Source of the DNA: Vibrio ruber DSM 16370
GTDB lineage: Bacteria > Pseudomonadota > Gammaproteobacteria > Enterobacterales > Vibrionaceae
Assembly: GCF_900163965.1 (NCBI RefSeq)
Contig: NZ_FULE01000009.1
Location: forward strand, 1-64,000
Direction of reading: 5' to 3'
DNA: 64,000 bases
Shown piece by piece: positions 1-64,000 of the stretch; within the stretch, counting starts at the first letter, position 1, and every line of letters begins with the position of its first letter. Under the pieces are notes generated by a model. The model was not told where the DNA came from and did not search any database. It saw only the letters and a list, made by a program, of their open reading frames with translations. The position numbers and the translations under genes are program-made.

Positions 1-651
1 TTCAACAATCGCGGTTTTACCCACACCGGGTTCACCAATAATCACCGGGTTATTCTTGGTCCGACGTTGAAGAACCTGAATCGTCCGTCTGATCTCATCA
101 TCGCGGCCAATGACGGGATCCAGTTTGCCCTGTTCCGCACGCTCGGTGAGATCAATAGTATATTTCTCAAGTGCCTGACGTAGCTCTTCCGCATTCGGGT
201 CATTAATTTTCTGCCCGCCACGAATTTTTTCGATTGCGTCTGAGACTTTTTTGTCCGTTAAACCAATTTCTTTGAGTAATTGCCCGAGCGGCCCTTTGTC
301 TTCTAAAGCAGCAAGAAGAAAAATTTCGGAAGAGATATAAGCATCTTGCCGTTTCTGGGCAATCTTGTCACACATGTTCAAGAGTGTGCCCATCGTATTC
401 GACAATTGAACTTCGCCACCAATACCACTCACTTTAGGCAGTCGGTCAAGCATTTCTCCCAGTTTGGAGCGTAAATGCATGACATCCACATCTAGCATGG
501 TCAACAGGGGGCGAATCGGGCTGCCATTTTGATCGAGCAAAGCCACCATCAAATGGACGGGTTCTATATATTGATGATCACGCCCGAGTGCAAGTGACTG
601 GGCATCAGAAATAGCAATTTGAAATTTGCTGGTAAACCGATCAAGGCGCAT
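1..651 (-). CDS. clpB: ClpB disaggregase, N-terminal part (gene runs off the window)
   Basis: The first 217 residues of ClpB, the Hsp100 AAA+ ATPase that works with DnaK to pull proteins out of aggregates in the cytoplasm. It starts [10 protein letters not shown] at an ATG preceded by AGGAGATAG. The N-terminal double Clp-N domain covers roughly residues 1-145. The linker to the first AAA+ domain ([20 protein letters not shown]) and the Walker A motif GEPGVGKT follow at the window edge. The rest lies before base 1. It is third in line after rluD and pgeF on the same strand, but it has its own heat-shock-type promoter in the gap. Identity is certain; only the missing part cannot be judged. Confidence 0.97.
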
Positions 652-696
652 ATCTATCTCCTGCTTTCTACGGAGCAATAAAATTCACTGATAGAA

Positions 697-725
697 AAAT
701 GGATACGCCGGATCGTTTTTTCAAG
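697..725 (-). promoter_or_regulatory. Sigma-32 (RpoH) heat-shock promoter of clpB
   Basis: On the minus strand a CTTGAAA box (719-725) is followed after 14 bases by ATCCATTT (697-704). The sigma-32 consensus is CTTGAAA, N13-15, CCCCATNT: the upstream box matches fully and the downstream box at 6 of 8 positions. It lies 46 bases before the clpB start, as expected for a heat-shock gene that also sits in a housekeeping operon. Confidence 0.75.
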
Positions 726-759
726 GGGACATGGTCAAATTACCACCACAAAAGGATGG

Positions 760-1479
760 TTATTTGATCCAAATAAATGAAGCTTGTCTTCCGGTGACAC
801 CATCACGTCGGAAAGAAAAGAAGTTGTGTGCATCACTGTATGTACATAAACCACTGGAGAACACCTGTTTCACACCAGCTCGGTTCAGACGTTGATGTGC
901 CAATTGCACCAAATCTGCGAACCATTTCCCTGCTTGCTGACGGGGCTCAAATGCTTGCTCTGCCATTGGATCAACTCGGGTAAATGCACTAACGACATCA
1001 TCACCGACTTCAAAAGCGGTTTTCCCTATCGCGGGTCCCAGCCATACCATAATTTCCCCGGAGAAGCAGGCAACGGCTTCTTCAAGAATACCGTTCGCCA
1101 ACCCTCGCCAGCCAGCATGAACCGCTGCCACTTCAGTCCCTGATGCATTGGTCATCAAAATCGGCAGACAATCTGCGGTCATCACGGCACAAACAACCCC
1201 GGGCGTCCGGGTAAAAATCCCATCGGCCTCCACAACATCGGGCGTAGGATAATCAATCTCTAGCACTCGCGTTGAATGGGTTTGATTCATCCATACCGGT
1301 GCCGAAGGCATTTGTGCAGACGCAATGATCCGTTGACGATTTTCAGCAACATGCTCCGGTAAGTCTCCGACATGCATCCCCAAATTCAAACTTTGATATT
1401 TCCCTGTAGAAATACCGCGTTGGCGCGTCGAAAACACCGCCTGAATATTTTGAGGATGTTGCCAGTCGGGGATAATCAT
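760..1479 (-). CDS. pgeF: Purine nucleoside phosphorylase/laccase-domain protein PgeF (YfiH)
   Basis: A 239-residue protein of the Cu-oxidase_4 (YfiH) family. In E. coli, PgeF edits peptidoglycan precursors by removing L-Ser misincorporated into UDP-MurNAc peptides; other family members act on purine nucleosides. The metal-site residues can be seen in NQTHSTR (His), ADCLPIL (Cys) and AAVHAGWRG (His). The ATG overlaps the rluD stop by four bases (ATGA), so the two are translationally coupled. Order rluD-pgeF-clpB is standard in Enterobacterales and Vibrio. Length is normal and no key residue is missing. Confidence 0.93.
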   Translation of the reverse strand: MIIPDWQHPQNIQAVFSTRQRGISTGKYQSLNLGMHVGDLPEHVAENRQRIIASAQMPSAPVWMNQTHSTRVLEIDYPTPDVVEADGIFTRTPGVVCAVMTADCLPILMTNASGTEVAAVHAGWRGLANGILEEAVACFSGEIMVWLGPAIGKTAFEVGDDVVSAFTRVDPMAEQAFEPRQQAGKWFADLVQLAHQRLNRAGVKQVFSSGLCTYSDAHNFFSFRRDGVTGRQASFIWIK

Positions 1480-2456
1480 GATGAATACTCATCTTTGCCA
1501 TATTTGTTGATATCATCACGTAATGCTTCGGTCAGAATTACCATGTCTTCAGGAACCGGAGCATGAAATTCCAGCTCTTCTCCTGTGATCGGATGTTCAA
1601 ACCGCAGCATCACCGCGTGTAGCGCCTGACGATCAAAGTTTCTGATCAACGCCACCACATCGTCATCCGCGCCTTTGGGAATTTTGACCCGTCCGCCATA
1701 AGCAATATCACCCAACAACGGATGCTGAATCGATGCCATATGCACCCGGATTTGGTGAGTTCGGCCGGTTTCCAGACGTAATCTAATCCGCGTATGTTCA
1801 CGGAAATGTTCTGCAACCCGGTAATGTGTTACTGCCGGTTTTCCCATTGGTGACACTGCCATTAATGTCCGTTTGGTCGGATGTCGTCCAATCGGTTGAT
1901 CAACCAGACCACCAGCGGTCATCGTGCCAATTGCAATCGCTTCATATTCCCGGGTAATTTTGCGTTTCTGAAGCGCTCGGACTAAACGCGTTTGCGCCGG
2001 AACCGTCTTCGCCACCACCATCAAACCGGTGGTATCTTTGTCCAAACGGTGGACAATCCCCGCTCGCGGCACTTCCGCAATTTGTGGATAGTGATGCAGT
2101 AATGCATTCAATACCGTACCATCAGGCGTCCCGGCACCGGGATGAACCACAAAATCACGAGGTTTGTTGATCACCAGAATATCATCATCTTCATAGACAA
2201 TATCCAAGGCAATATCCTGAGGCAACCAGCGTTCTTCGTCTTCCAGTTCAGCGTGAAGGATAATTTCTTCCCCTCCCATGACTTTCTGACGCGGTTTAAT
2301 CACAACCTCGCCATCGACCACCACTTTGCCGGCAAGTAACCATTCTTTAAGACGAGAACGGGAAAAATCAGAAAACAGTTCAGCAATCGCCTGATCAAGG
2401 CGTTGTCCTAACTGACTATCTCTTACGGTACTCTTTAATTCAATCTGCTGAGCCAT
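1476..2456 (-). CDS. rluD: 23S rRNA pseudouridine(1911/1915/1917) synthase RluD
   Basis: RluD makes three pseudouridines in helix 69 of 23S rRNA, needed for normal 50S assembly and termination. The protein (326 residues from MAQQIELKST) has an N-terminal S4 RNA-binding domain (about 15-75) and the RluA-type catalytic domain, with the catalytic Asp in HRLDKDTTG. The open frame continues 7 codons upstream to a TTG, but the ATG at 2456 aligns with the E. coli start (MAQRVQL), so I chose it. The SD is weak (AAAAAG). Divergent from bamD, with about 150 bp of shared control region between them. Confidence 0.95.
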   Translation of the reverse strand: MAQQIELKSTVRDSQLGQRLDQAIAELFSDFSRSRLKEWLLAGKVVVDGEVVIKPRQKVMGGEEIILHAELEDEERWLPQDIALDIVYEDDDILVINKPRDFVVHPGAGTPDGTVLNALLHHYPQIAEVPRAGIVHRLDKDTTGLMVVAKTVPAQTRLVRALQKRKITREYEAIAIGTMTAGGLVDQPIGRHPTKRTLMAVSPMGKPAVTHYRVAEHFREHTRIRLRLETGRTHQIRVHMASIQHPLLGDIAYGGRVKIPKGADDDVVALIRNFDRQALHAVMLRFEHPITGEELEFHAPVPEDMVILTEALRDDINKYGKDEYSS

Positions 2457-2607
2457 ATCGAACTTTTTAAAAAACAAGGAGACTAATAGTCCCTAGTATG
2501 GATAAAATGATGCACTATTGTATCTGTTACCACAGAGAAAGTAACGTAACCTTTTACAAAGAGAACTTTCACTGAACTATTTTGAATTAAAGGAAGCCAC
2601 TTCTGAC

Positions 2608-3336
2608 ATGAAATACCAAGCTTTATCAGGTCTACTTGCGCTGACACTTCTCGCGGGATGCTCCAGCAGTGAACATGTTGTTCCCGATATTCCCCCTTCA
2701 CAGCTCTATTCAGAAGCCAAAGTCTCTTTGCAAAGTGGTAACTGGACCAATGCAATTGAAAAATTGGAAGCCATGGACTCACGTTACCCGTTCGGTGCGT
2801 ATTCCAAACAGGTTCAGCTTGATCTGATCTACGCTTATTATAAAAGTGATCAGCTCGCCATGAGTCTGGCAACGATCGATCGGTTTATGCGTTTAAATCC
2901 GACTCACGATAAAATCGACTGGGTGCTGTATATGCGGGGCTTAACTAACATCGCCCAAGATACAAACTTTATGCAGGATCTGTTTAATATTGATCGTTCG
3001 GATCGCGATCCTGAGCCTGCAAAAGAAGCTTTTGCCGATTTTAAGAAATTACTTGAGCGCTATCCAAACAGCCCTTATGCCAAAGATGCCCATCAACGGC
3101 TTCTGGCCCTCAAAAACAGACTGGCCAATTACGACTTAGCAACAGCAGATTTTTATTTGAGAAGAGAAGCATGGATCGCAGCAATCAAACGTTGTCAGGA
3201 ATTGCAGAAAACCTTCCCGGATACTGAAGCTGCGAGACAATCGCTACAAATACAATTAAAAGCTTACCAACAGTTAGGGTTAACCGAGGCTGTAAATCGG
3301 ACGAAAACACTCATCCAATTAAACCCTATCGAATAA
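2608..3336 (+). CDS. bamD: Outer membrane assembly lipoprotein BamD (YfiO)
   Basis: BamD is the essential lipoprotein of the BAM complex that inserts beta-barrels into the outer membrane. It has a lipoprotein signal peptide with lipobox LLAGC (Cys18), then TPR-type helical repeats typical of the family (for example SGNWTNAIEKLEAMDSRYPFG and ERYPNSPYAKDAHQRL). The 242-residue length is normal. The SD AAGGAAG lies upstream. It is transcribed away from rluD, as in E. coli, and is followed by a 366-bp gap with a strong hairpin and the raiA promoter region. Confidence 0.96.
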   Translation: MKYQALSGLLALTLLAGCSSSEHVVPDIPPSQLYSEAKVSLQSGNWTNAIEKLEAMDSRYPFGAYSKQVQLDLIYAYYKSDQLAMSLATIDRFMRLNPTHDKIDWVLYMRGLTNIAQDTNFMQDLFNIDRSDRDPEPAKEAFADFKKLLERYPNSPYAKDAHQRLLALKNRLANYDLATADFYLRREAWIAAIKRCQELQKTFPDTEAARQSLQIQLKAYQQLGLTEAVNRTKTLIQLNPIE

Positions 3337-3359
3337 TTACGACTTAATATACTGACGGA

Positions 3360-3386
3360 TTGCTCTTCTCATCTTGAGAGGAGCAA
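3360..3386 (+). repeat. Strong 12-bp hairpin downstream of bamD
   Basis: Arms 3360-3371 and 3375-3386 pair over 12 positions (one T-G) around a TCT loop. It lies 23 bases after the bamD stop. There is no T-run, so it is not a classical intrinsic terminator; it may protect the 3' end of bamD mRNA. The rest of the 3337-3702 gap holds the raiA control region and no convincing gene. Confidence 0.5.
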
Positions 3387-3618
3387 GACGATTTAGGGCG
3401 GAAGGCATAAGATAAGTTATCTGAGTTGTATCTCTGGATACTTTTTAATCTGGTGCTTTTTAACAGGCTGAGATAAGCCACTAAAAAACAAATATTTTTC
3501 AGTTCAACCTTCTTCTAATCTACCGTGCCGTAAAATATTCTCAACTCTTTTTTCACTTTCTCGCGATGACTCTTTGCGACAGATCACGTTTGGTTCGACG
3601 TCAGAATTTGCCATTCAT

Positions 3619-3640
3619 TTAAGTGACATTCGTCACATTT
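3619..3640 (+). promoter_or_regulatory. CRP (cAMP receptor protein) binding site before raiA
   Basis: The core AGTGA-CATTCG-TCACA (3622-3637) matches 9 of 10 conserved positions of TGTGA-N6-TCACA, with A/T flanks. Its centre is about 74 bases before the raiA start, a position that fits activation. E. coli raiA is reported to be under cAMP-CRP control, which supports the assignment. Confidence 0.65.
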
Positions 3641-3702
3641 TTTCCATATCAAACAGGTAACCTGAAAGTAATCCAGATGGGATAGCAACAGAGGAATCAC
3701 CT

Positions 3703-4032
3703 ATGAATGTAAACATTATCGGTAAGAATATTGAAGTCACCTCTGCAATCCGCGAGCATATCGAAGGGAAAATCAAAAAACTGGAAAAATGGCAAGTAGA
3801 TATCATTGGCTGTCAAACCACTTTCCAAGAAGAGCCGGATAAAAAGAAAAAATTTGAGGCTGTCATTTCTATTCCTAAAGGGCAACTGGTTGCCTCGGCC
3901 ACACACGAGGATCTTTATATCGCGGTGAATGAAGTTGAGCAAAAGCTGGAACGTCAGCTCAATAAGCTGAGACACAAACCTGAGGCCAGACGCACCGATA
4001 AAGATAAAATTGACCCATCTACGACCTTGTAA
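3703..4032 (+). CDS. raiA: Ribosome-associated inhibitor RaiA (YfiA)
   Basis: A 109-residue RaiA/HPF-family protein. RaiA binds the 30S decoding region in stationary phase or cold and blocks translation without forming 100S dimers. The S30AE fold is recognisable (SAIREHIEGKIKKLEKW near the start, then ASATHEDLYIAVNEVEQKLERQLNKLRHK). The tail after the fold (about 15 residues, EARRTDKDKIDPSTTL) is the feature that separates RaiA from shorter HPF. SD GAGGAATC upstream. Monocistronic, with a CRP site before it and an intrinsic terminator after it. Confidence 0.93.
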   Translation: MNVNIIGKNIEVTSAIREHIEGKIKKLEKWQVDIIGCQTTFQEEPDKKKKFEAVISIPKGQLVASATHEDLYIAVNEVEQKLERQLNKLRHKPEARRTDKDKIDPSTTL

Positions 4033-4055
4033 ACAGGAAATATTCATCATCTCTG

Positions 4056-4082
4056 ACAGCGCTGATTCAGCGCTGTTTTTTT
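4056..4082 (+). terminator. Intrinsic terminator of raiA
   Basis: ACAGCGCT ... AGCGCTGT stem with a short loop, followed by seven T residues, 23 bases after the raiA stop. Confidence 0.9.
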
Positions 4083-4120
4083 GCTTGACGCCTTATAAGA
4101 CCTTGCTTATTGTGTGACTC

Positions 4121-4153
4121 ATGACCATTTTCGATTTTAGATTCATCCTATGA
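4121..4153 (+). CDS. pheL: Phe-rich leader peptide of the pheA attenuator (PheL)
   Basis: A 10-codon ORF, MTIFDFRFIL and a TGA stop, with Phe codons at positions 4, 6 and 8. Three Phe codons in ten, placed just ahead of a set of mutually exclusive hairpins and the pheA gene, is the signature of transcription attenuation: a ribosome stalling at Phe codons when charged tRNA-Phe is scarce favours readthrough. No good SD is visible. A possible promoter TTGACG-N17-TATTGT (4085-4113) would place the transcript start very close to the ATG; an upstream TATAAG (4094-4099) is an alternative. Confidence 0.7.
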   Translation: MTIFDFRFIL

Positions 4154-4243
4154 ATCAGCGCCGAAACTCCGAATCAAAATGACAATCATTGCGCATATAA
4201 AATAACAAATGGAGGCCTCCTTTCTGTGCGGAGGTCTTTTCTT
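4121..4243 (+). promoter_or_regulatory. Transcription attenuator of pheA
   Basis: The leader peptide overlaps a first hairpin, GATTCAT-CCT-ATGAATC (4140-4156), which fits the pause/protector stem. A terminator stem GGCCTCC (4214-4220) with GGAGGTC (4230-4236) is followed by TTTTCTT, just before the pheA SD. CTCC and GCGC stretches between them could form the antiterminator, but I cannot assign it by eye. Confidence 0.7.
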
Positions 4244-4256
4244 ATGAGGAAATATT

Positions 4257-5432
4257 ATGACGTCTCAGAAGTACTCTTTGCAGGATATTCGCTTAAGACT
4301 GAACGAGTTAGACGATCAGTTACTTCAGTTACTCTCAGAACGCCGTAAATTAAGTATTGAAGTGGCAAAAAGCAAGGTGGAAACCGCCAAACCTGTGCGC
4401 GATGCCGACAGAGAACAACAATTACTGGTTAAACTGATTAATAATGGTAAAGAAAAATACCAGTTAGATGCTCCCTATATTACTAAAGTGTTTTACACCA
4501 TTATTGAAGATTCCGTCTTACTGCAACAAAACTATTTACAGAATTTAGCCAACCCGGTGCACAGAAAACCGACTTCCCGCGTTGCTTTTCTGGGAGCGAA
4601 AGGCTCCTACTCACATTTGGCAACTCGTGAATATTTTAGCCGGAAAAATGTCGAACTGATTGAAATGAATAGCGAGCAGTTCAAAGATGTCACCAAATCG
4701 GTTGAATCAGGACACGCAGATTACGGCGTATTACCGATTGAAAATACCAGCTCAGGCTCAATTAACGAAGTGTATGATCTGCTGCAACGCACAACATTAC
4801 ATATTGTCGGAGAATTAACACTACCGATAGAACACTGCCTGCTGGCAACACAAGATATTTCTCTGGAAGATATTCGGGTGCTTTACTCTCACCCACAACC
4901 CCTACAACAGTGCAGTGAATTTTTAGGGTATATGCGTCATGTCACTCTGGAATCCTGCATCAGTACCGCGGATGCGATGCAGAAAGTCAAAGAGATGAAC
5001 CGCCATGATATCGTCGCGATCGGTAATGCTTCAAGCGGAAAACTTTACGGCTTACAACCCATCAAAACCAATATCGCTAATCAAACCGAGAACTATACTC
5101 GCTTTATTATTGTGGCTCGGAAACCCGTCGAAGTTTCCTTACAAATTCCCGCCAAAACAACACTGATTATGGCAACATCCCAGGAAGCCGGTGCTCTGGT
5201 TTCAACACTGCATGTGTTGCAAAAACTGGGAATTAATATGACTAAACTTGAATCAAGACCGGTGATGGGAAACCCTTGGGAAGAGATGTTCTATGTTGAC
5301 TTAGCGGCTCATTTAGCGTCGGCCGAAATGCAAAAAGCCTTAGAAGAATTAACCCGGTTAACGAAATTCCTCAAAGTGCTGGGGTGTTATCCGATTGAAA
5401 ATGTAAAACCGACGCAAGTGGAACAATATTGA
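4257..5432 (+). CDS. pheA: Bifunctional chorismate mutase / prephenate dehydratase (P-protein)
   Basis: Converts chorismate to prephenate and then phenylpyruvate, the committed route to phenylalanine. The 391 residues show an AroQ-type chorismate mutase (about 1-90), a prephenate dehydratase domain opening GAKGSYSHLA and with the TRF motif in NYTRFII, and a C-terminal ACT domain with the Phe-binding motifs GALV and ESRP. Length and order match E. coli PheA. SD GAGGAAATATT. Unlike E. coli, it is not beside aroF-tyrA; those lie 12 kb away under TyrR boxes. Expression is set by the attenuator just upstream. Confidence 0.97.
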   Translation: MTSQKYSLQDIRLRLNELDDQLLQLLSERRKLSIEVAKSKVETAKPVRDADREQQLLVKLINNGKEKYQLDAPYITKVFYTIIEDSVLLQQNYLQNLANPVHRKPTSRVAFLGAKGSYSHLATREYFSRKNVELIEMNSEQFKDVTKSVESGHADYGVLPIENTSSGSINEVYDLLQRTTLHIVGELTLPIEHCLLATQDISLEDIRVLYSHPQPLQQCSEFLGYMRHVTLESCISTADAMQKVKEMNRHDIVAIGNASSGKLYGLQPIKTNIANQTENYTRFIIVARKPVEVSLQIPAKTTLIMATSQEAGALVSTLHVLQKLGINMTKLESRPVMGNPWEEMFYVDLAAHLASAEMQKALEELTRLTKFLKVLGCYPIENVKPTQVEQY

Positions 5433-5621
5433 GAAACTGGTGATTTCAACATTTGATACAGCTGACAATACGGCATCGGCAACATAGAATCCGTGGGTAC
5501 CAATGAATGCTCTCACCCAAACTTAGTCTTTCGTCGTATTGTTATCTGAAATATAGGATAAAGTAGCAAATAGCATCTACCCTATTTTCAGGTTCGGCAT
5601 ACGTCAGGTTCAAACACATAT

Positions 5622-6671
5622 ATGATGTTTAAAAAACTGGTTAGAATACTGATCATTATCTTTGCTGCTATCCCCTTAACAGCCAGAGCTTCAGAACTTA
5701 ATATTTATCTGTGGGAAGACACGCTGTCAAAACATGTCATATCAGAGTGGAATAAATATTTTAATATCCCTTTACATCAATTTCATTTCGATAATGATGA
5801 TGAGCGAAGTCTGCTCATGCTGAAAAGTTTTCAGCTTCCTTTTGATATTATTGTTTTAGATAATGTTTCTGCTCAAATTTTTGCCCGTCAGGATGCTTTT
5901 GAGGATCTCTCATCACTAGAAAACCGTCAATATATCGACCCCCGTTGGAATCAAGTTTGCGGGACACACGCCATTCCCTATTTTTGGGGAAGTGTTGGGA
6001 TTGTCTACAGAAAAAATAAAATCGTTTCCCCTCCGCGCACATGGTCTGAATTCATGAATCCCCCCCCAGCGGTCAAAGGGCATATCGGTATGATACAAGA
6101 CAGCGTCGAAACATTGTTACCTTTCCTGTATGCACAACACCTATCCCCGATAACGGATGCCTTACCTGAGTTGAGAGCCGCTTATCATGCAATGGAACGT
6201 TTTAACGCCAATATTATTACTTATGAATATGCACTAAGCTACGTACGAAGCCACAAAGATAATAATAACCTGTACATGGCATTGGGATATAGTGGCGATC
6301 AATATTCACTCAATCGGTATTTTCACAATGACAATTGGCATTTTATCACCCCTGACGGACCGATATTTATTTGGGTTGACTGTATGGCAATCAATAGTAA
6401 TTCAGTCAATAAAAAGGCAGCAAAAGATTTCTTGAATTACCTGATGCAACCGGATGTCGCAGCTAAAAATGCCCTGGATATCGGAGCGGCAACACCAAAT
6501 ATGGCAGCACTCAAACAACTTCCGGCAAGTTTTATTCATGATAAGAGTGTTTTTCCACCAATCGGAAATATGAAGAATGTCATTATTGATACGGAACTTT
6601 CACCCTTGAATTTAAATATACGATCTAAAATCATTAATAGCCTAATTAATCAGCATGAAGCTCAGCCATAG
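5622..6671 (+). CDS. nspS: Periplasmic polyamine sensor NspS (PotD-like, non-transport)
   Basis: A 349-residue periplasmic binding protein of the PotD family. Its signal peptide ends near TARA-SE. The PotD polyamine-binding residues have counterparts: Asp160 and Glu163 (QDSVET), Trp251 and Asp253 (IFIWVD). There is no ABC transporter beside it; instead mbaA overlaps its end by 17 bases, as in V. cholerae, where NspS senses norspermidine and spermidine and controls the membrane c-di-GMP enzyme MbaA. I infer the same role here. Cys113 and Cys254 could form a disulfide. SD is weak. The 189-bp gap upstream shows no clear promoter. Confidence 0.9.
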   Translation: MMFKKLVRILIIIFAAIPLTARASELNIYLWEDTLSKHVISEWNKYFNIPLHQFHFDNDDERSLLMLKSFQLPFDIIVLDNVSAQIFARQDAFEDLSSLENRQYIDPRWNQVCGTHAIPYFWGSVGIVYRKNKIVSPPRTWSEFMNPPPAVKGHIGMIQDSVETLLPFLYAQHLSPITDALPELRAAYHAMERFNANIITYEYALSYVRSHKDNNNLYMALGYSGDQYSLNRYFHNDNWHFITPDGPIFIWVDCMAINSNSVNKKAAKDFLNYLMQPDVAAKNALDIGAATPNMAALKQLPASFIHDKSVFPPIGNMKNVIIDTELSPLNLNIRSKIINSLINQHEAQP

Positions 6672-8979
6672 AATATTATTACTCATCGCACCTGTTATTT
6701 TAATGGGTGCTGCTGCATCGACTTACATTATTTATGTGATGCAAAAAGATGCACTCATTAAACGGACTGATAGTTACCTACAACTCAACATGGAAAAACT
6801 AGCAGGTTATTATCGTCAAACGAATACACTGGTTAGTAGTTATGCCTACACATTGGCTAAAAGCGATATTATTCGCCATTATATTCACCATGAACAGAAT
6901 CCGTTCCGAGAACTTGAGCTGGTTGATAACCTGAATGACACCATTTATGCACTTCAACCCAAGCAACAACAGTTTGTCGCGTTATCGATTCTGAATAGCC
7001 AACACAAGGTTCTTTACTATGCTGACAGAAGTCATGACCCATTTGCCCAGATAGATCCCAAAATTCTAAACTACACCGAGCAAGTATACCGACAAACCAA
7101 AAAACTAAAGTATGTTGGCTACACTGAAAATTCATCCGGAGAAGGTGTCTTAGTTCGTTATGATGTTTTAGATACGAAAACGCTGCAAACACCGCTGAGT
7201 TATAACCAGAATGAGATCTTTTTCGTTCTGGTTTATGCAACGCTTGATCGTTTCAATCATCTGAAAAAAAATCTGGAATACGATAACCAAACCACCATTT
7301 TTTTCACCGACCACTCTGCGAAGAATACAACCTCTGAAAAACAAGAACTTGTCCAAACAGTTGAACTTCAGCCCGGCTGGTTCGCAACACTGGATCCGGC
7401 ACCATTGATTCTGAATCAACAGCTCAATGCTATCCAGAAAGCGTTAATTTTAGCGTTTAATGTCTCAGCACTTTTTACAGTTATCCTGCTATTGCTCCTG
7501 CTATATCGACATGTGATTAATCCAATCACCCGACTGGATCATCAATTACAGGAAGTTGAAAACAATCAGCGTAAAAATATTGAAGTGCTGTCGAGCAATG
7601 ATGAGATCGGACGTTTATCATCAAGATTTTATGTCATGTATACCGAACTGGAGAAAACCTACCAGCAAACCAAGTTATTGGCCGAAAACGATCACCTCAC
7701 TAATCTGGCGAACCGTCACCAGTTTCAACGTCATGCCAAAGCGATTCTTTCTCAGGCACGAACAGATATCTGGGCTCTCTATATTGATTTAGATAACTTT
7801 AAATACGTCAATGATAAATATGGACATCAAATCGGGGACTCACTACTGATTAACTTTGCAAATCACATCGAAACATTATGCCAAGATTTTAATCAGACCT
7901 ATGACGTACAGTGTCTGGCCGCCCGGCTTTCCGGAGATGAATTTGCCATTCTGCTTCATTCATCCACTCAGCAACTTAAAGTCGCTGATGAATTTGCCCG
8001 GAAACTATTAGAACCAATACAAAATCGGGCACAGTCACCCATAGGGCACTTCCCGATTACAGCCAGTATCGGCATTGCGACCTTCCCGGAAGATGGTCAA
8101 CATATTGAGAAACTCCTCTCCAACGCTGATACCGCGATGTATCAGGCAAAAAATGCAGGCAAAAACCAGATAGCACATTACTCAAAAGCACTCGATAAAG
8201 TTGTCAGACGTCGGGTGAACATTGAGCGGGCACTCCGAAACGGTTCTTTCGATCATGAGTTTAGTTTGGTTTATCAACCCTATTTTACCGGCTCCGGAAC
8301 AACCATCATGGGATTTGAAGTGTTACTGCGCTGGGAATCCGTTAAGTTGGGCGAGATCTCTCCCGATGAGTTCATTCCAATAGCAGAGCAAACCGGATTA
8401 TTCGGTGATATCGATCGTTGGGTCATCCGCAAGGCCTTTGAAGAATTCGCAACACTACAAAACCTTCAGGATGAACCGAAAAAAATTGCAATCAACCTGT
8501 CATCCGCAGAACTGAACTCCTTAAAACTGGCAGAATATATTGAAGCACTTGCGACCACTTATCAGATCCCTGTTCATTTGGTAGAGTTTGAAATTACTGA
8601 AACATTTGCCGCCGAATCTCAGAGTTTTCCACTATTACACGAATTATCGAAGCTTGGATTTGGCCTGACGATTGATGACTTTGGTTCCGGATACACATCG
8701 CTTTCACAGTTAGTTCAATACCCAGTCCAAAAAATCAAATTAGATCGTCAGTTTCTTGATACCCTAATTGCCACGGAAAAACATCAGGTCGTGAAACCAT
8801 TGATTGACCTGTGCCATTCTCAGAATATGGCAGTCACGGCTGAAGGGATCGAAACGGAAAGCATGTATCAATGGCTGCAGGCATACCAATGTGATTATTT
8901 ACAGGGCTATTATTTCGGTAAACCACTGTCGATCACTGAACTGAAAACACTCGCAGAACAATCAAAAGGAACACAATGA
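6655..8979 (+). CDS. mbaA: Dual GGDEF-EAL cyclic-di-GMP enzyme MbaA
   Basis: A 774-residue inner-membrane protein with a TM helix at about 7-29, a periplasmic sensor domain, a second TM at about 259-284, HAMP (285-337), GGDEF (about 340-510) and EAL (about 525-770). The GGDEF signature is SGDEF (426-430), which can still be active, and I see no RxxD inhibitory site before it. EAL reads EVL (555-557), but the metal-site residues remain (INLSS, EITE, DDFGSGY, AEGIE). In V. cholerae, NspS-bound MbaA switches between c-di-GMP synthesis and breakdown according to polyamines, controlling biofilm. Starts inside nspS, so translation is probably coupled. Confidence 0.92.
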   Translation: MKLSHRILLLIAPVILMGAAASTYIIYVMQKDALIKRTDSYLQLNMEKLAGYYRQTNTLVSSYAYTLAKSDIIRHYIHHEQNPFRELELVDNLNDTIYALQPKQQQFVALSILNSQHKVLYYADRSHDPFAQIDPKILNYTEQVYRQTKKLKYVGYTENSSGEGVLVRYDVLDTKTLQTPLSYNQNEIFFVLVYATLDRFNHLKKNLEYDNQTTIFFTDHSAKNTTSEKQELVQTVELQPGWFATLDPAPLILNQQLNAIQKALILAFNVSALFTVILLLLLLYRHVINPITRLDHQLQEVENNQRKNIEVLSSNDEIGRLSSRFYVMYTELEKTYQQTKLLAENDHLTNLANRHQFQRHAKAILSQARTDIWALYIDLDNFKYVNDKYGHQIGDSLLINFANHIETLCQDFNQTYDVQCLAARLSGDEFAILLHSSTQQLKVADEFARKLLEPIQNRAQSPIGHFPITASIGIATFPEDGQHIEKLLSNADTAMYQAKNAGKNQIAHYSKALDKVVRRRVNIERALRNGSFDHEFSLVYQPYFTGSGTTIMGFEVLLRWESVKLGEISPDEFIPIAEQTGLFGDIDRWVIRKAFEEFATLQNLQDEPKKIAINLSSAELNSLKLAEYIEALATTYQIPVHLVEFEITETFAAESQSFPLLHELSKLGFGLTIDDFGSGYTSLSQLVQYPVQKIKLDRQFLDTLIATEKHQVVKPLIDLCHSQNMAVTAEGIETESMYQWLQAYQCDYLQGYYFGKPLSITELKTLAEQSKGTQ

Positions 8980-9521
8980 TGGCCCGAATTATTGTCGCAT
9001 CACTCAATCCAGTTAAAATTAATGCGGTAAAGAATGCCTTCCAAGAAGTATTCCCGACACTCCAGGCAGATGTAAGCGGTATTTCTGTTCCCAGTCATGT
9101 CCCGGAACAACCGATGAGTGACTCAGAAACACGTTTAGGCGCATTAAACCGTGTTTCCAACGCCCGCAAGAAAATACCGGATGCGGATTTCTATGTGGGT
9201 TTGGAAGCAGGTGTAGAAGGACAATTTACTTATGCATGGATGGTTATCGAATCTGGACAGAAAAGAGGCGAATCCCGCTCTTCCAGCCTGCCGCTTCCTC
9301 CGAAAGTCGTCACGCAGTTAAATCGTGAAACTGAACTCGGTAGCGTTATGGATCACCTGTTTCAGACAACCAATATCAAACAGCAGGGCGGTGCGATCGG
9401 CTTACTGACCAACCACCTTCTTACTCGTGGTTCGGTTTATCATCAGGCTTTGATTCTGGCGCTGGTTCCGTTCATCAATCCAACACTTTATCCTGATAAC
9501 CTGACTCTCACTTCAAATTAA
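8976..9521 (+). CDS. yjjX: Inosine/xanthosine triphosphatase YjjX
   Basis: A 181-residue YjjX-family phosphatase that removes non-canonical purine triphosphates (ITP, XTP) from the nucleotide pool. The family start IIVASLNPVKINAVKNAF and the GLEAGVEG motif are clear. Its ATG overlaps the mbaA stop (ATGA), with SD AAAGGAACACA inside mbaA; two ATGs are adjacent and either could be used. It ends the nspS-mbaA-yjjX unit. The link with polyamine signalling is probably only genomic. Confidence 0.92.
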   Translation: MMARIIVASLNPVKINAVKNAFQEVFPTLQADVSGISVPSHVPEQPMSDSETRLGALNRVSNARKKIPDADFYVGLEAGVEGQFTYAWMVIESGQKRGESRSSSLPLPPKVVTQLNRETELGSVMDHLFQTTNIKQQGGAIGLLTNHLLTRGSVYHQALILALVPFINPTLYPDNLTLTSN

Positions 9522-9549
9522 CCAACCGCACCAACTTGCATTCGAACCG

Positions 9550-9576
9550 GTATAATGATAATAATTATCATTATAC
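9550..9576 (+). promoter_or_regulatory. Fur box overlapping the promoter of the fagA-like gene and fumC
   Basis: A perfect inverted repeat with 13-base arms, GTATAATGATAAT (9550-9562) and its complement (9564-9576), around one A. This is an excellent match to the Fur operator (GATAATGATAATCATTATC). A TATAAT hexamer at 9551-9556 lies inside it, so iron-loaded Fur would cover the -10 element. It ends 14 bases before the next start codon. Confidence 0.9.
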
Positions 9577-9590
9577 TGAGAGGTGAGACT

Positions 9591-9971
9591 ATGCATCGAG
9601 AAGAGATTTTATATAACGCTTTTTTCAAAGCTCAGGATCGGTTCATTCACGATAACCAGCCTCTGGGAAGCGAGCCTGAGATTATTCAGGAATATATTCA
9701 GAGTGGTCTGCTGCTCGCGTCACTTTATCGTCCCGAGACACATCATGAAAACTCGTTACTCCATGAATTGTTTCTCCGTCAGATTTTTTTTCATCTTCTG
9801 GACGCCATTCAAAATCCCGCCAACAGTCGAATTTTCCGCCGCATCTGTCTCGATTCAATCCATATCCCACTGCTTACGCTCAAACGCTATTACCACCAGC
9901 TCGATAATGGCGATGTTAAACTTATGGAACTACAACAACAGTTAAGAATGATTCAGACCATACTCGATTAA
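9591..9971 (+). CDS. Small Fur-controlled protein upstream of fumC, FagA-like
   Basis: A 126-residue soluble, helix-rich protein of unknown function. It has no signal peptide, TM helix or Cys cluster (one Cys). I start it at MHREEILYN because AGAGGTGAGACT precedes that ATG; an ATG at 9555 lies inside the Fur box and cannot be real. Directly under the Fur box and 20 bases before fumC, it has the position and size of FagA (Fur-associated gene A) of the Pseudomonas aeruginosa fagA-fumC-sodA operon. The family assignment rests on context more than on sequence I can recall, so I leave the symbol empty. Confidence 0.75.
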   Translation: MHREEILYNAFFKAQDRFIHDNQPLGSEPEIIQEYIQSGLLLASLYRPETHHENSLLHELFLRQIFFHLLDAIQNPANSRIFRRICLDSIHIPLLTLKRYYHQLDNGDVKLMELQQQLRMIQTILD

Positions 9972-9991
9972 TAAATCATAGGAGCGCACTC

Positions 9992-11374
9992 ATGAAACAA
10001 ACATTCAGAACTGAAGCCGACAGTATGGGAGAAGTGCAGGTTCCTGCGGATGCCCTCTATCAGGCACAAACACAACGCGCTGTGAATAATTTTTCCATCA
10101 GTAAAAGACCAATGCCAGACGGGTTTATTCAGGCTTTAGCCTATATCAAACAAGCAGCAGCACAAACCAATGTTCAATTGGGCTTACTGGAAGATGATAT
10201 TGCCAAAGCAATTCAACTCGCATCCCAACAAATTATTGACGGACAGCACCTAGAACAATTTCCTATTGATATTTTTCAAACCGGCTCCGGAACAAGTTCA
10301 AATATGAATGCCAATGAGGTCATTGCGACACTCGCATCCCGGATTCTCGATGACCAGATACATCCGAATGATCATGTCAATATGGGGCAAAGCAGCAACG
10401 ATGTGGTTCCGACAGCCATTCAAGTCAGCAGTACCTTGTCTATCGAGCAACAACTACTGCCTGCGTTGCGTCACCTGGTTGAAACTCTCAAGCAGAAAAG
10501 TAGCGAAGTGGGCCATTGCGTCAAAACAGGACGTACCCACTTGATGGATGCAATGCCGATTACATTTGCTCAGGAACTCAGCGGCTGGGCTCATCAAATT
10601 CAACATGCGATGCAGGGAATTGAGCATAGTCTGACGTCAGTCAAAGCTTTAGGACAAGGTGGGACAGCCGTCGGGACTGGCATCAATGCAGACCCTCGGT
10701 TTGCCGCAGCCTTTGTTGAACACTTGTCTCAAAAAACCGGGATCCAGTTCACCAGCAGTGACAACTTCTTTTTCAATCTCAGTAGTCAGGATGCCATTGT
10801 CGCCCTATCAGGCCAATTAAAAACCACAGCCGTCGCTCTGATGAAAATTTCAAATGATCTGCGCTGGATGAATTCAGGTCCGCTTGCCGGATTAGGGGAA
10901 ATAGAGCTCCAAGGACTACAACCCGGCTCATCGATCATGCCCGGCAAGGTTAATCCTGTCATTCCGGAAGCAACGGCAATGGCCGCAGCTCAAGTGATTG
11001 GTAATGATGCAACCATTACCATTGCCGGACAGTCCGGCAACTTTCAGCTCAACGTGATGTTACCTGTCATTGCTCATAATATTCTGGAAAGTATCGAACT
11101 GCTGGCCAACAGCGCTACAGCATTAGCCGATAAAGCCATTGCAACATTTACAGTGCGTCAGGACAATCTGGATGTTGCCTTGGCGAAGAATCCGATTTTA
11201 GTCACTGCGCTCAATCCCGTTATCGGATATTCAAAAGCGGCCAAAATCGCCAAACAAGCTTATCAACAACAGCGAGCAATTATTGATGTCGCAGTTGAAG
11301 AAACCGATCTGAGTAGAGAAGAATTGGAAAAACTACTCGCCCCGCAGAAACTGACTCAGGGAGGTATCGGTTAA
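9992..11374 (+). CDS. fumC: Class II (iron-independent) fumarase FumC
   Basis: Interconverts fumarate and malate in the TCA cycle without an iron-sulphur cluster. The 460 residues carry the family signatures SGTSSNMNANEV, TGRTHLMDAMP and GSSIMPGKVNP, with the mobile catalytic Ser in the last. Length is standard. SD AGGAGCGC. It follows the Fur box and the FagA-like gene closely (20-base gap), so it should rise when iron is short and replace iron-dependent class I fumarase, as in P. aeruginosa and E. coli. A long imperfect hairpin separates it from trpR. Confidence 0.96.
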   Translation: MKQTFRTEADSMGEVQVPADALYQAQTQRAVNNFSISKRPMPDGFIQALAYIKQAAAQTNVQLGLLEDDIAKAIQLASQQIIDGQHLEQFPIDIFQTGSGTSSNMNANEVIATLASRILDDQIHPNDHVNMGQSSNDVVPTAIQVSSTLSIEQQLLPALRHLVETLKQKSSEVGHCVKTGRTHLMDAMPITFAQELSGWAHQIQHAMQGIEHSLTSVKALGQGGTAVGTGINADPRFAAAFVEHLSQKTGIQFTSSDNFFFNLSSQDAIVALSGQLKTTAVALMKISNDLRWMNSGPLAGLGEIELQGLQPGSSIMPGKVNPVIPEATAMAAAQVIGNDATITIAGQSGNFQLNVMLPVIAHNILESIELLANSATALADKAIATFTVRQDNLDVALAKNPILVTALNPVIGYSKAAKIAKQAYQQQRAIIDVAVEETDLSREELEKLLAPQKLTQGGIG

Positions 11375-11402
11375 CAACGCAATATCGGGAAGCCAAAAAT
11401 CA

Positions 11403-11448
11403 AGCCGGCTGAGGTTGACCGTATGTTCACCGTCAAACTCAACCGGCT
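11403..11448 (+). repeat. Long imperfect hairpin between convergent fumC and trpR
   Basis: Outer arms AGCCGG/CCGGCT, then TGAG/CTCA and TTGAC/GTCAA, separated by single mismatches (15 pairs in 17). There is no T-run on either side. It could end transcription or stabilise 3' ends of both convergent messages. Confidence 0.5.
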
Positions 11449-11462
11449 GATCGAAAGGGGAA

Positions 11463-11786
11463 TTAATTTTTTCCAAGCAGCAGTTCCGTCAAGGCTGCTT
11501 TATTGTCTTCAGAACATGATTTCAGTTCATTCGAACCTCTGGTGATCGTTGCAACGCCCACTCCCAGCATTTGACTAATCTGCCGCTGAGACATATCACC
11601 TTTGAGTAGCTCATAAAATATATTGATTCTGGAAACCAACGCTTCCCGCTCATCTGAAGTCATCATCATCGTCAACACCATTGCCAGACGATCTTGTTCC
11701 GATGCTTCTCTCAGCAGCTCCAATAAAGACTGCCAGTCAGTAAATTTCGGTTGCTGTAACATGACTGTACTCGTTGATTGATACAC
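11463..11786 (-). CDS. trpR: Trp operon repressor TrpR
   Basis: Tryptophan-activated repressor of trp biosynthesis genes. The helix-turn-helix GDMSQRQISQMLGVGVATITRGSNELK closely matches E. coli TrpR, and LTMMMTSDEREAL precedes it. The 107-residue frame opens at GTG (11786); an ATG at 11762 (MLQQPKFTDW) is a real alternative, with no strong SD for either. It lies 34 bases after slt on the same strand, the same slt-trpR order as E. coli. GAGTACAG near the start resembles part of a Trp operator, which would suit autoregulation. Confidence 0.92.
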   Translation of the reverse strand: MYQSTSTVMLQQPKFTDWQSLLELLREASEQDRLAMVLTMMMTSDEREALVSRINIFYELLKGDMSQRQISQMLGVGVATITRGSNELKSCSEDNKAALTELLLGKN

Positions 11787-11820
11787 TCATCCATTGTAGT
11801 CGTTTTATCGCCCAATGGAA

Positions 11821-13821
11821 TCAATATTTTGTCTCCACTTCGGTATGCTGTAAAAAATTACCTTCCACTCCCATCAAATACCGGTAGTAGTTTTCGAACA
11901 TCAAGACATTTTGCACATAGCCTCTGGTTTCATGGAAAGGGATCGACTCGATGAACCGATACACATCCAGCCCACCATCCGAATCTTCTAACCATTGATC
12001 AACCCGGTATGGCCCTGCATTGTATGCAGCAAAAGCCAGAATCCGGTTCCCGTCATATCGGGTCAGCAATTCATGAAGATACTGACTACCCAGCTCAATA
12101 TTTTTTTCCACATTAAACAGATCATTGGCATTGTGGTACTGCAGTCGGTATTTTTTGGCAACATGCCGGGCGGTAGATGGCATAATTTGCATCAATCCCT
12201 TGGCTCCCACCGGAGAGTGCGCTTCAATATCCATCGCACTTTCCTGTCTTGCTAAAGACATCAATGAGATCGGATCAACATTGTTTTTATTGCCAAAAAA
12301 TTCAAACCATTTCAGATAAGCTCTGGGAAAACGCAGATCCAGATTGGCCCACAGCTTGGCCTGAATCGAAGCGACGACAGCCAGATGATACCAGTGCGCT
12401 GTTGCGGCATAACGTGCCAGCATTGCACGCTCTTCTACTGAAACACGCTGCAGCAGCCAACGCCACTCGCTTTTAGAAGCCGCAATTTTCCCTCGCTCAA
12501 TCAACTCCTCAATCCGAATCAGCGCTTTCTGATAAGGTTCAATCAAATCAGGGTTGTAGTTCAGTGTCGTCGTGCGATAGACAAACGGCTGTTGCAGAAT
12601 CTCCGATGCCGCCACCCCATAAAAACTTCGTAATTCGGTGAGCGCAGCGAGTTTATTGATACCTTCGGCTTCATTACCCGATTCGATCTCACTGCGGCCA
12701 AGCCAGAACTGCCATTTGGGCAACTGTTGTAATGATTCGGGTAAATAGCCAATCCAGCGATGAATATGACGCCAGTCCCCTTGTCTGATTTCCTGACGAA
12801 TACGTTGTTCGATTAACTGGACATCACCGCTTTCTGTAATGACTTGATCCCGCCATTCAGTAATCCCCGATGCTTGTTCTTCATCCAGTAATTGTCTGGC
12901 GACATAGAGAGAAAGCTGATTCAGTGCTTCAGTATTCAGCACTGTCAGTTGATGTTGTGCGATCAGCGAATACACGGCAATCGGCTTCTCAGCGGCCCAT
13001 TTTTTTAAACCAAGCACGACCGTTTTAGCATCATCAGCACTTAATGTATTGGTATTGATCAGTGCCAGTACCCGCTTCGGGTCACGATAGACATCCAGCA
13101 ATCGTTGCGCCTGTCCATGTGATTGATCCGTTTTTAACTGTCGAGTGAGATACTGCATCAGAGAGAAACTGCGTTGTTCAAATGCAAGAAACATTCGCTC
13201 AATAATCTGTCGATCCGTAAAAAACCGCGTCTGACGCCACTGAGAAAATAAAAAATCGCACGCATCGGAGACACTTTCCCCGCTCAGCCATAGCGATTCA
13301 GCGCCCTGATAGGCTTCACTTTTTCTGCCGGTGTGCCACATCGCTGTATAGTAATAGCAACGATATTTTTCTTGTCTGGGAAGCGAACGTTGATAGGTCA
13401 ATAAAACGGACCACTTCTTCTTCTGAGCCAACGCCTCTATATAAGGCGCACTGATTCGTCCGGAAAATGGGAAGTTGCGGTGGCTGTCGATGAAATTTTT
13501 GATAACCAATGGCGGCTTATCACCGATGTTGACTAAAATAGAGCGATAATCAAGATAAGGTGTTAAAGGGTAATCAAGCAGCTGGTCACGGATACGGTGG
13601 TATTTATCGACATCTTGATGATCCAGCCAAAGTTGAGCCTGCTCGTAAAGCTGACGCTGTTGTTCCAGTGTTAAGTCGCTTTGCGCCAAACTATTCGGTA
13701 TATAGAAACAGCCGAGCACAACCCCAAATACAATGGGCAATATACCTTTCTGCCATAACCCGTTCATAAACGATATAATCGGCCTGATTCCCCTAGAACG
13801 ATTTCTTAACATTTTAGCCAT
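11821..13821 (-). CDS. slt: Soluble lytic murein transglycosylase Slt70
   Basis: Periplasmic muramidase-like enzyme that cleaves the MurNAc-GlcNAc bond and leaves a 1,6-anhydro end. It has 666 residues: an N-terminal export signal (hydrophobic stretch GILPIVFGVVLGCFYI, cleavage near SLAQ), a long alpha-superhelical U-domain, and a C-terminal SLT domain with the catalytic Glu in RQESAM and the motifs GLMQIMPSTA and AAYNAGP. SD GAGGAAATT supports MAKMLRNRS, which gives an unusually long n-region; a later Met (MNGLWQK) is possible. Its anhydro-muropeptides feed the NagZ-AnmK-MurQ steps encoded at 21-24 kb. Confidence 0.95.
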   Translation of the reverse strand: MAKMLRNRSRGIRPIISFMNGLWQKGILPIVFGVVLGCFYIPNSLAQSDLTLEQQRQLYEQAQLWLDHQDVDKYHRIRDQLLDYPLTPYLDYRSILVNIGDKPPLVIKNFIDSHRNFPFSGRISAPYIEALAQKKKWSVLLTYQRSLPRQEKYRCYYYTAMWHTGRKSEAYQGAESLWLSGESVSDACDFLFSQWRQTRFFTDRQIIERMFLAFEQRSFSLMQYLTRQLKTDQSHGQAQRLLDVYRDPKRVLALINTNTLSADDAKTVVLGLKKWAAEKPIAVYSLIAQHQLTVLNTEALNQLSLYVARQLLDEEQASGITEWRDQVITESGDVQLIEQRIRQEIRQGDWRHIHRWIGYLPESLQQLPKWQFWLGRSEIESGNEAEGINKLAALTELRSFYGVAASEILQQPFVYRTTTLNYNPDLIEPYQKALIRIEELIERGKIAASKSEWRWLLQRVSVEERAMLARYAATAHWYHLAVVASIQAKLWANLDLRFPRAYLKWFEFFGNKNNVDPISLMSLARQESAMDIEAHSPVGAKGLMQIMPSTARHVAKKYRLQYHNANDLFNVEKNIELGSQYLHELLTRYDGNRILAFAAYNAGPYRVDQWLEDSDGGLDVYRFIESIPFHETRGYVQNVLMFENYYRYLMGVEGNFLQHTEVETKY

Positions 13822-14015
13822 AATTTCCTCATTTATTACATGAGAGAGGCTAAATTAACAAAAAATCTCAAACAACATCAATTTGCATATTTTTTCACAA
13901 ATCATCTGACGCCCCCAAAGTCTGGATGAAAAAAATGTCTGCAAGTAACAAATGTCATCTGATTAGTATAAAATGACGGTTTTGGTCTATGAGTAACAGT
14001 TAGGAACGATCGGCA

Positions 14016-15683
14016 ATGGCTGAATACGTGTATACAATGTCTCGGGTGAGCAAAATCGTGCCCCCGAAAAGACAAATCCTGAAAGATATCTCTCTAAGCT
14101 TTTTCCCGGGTGCCAAGATTGGTGTTCTGGGTCTCAATGGCGCAGGTAAATCAACGCTGCTCCGTATCATGGCTGGTATTGATACCGACATTGATGGCGA
14201 AGCACGTCCTCAACCCGGACTAAATGTCGGTTATCTGCCACAAGAACCGGTACTGGATGAAAGCAAAACCGTCCGCGAAATTGTTGAAGAAGCAGTTTCT
14301 GATGTAAAAAATGCCCTTGAGCGTCTCGACGCAGTTTATGCAGCTTACGCTGAACCGGATGCAGATTTTGATGCACTTGCCAAAGAGCAAGGAGAACTGG
14401 AAGCCTTAATTCAGGCCAAAGATGGCCACAACCTTGACAACATGCTAGAGCGTGCTGCAGATGCACTTCGCCTGCCTGAATGGGATGCGAAAATTAGTCA
14501 CCTTTCCGGTGGTGAACGGCGTCGGGTCGCGATTTGCCGCTTGCTACTGGAAAAACCAGACATGCTGCTATTAGACGAACCAACCAACCACTTGGATGCC
14601 GAATCCGTTGCTTGGCTGGAGCATTTTCTGGTTGATTACAGTGGCACCGTGGTAGCCATTACCCACGACCGCTACTTCTTGGATAATGCTGCGGGCTGGA
14701 TTCTGGAGCTTGACCGTGGTGAAGGTATTCCATGGCAAGGGAATTATACCTCTTGGCTGGAGCAGAAAGATGCCCGTCTGAAGCAAGAAGCGGCTCAGGA
14801 AAAAGCCCGTCAGAAAACCATCGAGAAAGAACTCGAATGGGTTCGTCAGAATCCAAAAGGTCGTCAGGCAAAATCAAAAGCCCGGATGGCTCGCTTTGAA
14901 GAGTTGCAAAGCAGCGATCATCAAAAACGTAATGAAACCAATGAACTGTTCATCCCGCCCGGTGAACGTTTAGGTGAAAAAGTCATTGAAGTGAAAAATC
15001 TCACCAAGTCATTCGATGGCAGAGTGTTAATTGATGATCTGTCGTTCACCATGCCGAAAGGGGCGATTGTGGGTATCATTGGTCCAAATGGTGCAGGTAA
15101 ATCTACCCTGTTCAAGATGCTCAGCGGTATAGAACAGCCTGACTCCGGCACCATTGACATCGGTGATACGGTGAAGCTCGCTTCGGTTGATCAGTTCCGT
15201 GACAGTATGAACGATAAAAATACTGTTTTTCAGGAAATTTCCGAAGGCGCCGACATTATCCGCATCAATAACTTTGAGGTTCCGGCTCGTGCCTACTGCT
15301 CGCGCTTCAATTTCAAAGGTGTCGATCAGCAAAAAGTCATCGGAGAACTCTCCGGAGGTGAACGGAACCGCGTCCATCTGGCAAAACTGCTCAAAGCTGG
15401 CGGTAACGTCTTACTGCTTGACGAACCGACCAACGATCTCGATGTGGAAACACTGCGGGCGCTGGAAGAAGCGTTGCTCGAATTTCCGGGATGTGCCATG
15501 GTGATTTCGCATGACCGTTGGTTCCTTGACAGAATTGCGACACATATTCTTGATTACCGTGATGAAGGGCAAGTCAACTTCTACGAAGGTAACTATACTG
15601 AATACTCAGAATGGCTAAAACAGACACTGGGTGCTCAAGCGGCAGAACCACATCGCATTAAATACAAACGTATTGCGAAATAG
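14016..15683 (+). CDS. ettA: Energy-dependent translational throttle EttA (ABC-F)
   Basis: ABC-F ATPase that binds the ribosomal E site and gates entry into elongation according to the ADP/ATP ratio. The 555 residues contain two ABC domains with Walker A motifs GLNGAGKST and GPNGAGKST, signatures LSGGER and LSGGERN, and Walker B regions leading to DEPTNHLD and DEPTNDLD. Between them lie the arm and linker (ERLDAVYAAY... and QKTIEKELEWVRQNPKGRQAKSKAR). No membrane segment. SD TTAGGAACGATCGGC. Single gene, divergent from slt, followed by a strong terminator. Confidence 0.96.
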   Translation: MAEYVYTMSRVSKIVPPKRQILKDISLSFFPGAKIGVLGLNGAGKSTLLRIMAGIDTDIDGEARPQPGLNVGYLPQEPVLDESKTVREIVEEAVSDVKNALERLDAVYAAYAEPDADFDALAKEQGELEALIQAKDGHNLDNMLERAADALRLPEWDAKISHLSGGERRRVAICRLLLEKPDMLLLDEPTNHLDAESVAWLEHFLVDYSGTVVAITHDRYFLDNAAGWILELDRGEGIPWQGNYTSWLEQKDARLKQEAAQEKARQKTIEKELEWVRQNPKGRQAKSKARMARFEELQSSDHQKRNETNELFIPPGERLGEKVIEVKNLTKSFDGRVLIDDLSFTMPKGAIVGIIGPNGAGKSTLFKMLSGIEQPDSGTIDIGDTVKLASVDQFRDSMNDKNTVFQEISEGADIIRINNFEVPARAYCSRFNFKGVDQQKVIGELSGGERNRVHLAKLLKAGGNVLLLDEPTNDLDVETLRALEEALLEFPGCAMVISHDRWFLDRIATHILDYRDEGQVNFYEGNYTEYSEWLKQTLGAQAAEPHRIKYKRIAK

Positions 15684-15700
15684 TGTTTTCTGTTGATGTA

Positions 15701-15726
15701 AAAGGCCGCCACTTGCGGCCTTTTTA
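15701..15726 (+). terminator. Intrinsic terminator of ettA
   Basis: AAAGGCCGC and GCGGCCTTT pair around CACTT, then a T-run. It lies 18 bases after the ettA stop. Confidence 0.92.
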
Positions 15727-15746
15727 TTATCGGGAAAGACAAATGG

Positions 15747-15790
15747 CGGTGTATCCTTCGTACACCGGGCACCCCTCTACCACACAGAGG
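15747..15790 (+). promoter_or_regulatory. Two 5'-leader hairpins before plzA, the second masking the SD
   Basis: Hairpin 1: CGGTGTA (15747-15753) with TACACCG (15761-15767). Hairpin 2: CCTCT (15774-15778) with AGAGG (15786-15790). AGAGG is also the Shine-Dalgarno sequence, 7 bases before the plzA ATG, so folding would hide it. Function is inferred; the stems are short. Confidence 0.4.
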
Positions 15791-15797
15791 CAGAGAT

Positions 15798-16187
15798 ATG
15801 GCAGAAAAACGTCGATTTTCACGGATTATCTACCGGGCTCCGGCTTTACTGACTCAAGGGTCAGTCCACATTGCAACAACGGTTCAGGATTTATCACTGC
15901 ACGGGATACTGCTTTCCGTCATTGGTGAACCGAGACTCGATCCCCACCAACCGGTTTACATTGAATTCCCACTCCCTGAAAGTGATATCTCGATTCAAAT
16001 GACTGCAAATATTGTCAGTTTGGAAAACAGTATCTTGCACGCAAGTATTGCTTATATCGATGTCGAAAGTATTTCCCACCTGAAACGGCTGATTGAGCTA
16101 AATGTTGGCGATGACGCCCTGCTCCACCGGGAACTCGAACACCTGACTGATTTGGGTGATGAAAGTGACACACCTGATTCAATATAA
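15798..16187 (+). CDS. plzA: PilZ-domain c-di-GMP-binding protein PlzA
   Basis: A 129-residue stand-alone PilZ protein. Both c-di-GMP-binding motifs are present: RxxxR as RRFSR (Arg5, Arg9) and DxSxxG as DLSLHG (from about residue 31). The beta-barrel follows, with an acidic C-terminal tail. In V. cholerae the PilZ gene next to tyrA is VC0697 (plzA), and the position here is the same. The target is unknown. It could link c-di-GMP made by MbaA to motility or matrix output. Transcribed alone between the ettA terminator and a bidirectional terminator shared with tyrA. Confidence 0.85.
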   Translation: MAEKRRFSRIIYRAPALLTQGSVHIATTVQDLSLHGILLSVIGEPRLDPHQPVYIEFPLPESDISIQMTANIVSLENSILHASIAYIDVESISHLKRLIELNVGDDALLHRELEHLTDLGDESDTPDSI

Positions 16188-16249
16188 ACATAAGCTGGCT
16201 TAACAATAACCACAACGAAAAGCAGTGGTTTATTCGTGCTGACAATGTA

Positions 16250-16277
16250 AAAAAGAGCGGGTAACCCGCTCTTTTTT
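16250..16277. terminator. Bidirectional terminator between plzA and tyrA
   Basis: AAAAAGAGCGGG and CCCGCTCTTTTTT flank a TAA loop. A/T runs on both sides let it serve both convergent genes. Confidence 0.9.
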
Positions 16278-16307
16278 ATACTTTCCGTCGATAATACAAC
16301 TGAATAT

Positions 16308-17435
16308 TTACCCGCGATGAATCGCATCATTGGCATGTTTGAGTAAACTCTGACTCTCTGACATAAATTTTTGCGAGTAGTCACCAAACCATTGACTGGT
16401 TTTAGCAAAGCTTTCGATAAATCGCGCCTTATCCTGTTCATCGATGATCGTCATCGCTTCGGTAAAACACTGATAAAAGCGGCGAATCATAGCGGTATTT
16501 TCTTCCGAGGAGAAGATGATATCACCATACAGATTCGGGTCTTGGCCGAACAAGCGCCCGACCATCACAAGCTCCAGACGATAAATCGGTGAACTGAGCT
16601 GAAGCAGTTTTGCCAAATCGGGGTTTTCTTTCGATAAATGCAGGCCATACACATAAGATGTAAAGTGCCTCAACGCCTGAATCAACGTCATCCCGTGATC
16701 ATGATCTTCAGCCCGGAGCTGACATAGACTGGCTCCCCACATCGATAGTTGCTGGAGTAGCCACTGATAATGCTCGGCTCCGCGCCCGTCACAATAAACA
16801 ACAACCTGCTTCGCAAGGCTGGGGACATCCGGACCAAACATCGGGTGCAATCCGACAACCGGCCCCGAATGAACATCAAGCATCGCTTGTAACGGCTTAG
16901 ATTTTATTGAGGTCAGATCGCATAAAATACAATCTTCAGGCAAATTGTTGAGTTTCGAGATGACATCCAGTGTCAGATGAATCGGCACAGTCACAACAAC
17001 CATACCCGCATCCTGCAACAGCTCATCAGCATGTTCCCAGTCCTGACGCCCCAATATTTTTACCGTATAACCGGACAAACGGAACATCCGGGCAAACAAG
17101 CGGCCTAGCTGCCCTTGCCCACCGACAATCACTATCGGACGCAATTCTGGGTTCAGACACTTAAACCCGGCATCTTTCTCACTAGCATAAGATTCACGCA
17201 TCGTCCGGCGTAGAATGTCTTCAATCAGTTGAGCCGGAACACCTTGCTTCTCAGCTTCTTCACGGCGTGCCGCCAGCATTGCGGCTTCACGTTCCGGGGC
17301 ATAAATCGGTAAACCGTGCTGACTCTTCACTTCACCGACTTTTTCAACCAACGCCAGACGACGGGCAAGCAGTTTAATCATCTGCTGATCGACTTCATCT
17401 ATCTGATCTCGTAACGCGTTGAGCTCAACTGACAT
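16308..17435 (-). CDS. tyrA: Bifunctional chorismate mutase / prephenate dehydrogenase (T-protein)
   Basis: Makes 4-hydroxyphenylpyruvate from chorismate on the way to tyrosine. From [11 protein letters not shown] (375 residues) it has an AroQ chorismate mutase domain (1-90) fused to an NAD-binding prephenate dehydrogenase with the Rossmann motif VGGQGQLG. The open frame extends 22 codons further, but SD AGAGGTTGTTC and alignment with E. coli TyrA fix the start at 17435. Eleven bases after aroF, so aroF-tyrA is one TyrR-controlled operon, ending at the shared terminator with plzA. Confidence 0.96.
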
Positions 17436-17446
17436 GAACAACCTCT

Positions 17447-18514
17447 TTAATCTTGCAAACGTTTCTCTAAAAATGGAACCAGATCCTGATGTGCACGACA
17501 CAGCAAGGTTTCAGTCGCTTCCCAGCTGATACATGCATCCGTAATGGAGACACCGTATTGCATTTCCTCACGAGGCAAATCTGCGGATTGGTTTCCTTCA
17601 TGAATATGGCTTTCGATCATCAATCCGATAATCGAGCGATTTCCCTCACGGATCTGATGGATCACATCTTCAGCGACTAGTGGCTGACGTCTGAAGTCCT
17701 TACGAGAGTTCGCGTGACTACAGTCTACCATCAATGCCGGGTCAAGTTGTGCATTGTGCATTTCTGCTTCGCATTCAGCAACAGAAACTGAATCATAATT
17801 GGTTTGCTTACCACCACGCAGGATCACATGCCCATTCGCATTCCCCTGAGTCGTCAATAACGCGACCTGTCCTTCAGCGTTAATCCCCATGAAACGGTGG
17901 CTCGATGAAGCAGCCTGCATCGCATTAATTGCCGTAGATAAGCTACCATCTGTGCCATTTTTAAACCCGATAGGCATCGATAGACCGCTGGCCATTTCCC
18001 GGTGAGTCTGAGATTCCGTCGTTCTCGCTCCGATAGCTGCCCAGCTAAATGTATCGGAAAGATATTGAGGACTGATCGGATCAAGCGCTTCCGTTGCAAG
18101 CGGGATTTCCATTTCTGCCAACTCGACCAATAATTGCCGGCCGACATGCAGCCCGTGTTCAATATCGAATGTACCATCGAGATGCGGATCATTGATTAAT
18201 CCTTTCCAGCCCACGGTTGTCCGTGGCTTTTCAAAATAAACCCGCATGACTAAATACAGTTGATCACTCACCGCTTCAGCTAACGCTTTAAAACGTTGCG
18301 CATATTCTTTGGCTGCGCTCAGATCATGAATCGAACAAGGGCCACAAACAACCAGTAAACGGTGATCCCGTTTATGAATAATGTCAGCAATCGTCTGACG
18401 GGACTGATGAATGAATTGCTGTGCATTTTCACTCAGAGGCAGCTTCGCTTTCAGTGCTTCCGGCGTAATCAAAACCTGTTGGTCAATTATATTAATATCA
18501 TTGAGTTCATTCAT
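17447..18514 (-). CDS. aroF: 3-deoxy-7-phosphoheptulonate synthase, Tyr-sensitive type (AroF)
   Basis: First enzyme of the shikimate pathway, condensing PEP and erythrose-4-phosphate. The 355-residue protein carries the class I DAHP synthase motifs [18 protein letters not shown] and HANSRKD. Coupling to tyrA and the TyrR sites upstream indicate the tyrosine-feedback isozyme. A GTG three codons upstream opens the same frame, but AGGTGG is correctly spaced for the ATG at 18514 (MNELNDI). Confidence 0.95.
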
Positions 18515-18524
18515 TGTCGCCACC

Positions 18525-18542
18525 TGTACAAATAATTTTACA
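18525..18542 (-). promoter_or_regulatory. TyrR box next to the aroF start
   Basis: TGTACA-N6-TTTACA matches the TyrR box TGTAAA-N6-TTTACA at 11 of 12 conserved positions. It lies just 10 bases before the chosen aroF ATG, overlapping the translation start region. Confidence 0.6.
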
Positions 18543-18612
18543 CTTCATTTTCTATTCAGAGAATTAAATCACATTTAAAACTTAAATTACCAGCAAAAAC
18601 GCCACTTGTGAA

Positions 18613-18653
18613 TGTAAATAAATAAAAACATTAAGTGTAAATAATTATTTACA
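18613..18653 (-). promoter_or_regulatory. Strong plus weak TyrR boxes upstream of aroF-tyrA
   Basis: A perfect box TGTAAA-N6-TTTACA (18636-18653) and a half-matching box TGTAAA-N6-AAAACA (18613-18630) have centres 23 bp apart, about two helical turns. A strong box beside a weak one is the arrangement at tyrosine-repressed promoters such as E. coli aroF. Confidence 0.75.
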
Positions 18654-18759
18654 TTCTAACAACGCCATCACGTCATCACAATTCACTGACAGGTTAGTAT
18701 TTTATTGCTACGCCTTCCCCTAAAATAAGCAAACAGTTTACAAGATATTTTGTCTGACC

Positions 18760-20430
18760 ATGGATGTGATTCTTTCCCTGCTGCAACAAATGTGCGTTTA
18801 TCTTGTGCTTGCTTATATGCTCAGTAAAACGCCCCTGTTTCTGCCACTCCTGAATATTTCTTCCCGCCTGGAACATAGGTTGTCCATTTATGTGCTTTTT
18901 TCGCTGTTTTGCATTCTGGGCACTTACTTTGGCTTACAAATCGATGATGCTATCGCCAATACCCGGGCTATCGGTGCAGTGATGGGCGGGTTATTCGGTG
19001 GGCCGGTCGTCGGTTTTGCGGTGGGCCTGACTGGTGGACTTCATCGTTACAGCTTGGGCGGCTTTACTGATTTAGCCTGTGCGATTTCAACCACAACTGA
19101 AGGTCTCATCGGCGGGTTACTGCATACCTACCTGATGAGAAGATACCAACGGGAACGTCTGTTTCAACCGGGAGTGGTGTTCGGGATCACGCTATTCGCG
19201 GAAGTGATTCAGATGTTGATTATCTTATCGGTTGCCAAACCATATGACCAAGCGTTTTCACTGGTCAGTACCATTGCAGCGCCAATGATTATCGCCAACT
19301 CTGTCGGCGCCGCGCTGTTTATGAGTATTCTCAAAGACAAAAAATCGATTTATGAAGAATACTCTGCAACCTTTTCCCGCAAGGCATTACGCATTGCTGA
19401 ACGTTCCGTCGGGCTGCTGTCCGATGAATTTACGGCTAAAACCGCCGGGCCGGTCGCCCGAATCGTCTATGAAGAAACCAATGTCGGCGCCGTATCCATT
19501 ACCGATCGAGAAAAAATTCTTGCGTTCATTGGCATCGGTGATGATCACCATCATCCCAACACTCCCATTTCATCGCCCAAAACACTGGAATCGATTGAGA
19601 AAAATGAAATTATCTATCTCGATGGATATGAGCGTCCTTATCAATGCTCACTGTCGCCGGACTGTAAATTAGGGTCTGCGCTGATCATTCCGTTACGCGT
19701 TGATGATCGCGTTATCGGCACGATCAAACTGTATGAACAGAAGCGTAAACTGTTTTCATCGATCAATATGTCAATGGCCGGAGGGATTGCACAGTTATTA
19801 TCGAGTCAGATCCTGCATGGTGAATATCAACAGAAGAAAACATTGTTGTCTCAGTCAGAGATCAAGCTCCTTCATGCGCAAGTGAATCCTCATTTTCTCT
19901 TTAATGCATTGAATACCATTAGTGCGATCATTCGCACCGACCCCCGGCAGGCTCGCGAACTGATTCAACATCTGGCTCATTTCTTTCGCAGTAACTTAAA
20001 ACAGAATATTGAAACCATCACCCTTGCAGAAGAGCTGGCGCACGTAAATGCCTATTTGAGGATTGAACAAGCCCGCTTTTGTGATCGCCTTGAAATTGAG
20101 ATTCAGATCGATCCGTCACTCATGGAGCGGCATCTACCCACCTTTACACTCCAGCCTTTAGTGGAAAATGCGATTAAACATGGCACCTCTAATTTACTCG
20201 GGCAAGGAAAAATACGTATTTATAACCAACCCACAGCACACGGACACCTGATTGTTGTTGAAGATAATGCCGGGCTCTACCGCGCTTCACCCCATCCGAT
20301 CCAGGGGCTTGGTATGCAAATCGTCGAAAAACGTCTGATCAATTACTTTGGTCATTCATCACAACTGCAAACTGACATCCAGCCGGATGTCTCGACAAAA
20401 ATGCAGTTTTTACTCCCAAACCTAACTTGA
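18760..20430 (+). CDS. btsS: Pyruvate-sensing histidine kinase BtsS (YehU/LytS family)
   Basis: A 556-residue LytS-family sensor. Six or so hydrophobic segments in residues 1-195 form the 5TMR-LYT sensor, followed by a GAF-like region (about 225-345), the His_kinase domain with the phospho-acceptor motif HAQVNPHFLFNALN, and an HATPase (LVENAIKHG, GLGMQIVEKRL). In E. coli, BtsS binds extracellular pyruvate with high affinity. It is followed 23 bases later by its regulator btsR. A CstA-family transporter, the usual target class, lies 4 kb downstream with BtsR-like boxes before it. SD is weak. Confidence 0.88.
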   Translation: MDVILSLLQQMCVYLVLAYMLSKTPLFLPLLNISSRLEHRLSIYVLFSLFCILGTYFGLQIDDAIANTRAIGAVMGGLFGGPVVGFAVGLTGGLHRYSLGGFTDLACAISTTTEGLIGGLLHTYLMRRYQRERLFQPGVVFGITLFAEVIQMLIILSVAKPYDQAFSLVSTIAAPMIIANSVGAALFMSILKDKKSIYEEYSATFSRKALRIAERSVGLLSDEFTAKTAGPVARIVYEETNVGAVSITDREKILAFIGIGDDHHHPNTPISSPKTLESIEKNEIIYLDGYERPYQCSLSPDCKLGSALIIPLRVDDRVIGTIKLYEQKRKLFSSINMSMAGGIAQLLSSQILHGEYQQKKTLLSQSEIKLLHAQVNPHFLFNALNTISAIIRTDPRQARELIQHLAHFFRSNLKQNIETITLAEELAHVNAYLRIEQARFCDRLEIEIQIDPSLMERHLPTFTLQPLVENAIKHGTSNLLGQGKIRIYNQPTAHGHLIVVEDNAGLYRASPHPIQGLGMQIVEKRLINYFGHSSQLQTDIQPDVSTKMQFLLPNLT

Positions 20431-20453
20431 AATATCTTTGAGAGACTATCTGA

Positions 20454-21164
20454 ATGCAAGTACTGATTATTGATGATGAAATACATGCCAGAGAAGAACT
20501 GATTCAACTGCTTGAAGAAGATGACACGTTGAAGATCATCGGTCAGGCCGGCAACGCCATTGACGGGCTGAAACAGATCAACCAGCTCAAACCGGACGTC
20601 GTTTTTCTTGATATCCAAATGCCGCAGATCACCGGTATCGACCTACTGGCGATGTTAGATCAAGAAACCATGCCGAGAATTGTTTTTGTCACAGCCTATG
20701 ATCAATATGCTGTCCAAGCCTTCGAAGATAACGCATTTGATTACCTGCTCAAACCCATTGATGAGCAGCGGTTACGCAAAACCCTGCAACGGTTAAAACG
20801 AGATATACAACGACAGGATATCTCTTCTATTATCCCGAAGTCACTGGAACAGATCCCGTGCACCGGACTCAACCGGATTGTGATTATCCCAATACAGGCC
20901 GTTGAGTTTGTCAGTAGTGATCTGGCTGGCGTGCATGTCCAAACCAGTGACAAAAAAGCCACCAGCCAGCTTACATTGAAACATCTGGAAGAAAAAACCC
21001 CGCTGCTGCGCTGCCACCGTCAGTATTTGATTCATCCGAAAAACATTCAGGAGATCAAGCTACTCGAGCATGGTCTGGCTGAGGTACTGACCATTTCGGG
21101 ATATACGGTGCCGGTTAGCAGGCGCTATCTGAAAAACTTAAAAGAAACGCTCGGAATCAGTTAG
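20454..21164 (+). CDS. btsR: LytTR response regulator BtsR (YehT)
   Basis: A 236-residue regulator with a receiver domain (acidic pocket IDDE, phospho-Asp in VVFLDIQMP, TAYDQYA, LLKPI) and a LytTR DNA-binding domain from about residue 135 (VEFVSSDLAGVHV, LLRCHRQYLIHP, GYTVPVSRRYLKNLK). LytTR proteins bind direct repeats about two helical turns apart. Three such repeats lie before cstA at 25120-25168. Convergent with nagZ, with only 13 bases between the stops. Confidence 0.88.
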   Translation: MQVLIIDDEIHAREELIQLLEEDDTLKIIGQAGNAIDGLKQINQLKPDVVFLDIQMPQITGIDLLAMLDQETMPRIVFVTAYDQYAVQAFEDNAFDYLLKPIDEQRLRKTLQRLKRDIQRQDISSIIPKSLEQIPCTGLNRIVIIPIQAVEFVSSDLAGVHVQTSDKKATSQLTLKHLEEKTPLLRCHRQYLIHPKNIQEIKLLEHGLAEVLTISGYTVPVSRRYLKNLKETLGIS

Positions 21165-21177
21165 ACAACATACCGGG

Positions 21178-22164
21178 TTACTCCTCCGTCAGTGGTCTGA
21201 GCGCTGCCACAGCCTGTTTCCACTGAGGGGTTGCTTTCAGTTCTGCCGGATTAAACGCGCGCTGTTTTTGCAGAGATTCAGCACCGGATACAGCCATGAT
21301 CGGTAAATGATCCAACACGCGGACTGATGCATCCCGATCATTACACAGTAATAACATATCGCATCCTGCCGCCAAGGCCTGATGGGAACGGGCAACCGCA
21401 TCGCCCATGATCGAGGCACCTTCCATCGCCAAATCATCCGAAAAAATAATGCCATTAAAACCGAGTTTGTGCCGTAAAACCTGCTTCAGCCAGAATGCCG
21501 AACCGCTCGCAGGCTGTTGATCGTAATGAGAATAAATCACATGAGCCGGCATAATCGCATCCAGTAAATCAGCCTGAATATGCTGCCGGAACACCTGCAT
21601 ATCCGTGTCGAAAATATCTTCACGATGATCGTACGGTGTTTCTTTATGTGAATCTTCGACCACCCCACCATGTCCCGGAAAGTGTTTGCCCGTTGTCGCC
21701 ATCCCGGCAGATTTCATCCCCTGAATATAGGCCCGACTCATTGATATGACCGTCTCATCATCTTCACCAAAAGCTCGGTTGCCAATTGCCCGACAGGAAA
21801 ATCCCGTATCAAGAACCGGGGCAAAGCTTAAATCAATATCATGCGCTATCAGCTCACTGGCCATTAACCAGCCACCCAGTCGTGCTAAGCGTTCACTCTC
21901 AGGGGAACGGGCATAACTTGCGGCTGCCGGTAAGCGGGTAAATCCATCCTGAAAGCGTTGAACACGGCCCCCCTCTTGATCGACCCCAATCAGTACCGGT
22001 GTTCTTGCATATTGTCGAATCGACTGAGTTAAAGCCTGCAACTGTCTTGAATCGAAATAGTTTCTGGCGAATAAAATCACCCCGCCGACAGTCGGATGCG
22101 CCAACATCTCTTTTTCTTCCGCACTCAACTCACATCCTTCAACATCTAGCCACAGCGGCCCCAT
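21178..22164 (-). CDS. nagZ: Beta-N-acetylhexosaminidase NagZ
   Basis: Cytoplasmic glycoside hydrolase family 3 enzyme that removes GlcNAc from GlcNAc-anhydroMurNAc peptides during cell-wall recycling, so controlling the AmpC-inducing muropeptide pool. The catalytic His/Asp motif KHFPGHG...DSH and the nucleophile Asp in [10 protein letters not shown] are present, and [11 protein letters not shown] binds substrate. The long open frame runs 60 codons upstream of the true start; [10 protein letters not shown] (22164) has SD GGGAG and matches E. coli (MGPVMLDVEG). 328 residues. Divergent from anmK. Confidence 0.95.
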
Positions 22165-22381
22165 ACCTGTCTCCCGAACTCGAATGATTGATTTGAGCCG
22201 ATTATATACACAACAGCGCCCGGATGCAGTTCTATTCGCAAGAGCAGTATCGCGGCTCTGCAGGTAGTTAACGCTTTGAAGGACAGATAAAAAAGAACAA
22301 TCAGCAAAGATTTGCCAGCACAGTGGTGCTGTGACAAAAATCAATTACAATGCAATGATGCGCCACCCAAAGGAAACGATC

Positions 22382-23500
22382 ATGGCTGAGAAAGAATTGT
22401 ATATTGGTGTGATGTCCGGCACGAGTCTGGACGGTGTTGATGTGGCTCTGATTGAAATCGATGGCCAGAATATTCAGTTGCTCTCATCGGCAATCTATCC
22501 GATGCCCGAATCAATCAAACAAAACATTCTGGATATCTGTACCGGCCAGCCGACACATCTGCCAGCAATTGGCAGGCTCGACCATCGTCTGGGACATTTG
22601 TTTGCGGATGCAGTCAATGCACTGCTGGAACAAAGCGGCTATCAGGCTGAAGATATCCGGGCAATCGGGTGTCACGGACAGACGGTCTATCATCATCCGG
22701 ACGGAGACACTCCTTTTACAATGCAGCTCGGAGATGCCCATATTGTCGCAACCAAAACAGGTATTGATACCGTGGCGGATTTTCGTCGTAAAGATATGGC
22801 GTTGGGGGGACAAGGTGCCCCACTCGTACCTGCTTTTCACCGGGTCGTTTTTCCGCATAAGAATGCGACGCTGGTTGTACTTAACATCGGTGGTATTGCC
22901 AATATTTCAGTAATCAGGCCGGAACAGCCACTTTTGGGATATGATACCGGCCCGGGAAATATCCTGATGGATGCCTGGTGCCAATATCATACACAAGAAA
23001 AATACGATCAGGATGCACAGATGGCCCGCAGCGGGCACATTGATACCGCGTTACTGGAACTGATGAAACAGGATCGCTATTTTTCACAACGCCCCCCGAA
23101 AAGCACCGGCAGAGAATACTTCAATCTCGATTGGGTATGGTCAAAAGTCAAATTGCTGAACCGTCCCATTGCTCCCGAGGACGTACAAAGAACACTGTGT
23201 CGGCTGACCGCAGAAACCATTGCCGATCAAAGCTGTTTATATGCCAGCGGTGTTCAGCCCCGGCTATTTGTCTGTGGTGGCGGAGCTAACAATCCCTTAC
23301 TGATGCAGGAGCTACAAACCCTGTTAAAAGACTGGCTGGTCAGTGGTACATCGGAGCAAGGCGTTGACAACGATTATATGGAAGCGATGGCTTTTGCCTG
23401 GCTGGCCTATCAACGCATACATGAACTCCCGAGCAACGTTCCTGAAGTCACCGGTGCTACCCAAGCGGTATCACTGGGCGTCATTTATACCACCCGATAA
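22382..23500 (+). CDS. anmK: Anhydro-N-acetylmuramic acid kinase AnmK
   Basis: Opens and phosphorylates 1,6-anhydroMurNAc to MurNAc-6-phosphate. The 372 residues begin MAEKELYIGVMSGTSLDGVDVAL, the family's ATP-site motif, with GCHGQTVYHHP, catalytic Asp in TVADFRRKDMA, and NIGGIANIS further on. SD AAAGGAAACGATC selects this ATG over one 17 codons upstream. It is followed 20 bases later by murQ, so the two consecutive recycling steps are co-expressed, and the preceding step, nagZ, is divergent. Confidence 0.96.
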   Translation: MAEKELYIGVMSGTSLDGVDVALIEIDGQNIQLLSSAIYPMPESIKQNILDICTGQPTHLPAIGRLDHRLGHLFADAVNALLEQSGYQAEDIRAIGCHGQTVYHHPDGDTPFTMQLGDAHIVATKTGIDTVADFRRKDMALGGQGAPLVPAFHRVVFPHKNATLVVLNIGGIANISVIRPEQPLLGYDTGPGNILMDAWCQYHTQEKYDQDAQMARSGHIDTALLELMKQDRYFSQRPPKSTGREYFNLDWVWSKVKLLNRPIAPEDVQRTLCRLTAETIADQSCLYASGVQPRLFVCGGGANNPLLMQELQTLLKDWLVSGTSEQGVDNDYMEAMAFAWLAYQRIHELPSNVPEVTGATQAVSLGVIYTTR

Positions 23501-23514
23501 AATTACAAGAGTAG

Positions 23515-24441
<927 letters not shown>

Positions 24442-24491
24442 AATATTCAGTTACGGTCTGTTATCTGTTGGTCGTTTCAATACTCGCTGAC

Positions 24492-24530
24492 CTATGTCGC
24501 TGAACCATGTCGCTAAATCATGTCGCTGAG
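24492..24530. repeat. Three tandem 13-bp repeats after murQ
   Basis: Units 24492-24504, 24505-24517 and 24518-24530 share the core ATGTCGCT. Non-coding, between the murQ stop and the end of the convergent lipoprotein gene. Probably a small variable repeat. Confidence 0.6.
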
Positions 24531-24549
24531 AGATGCAATAGCTCGTCGC

Positions 24550-24906
24550 TCAGTGACTGGTATATTGATCCCAACCACGTTGCCACTCCATGCGAAACCG
24601 GTTTCCTGCCGGAGTTCCGGCACAAACCCCATCATAATATTGACCGGATAACCCGATTTGATAGGCAAAATCTGGATTACAATACTGGGTAACCCCGTCA
24701 TCATATCCCTCATCATAATCGGCTAGTTGAACAGCCCCCAGCTTGTGAAGCGCTTGATAGGAACGCTGTTGATGTCCTGCAATCCCATCACGATAACCGA
24801 TTTGATACCAATCTCCTTGTGTGGCAAGTGATTGCTCCGACGCAGAACACCCTAACAACAGTAAAGAAATGGCCATGCCAGCGAGCCAATTAGGAAAATT
24901 TATCAC
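24550..24906 (-). CDS. DUF2799 lipoprotein
   Basis: A 118-residue predicted lipoprotein with lipobox LLLGC (Cys20) and Ser next to it, consistent with outer-membrane retention. The mature part repeats a W/Y-x-x-G-x-x-D-G pattern (WYQIGYRDG, YDEGYDDG, YQIGLSGQYYDG), which is the DUF2799 family. Function unknown. The frame opens at GTG 24906, with AAGG ten bases upstream; the SD is poor, so the exact start is uncertain. Convergent with murQ; its promoter lies in the cstA control region. Confidence 0.75.
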   Translation of the reverse strand: MINFPNWLAGMAISLLLLGCSASEQSLATQGDWYQIGYRDGIAGHQQRSYQALHKLGAVQLADYDEGYDDGVTQYCNPDFAYQIGLSGQYYDGVCAGTPAGNRFRMEWQRGWDQYTSH

Positions 24907-25119
24907 GACATCAATACCTTGTTTTAAACTTATGTAACTTCAACCATATACGCTTTCGGCACAAAACACCAAACTACGCTGCCCGGTTTGCTTTACAGCA
25001 CATCATGATTGACCGTAATCCACTAGGGGCAGTTGACCTTTCGTGGTTGAATTTCGTTCAATCTGAGCGGGGATTAATCGCGGCGCGGGGCAGTCGCTTA
25101 GCCATCCCCTAAATAACAA

Positions 25120-25168
25120 ACCACTTCTTGCGGACAGAAGACCACTTAATTCTCCATACAACCACTCA
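25120..25168 (+). promoter_or_regulatory. Three direct repeats resembling BtsR sites, upstream of cstA
   Basis: ACCACTTC (25120-25127), ACCACTTA (25141-25148) and ACCACTCA (25161-25168) are spaced 21 and 20 bases apart (start to start). From memory, the reported E. coli BtsR/YehT motif is ACC(G/A)CT(C/T)A repeated with 13 bases between copies; the gaps here are 13 and 12. The sites end about 80 bases before the cstA start, a suitable place for activation. The rest of 24907-25250 is non-coding, with a GGGGAT/ATCCCC stem at about 25079-25110. Confidence 0.7.
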
Positions 25169-25250
25169 GCTGACTTTAACATGCATTACAGTTCTGGTCA
25201 GACTAGTCTATTGATAGAACATCTCTGCCCGCAAACAGAAGGAAAATAAT

Positions 25251-26738
25251 ATGTTATGGTTCTTCGTCTCCCTGATCGCTTTAATCGGCGGCTACTTTAT
25301 TTACGGTACCATTGTCGAAAAAATATTTGGTATTAATGAGAAACGCCGAACCCCTGCCTACACTCAGCAGGACGGGGTAGATTATGTCCCGATATCAACG
25401 CCAAAGGTCTACCTTGTTCAGCTATTGAACATTGCCGGTGTCGGCCCTATATTCGGGCCAATTATGGGCGCGCTATATGGCCCGGCGGCATTATTATGGA
25501 TTGTGGTTGGCTGTATTTTTGCCGGTGCCGTACATGATTATTTCTCCGGGATGCTCTCCGTCAGAAATGGGGGAGCCTCAGTACCGAACATCAGCGGCAA
25601 ATACCTTGGTAACGGCGCGAAACATTTTATGAATGCCTTTGCGATTATTTTGTTACTGCTGGTTGGGGTTGTGTTTGTTTCTGCACCTGCCGGTATGATC
25701 ACCAACTTGGTGAATGAACAATTTTCACTACATGTCGGCACGGGTCTGATGGTCATCATCATTTTTGCTTACTACATTTTGGCCACGATCGTTCCCGTCG
25801 ATAAAATTATCGGACGTTTATATCCGTTATTCGGAGCGCTGCTCATTTTCATGTCTGTTGGGTTAATCACCGCAATTATGCTCTCTGACAAACATACCAT
25901 TATGGGTGGATTTGCTATCGAGGATCTGTTCAGTAACCTCAACCCACGCGATATGCCACTGTGGCCGGCACTCTTCATTACCATTGCTTGTGGTGCGATA
26001 TCCGGCTTTCATGCCACGCAGTCTCCTTTAATGGCACGCTGTATGGAAAATGAAAAAAATGGCCGTTTTGTCTTCTTCGGCGCCATGATTGGTGAAGGTG
26101 TGATTGCTTTAATCTGGTGTACGATTGCCTTGTCTTATTTCGGCTCACTGGACGGGCTTTCTGAAGCGATTAATCAAGGTGGACCGGGTAACGTGGTCTA
26201 CAGCTCTTCATTCGGATTACTAGGTGTATTCGGGGGGATTCTGGCGTTTCTTGGTGTGGTCATTCTCCCAATTACTTCCGGAGATACAGCTTTCCGTTCC
26301 AGTCGTCTGATCTTAGCGGAGTATTTTAATATTGAACAGAAAACCCTGCGTAGTCGCTTATTAATGGCGATGCCACTCTTTGTTGTCGGTGGTATTCTGA
26401 CTCAGGTTGATTTCGGGATTATCTGGCGTTACTTTGGTTTTGCCAACCAGACCACCGCAGTCGTCATGCTTTGGACTGCTTCCGCATACCTTCTGCGCCA
26501 CCAGAAATTCCACTGGATCACCACCGTTCCTGCACTGTTCATGACAACGGTTTGTGTCAGCTTTATTCTCAACAGCAGTACGCTTGGATTTGGACTACCG
26601 ATGCAAATATCAACTATTCTTGGTTTCTTGGCTGCGATTGCGATGCTTGCCTATGTGCTCAAAGTGACCAAAGGCCATGACAATGAGGCACTTTCCAAAG
26701 TGAACAAAGCATCGGACGAGCAGACTAAAACAGCTTAG
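25251..26738 (+). CDS. cstA: CstA-family carbon-starvation/pyruvate transporter
   Basis: A 495-residue polytopic membrane protein of the CstA family, with at least a dozen hydrophobic helices. The N-terminal CstA core is well conserved (NIAGVGPIFGPIMGALYGP, HDYFSG, GAISGFHATQSPL, ITSGDTAFRSSRL). E. coli CstA and BtsT are about 700 residues; this shorter form lacks the long C-terminal extension, and the lysine-rich tail after the last helix looks like a natural end. Relatives carry pyruvate. SD AAGGAAAATAAT. BtsS-BtsR encoded 4 kb away and BtsR-like repeats upstream make it the likely target of that system. Confidence 0.88.
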   Translation: MLWFFVSLIALIGGYFIYGTIVEKIFGINEKRRTPAYTQQDGVDYVPISTPKVYLVQLLNIAGVGPIFGPIMGALYGPAALLWIVVGCIFAGAVHDYFSGMLSVRNGGASVPNISGKYLGNGAKHFMNAFAIILLLLVGVVFVSAPAGMITNLVNEQFSLHVGTGLMVIIIFAYYILATIVPVDKIIGRLYPLFGALLIFMSVGLITAIMLSDKHTIMGGFAIEDLFSNLNPRDMPLWPALFITIACGAISGFHATQSPLMARCMENEKNGRFVFFGAMIGEGVIALIWCTIALSYFGSLDGLSEAINQGGPGNVVYSSSFGLLGVFGGILAFLGVVILPITSGDTAFRSSRLILAEYFNIEQKTLRSRLLMAMPLFVVGGILTQVDFGIIWRYFGFANQTTAVVMLWTASAYLLRHQKFHWITTVPALFMTTVCVSFILNSSTLGFGLPMQISTILGFLAAIAMLAYVLKVTKGHDNEALSKVNKASDEQTKTA

Positions 26739-26767
26739 TCACATATAGTCTTCATCATTTTTCATGT

Positions 26768-26794
26768 AAAAAAAGGGCTCCCTTCGGGAGCCCT
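26768..26794 (-). terminator. Intrinsic terminator of the ispH transcript
   Basis: AGGGCTCCC/GGGAGCCCT stem with a three-base loop. The T-run (eight T) is on the minus strand, so it serves ispH. It may also slow cstA transcription on the plus strand. Confidence 0.85.
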
Positions 26795-26822
26795 GATATC
26801 ATCATCGGAAACAAACTAATGG

Positions 26823-27773
26823 TCAGTCTACCATCTTCATTTGCAACTCTTTCGGCACTTCAAAAAACATATTTTCTTCTCGTCCCAGCACTTCTTCCAC
26901 TGACACAGCGCCTAGTTCTTTAATCCGCTCAAGAATCTGATTGACCAGAGCTTCCGGTGCCGAAGCCCCTGCTGTCACCCCGACAACCTGTACACCGGAT
27001 AACCACTGTGGATTAATATCTTCCGGCGTATCGGTAAGAAATGCAGCCGTGCCCAGTTTTTCGGCTAACTCTTTCAGCCGGGTTGAATTCGACGAATTTT
27101 TAGAGCCGACTACAATCATCACATCCACTTGCTGAGCAAGGATCCGCACCGCATCCTGCCGATTCTGCGTGGCATAGCAGATGTCATCTTTGCGAGGCCC
27201 TTGAATTTCAGGAAAAACGCGCCGGAGTTCATCAATCACATCCGCCGTTTCATCCACTGAAAGCGTCGTCTGACTGACATAATGAAGATGCTCCGGATGT
27301 TTGACGAGAGCTTTCAGCTTGACCACATCTTCCGGTTTTTCAACCAAATACATACCACCGCTCTGGCTGGCATATTGCCCCATCGTCCCTTCAACTTCCG
27401 GGTGTCCGGCATGGCCAATTAACACGACTTCCATATGTTTTCTGCTGGCTCTGGCAACTTCCATATGAACTTTCGTCACCAACGGGCAAGTCGCGTCAAA
27501 CACCGTCAATGATCTGGATTTAGCTTCATTTCTGACGGCCTGAGAGACACCATGCGCAGAAAATATCACAATATGATTGTCCGGAACTTCGTTCAACTCT
27601 TCAACGAAAATAGCGCCACGCTGTTTCAAGTCTTCAACCACAAATCGATTATGGACGACTTCATGACGAACATAGATCGGTGGCTGATACATTTCCAAAG
27701 CCCGCTCGACAATACTGATGGCTCGATCAACACCGGCACAAAAGCCACGTGGATTTGCTAGTAATATTTTCAT
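26823..27773 (-). CDS. ispH: 4-hydroxy-3-methylbut-2-enyl diphosphate reductase IspH (LytB)
   Basis: Last enzyme of the MEP isoprenoid pathway, making IPP and DMAPP from HMBPP with a [4Fe-4S] cluster. The three cluster cysteines are in GFCAGV (Cys12), DATCPLV and DICYATQ, and the catalytic Glu in [10 protein letters not shown]. From [10 protein letters not shown] it has 316 residues. Four more codons (MSND) are open to an ATG at 27785, but family alignment favours 27773. It follows fkpB with a 29-42 base gap. Confidence 0.96.
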
Positions 27774-27814
27774 GTCATTGCTCATGGTTTTTACTCAATT
27801 CACGACGTCCGTCG

Positions 27815-28273
27815 TTATTCACCCGATTCAACGGCTAAAATTTCAACATCAAAAGTCACATCCTGACCGGCCAACGGGTGATTAAAATCAACTGTCACCG
27901 ATTCCCCTTCAATTGCAGTCACGATGCCGGGAATCTCCATCCCGTCCGGGCCACTAAATGCCATGATCACACCGACCTCAAGCTCAGTTTCTCCGGCAAA
28001 CTTGGTTCGATCCATATGGTGAATGTTATCCGGATTAGGTAAACCGAATGCATCTGCTGCTTTGAGCTCAATCGTACGTTGATCACCAGCCTGTAGCCCG
28101 AGCAGACATTGCTCAAAATTGTCACTTAAACTGCCATCTCCGATGATCAGCTTCGCGGGTTTTCCCATCTGATGCGTACTATCAGCAACAGAGCCATCTT
28201 TCAGTTGAATGGTAAAATGGAAAGTGACGGCAGTCCCTGCTTGGATCAATTGTTTTTCGCTTGTATTTGTCAT
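27815..28273 (-). CDS. fkpB: FKBP-type peptidyl-prolyl isomerase FkpB (SlpA)
   Basis: A 152-residue SlpA-type FKBP: an FK506-binding fold (GTAVTFHFTIQLKDGSVADST) with the inserted flap (IF) domain that gives chaperone activity (AADAFGLPNPDNIHHMDR..., FNHPLAGQDVTFDVEI). Cytoplasmic, no signal peptide. The open frame runs 24 codons upstream through a terminator hairpin, so the start is MTNTSEKQL at 28273. The order lspA-fkpB-ispH is the same as in E. coli. Confidence 0.92.
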   Translation of the reverse strand: MTNTSEKQLIQAGTAVTFHFTIQLKDGSVADSTHQMGKPAKLIIGDGSLSDNFEQCLLGLQAGDQRTIELKAADAFGLPNPDNIHHMDRTKFAGETELEVGVIMAFSGPDGMEIPGIVTAIEGESVTVDFNHPLAGQDVTFDVEILAVESGE

Positions 28274-28299
28274 GTGACTTACTTTCTCCAGCCTTGATG

Positions 28300-28333
28300 C
28301 AAAAAGCGCTATCCGGTTGAGCAGACAGCGCTT
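28300..28333 (-). terminator. Hairpin terminator between lspA and fkpB
   Basis: On the minus strand AAGCGCTGTCTG pairs with CGGATAGCGCTT (12 positions, two wobble) around CTCAAC, followed by TTTGC. It may attenuate rather than block readthrough into fkpB-ispH. Confidence 0.65.
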
Positions 28334-28363
28334 AGGGAGATTCATTCAATGAATCCGGATCAA

Positions 28364-28864
28364 CTATTTTGGTTCATCTTTACGACGGAACCCATCCAAA
28401 ATCAGCATCACCGCCCCAATACAGATGGCACTGTCAGCCAGATTGAAGGCTGGCCAGTGATGTCCTCCCCAGTAAAAATCGAGGTAATCGACCACGAATC
28501 CGTGCGCGATACGATCAAAGACATTACCAACAGCGCCACCAATAATCATTGCATAAGCACTGTTTGTCCATCGTTCAGATGCAGGTTGGCGACGCATCCA
28601 GTACATCAGTAACAGTACCACAAGCAATGCAATACCGGTGAATAACCAACGCTGCCACCCGGTTTGATCACTGAGAAAACTAAATGCAGCACCATAATTA
28701 TGAACGTACAACAGATTAAAAAACGGCAGCACCTCAATGCGGTGTTGCCATCCATAATCCATATGATTCATGACAACCAGCTTGATAACAATATCAAGAG
28801 CGAAAACCACAACCGCCAGCCATAACCAGCGGATTCCTGAACGCTTAAGTGTCAATTCTGTCAT
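28364..28864 (-). CDS. lspA: Lipoprotein signal peptidase LspA
   Basis: Inner-membrane aspartic protease that cuts prolipoprotein signal peptides after lipid attachment by Lgt (also encoded in this window). The 166 residues hold four TM helices and the catalytic Asp motifs [18 protein letters not shown] and FNLADSAI. It follows ileS with a 22-base gap, as in many gammaproteobacteria. SD GACGGAATC. Confidence 0.96.
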
Positions 28865-28886
28865 ATTGATTCCGTCAGCCTACTGA

Positions 28887-31748
28887 TTATGCAAATTTGC
28901 GGATTTCGCCGGCACCTTCGACATTCGATACACAGCGACCACAAATATGTTCATGTCCGGCAATCGTACCGACATCATCGGTGTGGTGCCAGCAACGTTC
29001 ACACTTCTCAGCATCAGTCGCTACAACCCTAACAAACAGGCCATCAATCTCGGTACTCTGCGCTTGTTCCGTCTTCTGCGAAGTCGGTTGAACAACCGCT
29101 TTCGAAGTCAACAGCACAAAACGAAGTTCATCTTCAAGCCGATTCAGTTTATCTGCCAATTCACCATCAACATACAGTGTCACCTCAGCTTGCAGCGAAC
29201 CACCGATGATTTTCTCACTACGGGCGGTTTCCAACAGCTTATTCACAACACCACGCACTTCTTGAATACTATCCCAGAATGCATTGTCTAAAGGCTCGCC
29301 ATCTTGTAAATCGAACAACCCTTCATACCACTCTTCAGCAAAGACAAAAGGATTACGCGCTGCGCCGTTCGCTTGCAGTGCTGGCATTTCACGCCAGATT
29401 TCATCAGCGGTGAATGACATAATCGGAGCCATCCAACGAACCAAGGCTTCCACAATATAGAACAGTGCCGTTTGACAACTTCTTTGCGCATGTCCGCCAC
29501 ATTTCGCAGTGTACTGGCGGTCTTTAATCACATCGAGATAGAACGACCCCATTTCAATCGAGCAGAAATGCATCAAACGCTGGACAACCGCATGTGTGTT
29601 ATAACCGTCATAAGCCTTGATAATTTCTTTTTGGGTCGCGAGCGCGCGAGCGACAGCCCAACGATCCAATGCGACCATCTCTTCCATCGGCACAATATCT
29701 GTTGCCGGATTAAAACCGTTCAGGTTGGCCAAGAAGAAACGGGAAGTATTACGAATCCGACGATACGCATCTGCAGAGCGCTTCAGAATCTCATCAGAAA
29801 CAGCCACTTCACCGGTATAGTCCGTGGAAGCAACCCACAAGCGTAAAATATCCGCACCCAATTTATTGACAACATCTTTCGGAGCGATGGTATTGCCGAT
29901 CGATTTGGACATCTTACGACCTTGTCCATCCACCGTGAAACCATGTGTCAGCACTTCTCGGTATGGCGCTTTATCTTTCATCGCAATCGATGAAATCAGA
30001 GAAGACTGGAACCAGCCACGGTGTTGATCGGAACCTTCCAAGTACATATCAGCTTCTGCACCGTGGAACTCTTCACGGGAATCGACCACTGAATAGTGAG
30101 TCACACCGGAATCAAACCAGACATCCAGCGTATCCAATACTTTTTCGTACTGCTCGGCTTCATCACCCAGCAGTTCGGCGATATCGAGATCCCACCATGC
30201 CTGAATCCCTTTCTGCTCAACCCGTTGGGCAACCTGCTCAATCAACGCAGCAGAATTCGGATGTAATTCAGAGGTCTCTTTATGCACAAACAGTGCAATC
30301 GGTACGCCCCAGGTTCTCTGGCGGGAAATACACCATTCCGGACGACCTTCAACCATGCTTTGAATACGACCTTCGCCCCAATCCGGCATCCACTTGATAC
30401 CTTTGATTGCTTCCAGCGCCTTGTGACGCAGACCCGCCTGATCCATCGACACAAACCACTGCGGTGTTGCACGGAAAATAATCGGGGTCTTATGACGCCA
30501 GCAATGCGGATAGCTATGTTCATAAGCATGATGATGTAATAAAGCGCCCTTCTCTTTCAGCACTTCAATCACTGAATCGTTGGCTTTAAAGACATGCTGA
30601 CCGGCAAACAATTCTGTATCCGGCAGATAAACACCGTTTGAACCGACCGGATTGGCAACTTCCAGTTGATATTTCTGACCGACCACAAAGTCTTCCTGAC
30701 CATGCCCCGGAGCGGTATGGACAATCCCGGTTCCTGAATCAGTTGTGACGTGATCCCCCAGCACCGCCGGGATCGTGAAATCATAGAAAGGATGATGATA
30801 ACGGGTTAGCTCTAAATCAGCACCTGTGGCAAATCCAAGATTATGGAAATGCTCAACCCCAGCGCGATCCATCACATCTTTTGCCAGCTCGGAAGCTACA
30901 ATAATCCGCTCCGCCTGACGCCCTGTTGCTTCATCAGCTTCAAGCTGAATTAACACATATTCCAGATCATCACGTAAACAGACCGCTCGGTTTGCCGGGA
31001 AGGTCCATGGAGTGGTCGTCCAGATCACGATAGAGACATCACCGTGACCTTCATGACCTTGATTTAACATAAATTTAGATAATAACGCGGGGACATCAGC
31101 CGCTTTGAAGCGAACATAAATCGACGGTGAGACTTTGTCTTTATATTCAACTTCTGCTTCAGCAAGGGCACTGCCACAATCGGTACACCAGTGAACCGGC
31201 TTAAAGCCTTTAAGCAGGTGACCATTATCAGCAATTTTCCCCAACGCCCGGATAATGTTCGCTTCAGTGGCAAAATCCATCGTGAGATAAGGTTTATCCC
31301 ATTCACCAAGAATGCCCAAACGTTTAAAGCTTTCTTTCTGTCCTTCAACTTGACCGGCAGCATACTCACGACATTTTTCACGAAACTCAGCAGCCGTTAA
31401 TTTCTGTCCCGGTTTACCGAATTTCTTTTCAACCATCAACTCAATCGGCAATCCGTGACAGTCCCACCCCGGAATGTAAGGTGAGTCAAAACCTGAAAGT
31501 GTTTTGGATTTAACAATAATGTCTTTAAGAATCTTATTCAGAGCGTGACCAATATGAATATCACCGTTGGCGTAAGGAGGGCCATCATGTAATACGAAAG
31601 ATTTTTTGCCTTTTTTAGCTTTACGGATCGCGCCGTAAAGGTCCTCTTGATACCAACGTTTCAGCATATCCGGCTCGCGTTGCGCCAGATTGCCACGCAT
31701 TGGAAACCCTGTTTCAGGTAAATTCAGGGTATCTTTATATTCACTCAT
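28887..31748 (-). CDS. ileS: Isoleucyl-tRNA synthetase IleS
   Basis: Class I synthetase of 953 residues. HIGH motif as HIGH (65-68, in GDIHIGHAL), KMSKS as [10 protein letters not shown], a CP1 editing domain between them ([30 protein letters not shown]), and a C-terminal zinc finger CERCWH...CGRC typical of the bacterial, mupirocin-sensitive type. Part of a ribF-ileS-lspA block, with 61 bases after ribF. SD AAGAAT is weak. Confidence 0.98.
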
Positions 31749-31809
31749 CGATTCTTAATTCCGTTATACTGGGCGAAGTTAGACATTATGTCAGCCGAGT
31801 CTGTCCCGG

Positions 31810-32745
31810 CTAACCCTCATACTGAAGCAACCACACCCTTGCCGCTTCAGCATCCAATTCTATTTGTTGTTTCAACGCTTCGAAGGATTCAAATTTATGC
31901 TCCCCCCGAAGTTTATGTAAAAGTGCGACTTCTAGCTGTTTACCGTAAATATTGCCCTGAAAGTCAAATAAATGAACTTCCAGTTGCTGACGAACGCCAT
32001 TGACCGTCGGCCGGTTGCCAATATTTGCGACACCGTCGATTGGCGAATTACCCAGGCCAGAAACCCGGACTGCGTACACCCCGGAAACCGGGGAAACACA
32101 CCGTTTCAGCGGAATGTTTGCGGTTGGGAAACCAATGGTTCGCCCTAACTTTCTGCCATGAGATACCCGGCCACTGATACTGTAATGACGCCCAAGCATC
32201 TCTTTCGCAGCAACCAGATCATCTCGCGCGAGTGCTTCACGGATTGCAGTGCTGCTGACCCGCTGGCGATCGACACAAAAACTTTGCGTGCTGACCACAT
32301 CAAACCCGAAGGTCTTACCGGCTTGTTGTAACATCGTAAAATTACCACGACGTTGCCGGCCAAAACAGAAATCATCACCAATGACAAGAAACTTAACACC
32401 CAAGTGCTTGACCAACAAGTCATGAATAAAGGTTTCTGCATCTAACTGGGCAAATTGATGGTCAAAATTAACACAAAGCAGGCGATCAATGTCGAGTCGG
32501 CTCAACTGAACAAATTTATCCCGAAGGCGTGTCAGCCGAGCTGGTGCATGATTCGGGTTAAACAGCTCCAGCGGCTGTGGTTCAAACGTCATCACCATTG
32601 ATGGAACCCCCAACACTCGGGCCCGCTCCGACACTAACCGCAGCACTTGCTGATGCCCGAGGTGGACACCATCAAAATTCCCGATCGTCAGTGCACAACC
32701 ATGATGTTGAGTGCGTATATTATGAATACCCCGGATTAATTCCAT
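31810..32745 (-). CDS. ribF: Bifunctional riboflavin kinase / FAD synthetase RibF
   Basis: Converts riboflavin to FMN and FMN to FAD. The 311-residue protein has an N-terminal nucleotidyltransferase domain (TIGNFDGVHLGHQQV, GDDFCFGRQRRGN, STAIREAL) and a C-terminal riboflavin kinase domain (SGRVSHGRKLGRTIGFPTANI). Sits between murJ and ileS, the normal gammaproteobacterial order; there are 179 bases to murJ. No good SD is visible. Confidence 0.97.
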   Translation of the reverse strand: MELIRGIHNIRTQHHGCALTIGNFDGVHLGHQQVLRLVSERARVLGVPSMVMTFEPQPLELFNPNHAPARLTRLRDKFVQLSRLDIDRLLCVNFDHQFAQLDAETFIHDLLVKHLGVKFLVIGDDFCFGRQRRGNFTMLQQAGKTFGFDVVSTQSFCVDRQRVSSTAIREALARDDLVAAKEMLGRHYSISGRVSHGRKLGRTIGFPTANIPLKRCVSPVSGVYAVRVSGLGNSPIDGVANIGNRPTVNGVRQQLEVHLFDFQGNIYGKQLEVALLHKLRGEHKFESFEALKQQIELDAEAARVWLLQYEG

Positions 32746-32924
32746 ATCGGACGTTTAAAACCTATGATTCAATTCTCTGGTGATGAAACCGACGGATTAT
32801 ATAACCTCAGCTCAGGAGAAGAAAGTCAATCAAGCCAACAAATACGTTCCACATCCTGCTTTAGTGATGTGATAGCCCTGTTAGAAGAGCGACTTTCCTC
32901 AATATAAAAACGGGATGCTACAGC

Positions 32925-34484
32925 CTATTGGATCACTCGGATATCTTTCAACCGAATCCCACTGATTAAGCTGGCTCCCCCATAAACACAGGCACCGGAC
33001 ACGATCAATCCTACCAACATGAGGGATCGTTTTAGCGTTCCCCACTCAGCCCAAGCCGCAAGGTGATCTGACCCAAAAGCAAGACATAGGCTCATGATGA
33101 AACTAGCGATAAAAATACGGCCAATAAATATCATGGTCGAACGCTGCATCTGATAAACAGAGGCTAAATGCAGCCCCCGGTATAACAAAGCCATATTAAT
33201 AAATGCCGACAATGCCGTCGCCATTGCCAAACCAACATAACCGAAAAACCAAGCAAACACCGCATTAAAAAACATATTAGTGACCATCGCCACAATCCCA
33301 TATTTGACAGGTGTTTTAGTATCTTGGCGAGAGTAATACCCCGGTGCTAATACTTTGATCAGCATAAAACAAAGCAGACCGGAAGCATAAGCCTGTAACG
33401 AAAGAGCCGCTTGCTGCACGTCGGCTAAAGTAAATTCACCGCGCATAAATAAGACCATAATCATCGGTTGAGCCAATACGATTAAGCCGAGCGTGGCAGG
33501 GATTCCCAGCAGGCACACCATCCGCACCCCCCAATCCATCGTATTAGCAAACCCGATCGGTTCAGCATCAACATGTTTTCTTGATAGAGCCGGCAAAATC
33601 ACGGTGGCGATTGCGATACCGAATAACCCGAGCGGAAACTCTAACAGACGATCCGAATAATACAGCCAACTAATCGACCCGGTTTGCAAAAAGCTGGCAA
33701 TAAAGGTATCGAACAGTAAGTTGATTTGACTGACAGAAACACCGAACAGAGCCGGAATCATCAACGTCCTGATTTTTTTAACCCCGGGATCATTCCATCC
33801 CCATTTCGGCCAGACAAATACACCGGCCTTAATCAAGAAAGGTAACTGAAACAGAAACTGAACCAATCCGCCGAGAAATACACCAAAAGCTAAACCAATC
33901 TCTGGCTGCGTCAGACGAGGTGCAATCAGTAGTGCGGAACCGATAATCATCACGTTCAGAAATACCGGAGTAAATGAAGAAACCGCAAATTTACCCAGTG
34001 TATTTAAAATTGCGCCAGACAACGCAACAAAAGTAATAAACCATAAATAAGGGAACGTGATTTTAAGCAGTAAGCTGGCCAACTCAAACTTTGCGGCCGA
34101 CGGCCCGCCATGCAACCAATCAAGGAACCAGCCGGCACCGAAAACTGCCGTCACGACACTGGAGCCCAAAATCCCAAACAATGTGACGATCGAAACAAGC
34201 ACACCGAGCGTCCCCGAAGCCCGGGCAATGAGCAGTCTCGTTTTGTCCATATCGCCCTGAGCGTGGTATTCGGTCAGAACCGGAACAAAAGCCTGAGAAA
34301 AAGCGCCCTCCGCAAATAAACGACGTAAAAAGTTAGGGATCTTATTGGCAAAGAAAAACACATCGGCACTCGCACCGGCTCCCATAAGATTCGCAACCAC
34401 TATATCCCGGAATAATCCTAAAACGCGCGATAGCAGTGTCATGGTACTGACAATCAGACCAGACCTGAGAAGACGTTGACTCAC
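32925..34484 (-). CDS. murJ: Lipid II flippase MurJ (MviN)
   Basis: A 519-residue inner-membrane MOP-superfamily flippase that moves lipid II to the periplasmic face. About 14 hydrophobic helices. The N-terminal motif TLLSRVLGLFRDIVVANLMGAG and the RLFAEGAFSQAFVPVL motif are conserved. It starts at GTG (34484) with SD AGAGGTTACG. Upstream is the 452-bp region shared with rpsT on the other strand. Confidence 0.96.
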   Translation of the reverse strand: MSQRLLRSGLIVSTMTLLSRVLGLFRDIVVANLMGAGASADVFFFANKIPNFLRRLFAEGAFSQAFVPVLTEYHAQGDMDKTRLLIARASGTLGVLVSIVTLFGILGSSVVTAVFGAGWFLDWLHGGPSAAKFELASLLLKITFPYLWFITFVALSGAILNTLGKFAVSSFTPVFLNVMIIGSALLIAPRLTQPEIGLAFGVFLGGLVQFLFQLPFLIKAGVFVWPKWGWNDPGVKKIRTLMIPALFGVSVSQINLLFDTFIASFLQTGSISWLYYSDRLLEFPLGLFGIAIATVILPALSRKHVDAEPIGFANTMDWGVRMVCLLGIPATLGLIVLAQPMIMVLFMRGEFTLADVQQAALSLQAYASGLLCFMLIKVLAPGYYSRQDTKTPVKYGIVAMVTNMFFNAVFAWFFGYVGLAMATALSAFINMALLYRGLHLASVYQMQRSTMIFIGRIFIASFIMSLCLAFGSDHLAAWAEWGTLKRSLMLVGLIVSGACVYGGASLISGIRLKDIRVIQ

Positions 34485-34757
34485 CGTAACCTCTATTAAT
34501 ATGTCAAATCACATCCGAGAGAATCCCGGCGACTTTATTGATTGATATAGCAGGATCATAAGCATCGCGCGGACTGTATCGGCGTGCTGAGAATACTTTC
34601 TGCCTGTGTGCAGTTTTTTAACGTAGAATACGTTGCTTTTCAAATCATAGTTGTGTCAATAATTGGTCTGGCTATTCAAACTGGACCATCCGGCATCATG
34701 CTCGTTGCAAGACGGATAAACACAAAAAAAGATACCGTTGAAAGTGCAGATTAAGTA

Positions 34758-34787
34758 TTAGCATTCAAAAAAGAATGCTGTTAGAAT
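34758..34787 (+). promoter_or_regulatory. Candidate upstream promoter (P1) of rpsT
   Basis: TTAGCA, 18-base spacer, TAGAAT, then a CCCCGCC discriminator. The spacer overlaps an inverted repeat AGCATTC/GAATGCT (34760-34779). E. coli rpsT also has two promoters. Confidence 0.5.
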
Positions 34788-34860
34788 CCCCGCCATCTTA
34801 ACCGCGAATGCCCAACGATACCAAAAATGTTTTGGTTCGTTGTGTTTTTGCACAAATGAA

Positions 34861-34889
34861 TTGACATTTTTAGGCAAATAAGGGATAGT
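34861..34889 (+). promoter_or_regulatory. Sigma-70 promoter (P2) of rpsT
   Basis: TTGACA (34861-34866), 17-base spacer, GATAGT (34884-34889), with a GC-rich discriminator typical of stringently controlled ribosomal protein genes. The predicted transcript start is about 40 bases before the UUG codon. Confidence 0.75.
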
Positions 34890-34936
34890 TCCCGCCCTTA
34901 AAATGTCACTGAACTAAAGTTTTTGGGAGTAGACCC

Positions 34937-35197
34937 TTGGCAAATAGTAAATCTGCTAAGAAGCGCGCTATTCAGGCGGAAAAAAATCGTCAACACAACG
35001 CGAGCCGCCGCTCAATGATGCGCACTTATATGAAGAAAACTGTCGCTGCTATCAAAGCAGGCGACAAAGAAGCTGCAACTGCCGCACTAGCTGAAGCAAC
35101 ACCTATTCTTGACCGTATGGCAACAAAAGGCCTGATCCACAAGAATAAAGCAGCTCGTCATAAAGCTCGTTTTGTTGCGGCAATCAAAGCGCTGTAA
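34937..35197 (+). CDS. rpsT: 30S ribosomal protein S20
   Basis: An 86-residue, highly basic protein starting [22 protein letters not shown]20 binds 16S rRNA helices 9, 11 and 44. The start codon is TTG, with GGGAG eight bases upstream; E. coli rpsT also uses UUG, and this poor start is part of its translational autoregulation, so conservation here suggests the same control. Single gene with two promoters and a clear terminator. Confidence 0.98.
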
Positions 35198-35223
35198 TGC
35201 ACTAATTGCTTCATACAAAAATA

Positions 35224-35252
35224 AAAAACCGACATTATGTCGGTTTTTTTAT
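35224..35252. terminator. Bidirectional terminator between rpsT and hlyU
   Basis: ACCGACA-TTA-TGTCGGT stem with A-run before and T-run after. It lies between convergent rpsT and hlyU and can stop both. Confidence 0.92.
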
Positions 35253-35279
35253 TTTCCGATGGCAATTTTTCAACTCGCT

Positions 35280-35573
35280 TTACGCACAATAAAGACGATA
35301 CAGCAATTCAATCATTTCTTTCACTTCATGACTACTAATCGAATAATAAACTGTCTGTGCTTCTTTTCGCGTCGTAACCAGTTTCTCCCGACGCAGTAAT
35401 GCCAGATGCTGAGATAATGCAGACTGACTTAACTCAAGTTTGGCACACAACTCTCCCACAGAAAATTCCTGCGTTAGCAATAAACACAATATCTGAAGAC
35501 GTCTCTCATTCGCCATTGCTTTGAGTAAGACAACGGCTTTGGCTGATTTTTGTTCCATTTCCTGAAGATTCAC
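35280..35573 (-). CDS. hlyU: ArsR-family regulator HlyU
   Basis: A 97-residue winged-helix regulator, very close to Vibrio HlyU, which relieves H-NS repression of haemolysin and RTX toxin genes. The recognition helix region is SQSALSQHLALLRR. The two cysteines proposed as a redox switch in V. cholerae (Cys38, Cys104) align with Cys30 and Cys96 here, an exact 8-residue offset because this gene starts at GTG with MNLQEME and an in-frame TAA lies five codons upstream. It has an extra Cys43. SD GGGAG. The rpsT-hlyU-nhaR context matches V. cholerae. No haemolysin gene in the window. Confidence 0.85.
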   Translation of the reverse strand: MNLQEMEQKSAKAVVLLKAMANERRLQILCLLLTQEFSVGELCAKLELSQSALSQHLALLRREKLVTTRKEAQTVYYSISSHEVKEMIELLYRLYCA

Positions 35574-35769
35574 GAAAGGCTCCCTTTATGGACAGGTTCA
35601 CTTCATACGATAACGACTACAACCTTGCAGCCTTACAAAATCACTTGGCTTAACTGACTATTCTCTACCGCGATTCATCATTATTATTTTCTCGACGGCA
35701 TCACAAAACTTTTACCTGATAATAAGTAAGTGCTAGATATTAAAGCAATTACCCATGAAAAAGAACCAA

Positions 35770-36666
35770 TTATACTGACAAATAACCAAAATCTTCACTG
35801 CATATACGCTTCACAGCCGGATGTTGAATCATCCGCTCGGCAAAGATAACGTAGTATTCTTCCTTTAAGTCATCGATTCTATCAATCAAATGCAGCGCCA
35901 AATCGCCATTTACTACTTCAGTATAGAGAGATGGTGCTAAAAAAATAGCCTCTCGATGCTCTCTGGCAAAAGCTTTCATCAGCGCAACATCATCAAACTC
36001 TCCCATAATGTTAGGTTGAATGCCCTGACTATCAAACCATTGCATCACACTTCTTCCCATGGCAGTCCGGCTCCCCGGTATCAGTATTTTGCTATTGGAT
36101 AAACATTCAATCAGTGAACGCTCTTGAGGAACAGTATATGAGAAAAAGCACATTTGATTTTCTCCCAGCTTTTTACTAAACAGTCCGGGACTACGAGCAG
36201 AGTCAACCGGACAATCAGACAGAATCATATCCAGTTTATGCTGAGAAAGCTGCTCAAGTAGCAGCTCATGCGTCGATTCAAAACAACGTAAATGAATATG
36301 TTCATCTTCAGGCTCAGGAACAGCACACGACAAAATCTTACTGACGATCTGTTTAGAAATCGCATCTGCGACTCCGACATCCAGCAATAAATTTGCCCGC
36401 TGGCTATAGTTGACAATATCGAGCATCTCATAACTCAAGCCATACATACGATCCGCATATTTATAAACCAACTGCCCTAACTCGGTTGGTTCGACACCCC
36501 GGCCGGCACGTTTCATCAACTGACCGTCCATACGCTCCTCCAGCGCTTTAATTTGTCCGGTCACCGTTTGCGGAGTCAGAAATAAAGCTTGGGCGGCTTT
36601 CGTCACCGAACCCTGTTTACAAACCATCCAAAAATAATATAAGTGATTGTAATTTAAATGAGACAT
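35770..36666 (-). CDS. nhaR: LysR-family regulator NhaR
   Basis: A 298-residue LysR-type activator. The N-terminal HTH ([39 protein letters not shown]) is typical of NhaR, which in E. coli activates the Na+/H+ antiporter gene nhaA and, notably, pgaABCD biofilm polysaccharide genes. nhaA is not beside it, as is usual in Vibrio. Monocistronic; divergent from thyA. The 196 bases to hlyU contain no gene. Confidence 0.88.
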
Positions 36667-36854
36667 ATACTCAGACCATCAGTCAGATTCAATTCATATC
36701 AGTACAGCGTATTCTATCATCAGCCACTCGAAATAGCCGAGGTTTTCAAAATATATTATCGGTATATTCGAACATAAAAATATCTTCAATACTGCCCCTT
36801 ACAACTCCTCGGGAAATTCATTAAACTGATAAAAAATTCATGAATAGGCAAGTT

Positions 36855-37688
36855 ATGAAGCAGTACATTGCATTATTAGAAGATATTCTGGAAAACGGTG
36901 ATGTCAAAGGTGATCGCACCGGCACTGGGACACTTTCTGTGTTTGGCCGTCAAATTCGTCACAACCTCCAAGAAGGCTTTCCTCTCATTACAACCAAGAA
37001 ACTCCATTTCAAAAGTATCGCGAACGAACTGATTTGGTTCCTCAGTGGGGATACCAATACCACTTGGCTCAAAGAGAATGGCGTCTCAATCTGGGATGAA
37101 TGGGCGACGGAAGATGGTGACTTAGGCCCGATTTATGGTAAGCAGTGGACCGCATGGCCAACGCAATCAGGTGAAAGTATCAATCAGATCGATTATGTCG
37201 TGGATGCTTTAAAAAATAATCCCAACAGTCGCCGTATTCTATTCCACGGTTGGAATGTTGAGTATTTACCTGACGAGTCAATGGCACCTCATGAGAATGC
37301 CCGGAACGGGAAAATGGCGCTGCCGCCCTGCCATTTGCTATATCAGTTTTATGTTTCAAACGGTAAGCTCTCCGCGCAATTATACATTCGTAGTTCAGAT
37401 AGCTTCCTCGGGTTACCTTATAACATTGCCTCACTGGCGTTGCTCACCCATATGCTTGCACAACAATGCCAACTGACACCGCATGAAATTGTGGTCAGCT
37501 TTGGGGATTTACACGCATACTCAAATCATATGGAGCAAATTCAAACCCAGCTCACCCGCGAACCACGTCAATTACCGGAACTGCGTATTTTGCGCCATCC
37601 CGAATCGATTTATGACTACCGTTTTGAGGACTTCGAAATCGTTGGTTATGATCCACATCCATCGATTAAAGCGCCGGTCGCGATATAA
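36855..37688 (+). CDS. thyA: Thymidylate synthase ThyA, divergent type
   Basis: Methylates dUMP to dTMP with methylene-THF. The 277 residues show the catalytic Cys in [12 protein letters not shown], the dUMP-binding region ([16 protein letters not shown]) and a normal C-terminus IKAPVAI. Several usually invariant positions differ from the enterobacterial enzyme ([11 protein letters not shown] for [19 protein letters not shown] for DTHLYSNH), and there is an insertion of about 10 residues ([14 protein letters not shown]) before the active Cys. It faces lgt, whereas thyA normally follows lgt on the same strand. Start at 36855 (MKQYIALL) with SD AGG; an ATG at 36840 has none. Confidence 0.93.
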
Positions 37689-37696
37689 CTCTCGAT

Positions 37697-37729
37697 TCCC
37701 CCGCTCAACGGTAATTGGTCGGGGGAGCT
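37697..37729 (+). terminator. Probable terminator between thyA and lgt
   Basis: TCCCCCG (37697-37703) pairs with CGGGGGA (37720-37726); only a short T-run (GCTTT) follows. It lies between convergent thyA and lgt. Confidence 0.6.
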
Positions 37730-37778
37730 TTAGACACCACGTGCAGAATTCTTCCTTATCCGCAGCAATCTAACTCGA

Positions 37779-38582
37779 TTACTCTGGTGAATCGGAACGA
37801 CGACGATAAGCCCAAACCATCAACAGTGCCCCAGCCAGAATCATCGGCAAAGAGAGAATCTGCCCCATCGAAATGAATCCGGCAAACAATCCTAGCTGTG
37901 CATCCGGCTCTCTGAAATACTCAACAAAGGTACGACAGGCGCCATAACCGATAAGAAAGAGTCCGGCAACTGAACCGGCAGGACGAGGCTGACGAATAAA
38001 GAGATTGAGAATGATAAATAGGAGTACCCCTTCCAAAAAGAATTCATATAGCTGAGAAGGATGACGCGGCAGAGGCCCTGCTCCCGGAAATACCATGGCC
38101 CAAGGTACATTGGTCACTCGTCCCCATAATTCACCGTTCATAAAATTCCCTAAACGTCCCAACGCAAGTCCAAAAGGAACCAGTGGTGCAACGAAGTCGG
38201 CAACAGCAAAAAACTGGCGCTGATTACGTTTTGCATACCAGTACATTGCTGTTATCACACCGAGTAAACCGCCATGAAAGGACATTCCGCCAGTCCAGAC
38301 TTTAAACAGATATAACGGGTCGGCCAGGAAATATTCAAATCCATAAAACAGGACATATCCCACTCGTCCGCCAATCACCACACCGACAAATCCGGCAAAT
38401 AACAGATCAGAGACTTGTTCTCTGGTCCATCCGCTGCCTTCCTTATCTGCTCTTCGGTTCGCCAGCCAAGTCGCAAAAAGAAACCCAAGCAGATACATCA
38501 CACCATACCAACGAATGGAAAGTGGCCCGATGGAGACTAGAACAGGATCAATATTCGGAAACTGCAGGAATTCCTGAGACAT
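37779..38582 (-). CDS. lgt: Prolipoprotein diacylglyceryl transferase Lgt
   Basis: Transfers diacylglycerol from phosphatidylglycerol to the lipobox Cys of prolipoproteins in the inner membrane, the first step before LspA. 267 residues with seven predicted TM helices. Conserved motifs [18 protein letters not shown] (Lgt signature), MSFHGGLLG and PRHPSQLYE are present. Last gene of the minus-strand unit rppH-ptsP-TSUP-lgt, with 48 bases after the TSUP gene. Confidence 0.96.
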
Positions 38583-38630
38583 AAATCTTTACTCTTTATT
38601 TAATATAAAACGGTTTATGACATACCGCGC

Positions 38631-39431
38631 TCAGCGCAGCAACATATGAACAGATACAAACATCAAAAAGACAGCAAACACCTTTTTCAAAACTGATGTC
38701 GGCAGTTCAGTCGCTAACTTGGCTCCTATTCTGGTCGTAAACATCGACGAACAAGAGACAAACAGCAAAGCGGGCAGATAAACGTACCCCAAACTAAACG
38801 GCGGCAGGTTTTGAATTGTAAAACCATGCCAGATAAATCCCACCATACCGGATAAAGCAATCACACAACCGCAGAGCGATGATGTCCCAACCGCCTTACG
38901 CATTTCTACACCATGCCTGTTCAGATAAGGTACTGACAGCGCTCCGCCACCGATACCAGCCAAACTGGAAATCATACCGATTAAGCTCCCACTCAGGATC
39001 ATGCTCCCTTGTCCCGGCATCGGCTTCATTGTCTGCTGGCGTATCGAAAGAAACATTTGCATCGCCAGAAAAAGAACAATCACCCCGAACACTTTGGGCA
39101 AATATTCACTCGGCATCCAATCAGCCAGCGTCGCCCCCATCAAACCACCGGCGACAATTCCGGGCGTCAGCCATTTCACCGCAAGTAAATCAATGTTGCC
39201 ATAACGTAAATGATTCAATGCCGAGGAACCAGAGGTCAGAATAATGCAGGAAAGAGAGGTGGCTAAAGCCACTTGCATCGCGATATCAGAACCGATACCG
39301 ATATGAGGAAACAAAAATAACAGCGCAGGTACAATAATTAAGCCACCGCCAATACCTAATAATCCGGCCATAACACCGACAAAAGCACCTAACACGATCA
39401 ACAACAAGACAAAAGTGATGGTCACGCCCAT
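38631..39431 (-). CDS. TauE/SafE (TSUP) family membrane permease
   Basis: A 266-residue membrane protein with about eight hydrophobic helices and the two TSUP motif repeats, GLLGIGGGLIIVPAL and SLAGIGGGALSVPYL. Members export or import sulphite, sulphoacetate and other organosulphur anions; the substrate here cannot be told. It lies between ptsP and lgt in the same operon (13 bases after ptsP). GAGGA is right next to the ATG but well spaced for a GTG two codons later (39425), so translation may start there. Confidence 0.88.
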   Translation of the reverse strand: MGVTITFVLLLIVLGAFVGVMAGLLGIGGGLIIVPALLFLFPHIGIGSDIAMQVALATSLSCIILTSGSSALNHLRYGNIDLLAVKWLTPGIVAGGLMGATLADWMPSEYLPKVFGVIVLFLAMQMFLSIRQQTMKPMPGQGSMILSGSLIGMISSLAGIGGGALSVPYLNRHGVEMRKAVGTSSLCGCVIALSGMVGFIWHGFTIQNLPPFSLGYVYLPALLFVSCSSMFTTRIGAKLATELPTSVLKKVFAVFLMFVSVHMLLR

Positions 39432-39444
39432 TCCTCAGATTAAC

Positions 39445-41691
39445 TTAATGTTTACCGGCACGAATAAAGCCAGCAAAGCCGAACTCTTCAAAATAAGTCC
39501 GCATCATACTATAAATATCATGACCATAAGGTTGCATCAGTGCTTGCGACGCAAGTTTTTTCAGTGTTTTGACGTCTGAATGACGAATCAGGTATTTCAC
39601 TCTGGCAACGTTCGACGTGTTCATACTCAATGTCTGATATCCCATTCCGATCAGAAGTAACGCCCCAATCGGATCTCCGGCAAGCTCACCACATACACAG
39701 ACATTAATCTGATGCTGGCGGCAGACATCGGAAATATGCTTTAACGCCATCAGAACTGACGGATGCATGGATTCATAGACATCAGCAACCCGGGCATTGT
39801 TCCGATCAACGGCTAATAAATATTGCGTCAAATCGTTGGTACCGACCGAAATAAAATCAACGCGCTCAGCAATCCGGGGTAAAAGATAAAGCATCGAAGG
39901 CACTTCAAGCATGACGCCAATTGCAGGCATTTTCACGCGCTCATCCACTGAAGAGACTTCTGTATATGCCTGATCAATAAAAGCAAGGGCATCATCAAGT
40001 TCTTTCATTCCGGAGATCATCGGAAAGAGAATCCCCAGATTCCCCGTCTCGATACTGGCTTTCATCATGGCCCGGAGTTGAATCAAAAAAATATCAGGAT
40101 GATCCAGCGTGAAACGGATACCCCGCCAGCCTAAAAATGGATTATCTTCTTCGATAGGAAGATAAGGCAACGGTTTATCGCCACCGACATCTAATGTGCG
40201 CATCACAACCGTTTTGTCCGGATGAGAACACAGTACCTGACGATAAAGCTGTATCTGCTCTTCTTCAGAAGGAAAGCGATTTTGTAATAAGAACGAAATT
40301 TCAGTCCGGTACAGACCGATTCCATCGACCCCTTGATTAACCGCCGGGTTATTCTCGGTATTCAGCCCCGCGTTCAACAAAATATTGACCGGATACCCAT
40401 CACGCGTGATCGCTTTCTCTGCAAGACTTTGGTTCACCATCTCCGAGAGTTCACTTTCTTCTTCCATCAACTCTTGGTATTCAGCCAGAACTTCAGAATC
40501 CGGTGAGATATGAATGAAGCCACTGTAACCATCAACAATCGCTAATTGATTATTGATTTCTTTGAAGTTTAAGCTAACCCCCATGATAGCCGGAATTCCC
40601 AAAGCCCGGGAGAGGATTGCAGCATGGGAGTTAGCGGCCCCTTCGAGCGAGACAACAGCTAAAAGTTTATCTTTCGGAATACTCGCCAGAATTGAAGCGG
40701 TTAACTCTCTGACAACCAGAATAATCGGCTTTTCCAGCGTCAATTCTTCCTGCTCGCTGTTGTACAAAAAGTACAGCATTCGCTGGCCGAGTTCCCGGAT
40801 ATCATGGGCTCTCTCTCGCATGTAACTATCGGACATTCGGGAAAAACGTTCGACATATGCTTCAACAACCTGACGCAGCGCCCAATCAGCGCGATCACCT
40901 TGTTGTATCTGTTCTCTCAAGTCTTTGCGAAGCATCGGATCATTGAGTAAATGGGTAAACAGATCAAAAATAGCCAACGTCTCTTTGTGAATATCGCCAT
41001 CCAGTTTCTTACGCATTCGTCGAAAATCGCTCAGTGCATTTTCAACCGCTCTGGATAACCATTCTTGTTCTTTCTTAACGTCGAGTGTCGAAGCCGGCAA
41101 CACATTTTCCAGCTCCGGTTGAGAGTTATCCCACCAGAATTCACCAATCGCAACACCCGGAGAGACGCCAATACCGCGAACCACCGGTTGTTGTTTGACA
41201 AGTGACCATAATCCCTGAGATTGTGCATGAGCAACCAAAACGGCTAACTGAGCCGAAAGCGTCACAATAAACGATTCTTCAATTTCACTAAACTGGCGGG
41301 GAGAACGTTGCTGGACAACCAACACGCCCAATACTTGCTTGCGGTAAATAATCGGAGCACCTAAAAAGCTCTGGTACACCTCTTCACCAAGTTGCTTGAA
41401 ATATTTAAAATGAGGATGTTTTGAGGCTTCAGCCAGATTGATCGGTTCGGCAGAACGTTTAACCAAGCCGACCAATCCTTGATCAAAACCAATATGAATC
41501 TTATTGCCTTTAAACTTCAACCCTTGCGTTGCAATCAGTTCAAGGCGTAATTTTTCTTCATTGGCGAGGTAAATCGTGCAGCATTCAGTATTCATTGCCT
41601 CACAGGTTTTTTTCACCAGAATATCAAAAGCCTGATGAACATCTTCAACTTTTGAAACCTGTTCTACAATGTCCCGAAGCTGAGAGAGCAT
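39445..41691 (-). CDS. ptsP: PEP-protein phosphotransferase PtsP (EI-Ntr)
   Basis: First enzyme of the nitrogen-related PTS, passing phosphate from PEP to NPr. It has an N-terminal GAF domain (about 1-160; binds glutamine or 2-oxoglutarate in E. coli), an EI N-terminal domain with the active His in GAANSHAAILSR, and the C-terminal PEP-binding barrel (YRTEISFLLQNRFPSEEEQ, SVGTNDLTQYLLAVDRNN, CGELAGDP). 748 residues, standard. SD GAGGATAAAC. Two bases after rppH, the universal gammaproteobacterial order. Confidence 0.97.
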   Translation of the reverse strand: MLSQLRDIVEQVSKVEDVHQAFDILVKKTCEAMNTECCTIYLANEEKLRLELIATQGLKFKGNKIHIGFDQGLVGLVKRSAEPINLAEASKHPHFKYFKQLGEEVYQSFLGAPIIYRKQVLGVLVVQQRSPRQFSEIEESFIVTLSAQLAVLVAHAQSQGLWSLVKQQPVVRGIGVSPGVAIGEFWWDNSQPELENVLPASTLDVKKEQEWLSRAVENALSDFRRMRKKLDGDIHKETLAIFDLFTHLLNDPMLRKDLREQIQQGDRADWALRQVVEAYVERFSRMSDSYMRERAHDIRELGQRMLYFLYNSEQEELTLEKPIILVVRELTASILASIPKDKLLAVVSLEGAANSHAAILSRALGIPAIMGVSLNFKEINNQLAIVDGYSGFIHISPDSEVLAEYQELMEEESELSEMVNQSLAEKAITRDGYPVNILLNAGLNTENNPAVNQGVDGIGLYRTEISFLLQNRFPSEEEQIQLYRQVLCSHPDKTVVMRTLDVGGDKPLPYLPIEEDNPFLGWRGIRFTLDHPDIFLIQLRAMMKASIETGNLGILFPMISGMKELDDALAFIDQAYTEVSSVDERVKMPAIGVMLEVPSMLYLLPRIAERVDFISVGTNDLTQYLLAVDRNNARVADVYESMHPSVLMALKHISDVCRQHQINVCVCGELAGDPIGALLLIGMGYQTLSMNTSNVARVKYLIRHSDVKTLKKLASQALMQPYGHDIYSMMRTYFEEFGFAGFIRAGKH

Positions 41692-41693
41692 GT

Positions 41694-42212
41694 TTATCCT
41701 CTTTTCCCTTTCCGTTTACCCTTTATTTTCCGTGCTTTAAATGGCATCGCAATAGAGGCAAACTCTTTCATTGCTCGTCGATAAACGTCACGTTTAAACG
41801 AAACAACCTGCCTAACCGGATACCAATAACTCACCCAACGCCAACCATCAAACTCAGGGGTTACGCCACGTTGCATGTTAATTTTTGACTCATGACACTC
41901 TAAACGTAGCAGAAACCATTTCTGTTTTTGTCCAATACAGACAGGTTGAGAATCCCAGCGTACCAATCGTTTGGGAAGTTTATACTTCAACCAATGACGA
42001 CTGGAAGCAATGACCTTCACATCCGTTTTTGTTAAACCAACCTCTTCATATAACTCCCTGAACATTGCCTGTTCTGGAGTTTCACCATGATCAATTCCGC
42101 CCTGAGGGAATTGCCAAGAGTGTTGTCCGTATCGTTTCGCCCAGAATACCTGACCATGGTTGTTGCAGATTACAATACCGACATTCAGCCGGTAACCATC
42201 GCCATCTATCAC
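41694..42212 (-). CDS. rppH: RNA pyrophosphohydrolase RppH (NudH)
   Basis: Removes pyrophosphate from the 5' end of mRNAs, opening them to RNase E. The Nudix box is [22 protein letters not shown]. 172 residues with a basic tail ([14 protein letters not shown]). The frame can be opened at a TTG (42218), but the GTG at 42212 gives [14 protein letters not shown], matching V. cholerae, with SD AGAGGT seven bases away. Starts the rppH-ptsP-TSUP-lgt operon, divergent from mutH. Confidence 0.96.
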
Positions 42213-42838
42213 TGGCAAACCTCTAATAAAATTTAACTTCTCCTGATTTTTTCATAGATCCCCAGATGTAGCAAATATCCATTGACAATAAAAACAAAAT
42301 AACCCGTGGACTAAATTTGATATTTCACTTCATCTCAGTCACTTATTAACACAAGATGACCAATTTAGCCGATCTTATTCACCTTTTCTGTGAGTAACTA
42401 TGTGAAAAAGTGATAGATTACTCACAATTCTCTGATTCTTCTCTTACCATAAACCTTTCAACAGCCAGTTCACAAAAAAAAATAATCAATATTTATCAAT
42501 AAATTAAAACAACAATCATGATACTTACGATCGTCCTCTGATCCACAAGGATCAACCGCCCCGTCACATTGCGCAAAGATCAACCATCATCATTTTTATC
42601 CACATAACAACTGCGATTTCGCTGAAAAAATCACAGAAAACCCGCAACAAAGCCTGTATATCCATCCATAACATCAGATTGTAACCTGTCACAGATCAGC
42701 ATCCTGTGGATAAGCTGAGGACATAATCAGAATACTGTCAATTCAGACAAACCATAACGGTCTCTCATTTGATCTGTTAAACTACCTTGCGTTACATCCT
42801 AAATGTTGCGCTTCTATCACGAATACCCAAAAGATGTT
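42213..42838. promoter_or_regulatory. Divergent control region rppH/mutH with DnaA-box-like sites
   Basis: No gene. An AT-rich 626-bp stretch with two perfect DnaA boxes TTATCCACA (42596-42604 plus; 42705-42713 minus). Weaker matches are TTTTTCACA (minus, from TGTGAAAAA at 42401-42409) and TGATCCACA (42539-42547). It also has several GATC sites and a 9-bp inverted repeat TGTGAGTAA/TTACTCACA (42389-42397, 42418-42426). Promoters for both operons must lie here, but I cannot place them. Confidence 0.55.
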
Positions 42839-43504
42839 ATGAAACCTGAACCAAAAACAGAAAGTGAATTACTTGAAAGAGCCAGAGAGATCGCCGGACT
42901 CAGCTTTGCTGAGCTTGCAGATATTGCCCGGATGAAAACCCCTTTGGATCTGAAAAAAGATAAAGGCTGGGTCGGGCAACTGCTCGAATGGCATTTGGGG
43001 GCAACGGCAGGAAGCAAACCACAACAGGATTTTGAAAAACTGGGAATTGAGCTGAAAAGCATTCCGATTAGCTACACAGGGAAGCCACTCGAAACCACAT
43101 TTGTTTCCGTAGCACCACTAACCGGTGTCCATGGTTTAACCTGGGAAAACAGTCATGTCAGAAACAAACTGTCGCGCGTTCTCTGGATCCCCGTGGAAGG
43201 AGAACGAGATATCCCCGTCGCAGACAGAAAAGTCGGAGCACCACTGTTATGGAGCCCTTCACCAGAACAAGAGACACAACTCAAAAATGACTGGGAAGAG
43301 CTCATGGAATTCATCGTGTTAGGTCAGATAGAACAAGTGACTGCACGACATGGTGAGATCCTGCAATTACGTCCTAAAGCCGCCAATGGCCGTGTCAAAA
43401 CGGAAGCTTATGGCTATAACGGAAAAATCATCCGCACCCGCCCCCGGGGATTCTATCTGCGGACTCAATTTACGGCGCAGATCCTCGCTCACCATTTCAT
43501 ATAA
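42839..43504 (+). CDS. mutH: Methyl-directed mismatch repair endonuclease MutH
   Basis: Nicks the unmethylated strand at hemimethylated GATC after MutS-MutL activation. From [11 protein letters not shown] it has 221 residues. The catalytic residues are in place: Glu50, Asp64, Glu71 and Lys73 ([11 protein letters not shown]), the same spacing as E. coli Glu56, Asp70, Glu77, Lys79. The frame extends 12 codons upstream, but alignment with Vibrio MutH supports 42839. SD weak. A 19-bp tandem duplication covers the stop codon. Confidence 0.96.
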
Positions 43505-43535
43505 ACACATCTTCTTCATATAAACACGTCTTCAT
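43498..43535. repeat. 19-bp tandem duplication across the mutH stop codon
   Basis: Units 43498-43516 and 43517-43535 agree at 17 of 19 positions (core CATATAAACAC). The first copy contains the mutH stop; the second is untranslated. No gene is credible in the remainder of 43505-43767. Confidence 0.75.
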
Positions 43536-43767
43536 CCGCAGCAATGCCACTATTCACAAGCATATCGCAACAAACGTCATTTTGGTCTTGATATATTCAA
43601 TACCATGCCCATTCGTCATCACGCTTTGGCTATCAATTTCTATTTCCTTTCCGGTAGGAATTTCGCTTATAGTGAAAGGCGAAGCATATATACCTAAGCT
43701 CAAATCTAATGAAGATATGCAGTCGGATCTGCTGGAAAATTGGTTCTCTAACAAGAAAGGAAGTCAT

Positions 43768-44817
43768 ATGCATTATACAAAGCTGCCTCACTCAACATTA
43801 GAAGTCAGTAAAATCTGTCTTGGTACCATGACCTTCGGTCAACAAAATACATGTGATGATGCTTGCAGCCAACTTGACTACGCCCTCGAACGTGGCGTGA
43901 ATTTCATCGATACGGCAGAAGTCTACCCAATACCGCCTTCTCCGGAGACTCAGGGAAAAACAGAAGAATTTATCGGTCACTGGCTTGAAAAGTCTGGCAA
44001 GCGAGAAAAAATCGTTCTGGCAACCAAAGTCGCCGGCCCCGTCAACGCAGGGCCAAGAAATCCCCTTCAGATCCGTGAGAATATGGCACTGGATCACCGT
44101 AATATCCATCAAGCCATTGACGATAGTCTCGCCCGGTTAAAAACCGACTATATCGATTTGTATCAAATTCATTGGCCACAACGCCAGACAAACTGTTTCG
44201 GAACACTCAACTATCCCGAACTGCCTGAAAAAGAAGAAGTGACGCTGATTGAAACACTCGAAGCAATGACCGATCTTGTCCGGGCGGGGAAAATTCGCTA
44301 CATCGGTGTTTCCAATGAGACGCCATGGGGAGTCATGACCTATCTCCGGTTAGCTGAAAAGCATGATTTACCTCGTATTGTCACCATTCAGAATCCATAT
44401 AATCTGCTCAATCGTAGCTTTGAGATCGGTCTTTCAGAAATCAGTCATTTTGAAGGCGTGAAATTACTGGCTTACTCCCCACTCGCATTTGGCATTCTCA
44501 GTGGGAAATATCTCGATGGAGCAAAACCGGAAGGCGCACGCTGTACACGCTTCGAACGTTTCAAACGCTACTTCACGCCTCAGGGAATCAAAGCGACCGA
44601 AGCTTATATTCAGCTTGCCCGGGATTATCAGCTCGATCCGGCGCAAATGGCGCTGGCCTTTGTCAACCAGCGCTCTTTCGTTGGCTCCAACATCATCGGT
44701 GCGACGACGCTGGCTCAATTAAAAACGAATATCGATAGTATTGATATCACATTGTCTGATGAGCTCATTGGCAAAATTGATGAGATCGCCACGACCTACT
44801 CCAACCCTTGTCCGTAA
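43768..44817 (+). CDS. tas: Aldo/keto reductase Tas
   Basis: A 349-residue NADP(H)-dependent aldo/keto reductase close to E. coli Tas, whose physiological substrate is unknown. The catalytic tetrad is visible: Asp and Tyr in FIDTAEVYP, Lys in TKVAG, His in YQIHWP; cofactor-site residues lie in the C-terminal GSNIIGATTLAQLK. SD AAAGGAAGTC fixes MHYTKLPHS; the 62-codon upward extension of the frame has no support. It follows mutH as in Vibrio, but with a 263-base gap and so probably its own promoter. Confidence 0.93.
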   Translation: MHYTKLPHSTLEVSKICLGTMTFGQQNTCDDACSQLDYALERGVNFIDTAEVYPIPPSPETQGKTEEFIGHWLEKSGKREKIVLATKVAGPVNAGPRNPLQIRENMALDHRNIHQAIDDSLARLKTDYIDLYQIHWPQRQTNCFGTLNYPELPEKEEVTLIETLEAMTDLVRAGKIRYIGVSNETPWGVMTYLRLAEKHDLPRIVTIQNPYNLLNRSFEIGLSEISHFEGVKLLAYSPLAFGILSGKYLDGAKPEGARCTRFERFKRYFTPQGIKATEAYIQLARDYQLDPAQMALAFVNQRSFVGSNIIGATTLAQLKTNIDSIDITLSDELIGKIDEIATTYSNPCP

Positions 44818-44870
44818 TTTTTGCAGAGATTAAGCGCCCGGACAGCTTCGCAGCATATATGGGCTGAATC

Positions 44871-44910
44871 GCAGGCCAAAAGGATGCAAACGTCCCTTTG
44901 GCCTGCTTTC
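44871..44910 (+). terminator. Intrinsic terminator of tas
   Basis: GCAGGCCAAA (44871-44880) pairs with TTTGGCCTGC (44897-44906), with GGA/TCC inside after one mismatch; TTTCGTT follows. It ends within two bases of the convergent DUF1127 stop codon. Confidence 0.85.
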
Positions 44911-44911
44911 G

Positions 44912-45163
44912 TTATGTCGGTATTCGCAATGCTATAAACTGCCTGAGCAGATGCATACGACGAGTCACATACTGCTCTTCATTGATCGAACGACCAACAG
45001 GGCGGCCATCGGCTTGCAGGCCGATATCACGCAGCAAATGAGGATTATCCCACGGAATCGCATAAGCACTCTGACGTACTTTTCTTCTCCATGATCGTTC
45101 TTCACGACGTAAATCGGCTCGAATGAGCAGCGCAGCAAGTGATAGATAAAATGAGTGACGCAT
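44912..45163 (-). CDS. DUF1127 (YjiS-like) small protein
   Basis: An 83-residue basic protein with the C-terminal DUF1127 signature NPHLLRDIGLQADGRPVG. Members such as E. coli YjiS are of unknown function; some plant-associated ones have been linked to phosphate and carbon metabolism and RNA turnover. I start at MRHSFYLSL (45163) because AAGGAG lies nine bases upstream; the frame is open further. It has Arg-rich central residues (RADLRREERSWRRKVR). A second DUF1127-like mini-gene lies next to it on the same strand. Confidence 0.75.
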   Translation of the reverse strand: MRHSFYLSLAALLIRADLRREERSWRRKVRQSAYAIPWDNPHLLRDIGLQADGRPVGRSINEEQYVTRRMHLLRQFIALRIPT

Positions 45164-45298
45164 AGCAGAATTCTCCTTGAGAATCATCGGCTGGAGGAAA
45201 CCTAGCGACACTTAATAGAATGCAGAATGAGAGAATTGAATTCTTTGACTTATTAAGCTGCTACATTTCCGCAGCCTAATAAAAAAGGTACGGATTGA

Positions 45299-45418
45299 TT
45301 AACTAAAAATATCTCGTTTCATTTGACGTGACATACCAAGAATGGCATTTGTTCGTAAATGAGAAATAGTTCGAGACTGAAACGCACAAACAGAAATAAT
45401 ACGGAATACAGATTTCAT
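45299..45418 (-). CDS. 39-residue DUF1127-like mini-protein
   Basis: An ORF too short for usual gene calling: it starts MKSVFRIISVCAFQ and ends LGMSRQMKRDIFS. SD AAAAGGAG lies eight bases before the ATG, one of the best in the window. The end matches the DUF1127 core pattern (L-x-x-M/L-S-x-x-x-L/K-x-D-I). It lies 135 bases upstream of the larger DUF1127 gene on the same strand, so the two may be paralogues and co-transcribed. A GCTGC/GCAGC stem follows its stop. Function unknown. Confidence 0.6.
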   Translation of the reverse strand: MKSVFRIISVCAFQSRTISHLRTNAILGMSRQMKRDIFS

Positions 45419-45656
45419 AGCGCGTCTCCTTTTAGTCATAACAATCCAATTAAATTCATGGCCGAAACCACAGCTTTAATTTAGTGGCAATACGTCCATA
45501 AATCAATCAATACATCACTGACATCTTCAAAAAAATAGATTAGTTCAATAAATAATAATCATTCATGTAATCACAATGCTATTCAACCAAAATGGATTAT
45601 TTTATTGAAACAATTCACTAACACTACTTTTAATAGTGAGAATATCTCTATCGTAT

Positions 45657-45687
45657 AAAAAAGCCTTATTAAAATCATAAGGCTTTT
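45657..45687 (-). terminator. Intrinsic terminator of vpsR
   Basis: AAAAGCCTTAT/ATAAGGCTTTT stem with a 7-base loop. On the minus strand it is followed by a T-run (six T), about 50 bases after the vpsR stop. The remaining 45419-45656 region shows no gene. Confidence 0.88.
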
Positions 45688-45734
45688 CAAAACAGTATCG
45701 TACAACTTTGTTAAAATAAATAAATCATAAATAA

Positions 45735-47066
45735 TTAATTCATATCTTCCGAAATTAAATTATGCTTATTCAACAATCGATACATTGTCGCTCTTGATAT
45801 TCCTAACTCTTTTGCAGCCTGAGTAATTTGCCCGGAATTAGATTCAAGCACCAGCATCAACGCTTCTCTTTCGGAGCGTTCACGGATACTTTTCAGACTT
45901 AATTTTCCATCACCAAATTTTGGCAAGTCCAGATTACTTTCACTGAGCATGACGGTATCAGACATCAGAACCATTCGTTTTACCTGATTGATGAGTTCAC
46001 GAATGTTCCCCGGCCAATGATAACGAGAAAGCATTTTGAGTGCATCTTCGGTAAAACCGCGGGCCTGAGCATTGTACTCTTTTGAAAATTGCTGAAGATA
46101 ATGACGGGCAATTAAAGGGATATCGGAAACACGTTCTTTTAGACTAGGCACGTTAATTCGTAACACGTTAATATAGTGATATAACTCGTCATTGAAATTA
46201 CCATCAATTAACGCTTTCTCTATATCCGTCGCATTTGCAGCCAGTATTCGGATATCAACCGTCTGAAACCCTCTTGATGTTTCTATTGTACCTTCTTGGA
46301 AAAAACGGAGTAAATTCAACTGCTGATCTTTCGTAATCGACAAAATATCATTCAGAAGAACGGTGCCACCATCTGCTTTTTCCAAAATGGAAACAAAATC
46401 ATCATCAGCGCCAATCCCGAACAATTCCATCGCAAAACGTTTTTCGGACATCGCCCGACAATTGACAGAGATAAAAGGCTTTTTGGAACGGGAGGAGGAA
46501 TTATGGACAGCCTTGGCAACCATCTCTTTCCCTGAACCACTTTCACCATGAATCAAAATACTCACATCGGTTGGCCCAATTCGTTTGATTTGATCACGCA
46601 GCCGTTTCATTGCAACAGACTCACCAATCAAGCCAAAATTATCGTTTAACCCATAGTGAGGCCATACTTTTTTCTCAAGCTTCAACATCCCAAGCTGATG
46701 CCCGATCGTGCTAAGCAACTGCGCATCAGGTATAGGTGCCGTAAAGAAATCAATACAAAAGTTTACAATAAATTGACATATTGTATCTGAACTTAACTGT
46801 GACTCGCGAATGAATGCAAGCCACCGAACTTGTCTATGACTACTGACTAAGTTCGCAACCCCATTTAAACTGAACTCATCGTGACTTAAATCGACAATAC
46901 CGATACATGGACCGACTTCATCAAACAAGACATCTGCTTTTCTTAAATCGCCGACTTGAGAACATCGCCAACCAACTTGTTCTAATACCGAAAGCCATGG
47001 TTCATAAGTGCCACCAACCACGATAAGAGAACCTGGCACAGAGTCCATACGGAACTGATTACCCAT
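45735..47066 (-). CDS. vpsR: Biofilm/exopolysaccharide activator VpsR
   Basis: A 443-residue NtrC-like activator. In V. cholerae, VpsR binds c-di-GMP and activates vps matrix genes with sigma-70 polymerase. The receiver-like domain has Asp59 (GIVDLS), the same number as V. cholerae. The AAA+ domain has Walker A GESGSGKE (174-181), but the sigma-54-contact motif GAFTGA is missing (GIGADDD at 217-223) and Walker B is degenerate (GGTVLLND). A Fis-type HTH (ITQAAKELGISRATMYRLL) ends it. SD AAGGAATAG. It lies next to lysS, as in V. cholerae. Confidence 0.93.
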   Translation of the reverse strand: MGNQFRMDSVPGSLIVVGGTYEPWLSVLEQVGWRCSQVGDLRKADVLFDEVGPCIGIVDLSHDEFSLNGVANLVSSHRQVRWLAFIRESQLSSDTICQFIVNFCIDFFTAPIPDAQLLSTIGHQLGMLKLEKKVWPHYGLNDNFGLIGESVAMKRLRDQIKRIGPTDVSILIHGESGSGKEMVAKAVHNSSSRSKKPFISVNCRAMSEKRFAMELFGIGADDDFVSILEKADGGTVLLNDILSITKDQQLNLLRFFQEGTIETSRGFQTVDIRILAANATDIEKALIDGNFNDELYHYINVLRINVPSLKERVSDIPLIARHYLQQFSKEYNAQARGFTEDALKMLSRYHWPGNIRELINQVKRMVLMSDTVMLSESNLDLPKFGDGKLSLKSIRERSEREALMLVLESNSGQITQAAKELGISRATMYRLLNKHNLISEDMN

Positions 47067-47348
47067 GAACTATTCCTTATCATTTATTCATATTGTTATG
47101 TTATTTGGGGGCTTATATAGTATTAATTATTAATAATTACGCTACCGTAGGCACGAATTAAAAAACGCATATTCTTAATTATGAGACTAACATAAGAAAT
47201 TACATAAAAAGAACAGAAGCGATAAAATACTACGACCCGTTTTCCTTATACGATGATAACTACTTAAATATATTTCCCCCCTTTTAACTCCTCTAATATA
47301 TGAAATCATCACTGGTCTAATCATCCTACCTGCTCTTTCTGATAAAAC
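47067..47348. other. AT-rich non-coding region upstream of vpsR
   Basis: 282 bases with no credible gene. It must hold the vpsR promoter; TATATAGTATTAATTATTAA near 47114-47133 is a possible AT-rich promoter/H-NS region. No operator recognised. Confidence 0.5.
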
Positions 47349-47374
47349 AAAGCCTTTCCCGAAGGAAAGGCTTT
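47349..47374 (-). terminator. Intrinsic terminator of prfB-lysS
   Basis: AAAGCCTTTCC-CGAA-GGAAAGGCTTT stem, followed on the minus strand by GTTTTATC. It lies about 50 bases after the lysS stop. Confidence 0.85.
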
Positions 47375-47422
47375 CCGTGTTTTTTAGCACTTTAATCCAT
47401 CACCAGTGATAAATTTAGTGAA

Positions 47423-48955
47423 TTATCCCTGAGGACGCATCGCCGGGAATAGAATTACATCCCGAATCGTATGTGTGTTTGTAAACAACATCGCCAAACG
47501 ATCGATGCCGATCCCTTGTCCGGCCGTCGGTGGTAAACCATGCTCCAGTGCAGTGATATAATCAGCATCATAGAACATCGCTTCATCATCACCGGCGTCT
47601 TTAGCATCGACTTGAGCTTTAAAGCGTGCATCCTGATCTTCGGCATCATTCAACTCAGAGAAACCATTGGCGACTTCCCGGCCACCGATAAAGAACTCAA
47701 AGCGATCCGTAATAAACGGGTTGTCATCACTACGACGAGCTAACGGAGAAATGTCAGCCGGATAACCGGTAATGAAAGTCGGTTGAATCAGTTTTGGCTC
47801 AGCCGTTTCACCAAAGATTTCCTCTAACAGCTGACCACATGTCCAGAATGGTTCAACTTCGATATGCAACGATTTAGCAATCGCGACCATCAGCTCACGA
47901 TCCTGAATCTTGTCATTATCAAGCCCCTGAATCTCAGCATGATCAGGGTTATAGTGTTTCACCGCCTCTAACATACTCATCCGGGCATAACGGCCACCGA
48001 ACTCAACGGTTTCGTCCCCGTAAGGCATTGAAGTCGCACCCAGAACCGACTGAGCTACCGAACTCAACATCTCTTCAGTCAAGTCCATTAAATCATTATA
48101 GTCCGCATAAGCCTGATAGAACTCCATCATGGTGAATTCAGGATTATGTCGCGGTGACAGCCCTTCATTTCTGAAGTTACGGTTGATTTCAAACACACGG
48201 TCAAACCCCCCCACAACCAAACGCTTCAGATAAAGCTCCGGAGCAATCCGCAGATACATTTCCATATCTAACGCATTATGATGAGTAATAAACGGGCGAG
48301 CTGTAGCACCACCAGGGATGCTCTGCATCATCGGAGTTTCAACTTCAATGTATCCTTTGCTGATCATAAAGTGACGAATGGCACTGATCAGTTTAGAACG
48401 GATGATAAATGCCTGACGCGAATCTTCATTCATAATAAGATCCACGTAGCGCTGACGATAACGCATTTCCTGATCCGTCAGCCCATGAAATTTCTCCGGT
48501 AACGGACGCAACGCTTTGGTCAGCAGTTGGTAAGATTCCATATTGACATACAGATCACCTTTACCAGATTTATGCAGCGCCCCTTTCACACCGATAATGT
48601 CACCGATATCCAGCCCCTGATATTTCGCTTTCAAGTCTTTTTGTACATCTTTACTGGCATACGCTTGAATCCGGCCGGAAGTTTCCTGAATCACCAGAAA
48701 AGGCCCACGCTTGGCCATAATTCGTCCGGCAATTGCCACAACATGATTCAATGCTTCCAATTCTTCTTTTGTCTTTTCACCGAAGGTTTGTTGCAAATCA
48801 CTGGCCAGACTATCGCGGCGAAAGTCATTAGGGTGACCGTTTGCCTTACAATCCTGACGGATATAATCTAACTTACCGCGTCGCTCCGCGATGAGTTTGT
48901 TTTCTTCTTGTCTGTTACTTTCTTGAGTCGTTTCGTTTTGAATCGCATCAGTCAT
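47423..48955 (-). CDS. lysS: Lysyl-tRNA synthetase (class II) LysS
   Basis: 510 residues, standard for class II LysRS. An OB-fold anticodon-binding domain comes first ([17 protein letters not shown]...), then the catalytic core with class II motif 2 ([23 protein letters not shown]) and motif 3 ([13 protein letters not shown]). It follows prfB with 30 bases between, the same prfB-lysS operon as E. coli. Confidence 0.98.
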
Positions 48956-48985
48956 TTCGATGTACCTGTCATATCGGTGAAAAGC

Positions 48986-50084
48986 TTAAAGACCTGATTT
49001 CAGGCTTGCTTCAATGAATTTATCTAAATCTCCATCCAGAACCGCCTGAGTATTGCGGTTTTCGATCCCCGTTCTCAGATCTTTGATCCGCGAGTCATCA
49101 AGCACATAAGAACGAATCTGGCTGCCCCATCCGATATCAGATTTGGCATCTTCATTCGCTTGCTTCTCGGCATTCTGTTTATGAAGTTCAAGCTCAAACA
49201 GCTTCGCACGAAGTTGCTTCATCGCCTGATCTTTGTTTTTGTGCTGGGAGCGGTCAGTCTGACACTGCACCACTGTATTGGTCGGTAAATGCGTAATCCG
49301 AACCGCAGATTCAGTTGTATTGACGTGCTGCCCGCCGGCCCCGGATGCCCGGTAAACATCGATCCGCAAATCAGCAGGATTTATATCAATATCAATGTTC
49401 TCATCAACTTCCGGATAGACGAACGCTGATGCAAAAGAAGTATGACGACGACCACCGGAATCGAACGGAGACTTACGCACCAGACGGTGAACACCGGTCT
49501 CGGTTCGCAACCATCCATAAGCATATTCGCCAATGATCCGCACGGTTACCGATTTCAGCCCGGCGACTTCGCCCTCAGAGACTTCAATTACTTCGGTTTT
49601 GAAGCCTTTGGCTTCAGCCCAGCGCAGATACATCCGCAATAACATCGAAGTCCAGTCTTGTGCTTCGGTTCCGCCGGAACCAGCCTGAAGGTCAATATAA
49701 CAATCGGAAGGATCGTGCTCTCCCGAGAACATCCGGCGAAACTCGAGCTTCTCCAGATTCGCTTCCAGCTCATCCAGTTCAGGACCGATCTCATCGAACG
49801 TTTCCTGATCTTCAGCTTCAATCGCCAGTTCAAGTAAGCCTTCGACATCATCAACACCACGATCCAAAAGATCAATGGTTTCAACGATCGCCTCCAATGC
49901 GGCTCGCTCTTTTCCCAGCGCCTGAGCCCGCTCGGGTTCATTCCAGACTTCGGGTTGTTCAAGTTCTGCGTTGACTTCTTCGAGACGTTCTTTTTTTACA
50001 TCATAGTCAAAGATACCCCCTCAGGACATTTGTGCGGTCAGACACGTCCTGCAGGCGGTTTTTTATCGGGTTGATTTCAAACAT
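48986..50084 (-). CDS. prfB: Peptide chain release factor 2, with programmed +1 frameshift
   Basis: RF2 ends translation at UGA and UAA. The gene is in two frames: 25 codons from [11 protein letters not shown] to ...RGYL, an in-frame TGA at codon 26, then the +1 frame to 48986. The main part has the SPF anticodon-mimic tripeptide (RKSPFDSGG) and the catalytic GGQ (SGAGGQHVN). Any annotation that starts only at 49897 misses the N-terminus. First gene of the prfB-lysS operon. Confidence 0.96.
50007..50020 (-). promoter_or_regulatory. RF2 autoregulatory +1 frameshift site
   Basis: On the minus strand AGGGGG (internal SD), TAT, the slippery CTT and the stop TGA followed by C. This is the classical prfB signal: when RF2 is scarce, the ribosome slips from CUU to UUU and reads GAC. 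All elements match E. coli. Confidence 0.95.
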
Positions 50085-50299
50085 GATTGCTCAATCGTTT
50101 ATTAGAGTAGAATTTAACCGAAGAATTCTACTGAAAAATGTGATGAAGATACAGGAAAAATTGCTGGTTCCACATGACTTTCCAGCATGCAGAAACTGAA
50201 CCGAACGCCCATGTTATCAATAATCATGCAGCGTTCGGGGATTTGGGGAAAAGAATGACATTGATTGGTCGCAAGCAAACTCTCACTCACGACGACATA

Positions 50300-51616
50300 T
50301 CAATGGGTTGCTTCGTTCATTTCCATCGCTTGCTCCGGGCGAGACAAGCAAAACATCGCCACGAATATAATCGCGGTCGGTAATAACCAGCCCATCCCAA
50401 TATTAAACAGAGGCAAGAAACTAAAAGAGGAAACATCGACGCCAACAAACTTAAAGGCATCGATCAACGCAAACAGAAAAGACACCAGCAAAGCAATTCG
50501 ATAGGCAACTTTAGGATTCGGGAGCTTATTCCGGACAAATGTCAGCGCAACCAAAGTGATCGCCACCGGATACAATGCAAATAAAACCGGAATCGACAGT
50601 GAAATTAACTGACTCAACCCCACATTCGCAACTACGGCACAGACAACACTGTTCACAACCACCCACTGGTGGTAACTAAAACGAGTCAGTGAACTGAAGT
50701 AATCAGAACAGGCAGAAATCAGGCCAATTGCCGTTGTCAGACAAGCCAACAATACAATGACCGATAAGACAACCTGACCAAAGTAGCCAAACATTGCCTG
50801 AACATAAAGGCTGAGTATCACACCCCCGTTATCAGCCCCGATCGCAACCATTGAACTGGTCGCTCCCAGATAGAACAACGAAATATAGACAAAAGCGAGC
50901 CCGAAAGCCGCAATAAAGGCAGCAGCAATCAGATATTTGGTCGTAGCCCGGGATTCAGTAATCCCTTTGCCCCGCAGCACATCTACCATCAACATCCCGA
51001 ACATCAGTGAAGCGAAGGTATCCATGGTGTTATAACCTTCCAGAAAACCGGTAGTCAGCGGCTTTTCAAGATACGCCCCCTGAGCCGCTGCGATTGTACC
51101 TTGCGGATGAATAAACACCCCGACAGCCACAATAATCAGCCCGACAAACAATGTGGGAGTTAAAACCTTACCAATCAAATCAATCAGTTTGCCTTGAGAC
51201 CAAGAGAAAAAAGCAGCAATCACAAAAAATGCAACAGAGAAAAAAGTAAGATTCGTAAAGCTCCCTTCACTGACTAATGGTTTAAATGCCATCTCAAAAG
51301 CAACGAGCCCGGTACGGGGTGCAGCAAAAGCAGGGCCAATAATGATGAAAATCAGCACCGCCATGATCGTCGAGACTTTAACCGGTAAATCTTTAGTTAA
51401 GTGCTGCCAGCTACCACCGGCGACGGCAACAGCAATGATTGCGATCAGAGGAAGCCCGACGGCAGTCAGTAAAAAACCGCCCATTGCAGATGAAAGGTTT
51501 TCGCCGGCCATTTGGCCGGCCAGCGGAGGGAAGATAATATTGCCGGCCCCAAGAAAAAAAGCGAACAGCATAAAGCCGACCGCCATAATATCGGTTAATT
51601 TCAATGTCTGTTTCAC
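50300..51616 (-). CDS. brnQ: Branched-chain amino acid transporter BrnQ (LIVCS family)
   Basis: A 438-residue, 12-helix sodium-coupled carrier for Leu, Ile and Val. The opening MKQTLKLTDIMAVGFMLFAFFLGAGNIIFPP is the LIVCS signature. Same strand as prfB but 216 bases away, so it is not clearly in that operon; SD not strong. A 14-bp palindrome lies 40 bases before the start and may be an operator. Confidence 0.93.
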   Translation of the reverse strand: MKQTLKLTDIMAVGFMLFAFFLGAGNIIFPPLAGQMAGENLSSAMGGFLLTAVGLPLIAIIAVAVAGGSWQHLTKDLPVKVSTIMAVLIFIIIGPAFAAPRTGLVAFEMAFKPLVSEGSFTNLTFFSVAFFVIAAFFSWSQGKLIDLIGKVLTPTLFVGLIIVAVGVFIHPQGTIAAAQGAYLEKPLTTGFLEGYNTMDTFASLMFGMLMVDVLRGKGITESRATTKYLIAAAFIAAFGLAFVYISLFYLGATSSMVAIGADNGGVILSLYVQAMFGYFGQVVLSVIVLLACLTTAIGLISACSDYFSSLTRFSYHQWVVVNSVVCAVVANVGLSQLISLSIPVLFALYPVAITLVALTFVRNKLPNPKVAYRIALLVSFLFALIDAFKFVGVDVSSFSFLPLFNIGMGWLLPTAIIFVAMFCLSRPEQAMEMNEATH

Positions 51617-51655
51617 AGAGCACCTTCTTATTGTCTATGTTGTGTTTGTAACAGT

Positions 51656-51669
51656 GACAGTTAACTGTC
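51656..51669. promoter_or_regulatory. Perfect 14-bp palindrome upstream of brnQ
   Basis: GACAGTTAACTGTC. It is placed 40-53 bases before the brnQ start, where a repressor could act. I do not recognise the cognate regulator. The rest of 51617-51968 is AT-rich, non-coding, and includes the trmN6 promoter region. Confidence 0.45.
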
Positions 51670-51968
51670 TTTCGTTTTTTGCGCGATCATGTACAAACAG
51701 AATGAAATAATCAATAACACAATAAGAATTAGTCAATCGATCCATGTAAAATCACATTTACTAGAACAATAATCTAATAAAAAAGCAAAATTATGATACA
51801 AAAATTAAAAACATTTAGTACAAATAATTCACAAAAAGCAGCAACACTCAACCTCTTGAAAGATCATGTGATTGTTGCCAGTCTCCCGCTAAAATGTACA
51901 TCTCATGCTCTGAAAGCATAAAGAACTGCTTCAATGAGATGAAGTTCGTTACTGATGGAACAATATTC

Positions 51969-52691
51969 ATGAAGAAAAAATCACAGCATCCCAAGATGTT
52001 CCATTTCAAGCAATTTTCAGTATCCGCCGGGGAATGTGGTATGCCCGTCAGCACAGACGGCGTGTTATTGGGTGCTTGGATGAATGGTCACAACCTGCGA
52101 TCGATTCTCGATATCGGAACGGGCACAGGCTTACTCGCTTTATTTTGTGCTCAACGCTTCCCAAAGGCGCAGATCACTGCACTCGATATTGATCAACAAG
52201 CAATTCAGACCGCTCTCAATAACCGGGACAATTCTCCCTGGGCTTCCCGGATCGAGGTAAAGCATCAAGATATTTTAACCTTCACGCCCCACTCAGATTA
52301 TGATGCGATCATCTGTAATCCGCCTTATTTTACCTCCGGACAAGTTGCAACCGCCCCGACACGAGCCCTTGCCCGGCATGTTTCCGGTTTTTCTCACCAA
52401 CAGCTCTTACACCACTGTCAACACCTGCTCTCTCCGACAGGTCAACTCAACCTGATTCTGCCTTGTCAGGAAGGAGATGCACTGATTAACATCGCCAAGC
52501 AACAAGGATGGTTTTTAACCCGCTATTGCCTGGTTTCTCCCACTGACACCAAACCGCCGGCTCGTATCCTGTTTTCACTCAGCAAAACAAAACCACCGGC
52601 TTGTGAAGAGACCCGGCTTACTATCCGTATCCAAAACAGCTATACGCCCGCGTTTACCGAACTCACCCAAGCGTTTTACCTGAAGATGTAA
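51969..52691 (+). CDS. trmN6: tRNA1(Val) (adenine(37)-N6)-methyltransferase TrmN6 (YfiC)
   Basis: A 240-residue Rossmann-fold methyltransferase. The SAM-binding motif DIGTGTGLLALFCAQR and the N6-adenine motif NPPYF are intact. It modifies A37 of tRNA-Val. The upstream extension of the frame (25 codons) has no ribosome site; MKKKSQHPKMF (51969) has GGAAC upstream and aligns with the family. Neighbour of srmB, as in E. coli, but here both are on the same strand. Confidence 0.93.
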   Translation: MKKKSQHPKMFHFKQFSVSAGECGMPVSTDGVLLGAWMNGHNLRSILDIGTGTGLLALFCAQRFPKAQITALDIDQQAIQTALNNRDNSPWASRIEVKHQDILTFTPHSDYDAIICNPPYFTSGQVATAPTRALARHVSGFSHQQLLHHCQHLLSPTGQLNLILPCQEGDALINIAKQQGWFLTRYCLVSPTDTKPPARILFSLSKTKPPACEETRLTIRIQNSYTPAFTELTQAFYLKM

Positions 52692-52843
52692 AAAAGGATG
52701 TAAGATCGTGATGGAAGTCTCTATAATGCCGAGCTTTGGTTTTGCCGTCTCCGTTGCACAGATCACTGATAACGGATAGCTTAACAGATAGTTTGATGAA
52801 TGAGCGTTTTGATGCAGAGCGTTCGACAAGCAGAGAAATAGCC

Positions 52844-54088
52844 GTGATTAAAAATTTTTCAGACTTAGAATTAGATCCCTGTCTTCTTGAAGCCATAGAA
52901 AAAGCAGGATTTACTCGCCCGACACAAGTTCAGGCCGAGTCCATTCCCTACGCTTTAGACGGTCGGGATGTCATGGCTTGTGCCCCGACAGGGACAGGAA
53001 AAACCGCAGCGTTTGGTCTGCCCGCAATTCAGTATTTAATCGACTTCCCGCGCAAGAAACCGGGGCCGGCGCGAGTGCTGATCCTCACCCCAACCCGTGA
53101 ACTCGCGATTCAGGTCGCGGAACAGATCCAGACGCTGGCTCAGCTGACCCACCTGAAAATTGTGACGATAACCGGTGGTGTTCAATATCAGCAACATGCC
53201 GACCTGCTCAATGCGACCCAAGATATTGTGGTCGCGACTCCCGGTCGGTTAATGGAATATATTGAAGCCGAGCGTTTTGATTGTCGCGCCATCGAATGGT
53301 TGATTCTGGATGAAGCGGATCGGATGCTGGATATGGGCTTTGCACCAACCGTGAATCGTCTTTCCTCTGAATGTCGCTGGCGTAAACAAACCTTGCTGTT
53401 CTCTGCCACCCTCGAAGGGAAAGGCGTTGATGGGTTTGCGGAAGATCTGTTAAGCGACCCGGCGGAAGTCCGTGCGGATCCCCCACGCCGGGAAAGAAAG
53501 AAAATCACCCAGTGGTATCACCGGGCAGATAGCTTAGCTCATAAAAATGAGCTGCTTAAAGAGATCCTGACCACGCAGTCTCAGCGAGCCATCGTCTTCG
53601 TCAAAACCCGTGATCGACTGGCAGAGTTACGTTCAGAACTAGAGCGCAGCCAGATCCCCTGTGCCTGGATTCAAGGCGAAATGCCGCAAGAACGGCGTAA
53701 CAATGCAATTAACCGGTTTCGGGAAGGTGAGATCAACATTTTGCTGGCCACCGATGTTGCCGCCCGTGGTTTAGACATTTCAGATATCAGCCATGTGATC
53801 AACTATGATCTCCCACGAACTGCAGATGTATTCCTGCACCGAATCGGCCGTACCGCCCGAGCCGGTAAAAAAGGGATTGCAATTTCTCTGGTTGAAGCGC
53901 ATGACCAACCGATGATCGAACGAATTCAGCGTTACATGAGCGAAGAGATCAAAGAACGGTTTATTGACGGACTGCGGCCGAAACATAAAAAGCCGGTCTT
54001 CAAAAAGAAAAAGTCACCGGCCAAGAAAAAAGCAGCGACCAAAGATAAAAAAGTCGTGAAGAAGAAAACCGCCAAAAAGAAAAAGTAA
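52844..54088 (+). CDS. srmB: DEAD-box RNA helicase SrmB
   Basis: RNA helicase for early 50S assembly. The 414 residues carry the DEAD-box motifs in order: Q-motif region, APTGTGKT, PTRELA, GG, TPGR, DEAD, SAT, then IVFVKTR, TDVAARGLD and HRIGRTARAG. The tail is extremely lysine-rich (KKKKSPAKKKAATKDKK), useful for RNA binding. I start at GTG 52844 (MIKNFSDLELD) with SD AGAG, matching V. cholerae SrmB; ATGs at 52796 and 52736 in the same frame give implausible extensions. Confidence 0.93.
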   Translation: MIKNFSDLELDPCLLEAIEKAGFTRPTQVQAESIPYALDGRDVMACAPTGTGKTAAFGLPAIQYLIDFPRKKPGPARVLILTPTRELAIQVAEQIQTLAQLTHLKIVTITGGVQYQQHADLLNATQDIVVATPGRLMEYIEAERFDCRAIEWLILDEADRMLDMGFAPTVNRLSSECRWRKQTLLFSATLEGKGVDGFAEDLLSDPAEVRADPPRRERKKITQWYHRADSLAHKNELLKEILTTQSQRAIVFVKTRDRLAELRSELERSQIPCAWIQGEMPQERRNNAINRFREGEINILLATDVAARGLDISDISHVINYDLPRTADVFLHRIGRTARAGKKGIAISLVEAHDQPMIERIQRYMSEEIKERFIDGLRPKHKKPVFKKKKSPAKKKAATKDKKVVKKKTAKKKK

Positions 54089-54109
54089 CGTTGCTTTGAC
54101 GCCGTGATC

Positions 54110-54136
54110 AAAAAAGCTCCCCAAGGGAGCTTTTTT
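54110..54136. terminator. Bidirectional terminator between srmB and prfC
   Basis: AAAAAAGCTCC/GGAGCTTTTTT stem with loop CCAAG. A and T runs on both sides serve both convergent genes. Confidence 0.93.
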
Positions 54137-54154
54137 GTCTCTGCGGTAACGCGA

Positions 54155-55744
54155 TTAATGCTCGCGAGTCGCTCGGAAATCAATATCCGGGAAACGTTCT
54201 TTTGCGAGGTTAAGATTGACCATCGTCGGCGCAATATAAGCCAGATTATCCCCACCGTCTAAAGCCAGATTAGCCTGATTCTTACGCTGGAATTCATCTA
54301 ACTTTTTGACATCATCACACTCAACCCAACGGGCGGTTGCAACGTTAACACTCTCGTAAATCGCTTCAACGTTATATTCAGATTTCAGACGGGCAACCAC
54401 CACATCAAACTGTAGCACCCCGACCGCACCAACGATCAGATCGTTATTTTGCATCGGACGGAAAACCTGTACGGCACCTTCTTCAGATAGCTGTACCAGT
54501 CCTTTCAACAGTTGTTTCTGTTTCAATGGATCTTTCAGCCGAATGCGGCGGAACAGCTCGGGGGCAAAATTAGGAATCCCGGAGAATTTTATGGTTTCTC
54601 CCTGGGTAAAGGTATCACCAATCTGAATCGTACCGTGATTGTGTAACCCGATAATATCCCCGGCAAATGCCTCTTCCGCCCGCGCCCGGTCACCGGCCAT
54701 GAACGTCACCGCATCAGAAATGCTGATCTGTTTCCCGATCCGGACGTGATTGATCTTCATCCCTTGCTGGTAAGAGCCAGACACGATCCGCATAAAAGCG
54801 ATCCGGTCACGGTGTTTCGGATCCATATTGGCCTGAATTTTAAACACAAACCCGGAGAACTTTTCTTCCGTGGCATGGACTAAACGTTCAGCCGTTTCAC
54901 GCGGCATAGGTGACGGTGCCCATTCAGTCAGACCGTCCAGCATATGATCGACGCCGAAGTTCCCCAACGCAGTGCCGAAGAATACCGGTGTCAGCTCGCC
55001 CTGAAGAAAGAGTTCCTGATCAAATTCATTCGAGGCGCCGACAACCAGTTCCAGCTCTTCTCTTAGTTGCGCTGCCAGCTCACTACCTACTGCCTGATCA
55101 AGCGCCGGATTATCGAGCCCTTTGACAACCCGCAACTCCTGAATGGTATGCCCCTGACCGGTTGAATATAAAATGGTTTCATCACGCTGCAAGTGATAGA
55201 TACCTTTGAAGTTTTTACCGCAGCCAATCGGCCAGGTCACTGGCGCACAGAGAATATTCAGCTCGTTCTCAACTTCATCCAGCAATTCCATCGGATCGCG
55301 GATATCCCGGTCTAATTTATTCATGAAGGTGACAATCGGCGTATCCCGCAGACGGGTCACTTCCATCAGCTTACGGGTCCGATCCTCAACCCCTTTGGCC
55401 GCATCGATGACCATCAGACAAGAATCGACAGCAGTCAGTGTCCGGTATGTATCTTCAGAAAAGTCTTCGTGTCCGGGAGTATCAAGCAGATTGACCAGAC
55501 AATCATTGTAAGGAAACTGCATGACTGACGTGGTAATCGAGATGCCCCGCTCTTTTTCCATATCCATCCAGTCTGATTTCGCATGTTGATTCGAGCCACG
55601 TCCTTTAACAGTACCGGCTTGCTGAATCGCACGTCCGAACAACAGCACTTTTTCAGTAATGGTGGTTTTACCCGCATCCGGGTGAGAAATGATAGCAAAG
55701 GTTCTTCGTTTATTAACTTCGTCGAGAAAATTCTGGTCAGCCAT
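54155..55744 (-). CDS. prfC: Peptide chain release factor 3 PrfC
   Basis: GTPase that recycles RF1 and RF2 after peptide release. 529 residues. The GTP-binding motifs [13 protein letters not shown] (P-loop), DTPGHEDF and NKLDRD are present, followed by the EF-G-like domains II and III. Single gene with a shared terminator. Both release-factor genes of the RF2/RF3 pair are in this window. SD weak. The 265-base gap to the next gene has no obvious feature. Confidence 0.97.
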
Positions 55745-56009
55745 GAATAAAATCTTTTATCTGTACACGGATTTGTACATATGTATCAAGCCGCCTTTCG
55801 GGCTCGCCGCAGCTCAAATCCGTCATGTGAATCGAAATAGGCTGCTATTCTCGCTGATCTTGACTGTTTAAACAATCACGGTTGCTTAAATCAGCCAAGA
55901 TTTACAGGTCAGCAAGCTGGTCATCACGATGTTCACCGAGATGAATCGCAGATTCACTCGCGCCACGATGATAAAAAGCCCGTACTCTCTGGCCTCACCA
56001 TCGCTTTGA

Positions 56010-56552
56010 CTAAAATCGATACATCAGTCCGATATTCGCTGAGTTGACATCCACATCACTCATCCCTAAACGTTGCAGGCCGACATTGACCGAAAAACGC
56101 TGATCTAAGCGAAATAGCCACCCCGCCCGTAAATTATAACCAATCCCGTCTTCGTCAATGGTTTTGACTGAACGTAATTCAACTTCGGTCTGGTTATAGT
56201 TCACCCCGACAGACGCATAAAGAAACTGGCGATCCGTAAGATAGAAGTTGCGGTTCAGGCTCAGGGAGACGGCACGATAATCAAGTTCCTCTTCTGACTC
56301 AGTGATCACACCGATTTCTTTGCGTGGCACACTACTCCCGGATCCCATATGTACGCCCGCTAAAACGCTCCAGTTCTGGTTCAAATCAACTCCGGCCTGA
56401 ATCGCACCGGTCCATGAAACATCAATACTATCCGATGCCGACTTATAATCAGAAGAACCAATCCCCGTCTCAATACCAACCCAAGTCGCAGCCTCGCCCG
56501 TCGATGCGAGCAATACACTGGCGGAACCTAAAATACTGATGAATTTTTTCAT
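56010..56552 (-). CDS. Small outer-membrane beta-barrel protein
   Basis: A 180-residue protein with a signal peptide (MKKFISILGSASVLLASTGEA-A) and alternating amphipathic beta-strands, ending NIGLMYRF; the final Phe with aromatic at -2 is the BAM recognition signature. Size suits an 8-stranded barrel of the OmpX/OmpW/OmpA-barrel type, but I cannot name the family. SD GAGGAAAAAG before the chosen ATG. It follows the RstA-like regulator by 219 bases on the same strand, and may be its target. Confidence 0.75.
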   Translation of the reverse strand: MKKFISILGSASVLLASTGEAATWVGIETGIGSSDYKSASDSIDVSWTGAIQAGVDLNQNWSVLAGVHMGSGSSVPRKEIGVITESEEELDYRAVSLSLNRNFYLTDRQFLYASVGVNYNQTEVELRSVKTIDEDGIGYNLRAGWLFRLDQRFSVNVGLQRLGMSDVDVNSANIGLMYRF

Positions 56553-56771
56553 TACTTTTTCCTCTGACAACAATGAAAACGGACAACATGAATCATGCTG
56601 TCATTATCATTGAACAGAGGCTGAAATTTGAGATACTTATGGTGACGCTGTGTGACAGTCTGTAGTAGTAAAAAGAAAGCTCAGGGATTGGCCGAACACG
56701 GTTTCACCGGCAAAACAAATAGCCTGTCGGGAGACAGACTCGTGACATTCCGATGCGGTTCAGGTTGTAGT

Positions 56772-57527
56772 TCAGTCGGTATAAACACACAGCTGGTAAC
56801 CGATCCCTCTGACCGTTTTAATCAACTCTTTGCCATCTTCCAGTACCAATTTTTGCCGCAAACGGGATATTCTGCGATCAATCGAACGATCCAAACCATC
56901 ATATTCAAAACCACGGATTTTTTGCAAAATCTCATCGCGACTGACCACTTGACCCACGGTGCTCGCCAGTAACACCAATAGTTCAAACTCCGCCGTCGTC
57001 GTCTCAACGGGAACCTGATTTAACACGACACTTCGATTACTGACATCAACAGTGAGCGGCCCACAAACCAATGTGTTTGAAAAAAATGATGTATTTGCAG
57101 CTGGAGCGCCGGTCCCCTCTGTTGCATTTGCATGGGAGAGTTTTCGTTCAGAGCGCCGTAATAAAGCATAAATCCGGGACAGTAACAGGTGGGGTTTTAC
57201 CTGCTTAATCACGTAATCATCAGCACCGATTTCCAATCCCTTCATCTGATCAACATCATCATCTAAAGCCGTTTGCATCAAGATATAACCGGAATAGAAA
57301 GCACGTATCGTTTTACACACTTCCATGCCGTTCATCCCCGGTAGCATCACATCCAAAATCACCAGATCCGGATGAAGTTCAGCCACTTGCCGGACAGCAT
57401 CTGTACCGTTGTTCACGGTATTCACTTCAAAACCATAGCGAGACAAAAAATCCTCGATCAGGCTCGCAAGTTCAATGTCATCTTCAACCAGAAGAATCCG
57501 TTTATTGTAATTCGCAAAGTCAGTCAT
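56772..57527 (-). CDS. OmpR-family response regulator, RstA-like
   Basis: A 251-residue regulator with a receiver domain (VEDD; phospho-Asp in LVILDVMLPGMNG; conserved Lys in DDYVIKQVKP) and a winged-helix DNA-binding domain (RGFEYDGLDRSIDRRISRLRQKL, TVRGIGYQL). The text around the phosphorylation pocket (CKTIRAFYSGYILMQTALDDD) and YDGLDRS is close to E. coli RstA. No histidine kinase is beside it, unlike rstA-rstB. The linker (about 130-150) is longer and Ala/Gly/Thr-rich. Position at the head of a polysaccharide region suggests envelope control. Confidence 0.82.
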   Translation of the reverse strand: MTDFANYNKRILLVEDDIELASLIEDFLSRYGFEVNTVNNGTDAVRQVAELHPDLVILDVMLPGMNGMEVCKTIRAFYSGYILMQTALDDDVDQMKGLEIGADDYVIKQVKPHLLLSRIYALLRRSERKLSHANATEGTGAPAANTSFFSNTLVCGPLTVDVSNRSVVLNQVPVETTTAEFELLVLLASTVGQVVSRDEILQKIRGFEYDGLDRSIDRRISRLRQKLVLEDGKELIKTVRGIGYQLCVYTD

Positions 57528-57762
57528 TTATCTCCGACTCCTCAACATAAAACGACGTTTGCCTCAGTGTAGCGAAATTCAACCCAAAATAATGTAGCAC
57601 TTTGTAGCAGAGCTGCACATTCTGTACGCAACGCACAAAAGCCGACTTCCCCCACCGATAGGAGTCACCACAATTTGGTCAACTCAACGGGAGAGAAGCC
57701 GGCCGCCCTTTCGGGCCGATGTTAAACAGCGATTATTTGAGAAGCCGTGAGCGCTCCCTCAA

Positions 57763-59331
57763 TTATGATTCCGGAACCGTCTTATCAATATCCCGCTCAT
57801 ACCACTGTGGTTTGGTCAGCACAACCAGCTCTCCGGACTGAACCTTTTCAGCCACCGCATCAATATAAGCTTTGAAAAATGACTCATAAACATTGATCCC
57901 CGGATTCGGTGTGTCAGGCGTCCAGCCTTCTTCAGGATCCGGCACAATCCGATGGAAATAAGTTTCCATCGTGGTGCCACGTAAAACCACCTGCTCTAAT
58001 AACGGTAAAAACTGGTTGAACGTCATGTAAGAGGCTCCCTGACCAATCGTGGTCATCTCTCTGCCCCCGAAGCCGAAGCGGGTATACATATCACCGCCAA
58101 CAGTAATCCGTCCTGATTTAAATCCGGCTTTATTCAGTGCTGCCGGCAGTTTATCTAAATAAAACTCCCCTGACTCATCATTAAACATGGCGGGTAAATT
58201 TTGCGGCGGAATCTTTCGTGACAAAGTCACCGAAGATACAGCCTCTCCACCACCGTTAATCACATAGGTGTTCTTGGGAATATTCGAACCGTAGACTCGC
58301 ATCCCGACATGGATCGGATAGCTGTCATCGAGGGTCACCACATTTGAACCATCCGAAGTCATGGCGGTTACCTGAACCGGTCGGACAGAAGTATCGAAAA
58401 ATTTTCCGCCGGGGTAGCACAGGTGATACATCGCATCGGAGTCCAGACCATGCTGCTTCAAGTCATCCCACGCAGAAGTTGCATTGGCTACCGCAGTAGC
58501 AACATCGGCAGTGTCAGTCATCGGTGTATCGTCCGGAGAACCATCCACACTAATCGCCCAACCGGCCTCCGACAACATCGCAACTTGCTCCCAGCTCAAC
58601 CGGTCAACCCAACCAACCTGCTGAGTCGGCAGATAAATCGTCCCGACCAAACCGTACTGCGTCATATAAGGGTAGGCAATACTTTCTATTGTATCTTCCC
58701 CGTCATCAAAACCGATCACAACCGTGGGTTGCCCCTTTGCATTTGCATACAGTGAATCAATGGTATTGTTAATCATATAAGGGGGATTGCGTGCCGGTGA
58801 ACTGACCCGAACTTTTGTAATATCAACCGATTGTGACAACAATGGATCTTCTGACTGGTGAAATACAATCCAATATGTTTTCAATGGTGCATTCGAAGTC
58901 AGATTGGCTACATTAAGATTATAATTCACGCCAGTGTACGAGCCACCAGCCGTTCCCAGCCTGACATTCAGATTACTCGTCACGCGAGGTAACGTTTTAT
59001 GTACAGCAAAAGCGATCACACCCATATCACTTGAATTGATCGACTCCGTTAATGTCTTCTGGGCAATGACATGAGACAGTTCTTCCCCCTTACCCAAAAC
59101 TGCCATTGCCCCCTGCCCTTCAGTGACTGGACAGACTTGCCGGAAAATGCCTCCGCTATTGACGGCCCACCCGTCCATAGTATCGAAACTTTCCAGTAAT
59201 TGAGGCGTGGGCAGACTCGTTGAGTCGGTTTCGCTGGCCTCAACCGTAACAGTACCCACGCATAAACACATCATTATCAACGCACCAAACAATCGATGAC
59301 GCGTCGATAAAAACCACCTAGCTAACTTCAT
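57763..59331 (-). CDS. Secreted polysaccharide deacetylase-like protein, atypical
   Basis: A 522-residue exported protein (signal peptide to about VTVEASE). A beta-rich N-terminal domain (about 40-185) resembles a carbohydrate-binding module. The NodB fold follows: motif 1 is GFDDGED (207-213) with both Asp, but motif 2, normally HxxxH, reads VDGSPDDT (262-269) with no His. Motif 3 resembles YPGG (306-309). Residues about 318-385 form a beta-rich insertion (GMRVYGSNIPKNTYV...SVTLS) that looks like repeats seen in phage tail and adhesin proteins. It may be a binding protein or an enzyme with altered metal site. Upstream 342 bases are non-coding. Confidence 0.8.
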   Translation of the reverse strand: MKLARWFLSTRHRLFGALIMMCLCVGTVTVEASETDSTSLPTPQLLESFDTMDGWAVNSGGIFRQVCPVTEGQGAMAVLGKGEELSHVIAQKTLTESINSSDMGVIAFAVHKTLPRVTSNLNVRLGTAGGSYTGVNYNLNVANLTSNAPLKTYWIVFHQSEDPLLSQSVDITKVRVSSPARNPPYMINNTIDSLYANAKGQPTVVIGFDDGEDTIESIAYPYMTQYGLVGTIYLPTQQVGWVDRLSWEQVAMLSEAGWAISVDGSPDDTPMTDTADVATAVANATSAWDDLKQHGLDSDAMYHLCYPGGKFFDTSVRPVQVTAMTSDGSNVVTLDDSYPIHVGMRVYGSNIPKNTYVINGGGEAVSSVTLSRKIPPQNLPAMFNDESGEFYLDKLPAALNKAGFKSGRITVGGDMYTRFGFGGREMTTIGQGASYMTFNQFLPLLEQVVLRGTTMETYFHRIVPDPEEGWTPDTPNPGINVYESFFKAYIDAVAEKVQSGELVVLTKPQWYERDIDKTVPES

Positions 59332-59673
59332 ATTTTCTCTCCCTCATCATTCAACAGACGATTTCATTTATCATGAACCGGGGAAATCCCCGAGTTACCT
59401 CAGGTGTTGTTTCAGCAAAAATAGCTGAATAAAAACACCAATACGAATCCATTTAATTCAAACAAGCAACTTCGTTCATTCATCAGGCGCAATCATGCAT
59501 GGCAAAATAATCTGAAATAACAGAGAAAAGTAAGATTGTTGTATGTATATGTATAGTCTTCTTATTTTGGGAAGCATGACAAAAGATAGGGGGATTTTAT
59601 TATGATACATATATATAAATATGGCACAGACTGAGCTTATACGTTAAAAAATAATCAATCTGTGGAGAAGGTA
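59332..59673. other. Non-coding region between wzb and the deacetylase gene
   Basis: 342 bases, AT-rich near 59560-59640. It contains two small stems, CGGGG-AAAT-CCCCG (about 59383-59397) and TTCAGC/GCTGAA (about 59409-59428), neither with a proper T-run. It must hold the deacetylase promoter; no VpsR site is recognised by eye. Confidence 0.5.
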
Positions 59674-60120
59674 TTACGGATTGATCTTCTCGGCCCACGC
59701 TTTCGCAGCCCGATCAAGAACAGCATAAACCTGTTGAAAAACTTCTGAGGATTTCTGATAAGGATCGTCGATCTGACTGATGCCAAGCCAATGTCCGAAA
59801 AGCATGGTTTTATGGCGTGCTTTAGGAAACATTCGGCTCAGCATCTCAATCTGATTTTGGTTCATCACTAAAATTAAATCACTGGAATCAACCATGGTGG
59901 GGGTAATCTGCTGTGCCCGGTGAGCACTCAGATCGATCCCCAGAGTACTGGCAATATCTTGTGCCACCGTAGCTGCCGCAGCACCGGCAAGTCCGCTTTT
60001 TTCGGTGATCAAACCGGCTGAACACACTGTATGAGATGGCATGAGACGCTGCAGCCGCCCGGCAGCATAAGGAGAGCGGCAAATATTCCCCGCACAAATC
60101 ACAAGAATGTTGTCAAACAT
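59674..60120 (-). CDS. wzb: Low-molecular-weight protein tyrosine phosphatase, Wzb-type
   Basis: A 148-residue phosphatase. The CX5R active-site loop is in VICAGNICRSPYAAGRL and the general acid in IDDPYQKS; MLFGHWLG is Wzb-like. Wzb dephosphorylates the tyrosine kinase Wzc that drives capsule or exopolysaccharide export. wza and wzc are not in the window and may lie past base 64000. Start at MFDNILVICAG (60120), matching E. coli Wzb; the frame is open 11 codons further. Follows the DUF2057 gene closely (20 bases). Confidence 0.9.
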   Translation of the reverse strand: MFDNILVICAGNICRSPYAAGRLQRLMPSHTVCSAGLITEKSGLAGAAAATVAQDIASTLGIDLSAHRAQQITPTMVDSSDLILVMNQNQIEMLSRMFPKARHKTMLFGHWLGISQIDDPYQKSSEVFQQVYAVLDRAAKAWAEKINP

Positions 60121-60139
60121 AAGATATCTCTTCGCCGCG

Positions 60140-60808
60140 TTATTGCTGCTCAATCATCCATTTGAGTAAGGCTTTCCTTTCTGCATCAGTCGCTTGTAAA
60201 TACCAAGCCTGAATCCGGGGCACAAAATTTTTGGAATTTCGAGCATCTGACGGCGGATGAGCAACCGCTTGACGGCTGTTGTTCAGCGGTTCTTGTTCTT
60301 GCGGTCTGATGTCGAATGCAGGACTCGCCTTCACTGACGGCATCTCATGCTGTCGGTTATAACGCTGAATGGCAGCTTCAATATTTTGATAAGGCAGAAA
60401 GCCGGGATTGCCGGGCAGTTCAACGGGCTCAAGGTCAGTCAACCGCGCCTGTTGATCAGCTAATTGCCAGGACACGGTTCCATTCTCAAATGCGGATTCC
60501 GCTGCCGAATAATCCCGAAAACGAGAATGACTAAGCGTCATTTGTGCCGATTCAGCAAACGGGATGGAAACAATCAAAGGCGTCGACTGATACTTCTTTT
60601 TACGAGTCCCGAAACGCAGCGATTCTTCATACCGGAACACCAACTGATGCTGCCCTTCAGACAGCTTCAGTGTGTTGGTATGATCAACTTTCTGCCCGTC
60701 GAGAGCCAATAATTCAACACTCCCCGGCAAGGTTAATTCTGCTGCGAAAGTCGTGCCGGCAAAGCTCGCGACAAGAACCCCTACAAAAATAGATTGAATA
60801 TGTTTCAA
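60140..60808 (-). CDS. DUF2057 (YccT/CsgI family) periplasmic protein
   Basis: A 222-residue exported protein with a clean signal peptide (MKHIQSIFVGVLVASFAGTTFA-AEL) and the DUF2057 domain in the first 130 residues (LPGSVELLALDGQKV, LSEGQHQLVFRYEE). The second part is a Gln/Pro-rich linker and a short C-terminal helix. E. coli YccT (CsgI) inhibits curli assembly; the role in Vibrio is not known. It probably shares a transcript with wzb. Confidence 0.8.
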   Translation of the reverse strand: MKHIQSIFVGVLVASFAGTTFAAELTLPGSVELLALDGQKVDHTNTLKLSEGQHQLVFRYEESLRFGTRKKKYQSTPLIVSIPFAESAQMTLSHSRFRDYSAAESAFENGTVSWQLADQQARLTDLEPVELPGNPGFLPYQNIEAAIQRYNRQHEMPSVKASPAFDIRPQEQEPLNNSRQAVAHPPSDARNSKNFVPRIQAWYLQATDAERKALLKWMIEQQ

Positions 60809-60943
60809 AAATGACTCCCTTAAGTATGATTATCATTGATCAATCTGCATCGGCTTGTCCCGAACGGTGCTCCGGCGTCTGCAAATCAATCAACACCGAC
60901 TGAGACAGGAGCAACGCAATCAACAAGCCGTAGCACCGCGATA

Positions 60944-61906
60944 TCAGAACGTTGTGTCCATACCAATGACATAACCGGTATCTTGGTTATCCTCATCCGT
61001 TAAACCGACTTCGGCATAAAGCGCAACATCATTTGACAATGAGTAAGTCACATTAACATAGAAATCATTGACATCCCCGTCCGGTACAGCATTGCTGATA
61101 CTATGCTTCGTCTCAACCACCGCCCATCCGGCAGCATATTCCAATCGGCCGCCATCACTATAGCTGACCGTCAGACCATAGGTTGATTTATCCCGATCCG
61201 AGGCATTTTCCTGCTCTGTCGCAGAGACACCATACGTTGTGGCAAACTGCCAGTCACCATACAAATACCGGATTTCCAGATCGTAGGTACTAATATCAAT
61301 ACTATTTTTCTGGGCATGGGCAAGAAAAACGGTAAAGTCAAAATCTTCTACTCTTGCACCTAAATTCCCATCAAGCTGATAGTCATCATCACTACCCGAA
61401 GTATTGGTATTATTCTTATTCTCTAAATAAGCCAGCCCGCCATAGAACATCTCACCGCCGTCATATTTATATTTAATGACCTGATCCCCTTCATTCTTGG
61501 CACTTTCCACGAAAGAGGTAAAACCGAATTCATAGTCGTCCCCGATACCGGAGTCATCCAGAATGGTCGGTTGTGCGCCAAAACTAATCGTATGGGACTG
61601 AAGATAGATGATCTTACCGTATACATCACCTCGTCGGATCGACCCGTTGTCTTCTTCATCATTGGCATCAATATCCATATGTGAGCCAACGACCAGATCC
61701 TCAGTCATCTCATAAGTCATATCAAAGCCAAACTTCGCTTCGTTGACATTCCATTCAGAATGCTGACTTTGATCCTGAGATTTATAATACTGCACATCAA
61801 CTTCCCCGGATAAATCAACGGTTACACCATCGAGTGAGTATATTTCTGCGGCATGAGCCACCGAAGCGCTGCTTGCCACTGCTAAAGCAATTAATGTCTT
61901 TTTCAT
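60944..61906 (-). CDS. Gram-negative porin-like outer membrane protein
   Basis: A 320-residue, acidic protein with signal peptide MKKTLIALAVASSASVAHA and alternating strands consistent with a 16-stranded trimeric porin. It ends YVIGMDTTF, the expected C-terminal Phe. A long loop is Asn/Ser/Asp-rich (NTNTSGSDDDYQ). Related to Vibrio OmpU-like and small marine porins, but I cannot place it more precisely. SD GGGGAATACA. In a polysaccharide region it could also serve as a channel for sugars. Its own promoter lies in the 266 bases upstream. Confidence 0.8.
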   Translation of the reverse strand: MKKTLIALAVASSASVAHAAEIYSLDGVTVDLSGEVDVQYYKSQDQSQHSEWNVNEAKFGFDMTYEMTEDLVVGSHMDIDANDEEDNGSIRRGDVYGKIIYLQSHTISFGAQPTILDDSGIGDDYEFGFTSFVESAKNEGDQVIKYKYDGGEMFYGGLAYLENKNNTNTSGSDDDYQLDGNLGARVEDFDFTVFLAHAQKNSIDISTYDLEIRYLYGDWQFATTYGVSATEQENASDRDKSTYGLTVSYSDGGRLEYAAGWAVVETKHSISNAVPDGDVNDFYVNVTYSLSNDVALYAEVGLTDEDNQDTGYVIGMDTTF

Positions 61907-62172
61907 TGTATTCCCCGATATTTTATCGTACTGACGTTCCGTTCATCTCTACAAACAATCTTCGTAAAAACGATTCACGATACCGATTGGCGTAATATTT
62001 ATCGTGTTCTGAACGACTTGCAGAATTAATCCATAGATTAAGAGCACAGACGTCAATTTCATGAAAGTTCTTGTTCAGCGCAAAATAAATAACAATATTT
62101 ATTGTGTCATTCTTATTAATAAAACAAGTTCTCGTCTGATAATATCTCCGTGACCAAATAAAACGATGGCTT
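61907..62172. other. Non-coding region upstream of the porin gene
   Basis: 266 AT-rich bases between the wzy-like stop and the porin start. There is an AT-only inverted repeat, AATAAATA/TATTTATT, near 62092-62112. A 89-codon frame across it has no family features and I do not accept it as a gene. Confidence 0.5.
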
Positions 62173-63645
62173 TCATACGGTAATTTTTTCAACGTAAACA
62201 GAATGTTTTTCCGGACGGATTTGAATTTGCCTCACACAGCCAGACAACACTAAAATCAGAATAAATGTCACAGCATTCGCGGGGGCCTGTAGATGGAAAT
62301 CGACACTAATTTGCGCCATCATCGCCAGAATCCCCATCAGGCATCCTAATGCGGTTCCTTTCAACGTTTTACTATGCCGGGTTCTGATCACATGAAAACA
62401 AAACCACAATGCGACCAGTATCGGTATACCTAAAAGGACAACCGCCGGGATTCCCGTCTCGGCAGCGAATTGAATATACTCGTTATGGGCATAGTTGTAA
62501 TAGCCGATATTGTAGTGCGTGTAGTGGGGGAAAGTAGAATAGAAGCTGCCTAATCCCGTACCGGTCAACGGATAGTCGCGGATGATATCCAGACTCCACT
62601 GCACCGCCTGATCACGCGTCTCAGTTGCAACAGAAGTGGATGCGATACGCTGCTGAACCTTATCAATACCAAACAATGTACCGACCAGCAATGTATCAAT
62701 CAGCATCATAGATACAATCAATGCCGTCAACGCCCTCGGTCTGCGCTTATAAAAACATAGCGCAACGACCCCACCACATGCGATCACTGAGAAGAAAACC
62801 GTATTGCCCATTCGGGAGCGCGTCATAATCAGAGCAATCACCATCACAATCAGACATAAACGGATCATCATTTTGGCGGACATCAGTGCATTGAACCACC
62901 GTCTGATACGTACATGCCAAGACCCGGATTCGGTCTGATGCAATTGCGAGACAATCAACCCGATTCCCAGACACAAACACATCACCAGATAATTGGCTAA
63001 ATGATTAAAATAAACAAAAGTGCCCGTAGCCCGGTTGCCTTGCGGCAAGCCGAAGAACCAGCTTCGGTGAGTGTCTGATAAAACGGTCAGAACGCCATAG
63101 AATGATTGAAAAGTTCCACTGATCACGAGCGCATACAGTACGGCTTTCACACGCGGAACAGAATCGATCAAAATAATGGCATTCAGCGCAAACAACGTAT
63201 AGGCGATTCCTTTCATCAGCCCGATCATGGTCGCATAACGGTCATAGGAAAGGCTACCGACATCCGCCCCGGCCTGCATATAAACCTGAGCAATATCCGG
63301 TGCAATCACACGCAGCATATCAACTGGTAATGGTATGGTCTGAACCGCAATCCAACATTGAAAGAGACTCAGTGGTACCAGCAACCAGACAAATTTACGG
63401 ATTTTCTGCCAGGGGAACTGATGCCATAAAGACCCAATCAACAACAGCGTCTGGCAGGCTATCCAGATTTCAAATATCGACCATGACCACATTCTGTGGC
63501 TGCCGAGCGGAATCGGCAGCCACAGCAGCATGAGCAACAGGGAATACCAGCACCAACCTTCGCTACGACGCATGTCCTTATGCCGGCCAAGATTCACGTT
63601 ATTATGTTGCGTTCTGACAGTAAGGAAGTCCTCGTTGTACATCAT
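62173..63645 (-). CDS. O-antigen ligase/polymerase (Wzy_C family) membrane protein
   Basis: A 490-residue polytopic protein with about 11-12 hydrophobic helices. The Wzy_C (O-antigen ligase) region is recognised by the large periplasmic loop leading to DYPLTGTGLGSFYSTFPHYTHYN...YAHNEYIQFAAETGIPAV, where the H-N-E-Y-IQ element is diagnostic. It polymerises or transfers lipid-linked repeat units of a surface polysaccharide. The ATG shares one base with the stop of the gene before it (TAATG), so the two are coupled. The first 25 residues are poorly hydrophobic and a later Met (MRRSEGW) is possible. Confidence 0.87.
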   Translation of the reverse strand: MMYNEDFLTVRTQHNNVNLGRHKDMRRSEGWCWYSLLLMLLWLPIPLGSHRMWSWSIFEIWIACQTLLLIGSLWHQFPWQKIRKFVWLLVPLSLFQCWIAVQTIPLPVDMLRVIAPDIAQVYMQAGADVGSLSYDRYATMIGLMKGIAYTLFALNAIILIDSVPRVKAVLYALVISGTFQSFYGVLTVLSDTHRSWFFGLPQGNRATGTFVYFNHLANYLVMCLCLGIGLIVSQLHQTESGSWHVRIRRWFNALMSAKMMIRLCLIVMVIALIMTRSRMGNTVFFSVIACGGVVALCFYKRRPRALTALIVSMMLIDTLLVGTLFGIDKVQQRIASTSVATETRDQAVQWSLDIIRDYPLTGTGLGSFYSTFPHYTHYNIGYYNYAHNEYIQFAAETGIPAVVLLGIPILVALWFCFHVIRTRHSKTLKGTALGCLMGILAMMAQISVDFHLQAPANAVTFILILVLSGCVRQIQIRPEKHSVYVEKITV

Positions 63646-64000
63646 TAACTCGGAGAAATACCACTTCCCCGAGGGTGACGTCTGATAATCGGTGTTTGCG
63701 TTGCCGGACCGGCTGCAGTTGCTTGCGCAACGGTTGTCGGGTCAATATTGGCAGTAATTGCCAACCCCGGTAACAATGTCGCATCCAAACCTAAATCGAG
63801 CGCCATTGATGCAATTGCCAGCGCAGACTCAGGTGCTGCGTTAAACGCGGCTAATACCAGTTCTTCAAGAGAAACATTTGGTGCTTTACGGTACACAGCC
63901 TGAAGCACTAGCGGGGCATCAAGTGGGCTTTCCTCACTCATGATACGAACGACGTCGAGTGGTGAGTTGGCAGTGAACAGTTGATCAACCTGTTGCCCGA
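63645..64000 (-). CDS. C-terminal part of an Ala-rich helical-repeat protein in the EPS cluster (gene runs off the window)
   Basis: The last 117 residues, with the frame open to the window edge, so the Met at 63941 is not the start. The sequence is Ala/Leu/Pro-rich with a loose repeat of the form xVxxAxxxAPExAxxIAxxAxxLG (LVLAAFNAAPESALAIASMALDLG and neighbours), suggestive of short helical repeats. It ends with a basic, Pro/Gly-rich tail (IIRRHPRGSGISPS). Similar proteins occur beside exopolysaccharide genes of marine bacteria, but I cannot assign a family or function. Coupled to the wzy-like gene by TAATG. Confidence 0.7.
   Translation of the reverse strand, partial: GQQVDQLFTANSPLDVVRIMSEESPLDAPLVLQAVYRKAPNVSLEELVLAAFNAAPESALAIASMALDLGLDATLLPGLAITANIDPTTVAQATAAGPATQTPIIRRHPRGSGISPS

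Follow-up and report, generated by a model that had tools for sequence, protein, structure and literature searches.

Three short direct repeats stand in phase upstream of a transporter gene in Vibrio ruber DSM 16370, and the question raised by this locus is which regulator they serve and what their number means. The window, that is, the whole stretch of 64,000 nucleotides that was analyzed (contig NZ_FULE01000009.1), was examined together with related promoters of Vibrionaceae, Enterobacteriaceae, and other families. Judging from these comparisons, the three repeats would be the BtsR operator of a btsU-like pyruvate transporter gene activated via BtsS/BtsR, a reading to which we give a probability of about 0.82, and they very probably serve as docking sites of a pyruvate-responsive gene switch. 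The window locus itself is an ordinary member, and the interesting part is the series of arrays to which it belongs.

Repeats and neighboring genes in the V. ruber window

The first-pass annotation had reported three ACCACT(T/C) repeats spaced by 21 and 20 bp, and they were found as described on the plus strand, starting at 25120, 25141, and 25161, namely, ACCACTT at 25120-25126, ACCACTT at 25141-25147, and ACCACTC at 25161-25167; the annotated end at 25168 corresponds to ACCACTC with the following base, A. As eight-base BtsR-type sites, all on the plus strand, they comprise the distal site 1, ACCACTTC (25120..25127, matrix score 9.0), site 2, ACCACTTA (25141..25148, 21 bp 3′ of site 1, score 16.1), and the proximal site 3, ACCACTCA (25161..25168, 20 bp 3′ of site 2, score 17.2). 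Site 1 is the weakest of the three because its eighth base is C, not A; its ACCACTT was kept in all five genomes of the window clade, where the eighth base is C or G. The arrangement has the features of a BtsR operator, direct repeats of ACC(A/G)CT(C/T)A about 21 bp apart and 5′ of a CstA-family gene, with site 1 lacking the final A, and a BtsR orthologue is encoded in the same genome. The repeats sit in a 344-bp gap, bordered on the left by a divergent DUF2799 gene (24550-24906, minus strand), and lie 90 bp 5′ of the CstA-family gene.

The transporter gene (25251..26738, plus strand) encodes 495 amino acids (aa). Its annotation as a CstA target held at the level of the family (Pfam CstA, 188.1 bits, cut-off 27), but orthology to E. 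coli CstA was ruled out by a score of 96.3 bits against the cut-off of 1188 for NCBIfam NF011590 and by the length of 495 aa. The protein is 81% identical to that of V. harveyi (L070), where the gene order fits the published V. campbellii tags M892_07975 beside 07980-07985 (PMC5552118), and it is probably the shorter CstA relative BtsU. Full-length matches were obtained in nearly all Vibrio genomes searched, with a match present in 141 of 148. In three Vibrio genomes (G059, G015, and G117), the match was interrupted by a stop or split into pieces, which may come from sequencing error or from loss of the gene.

The claim that btsS-btsR is encoded 4 kb away was likewise borne out; both genes lie 5′ of the transporter gene on the plus strand, with three other genes in between, which from their sequences we take to be nagZ-, anmK-, and murQ-like. 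The LytS-type sensor kinase gene btsS (18760..20430; Pfam 5TMR_LYT and His_kinase) encodes a protein 57% identical to E. coli BtsS, and R72, R99, C110, and S113 of the latter, named for pyruvate sensing in PMC10653868, are all conserved, being aligned with R69, R96, C107, and S110. The LytTR response regulator gene btsR (20454..21164) scored 362.7 bits with the NCBIfam BtsR equivalog (cut-off 246), and its product was the sole LytTR match in the V. ruber genome, so no other LytTR-family protein is present to use the repeats. The aspartate D53 was kept, its E. coli counterpart being position 54, named in PMC3875573. When solved structures were looked up for BtsR, all 36 sequences matched at E 1e-8 or better covered the receiver domain alone.

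Chance occurrence and specificity within the genome

The pair pattern ACCACTYN{12,16}ACCACTY matched twice in the 64-kb window, both times at the repeats, and had no matches in 100 dinucleotide-preserving shuffles of the window. A looser pair pattern gave eight matches in the whole genome, two of them being these repeats, compared to 11 for the reversed control, and pairs alone are thus not remarkable genome-wide. The other six matches all fell inside open frames of at least 100 codons, counted stop to stop, and were set aside as further BtsR targets in V. ruber; at one match (L002), the frame is short, at 109 codons, and perhaps not a coding one. Three sites in phase are remarkable against chance: when upstream regions of related promoters were Markov-shuffled (2,040 sequences), the best phased chain had no site in 978, one site in 1,053, and two sites in 9, and no chain of three phased sites was found.

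Arrays across Vibrionaceae

Upstream regions of 110 Vibrionaceae loci (80 + 30), corresponding to 102 distinct sequences, were scanned with a 15-base weight matrix with the core A/G-C-C-A/G-C-T-C/T-A and a chain rule of 19 to 22 bp. The matrix was trained on the same Vibrionaceae promoters that it scores, and therefore the tests of the third site, of BtsR co-occurrence, and of selection matter more. Two sites were found in 3 promoters, three in 32, four in 19, five in 27, six in 7, seven in 6, eight in 5, and ten, the maximum, in 3; at least four sites at 20/21 bp were present in 67 of the 102. In two loci counted as found (L118 and L121), the chain lies at least 283 bp from the start codon. 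The nearest RCCRCTY neighbors were 20 bp apart in 175 cases, 21 bp in 28, and 19 bp in a single case; no 22-bp step occurred, and the remaining spacings were mostly near multiples of the 20/21-bp step. The ten-site arrays, the longest found, belong to V. jasicida, V. harveyi, and V. owensii (L069, L070, and L074), span -280 to -100 from the transporter start, and have every step at exactly 20 bp. In Splendidus-type promoters, nine phased positions were readable, one of them eroded. The window clade stands at the short end of the Vibrio range of array lengths.

A strict triple pattern was found at 62 places in 54 of the 148 Vibrio genomes, and all 62 were located 77 to 184 bp 5′ of the transporter gene on the same strand; the reversed control gave 18 matches in 2 of the 148 genomes. 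The pattern misses many arrays, including that of the window, and therefore shows exclusivity, not frequency. Across the Gammaproteobacteria, the strict triple, again too strict for the window's own repeats, occurred in 5 of 369 genomes at no fewer than 20 places, and those among the matches listed were all 7-bp tandem repeats. Such ACCGCTT- or ACCACTC-type tandem repeats, mimicking BtsR triples, were seen in G396, G512, G263, G287, and G490.

Among 80 loci (L043-L122), btsSR was upstream and separate in 39 and the order was btsU-btsS-btsR in 37, with no order assigned to the other four. Array length averaged 4.3 sites with btsSR upstream and 6.0 with btsU-btsS-btsR, but the well-supported branches held just one independent pair, and an effect of gene order on array length is not claimed. 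No phased pair was found 5′ of btsS in 34 loci with btsSR upstream or in 37 with btsU-btsS-btsR, where it would indicate autoregulation, and a BtsSR feedback loop is not claimed. Nor is an array-driven btsU-btsSR operon claimed, a terminator-like hairpin being visible by eye in the btsU-btsS gap in all three loci read (L070, L044, and L083).

A third site in phase, also in Enterobacteriaceae

In each promoter, the strong phased pair nearest to the start codon was taken, and the next phased upstream position was scored. Of the promoters with a pair, 100 of 102 in Vibrionaceae and 28 of 30 in Enterobacteriaceae had a further site in phase at this position, as did 17 of 28 in BtsR-bearing genomes of other families, leaving 11 of these other-family promoters without a third site by this measure. 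The next downstream phased position scored in 3 Vibrionaceae, 1 Enterobacteriaceae, and 2 other promoters, and out-of-phase offsets in 0 of 612, 1 of 180, and 1 of 168 cases, respectively. The first-pass annotation had suggested graded or cooperative control from three copies instead of two, an effect that would still be possible; by these counts, three copies are the common state and not a peculiarity of the locus.

The Enterobacteriaceae set (31 promoters, i.e., E. coli and 30 genomes) had no part in building the matrix. Its exceptions were L223, without a pair, and L221 and L228, without a third site; by the chain rule, at least three sites were present in 27 of the 30 genomes besides E. 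coli. In the textbook picture, an operator has two sites, and the E. coli BtsR operator is reportedly described as two repeats. In E. coli K-12 (L009), a third, weaker BtsR-type site, GCCGCTCA, lies in phase 5′ of the stronger two, at -184 from btsT, and the series GCCGCTCA, ACCGCTTA, and ACCACTCA scored 9.4, 11.9, and 15.6 with steps of 20 and 21 bp. All three sites are included in the BtsR (YehT) surface plasmon resonance (SPR) probe as printed in PMC4847170. Three sites in phase are thus the common operator form in Vibrionaceae and Enterobacteriaceae, E. coli included.

By a strict pattern, 9 of the 30 promoters from Enterobacteriaceae, e.g., L202, L207, L210, and L211, have a CRP-like site 5′ of the array; in most of these 9 it lies 44 to 45 bp before the distal BtsR-type site.

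Co-occurrence with BtsR

From 130 genomes with a match, 40 CstA-like genes of the order were hand-picked for spread over families, and a BtsR orthologue was called at a best E below 1e-50. A phased pair preceded 28 of 30 homologues from BtsR-bearing genomes, two promoters lacking even a pair, and none of 10 homologues from genomes without BtsR (Fisher 7.8e-8, uncorrected for phylogeny). The ten genomes without BtsR carry more distant homologues, and these may lack sites because the gene is a different one; therefore, the co-occurrence is support, not proof. The earlier assignment of the motif to BtsR gains support from this tracking of the pair with BtsR and from the same sites and phase at E. 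coli btsT. Kept outside the count were 19 stretches before larger CstA/BtsT-type genes, several of them paralogues of the likely target; two (L191 and L201) have three sites, and seventeen have none or one.

Selection on the sites and turnover of units

In the window clade (its own genome and four others), identity was 0.967 in the cores compared to 0.784 in the spacers, and 0.305 in the flank just 5′ of the array in an ungapped comparison. Five Harveyi-clade promoters showed 0.887 in core columns compared to 0.661 elsewhere, Splendidus-type promoters a weaker contrast (0.880 and 0.777), and four close fortis-type promoters a slight one (0.963 and 0.908). Over the 102 promoters, the proximal site was the most constrained. 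A lack of conservation in relatives had been named beforehand as grounds for discarding the proposal; the repeats were kept, with cores above spacers and arrays in the 102 Vibrionaceae upstream regions.

Within arrays, spacer identity was 0.312 for adjacent and 0.297 for non-adjacent spacers, compared to 0.322 at random. The spacers are thus no more alike than random ones, and therefore the copies are mostly old and individually kept, with whole units occasionally gained or lost. The sole near-identical neighboring spacer pair was found in the V. fortis promoter (L048), which has seven sites compared to six in the close relative Vibrio sp. D404a (L049), at about -208 to -88, and suggests that one 20-bp unit was gained or lost recently. 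On the transporter tree, many branches of which are weak, there are no fewer than nine changes into or out of the class with six or more sites.

Promoter and possible co-regulators

When aligned at the proximal site, the 102 promoters have in common T43, A44, and T48 (97% each) and G at +22 (96%), with no good -35 in the shared profile. In the window, the predicted -10 is TAGTCT (25204..25209, plus strand, +43 to +48 from the proximal site), and a weak putative -35 region, ATGCAT (25181..25186, plus strand, +20 to +25), precedes it by 17 bp. A scan for consensus promoters reported none in the region of 25204-25209, which fits an activator-dependent promoter without showing it. With the unit counted as ten bases, the gap to the -35 is about 10 bp, and LytTR repeats are described in PMC6193735 as lying preferably about 10 bp 5′ of the -35.

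Co-control by CRP was rejected for Vibrio, with at most two mismatches in 28 of 102 upstream regions compared to 21 of 102 shuffled ones, and is not claimed for the window.

Proposed mechanism and alternatives

According to published work on E. coli and Salmonella, BtsS is a pyruvate sensor and btsT is activated by BtsR. At the window repeats, we infer BtsR binding, cooperativity, and activation by the following route. Extracellular pyruvate would activate BtsS and, through it, BtsR; BtsR molecules would bind side by side in the same orientation to sites about two DNA turns apart, with occupancy of the phased sites being cooperative, as for YpdB on two sites; and bound BtsR would contact RNA polymerase and aid it where the -35 is poor. 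In several Vibrio clades, the operator has been lengthened upstream in units of about 20 bp, up to ten sites.

A toy nearest-neighbor model with cooperativity of 10 to 200 was used to follow the effect of site number. Going from two to three sites lowered the half-point 1.4- to 2.4-fold and raised the sharpness, which reached its maximum at four sites, barely above three; from three to ten sites, the half-point fell a further 1.3- to 2.9-fold. Since little sharpness is gained past three or four sites, the commonness of three fits, and long arrays need another reason. Candidate reasons are additive activation, assembly of a longer chain, an effect of DNA shape, and titration. A bolder version, which we put forward tentatively and consider less likely to hold than to fail, is that BtsR forms a head-to-tail, phase-locked, filament-like chain of three to ten molecules, that evolution could tune the threshold, pulse, or strength of the pyruvate response through the number of units, and that three of them, not two, make up the ground state, in E. 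coli as well.

The alternatives differ in what they make of the upstream copies. These could be mainly a sink that titrates BtsR and sets a threshold or pulse, not activation in place; the small gain in sharpness past three or four sites in the toy model, which leaves long arrays in need of another benefit, speaks for this, yet a sink has no need of helical phase, and 203 steps measured 20 or 21 bp, one 19 bp, and none 22 bp. We regard a sink as unlikely. Slightly less probable still is that the two proximal sites alone work, as one BtsR dimer site, further copies being relics of duplication. The upstream sites are indeed weaker on average in the window and in E. coli, LytTR operators are described in PMC4847170 as two repeats, and 12 of the 30 BtsR-bearing promoters in the 40-genome sample fall below three sites, 10 with exactly two or one visible site short of three. 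Against relics stand the retention of a phased third site (100 of 102 Vibrionaceae and 28 of 30 Enterobacteriaceae promoters), the cores of all ten Harveyi-clade positions, which are more alike than most spacers, and the array spacers, no more alike than random, which mark copies mostly old yet kept.

VC0687 is presumably the V. cholerae orthologue of the window transporter. A HapR ChIP-seq peak at VC0687-VC0688 (PMC10328515) makes HapR a possible quorum-sensing input at the orthologous promoter, yet binding of the repeats themselves by another regulator such as HapR or CRP is very improbable, as the row for this peak gives no motif, the E. coli BtsR probe carries the motif of the repeats, whose presence tracks BtsR, and CRP-like matches were near the shuffled level (28 of 102 compared to 21 of 102).

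Relation to known systems and implications

In E. coli and V. campbellii, the link between BtsSR and a transporter has been published before. With E. coli BtsS/BtsR (YehU/YehT)-btsT (yjiY), the V. ruber locus shares the regulator family, the ACC(A/G)CT(C/T)A sites, their 20/21-bp phase and number, the CstA-family target, and the pyruvate sensor residues; it differs in the length of the transporter, 495 aa compared to 716 aa in BtsT, and in CRP, which is without support in Vibrio, in contrast to the CRP-like site in 9 of 30 Enterobacteriaceae promoters. For V. campbellii, PMC10653868 describes BtsS/BtsR together with a single pyruvate transporter, BtsU, whereas in the window btsSR is upstream and parted from the transporter gene by three genes.

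E. coli YpdB/yhjX also has direct repeats about two turns apart, with YpdB binding shown to be cooperative in PMC4847170, but this and other LytTR operators have two repeats, compared to three to ten in the Vibrio BtsR arrays. Direct repeats beyond the two of a dimer are described for ArcA (PMC3798270) and head-to-tail oligomers on varying repeat numbers for BldC (PMC5859096); both have unrelated DNA-binding folds and many targets, in contrast to a LytTR protein and, in Vibrio, one promoter here. In the literature searched, which left out the BtsU and E. coli operator (Kraxenberger 2012) papers, no account was recognized of more than two LytTR sites per promoter, a BtsR array, or a filament-like LytTR chain.

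Should the third site prove functional in E. coli, the current model of the BtsR operator would be incomplete. With 2 to 10 equally spaced sites ahead of one and the same gene, the promoters of Vibrionaceae form a natural copy-number series for the effect of extra operator sites on the dose response of a response regulator, and their arrays suggest that assemblies of LytTR proteins on DNA can exceed the dimer.
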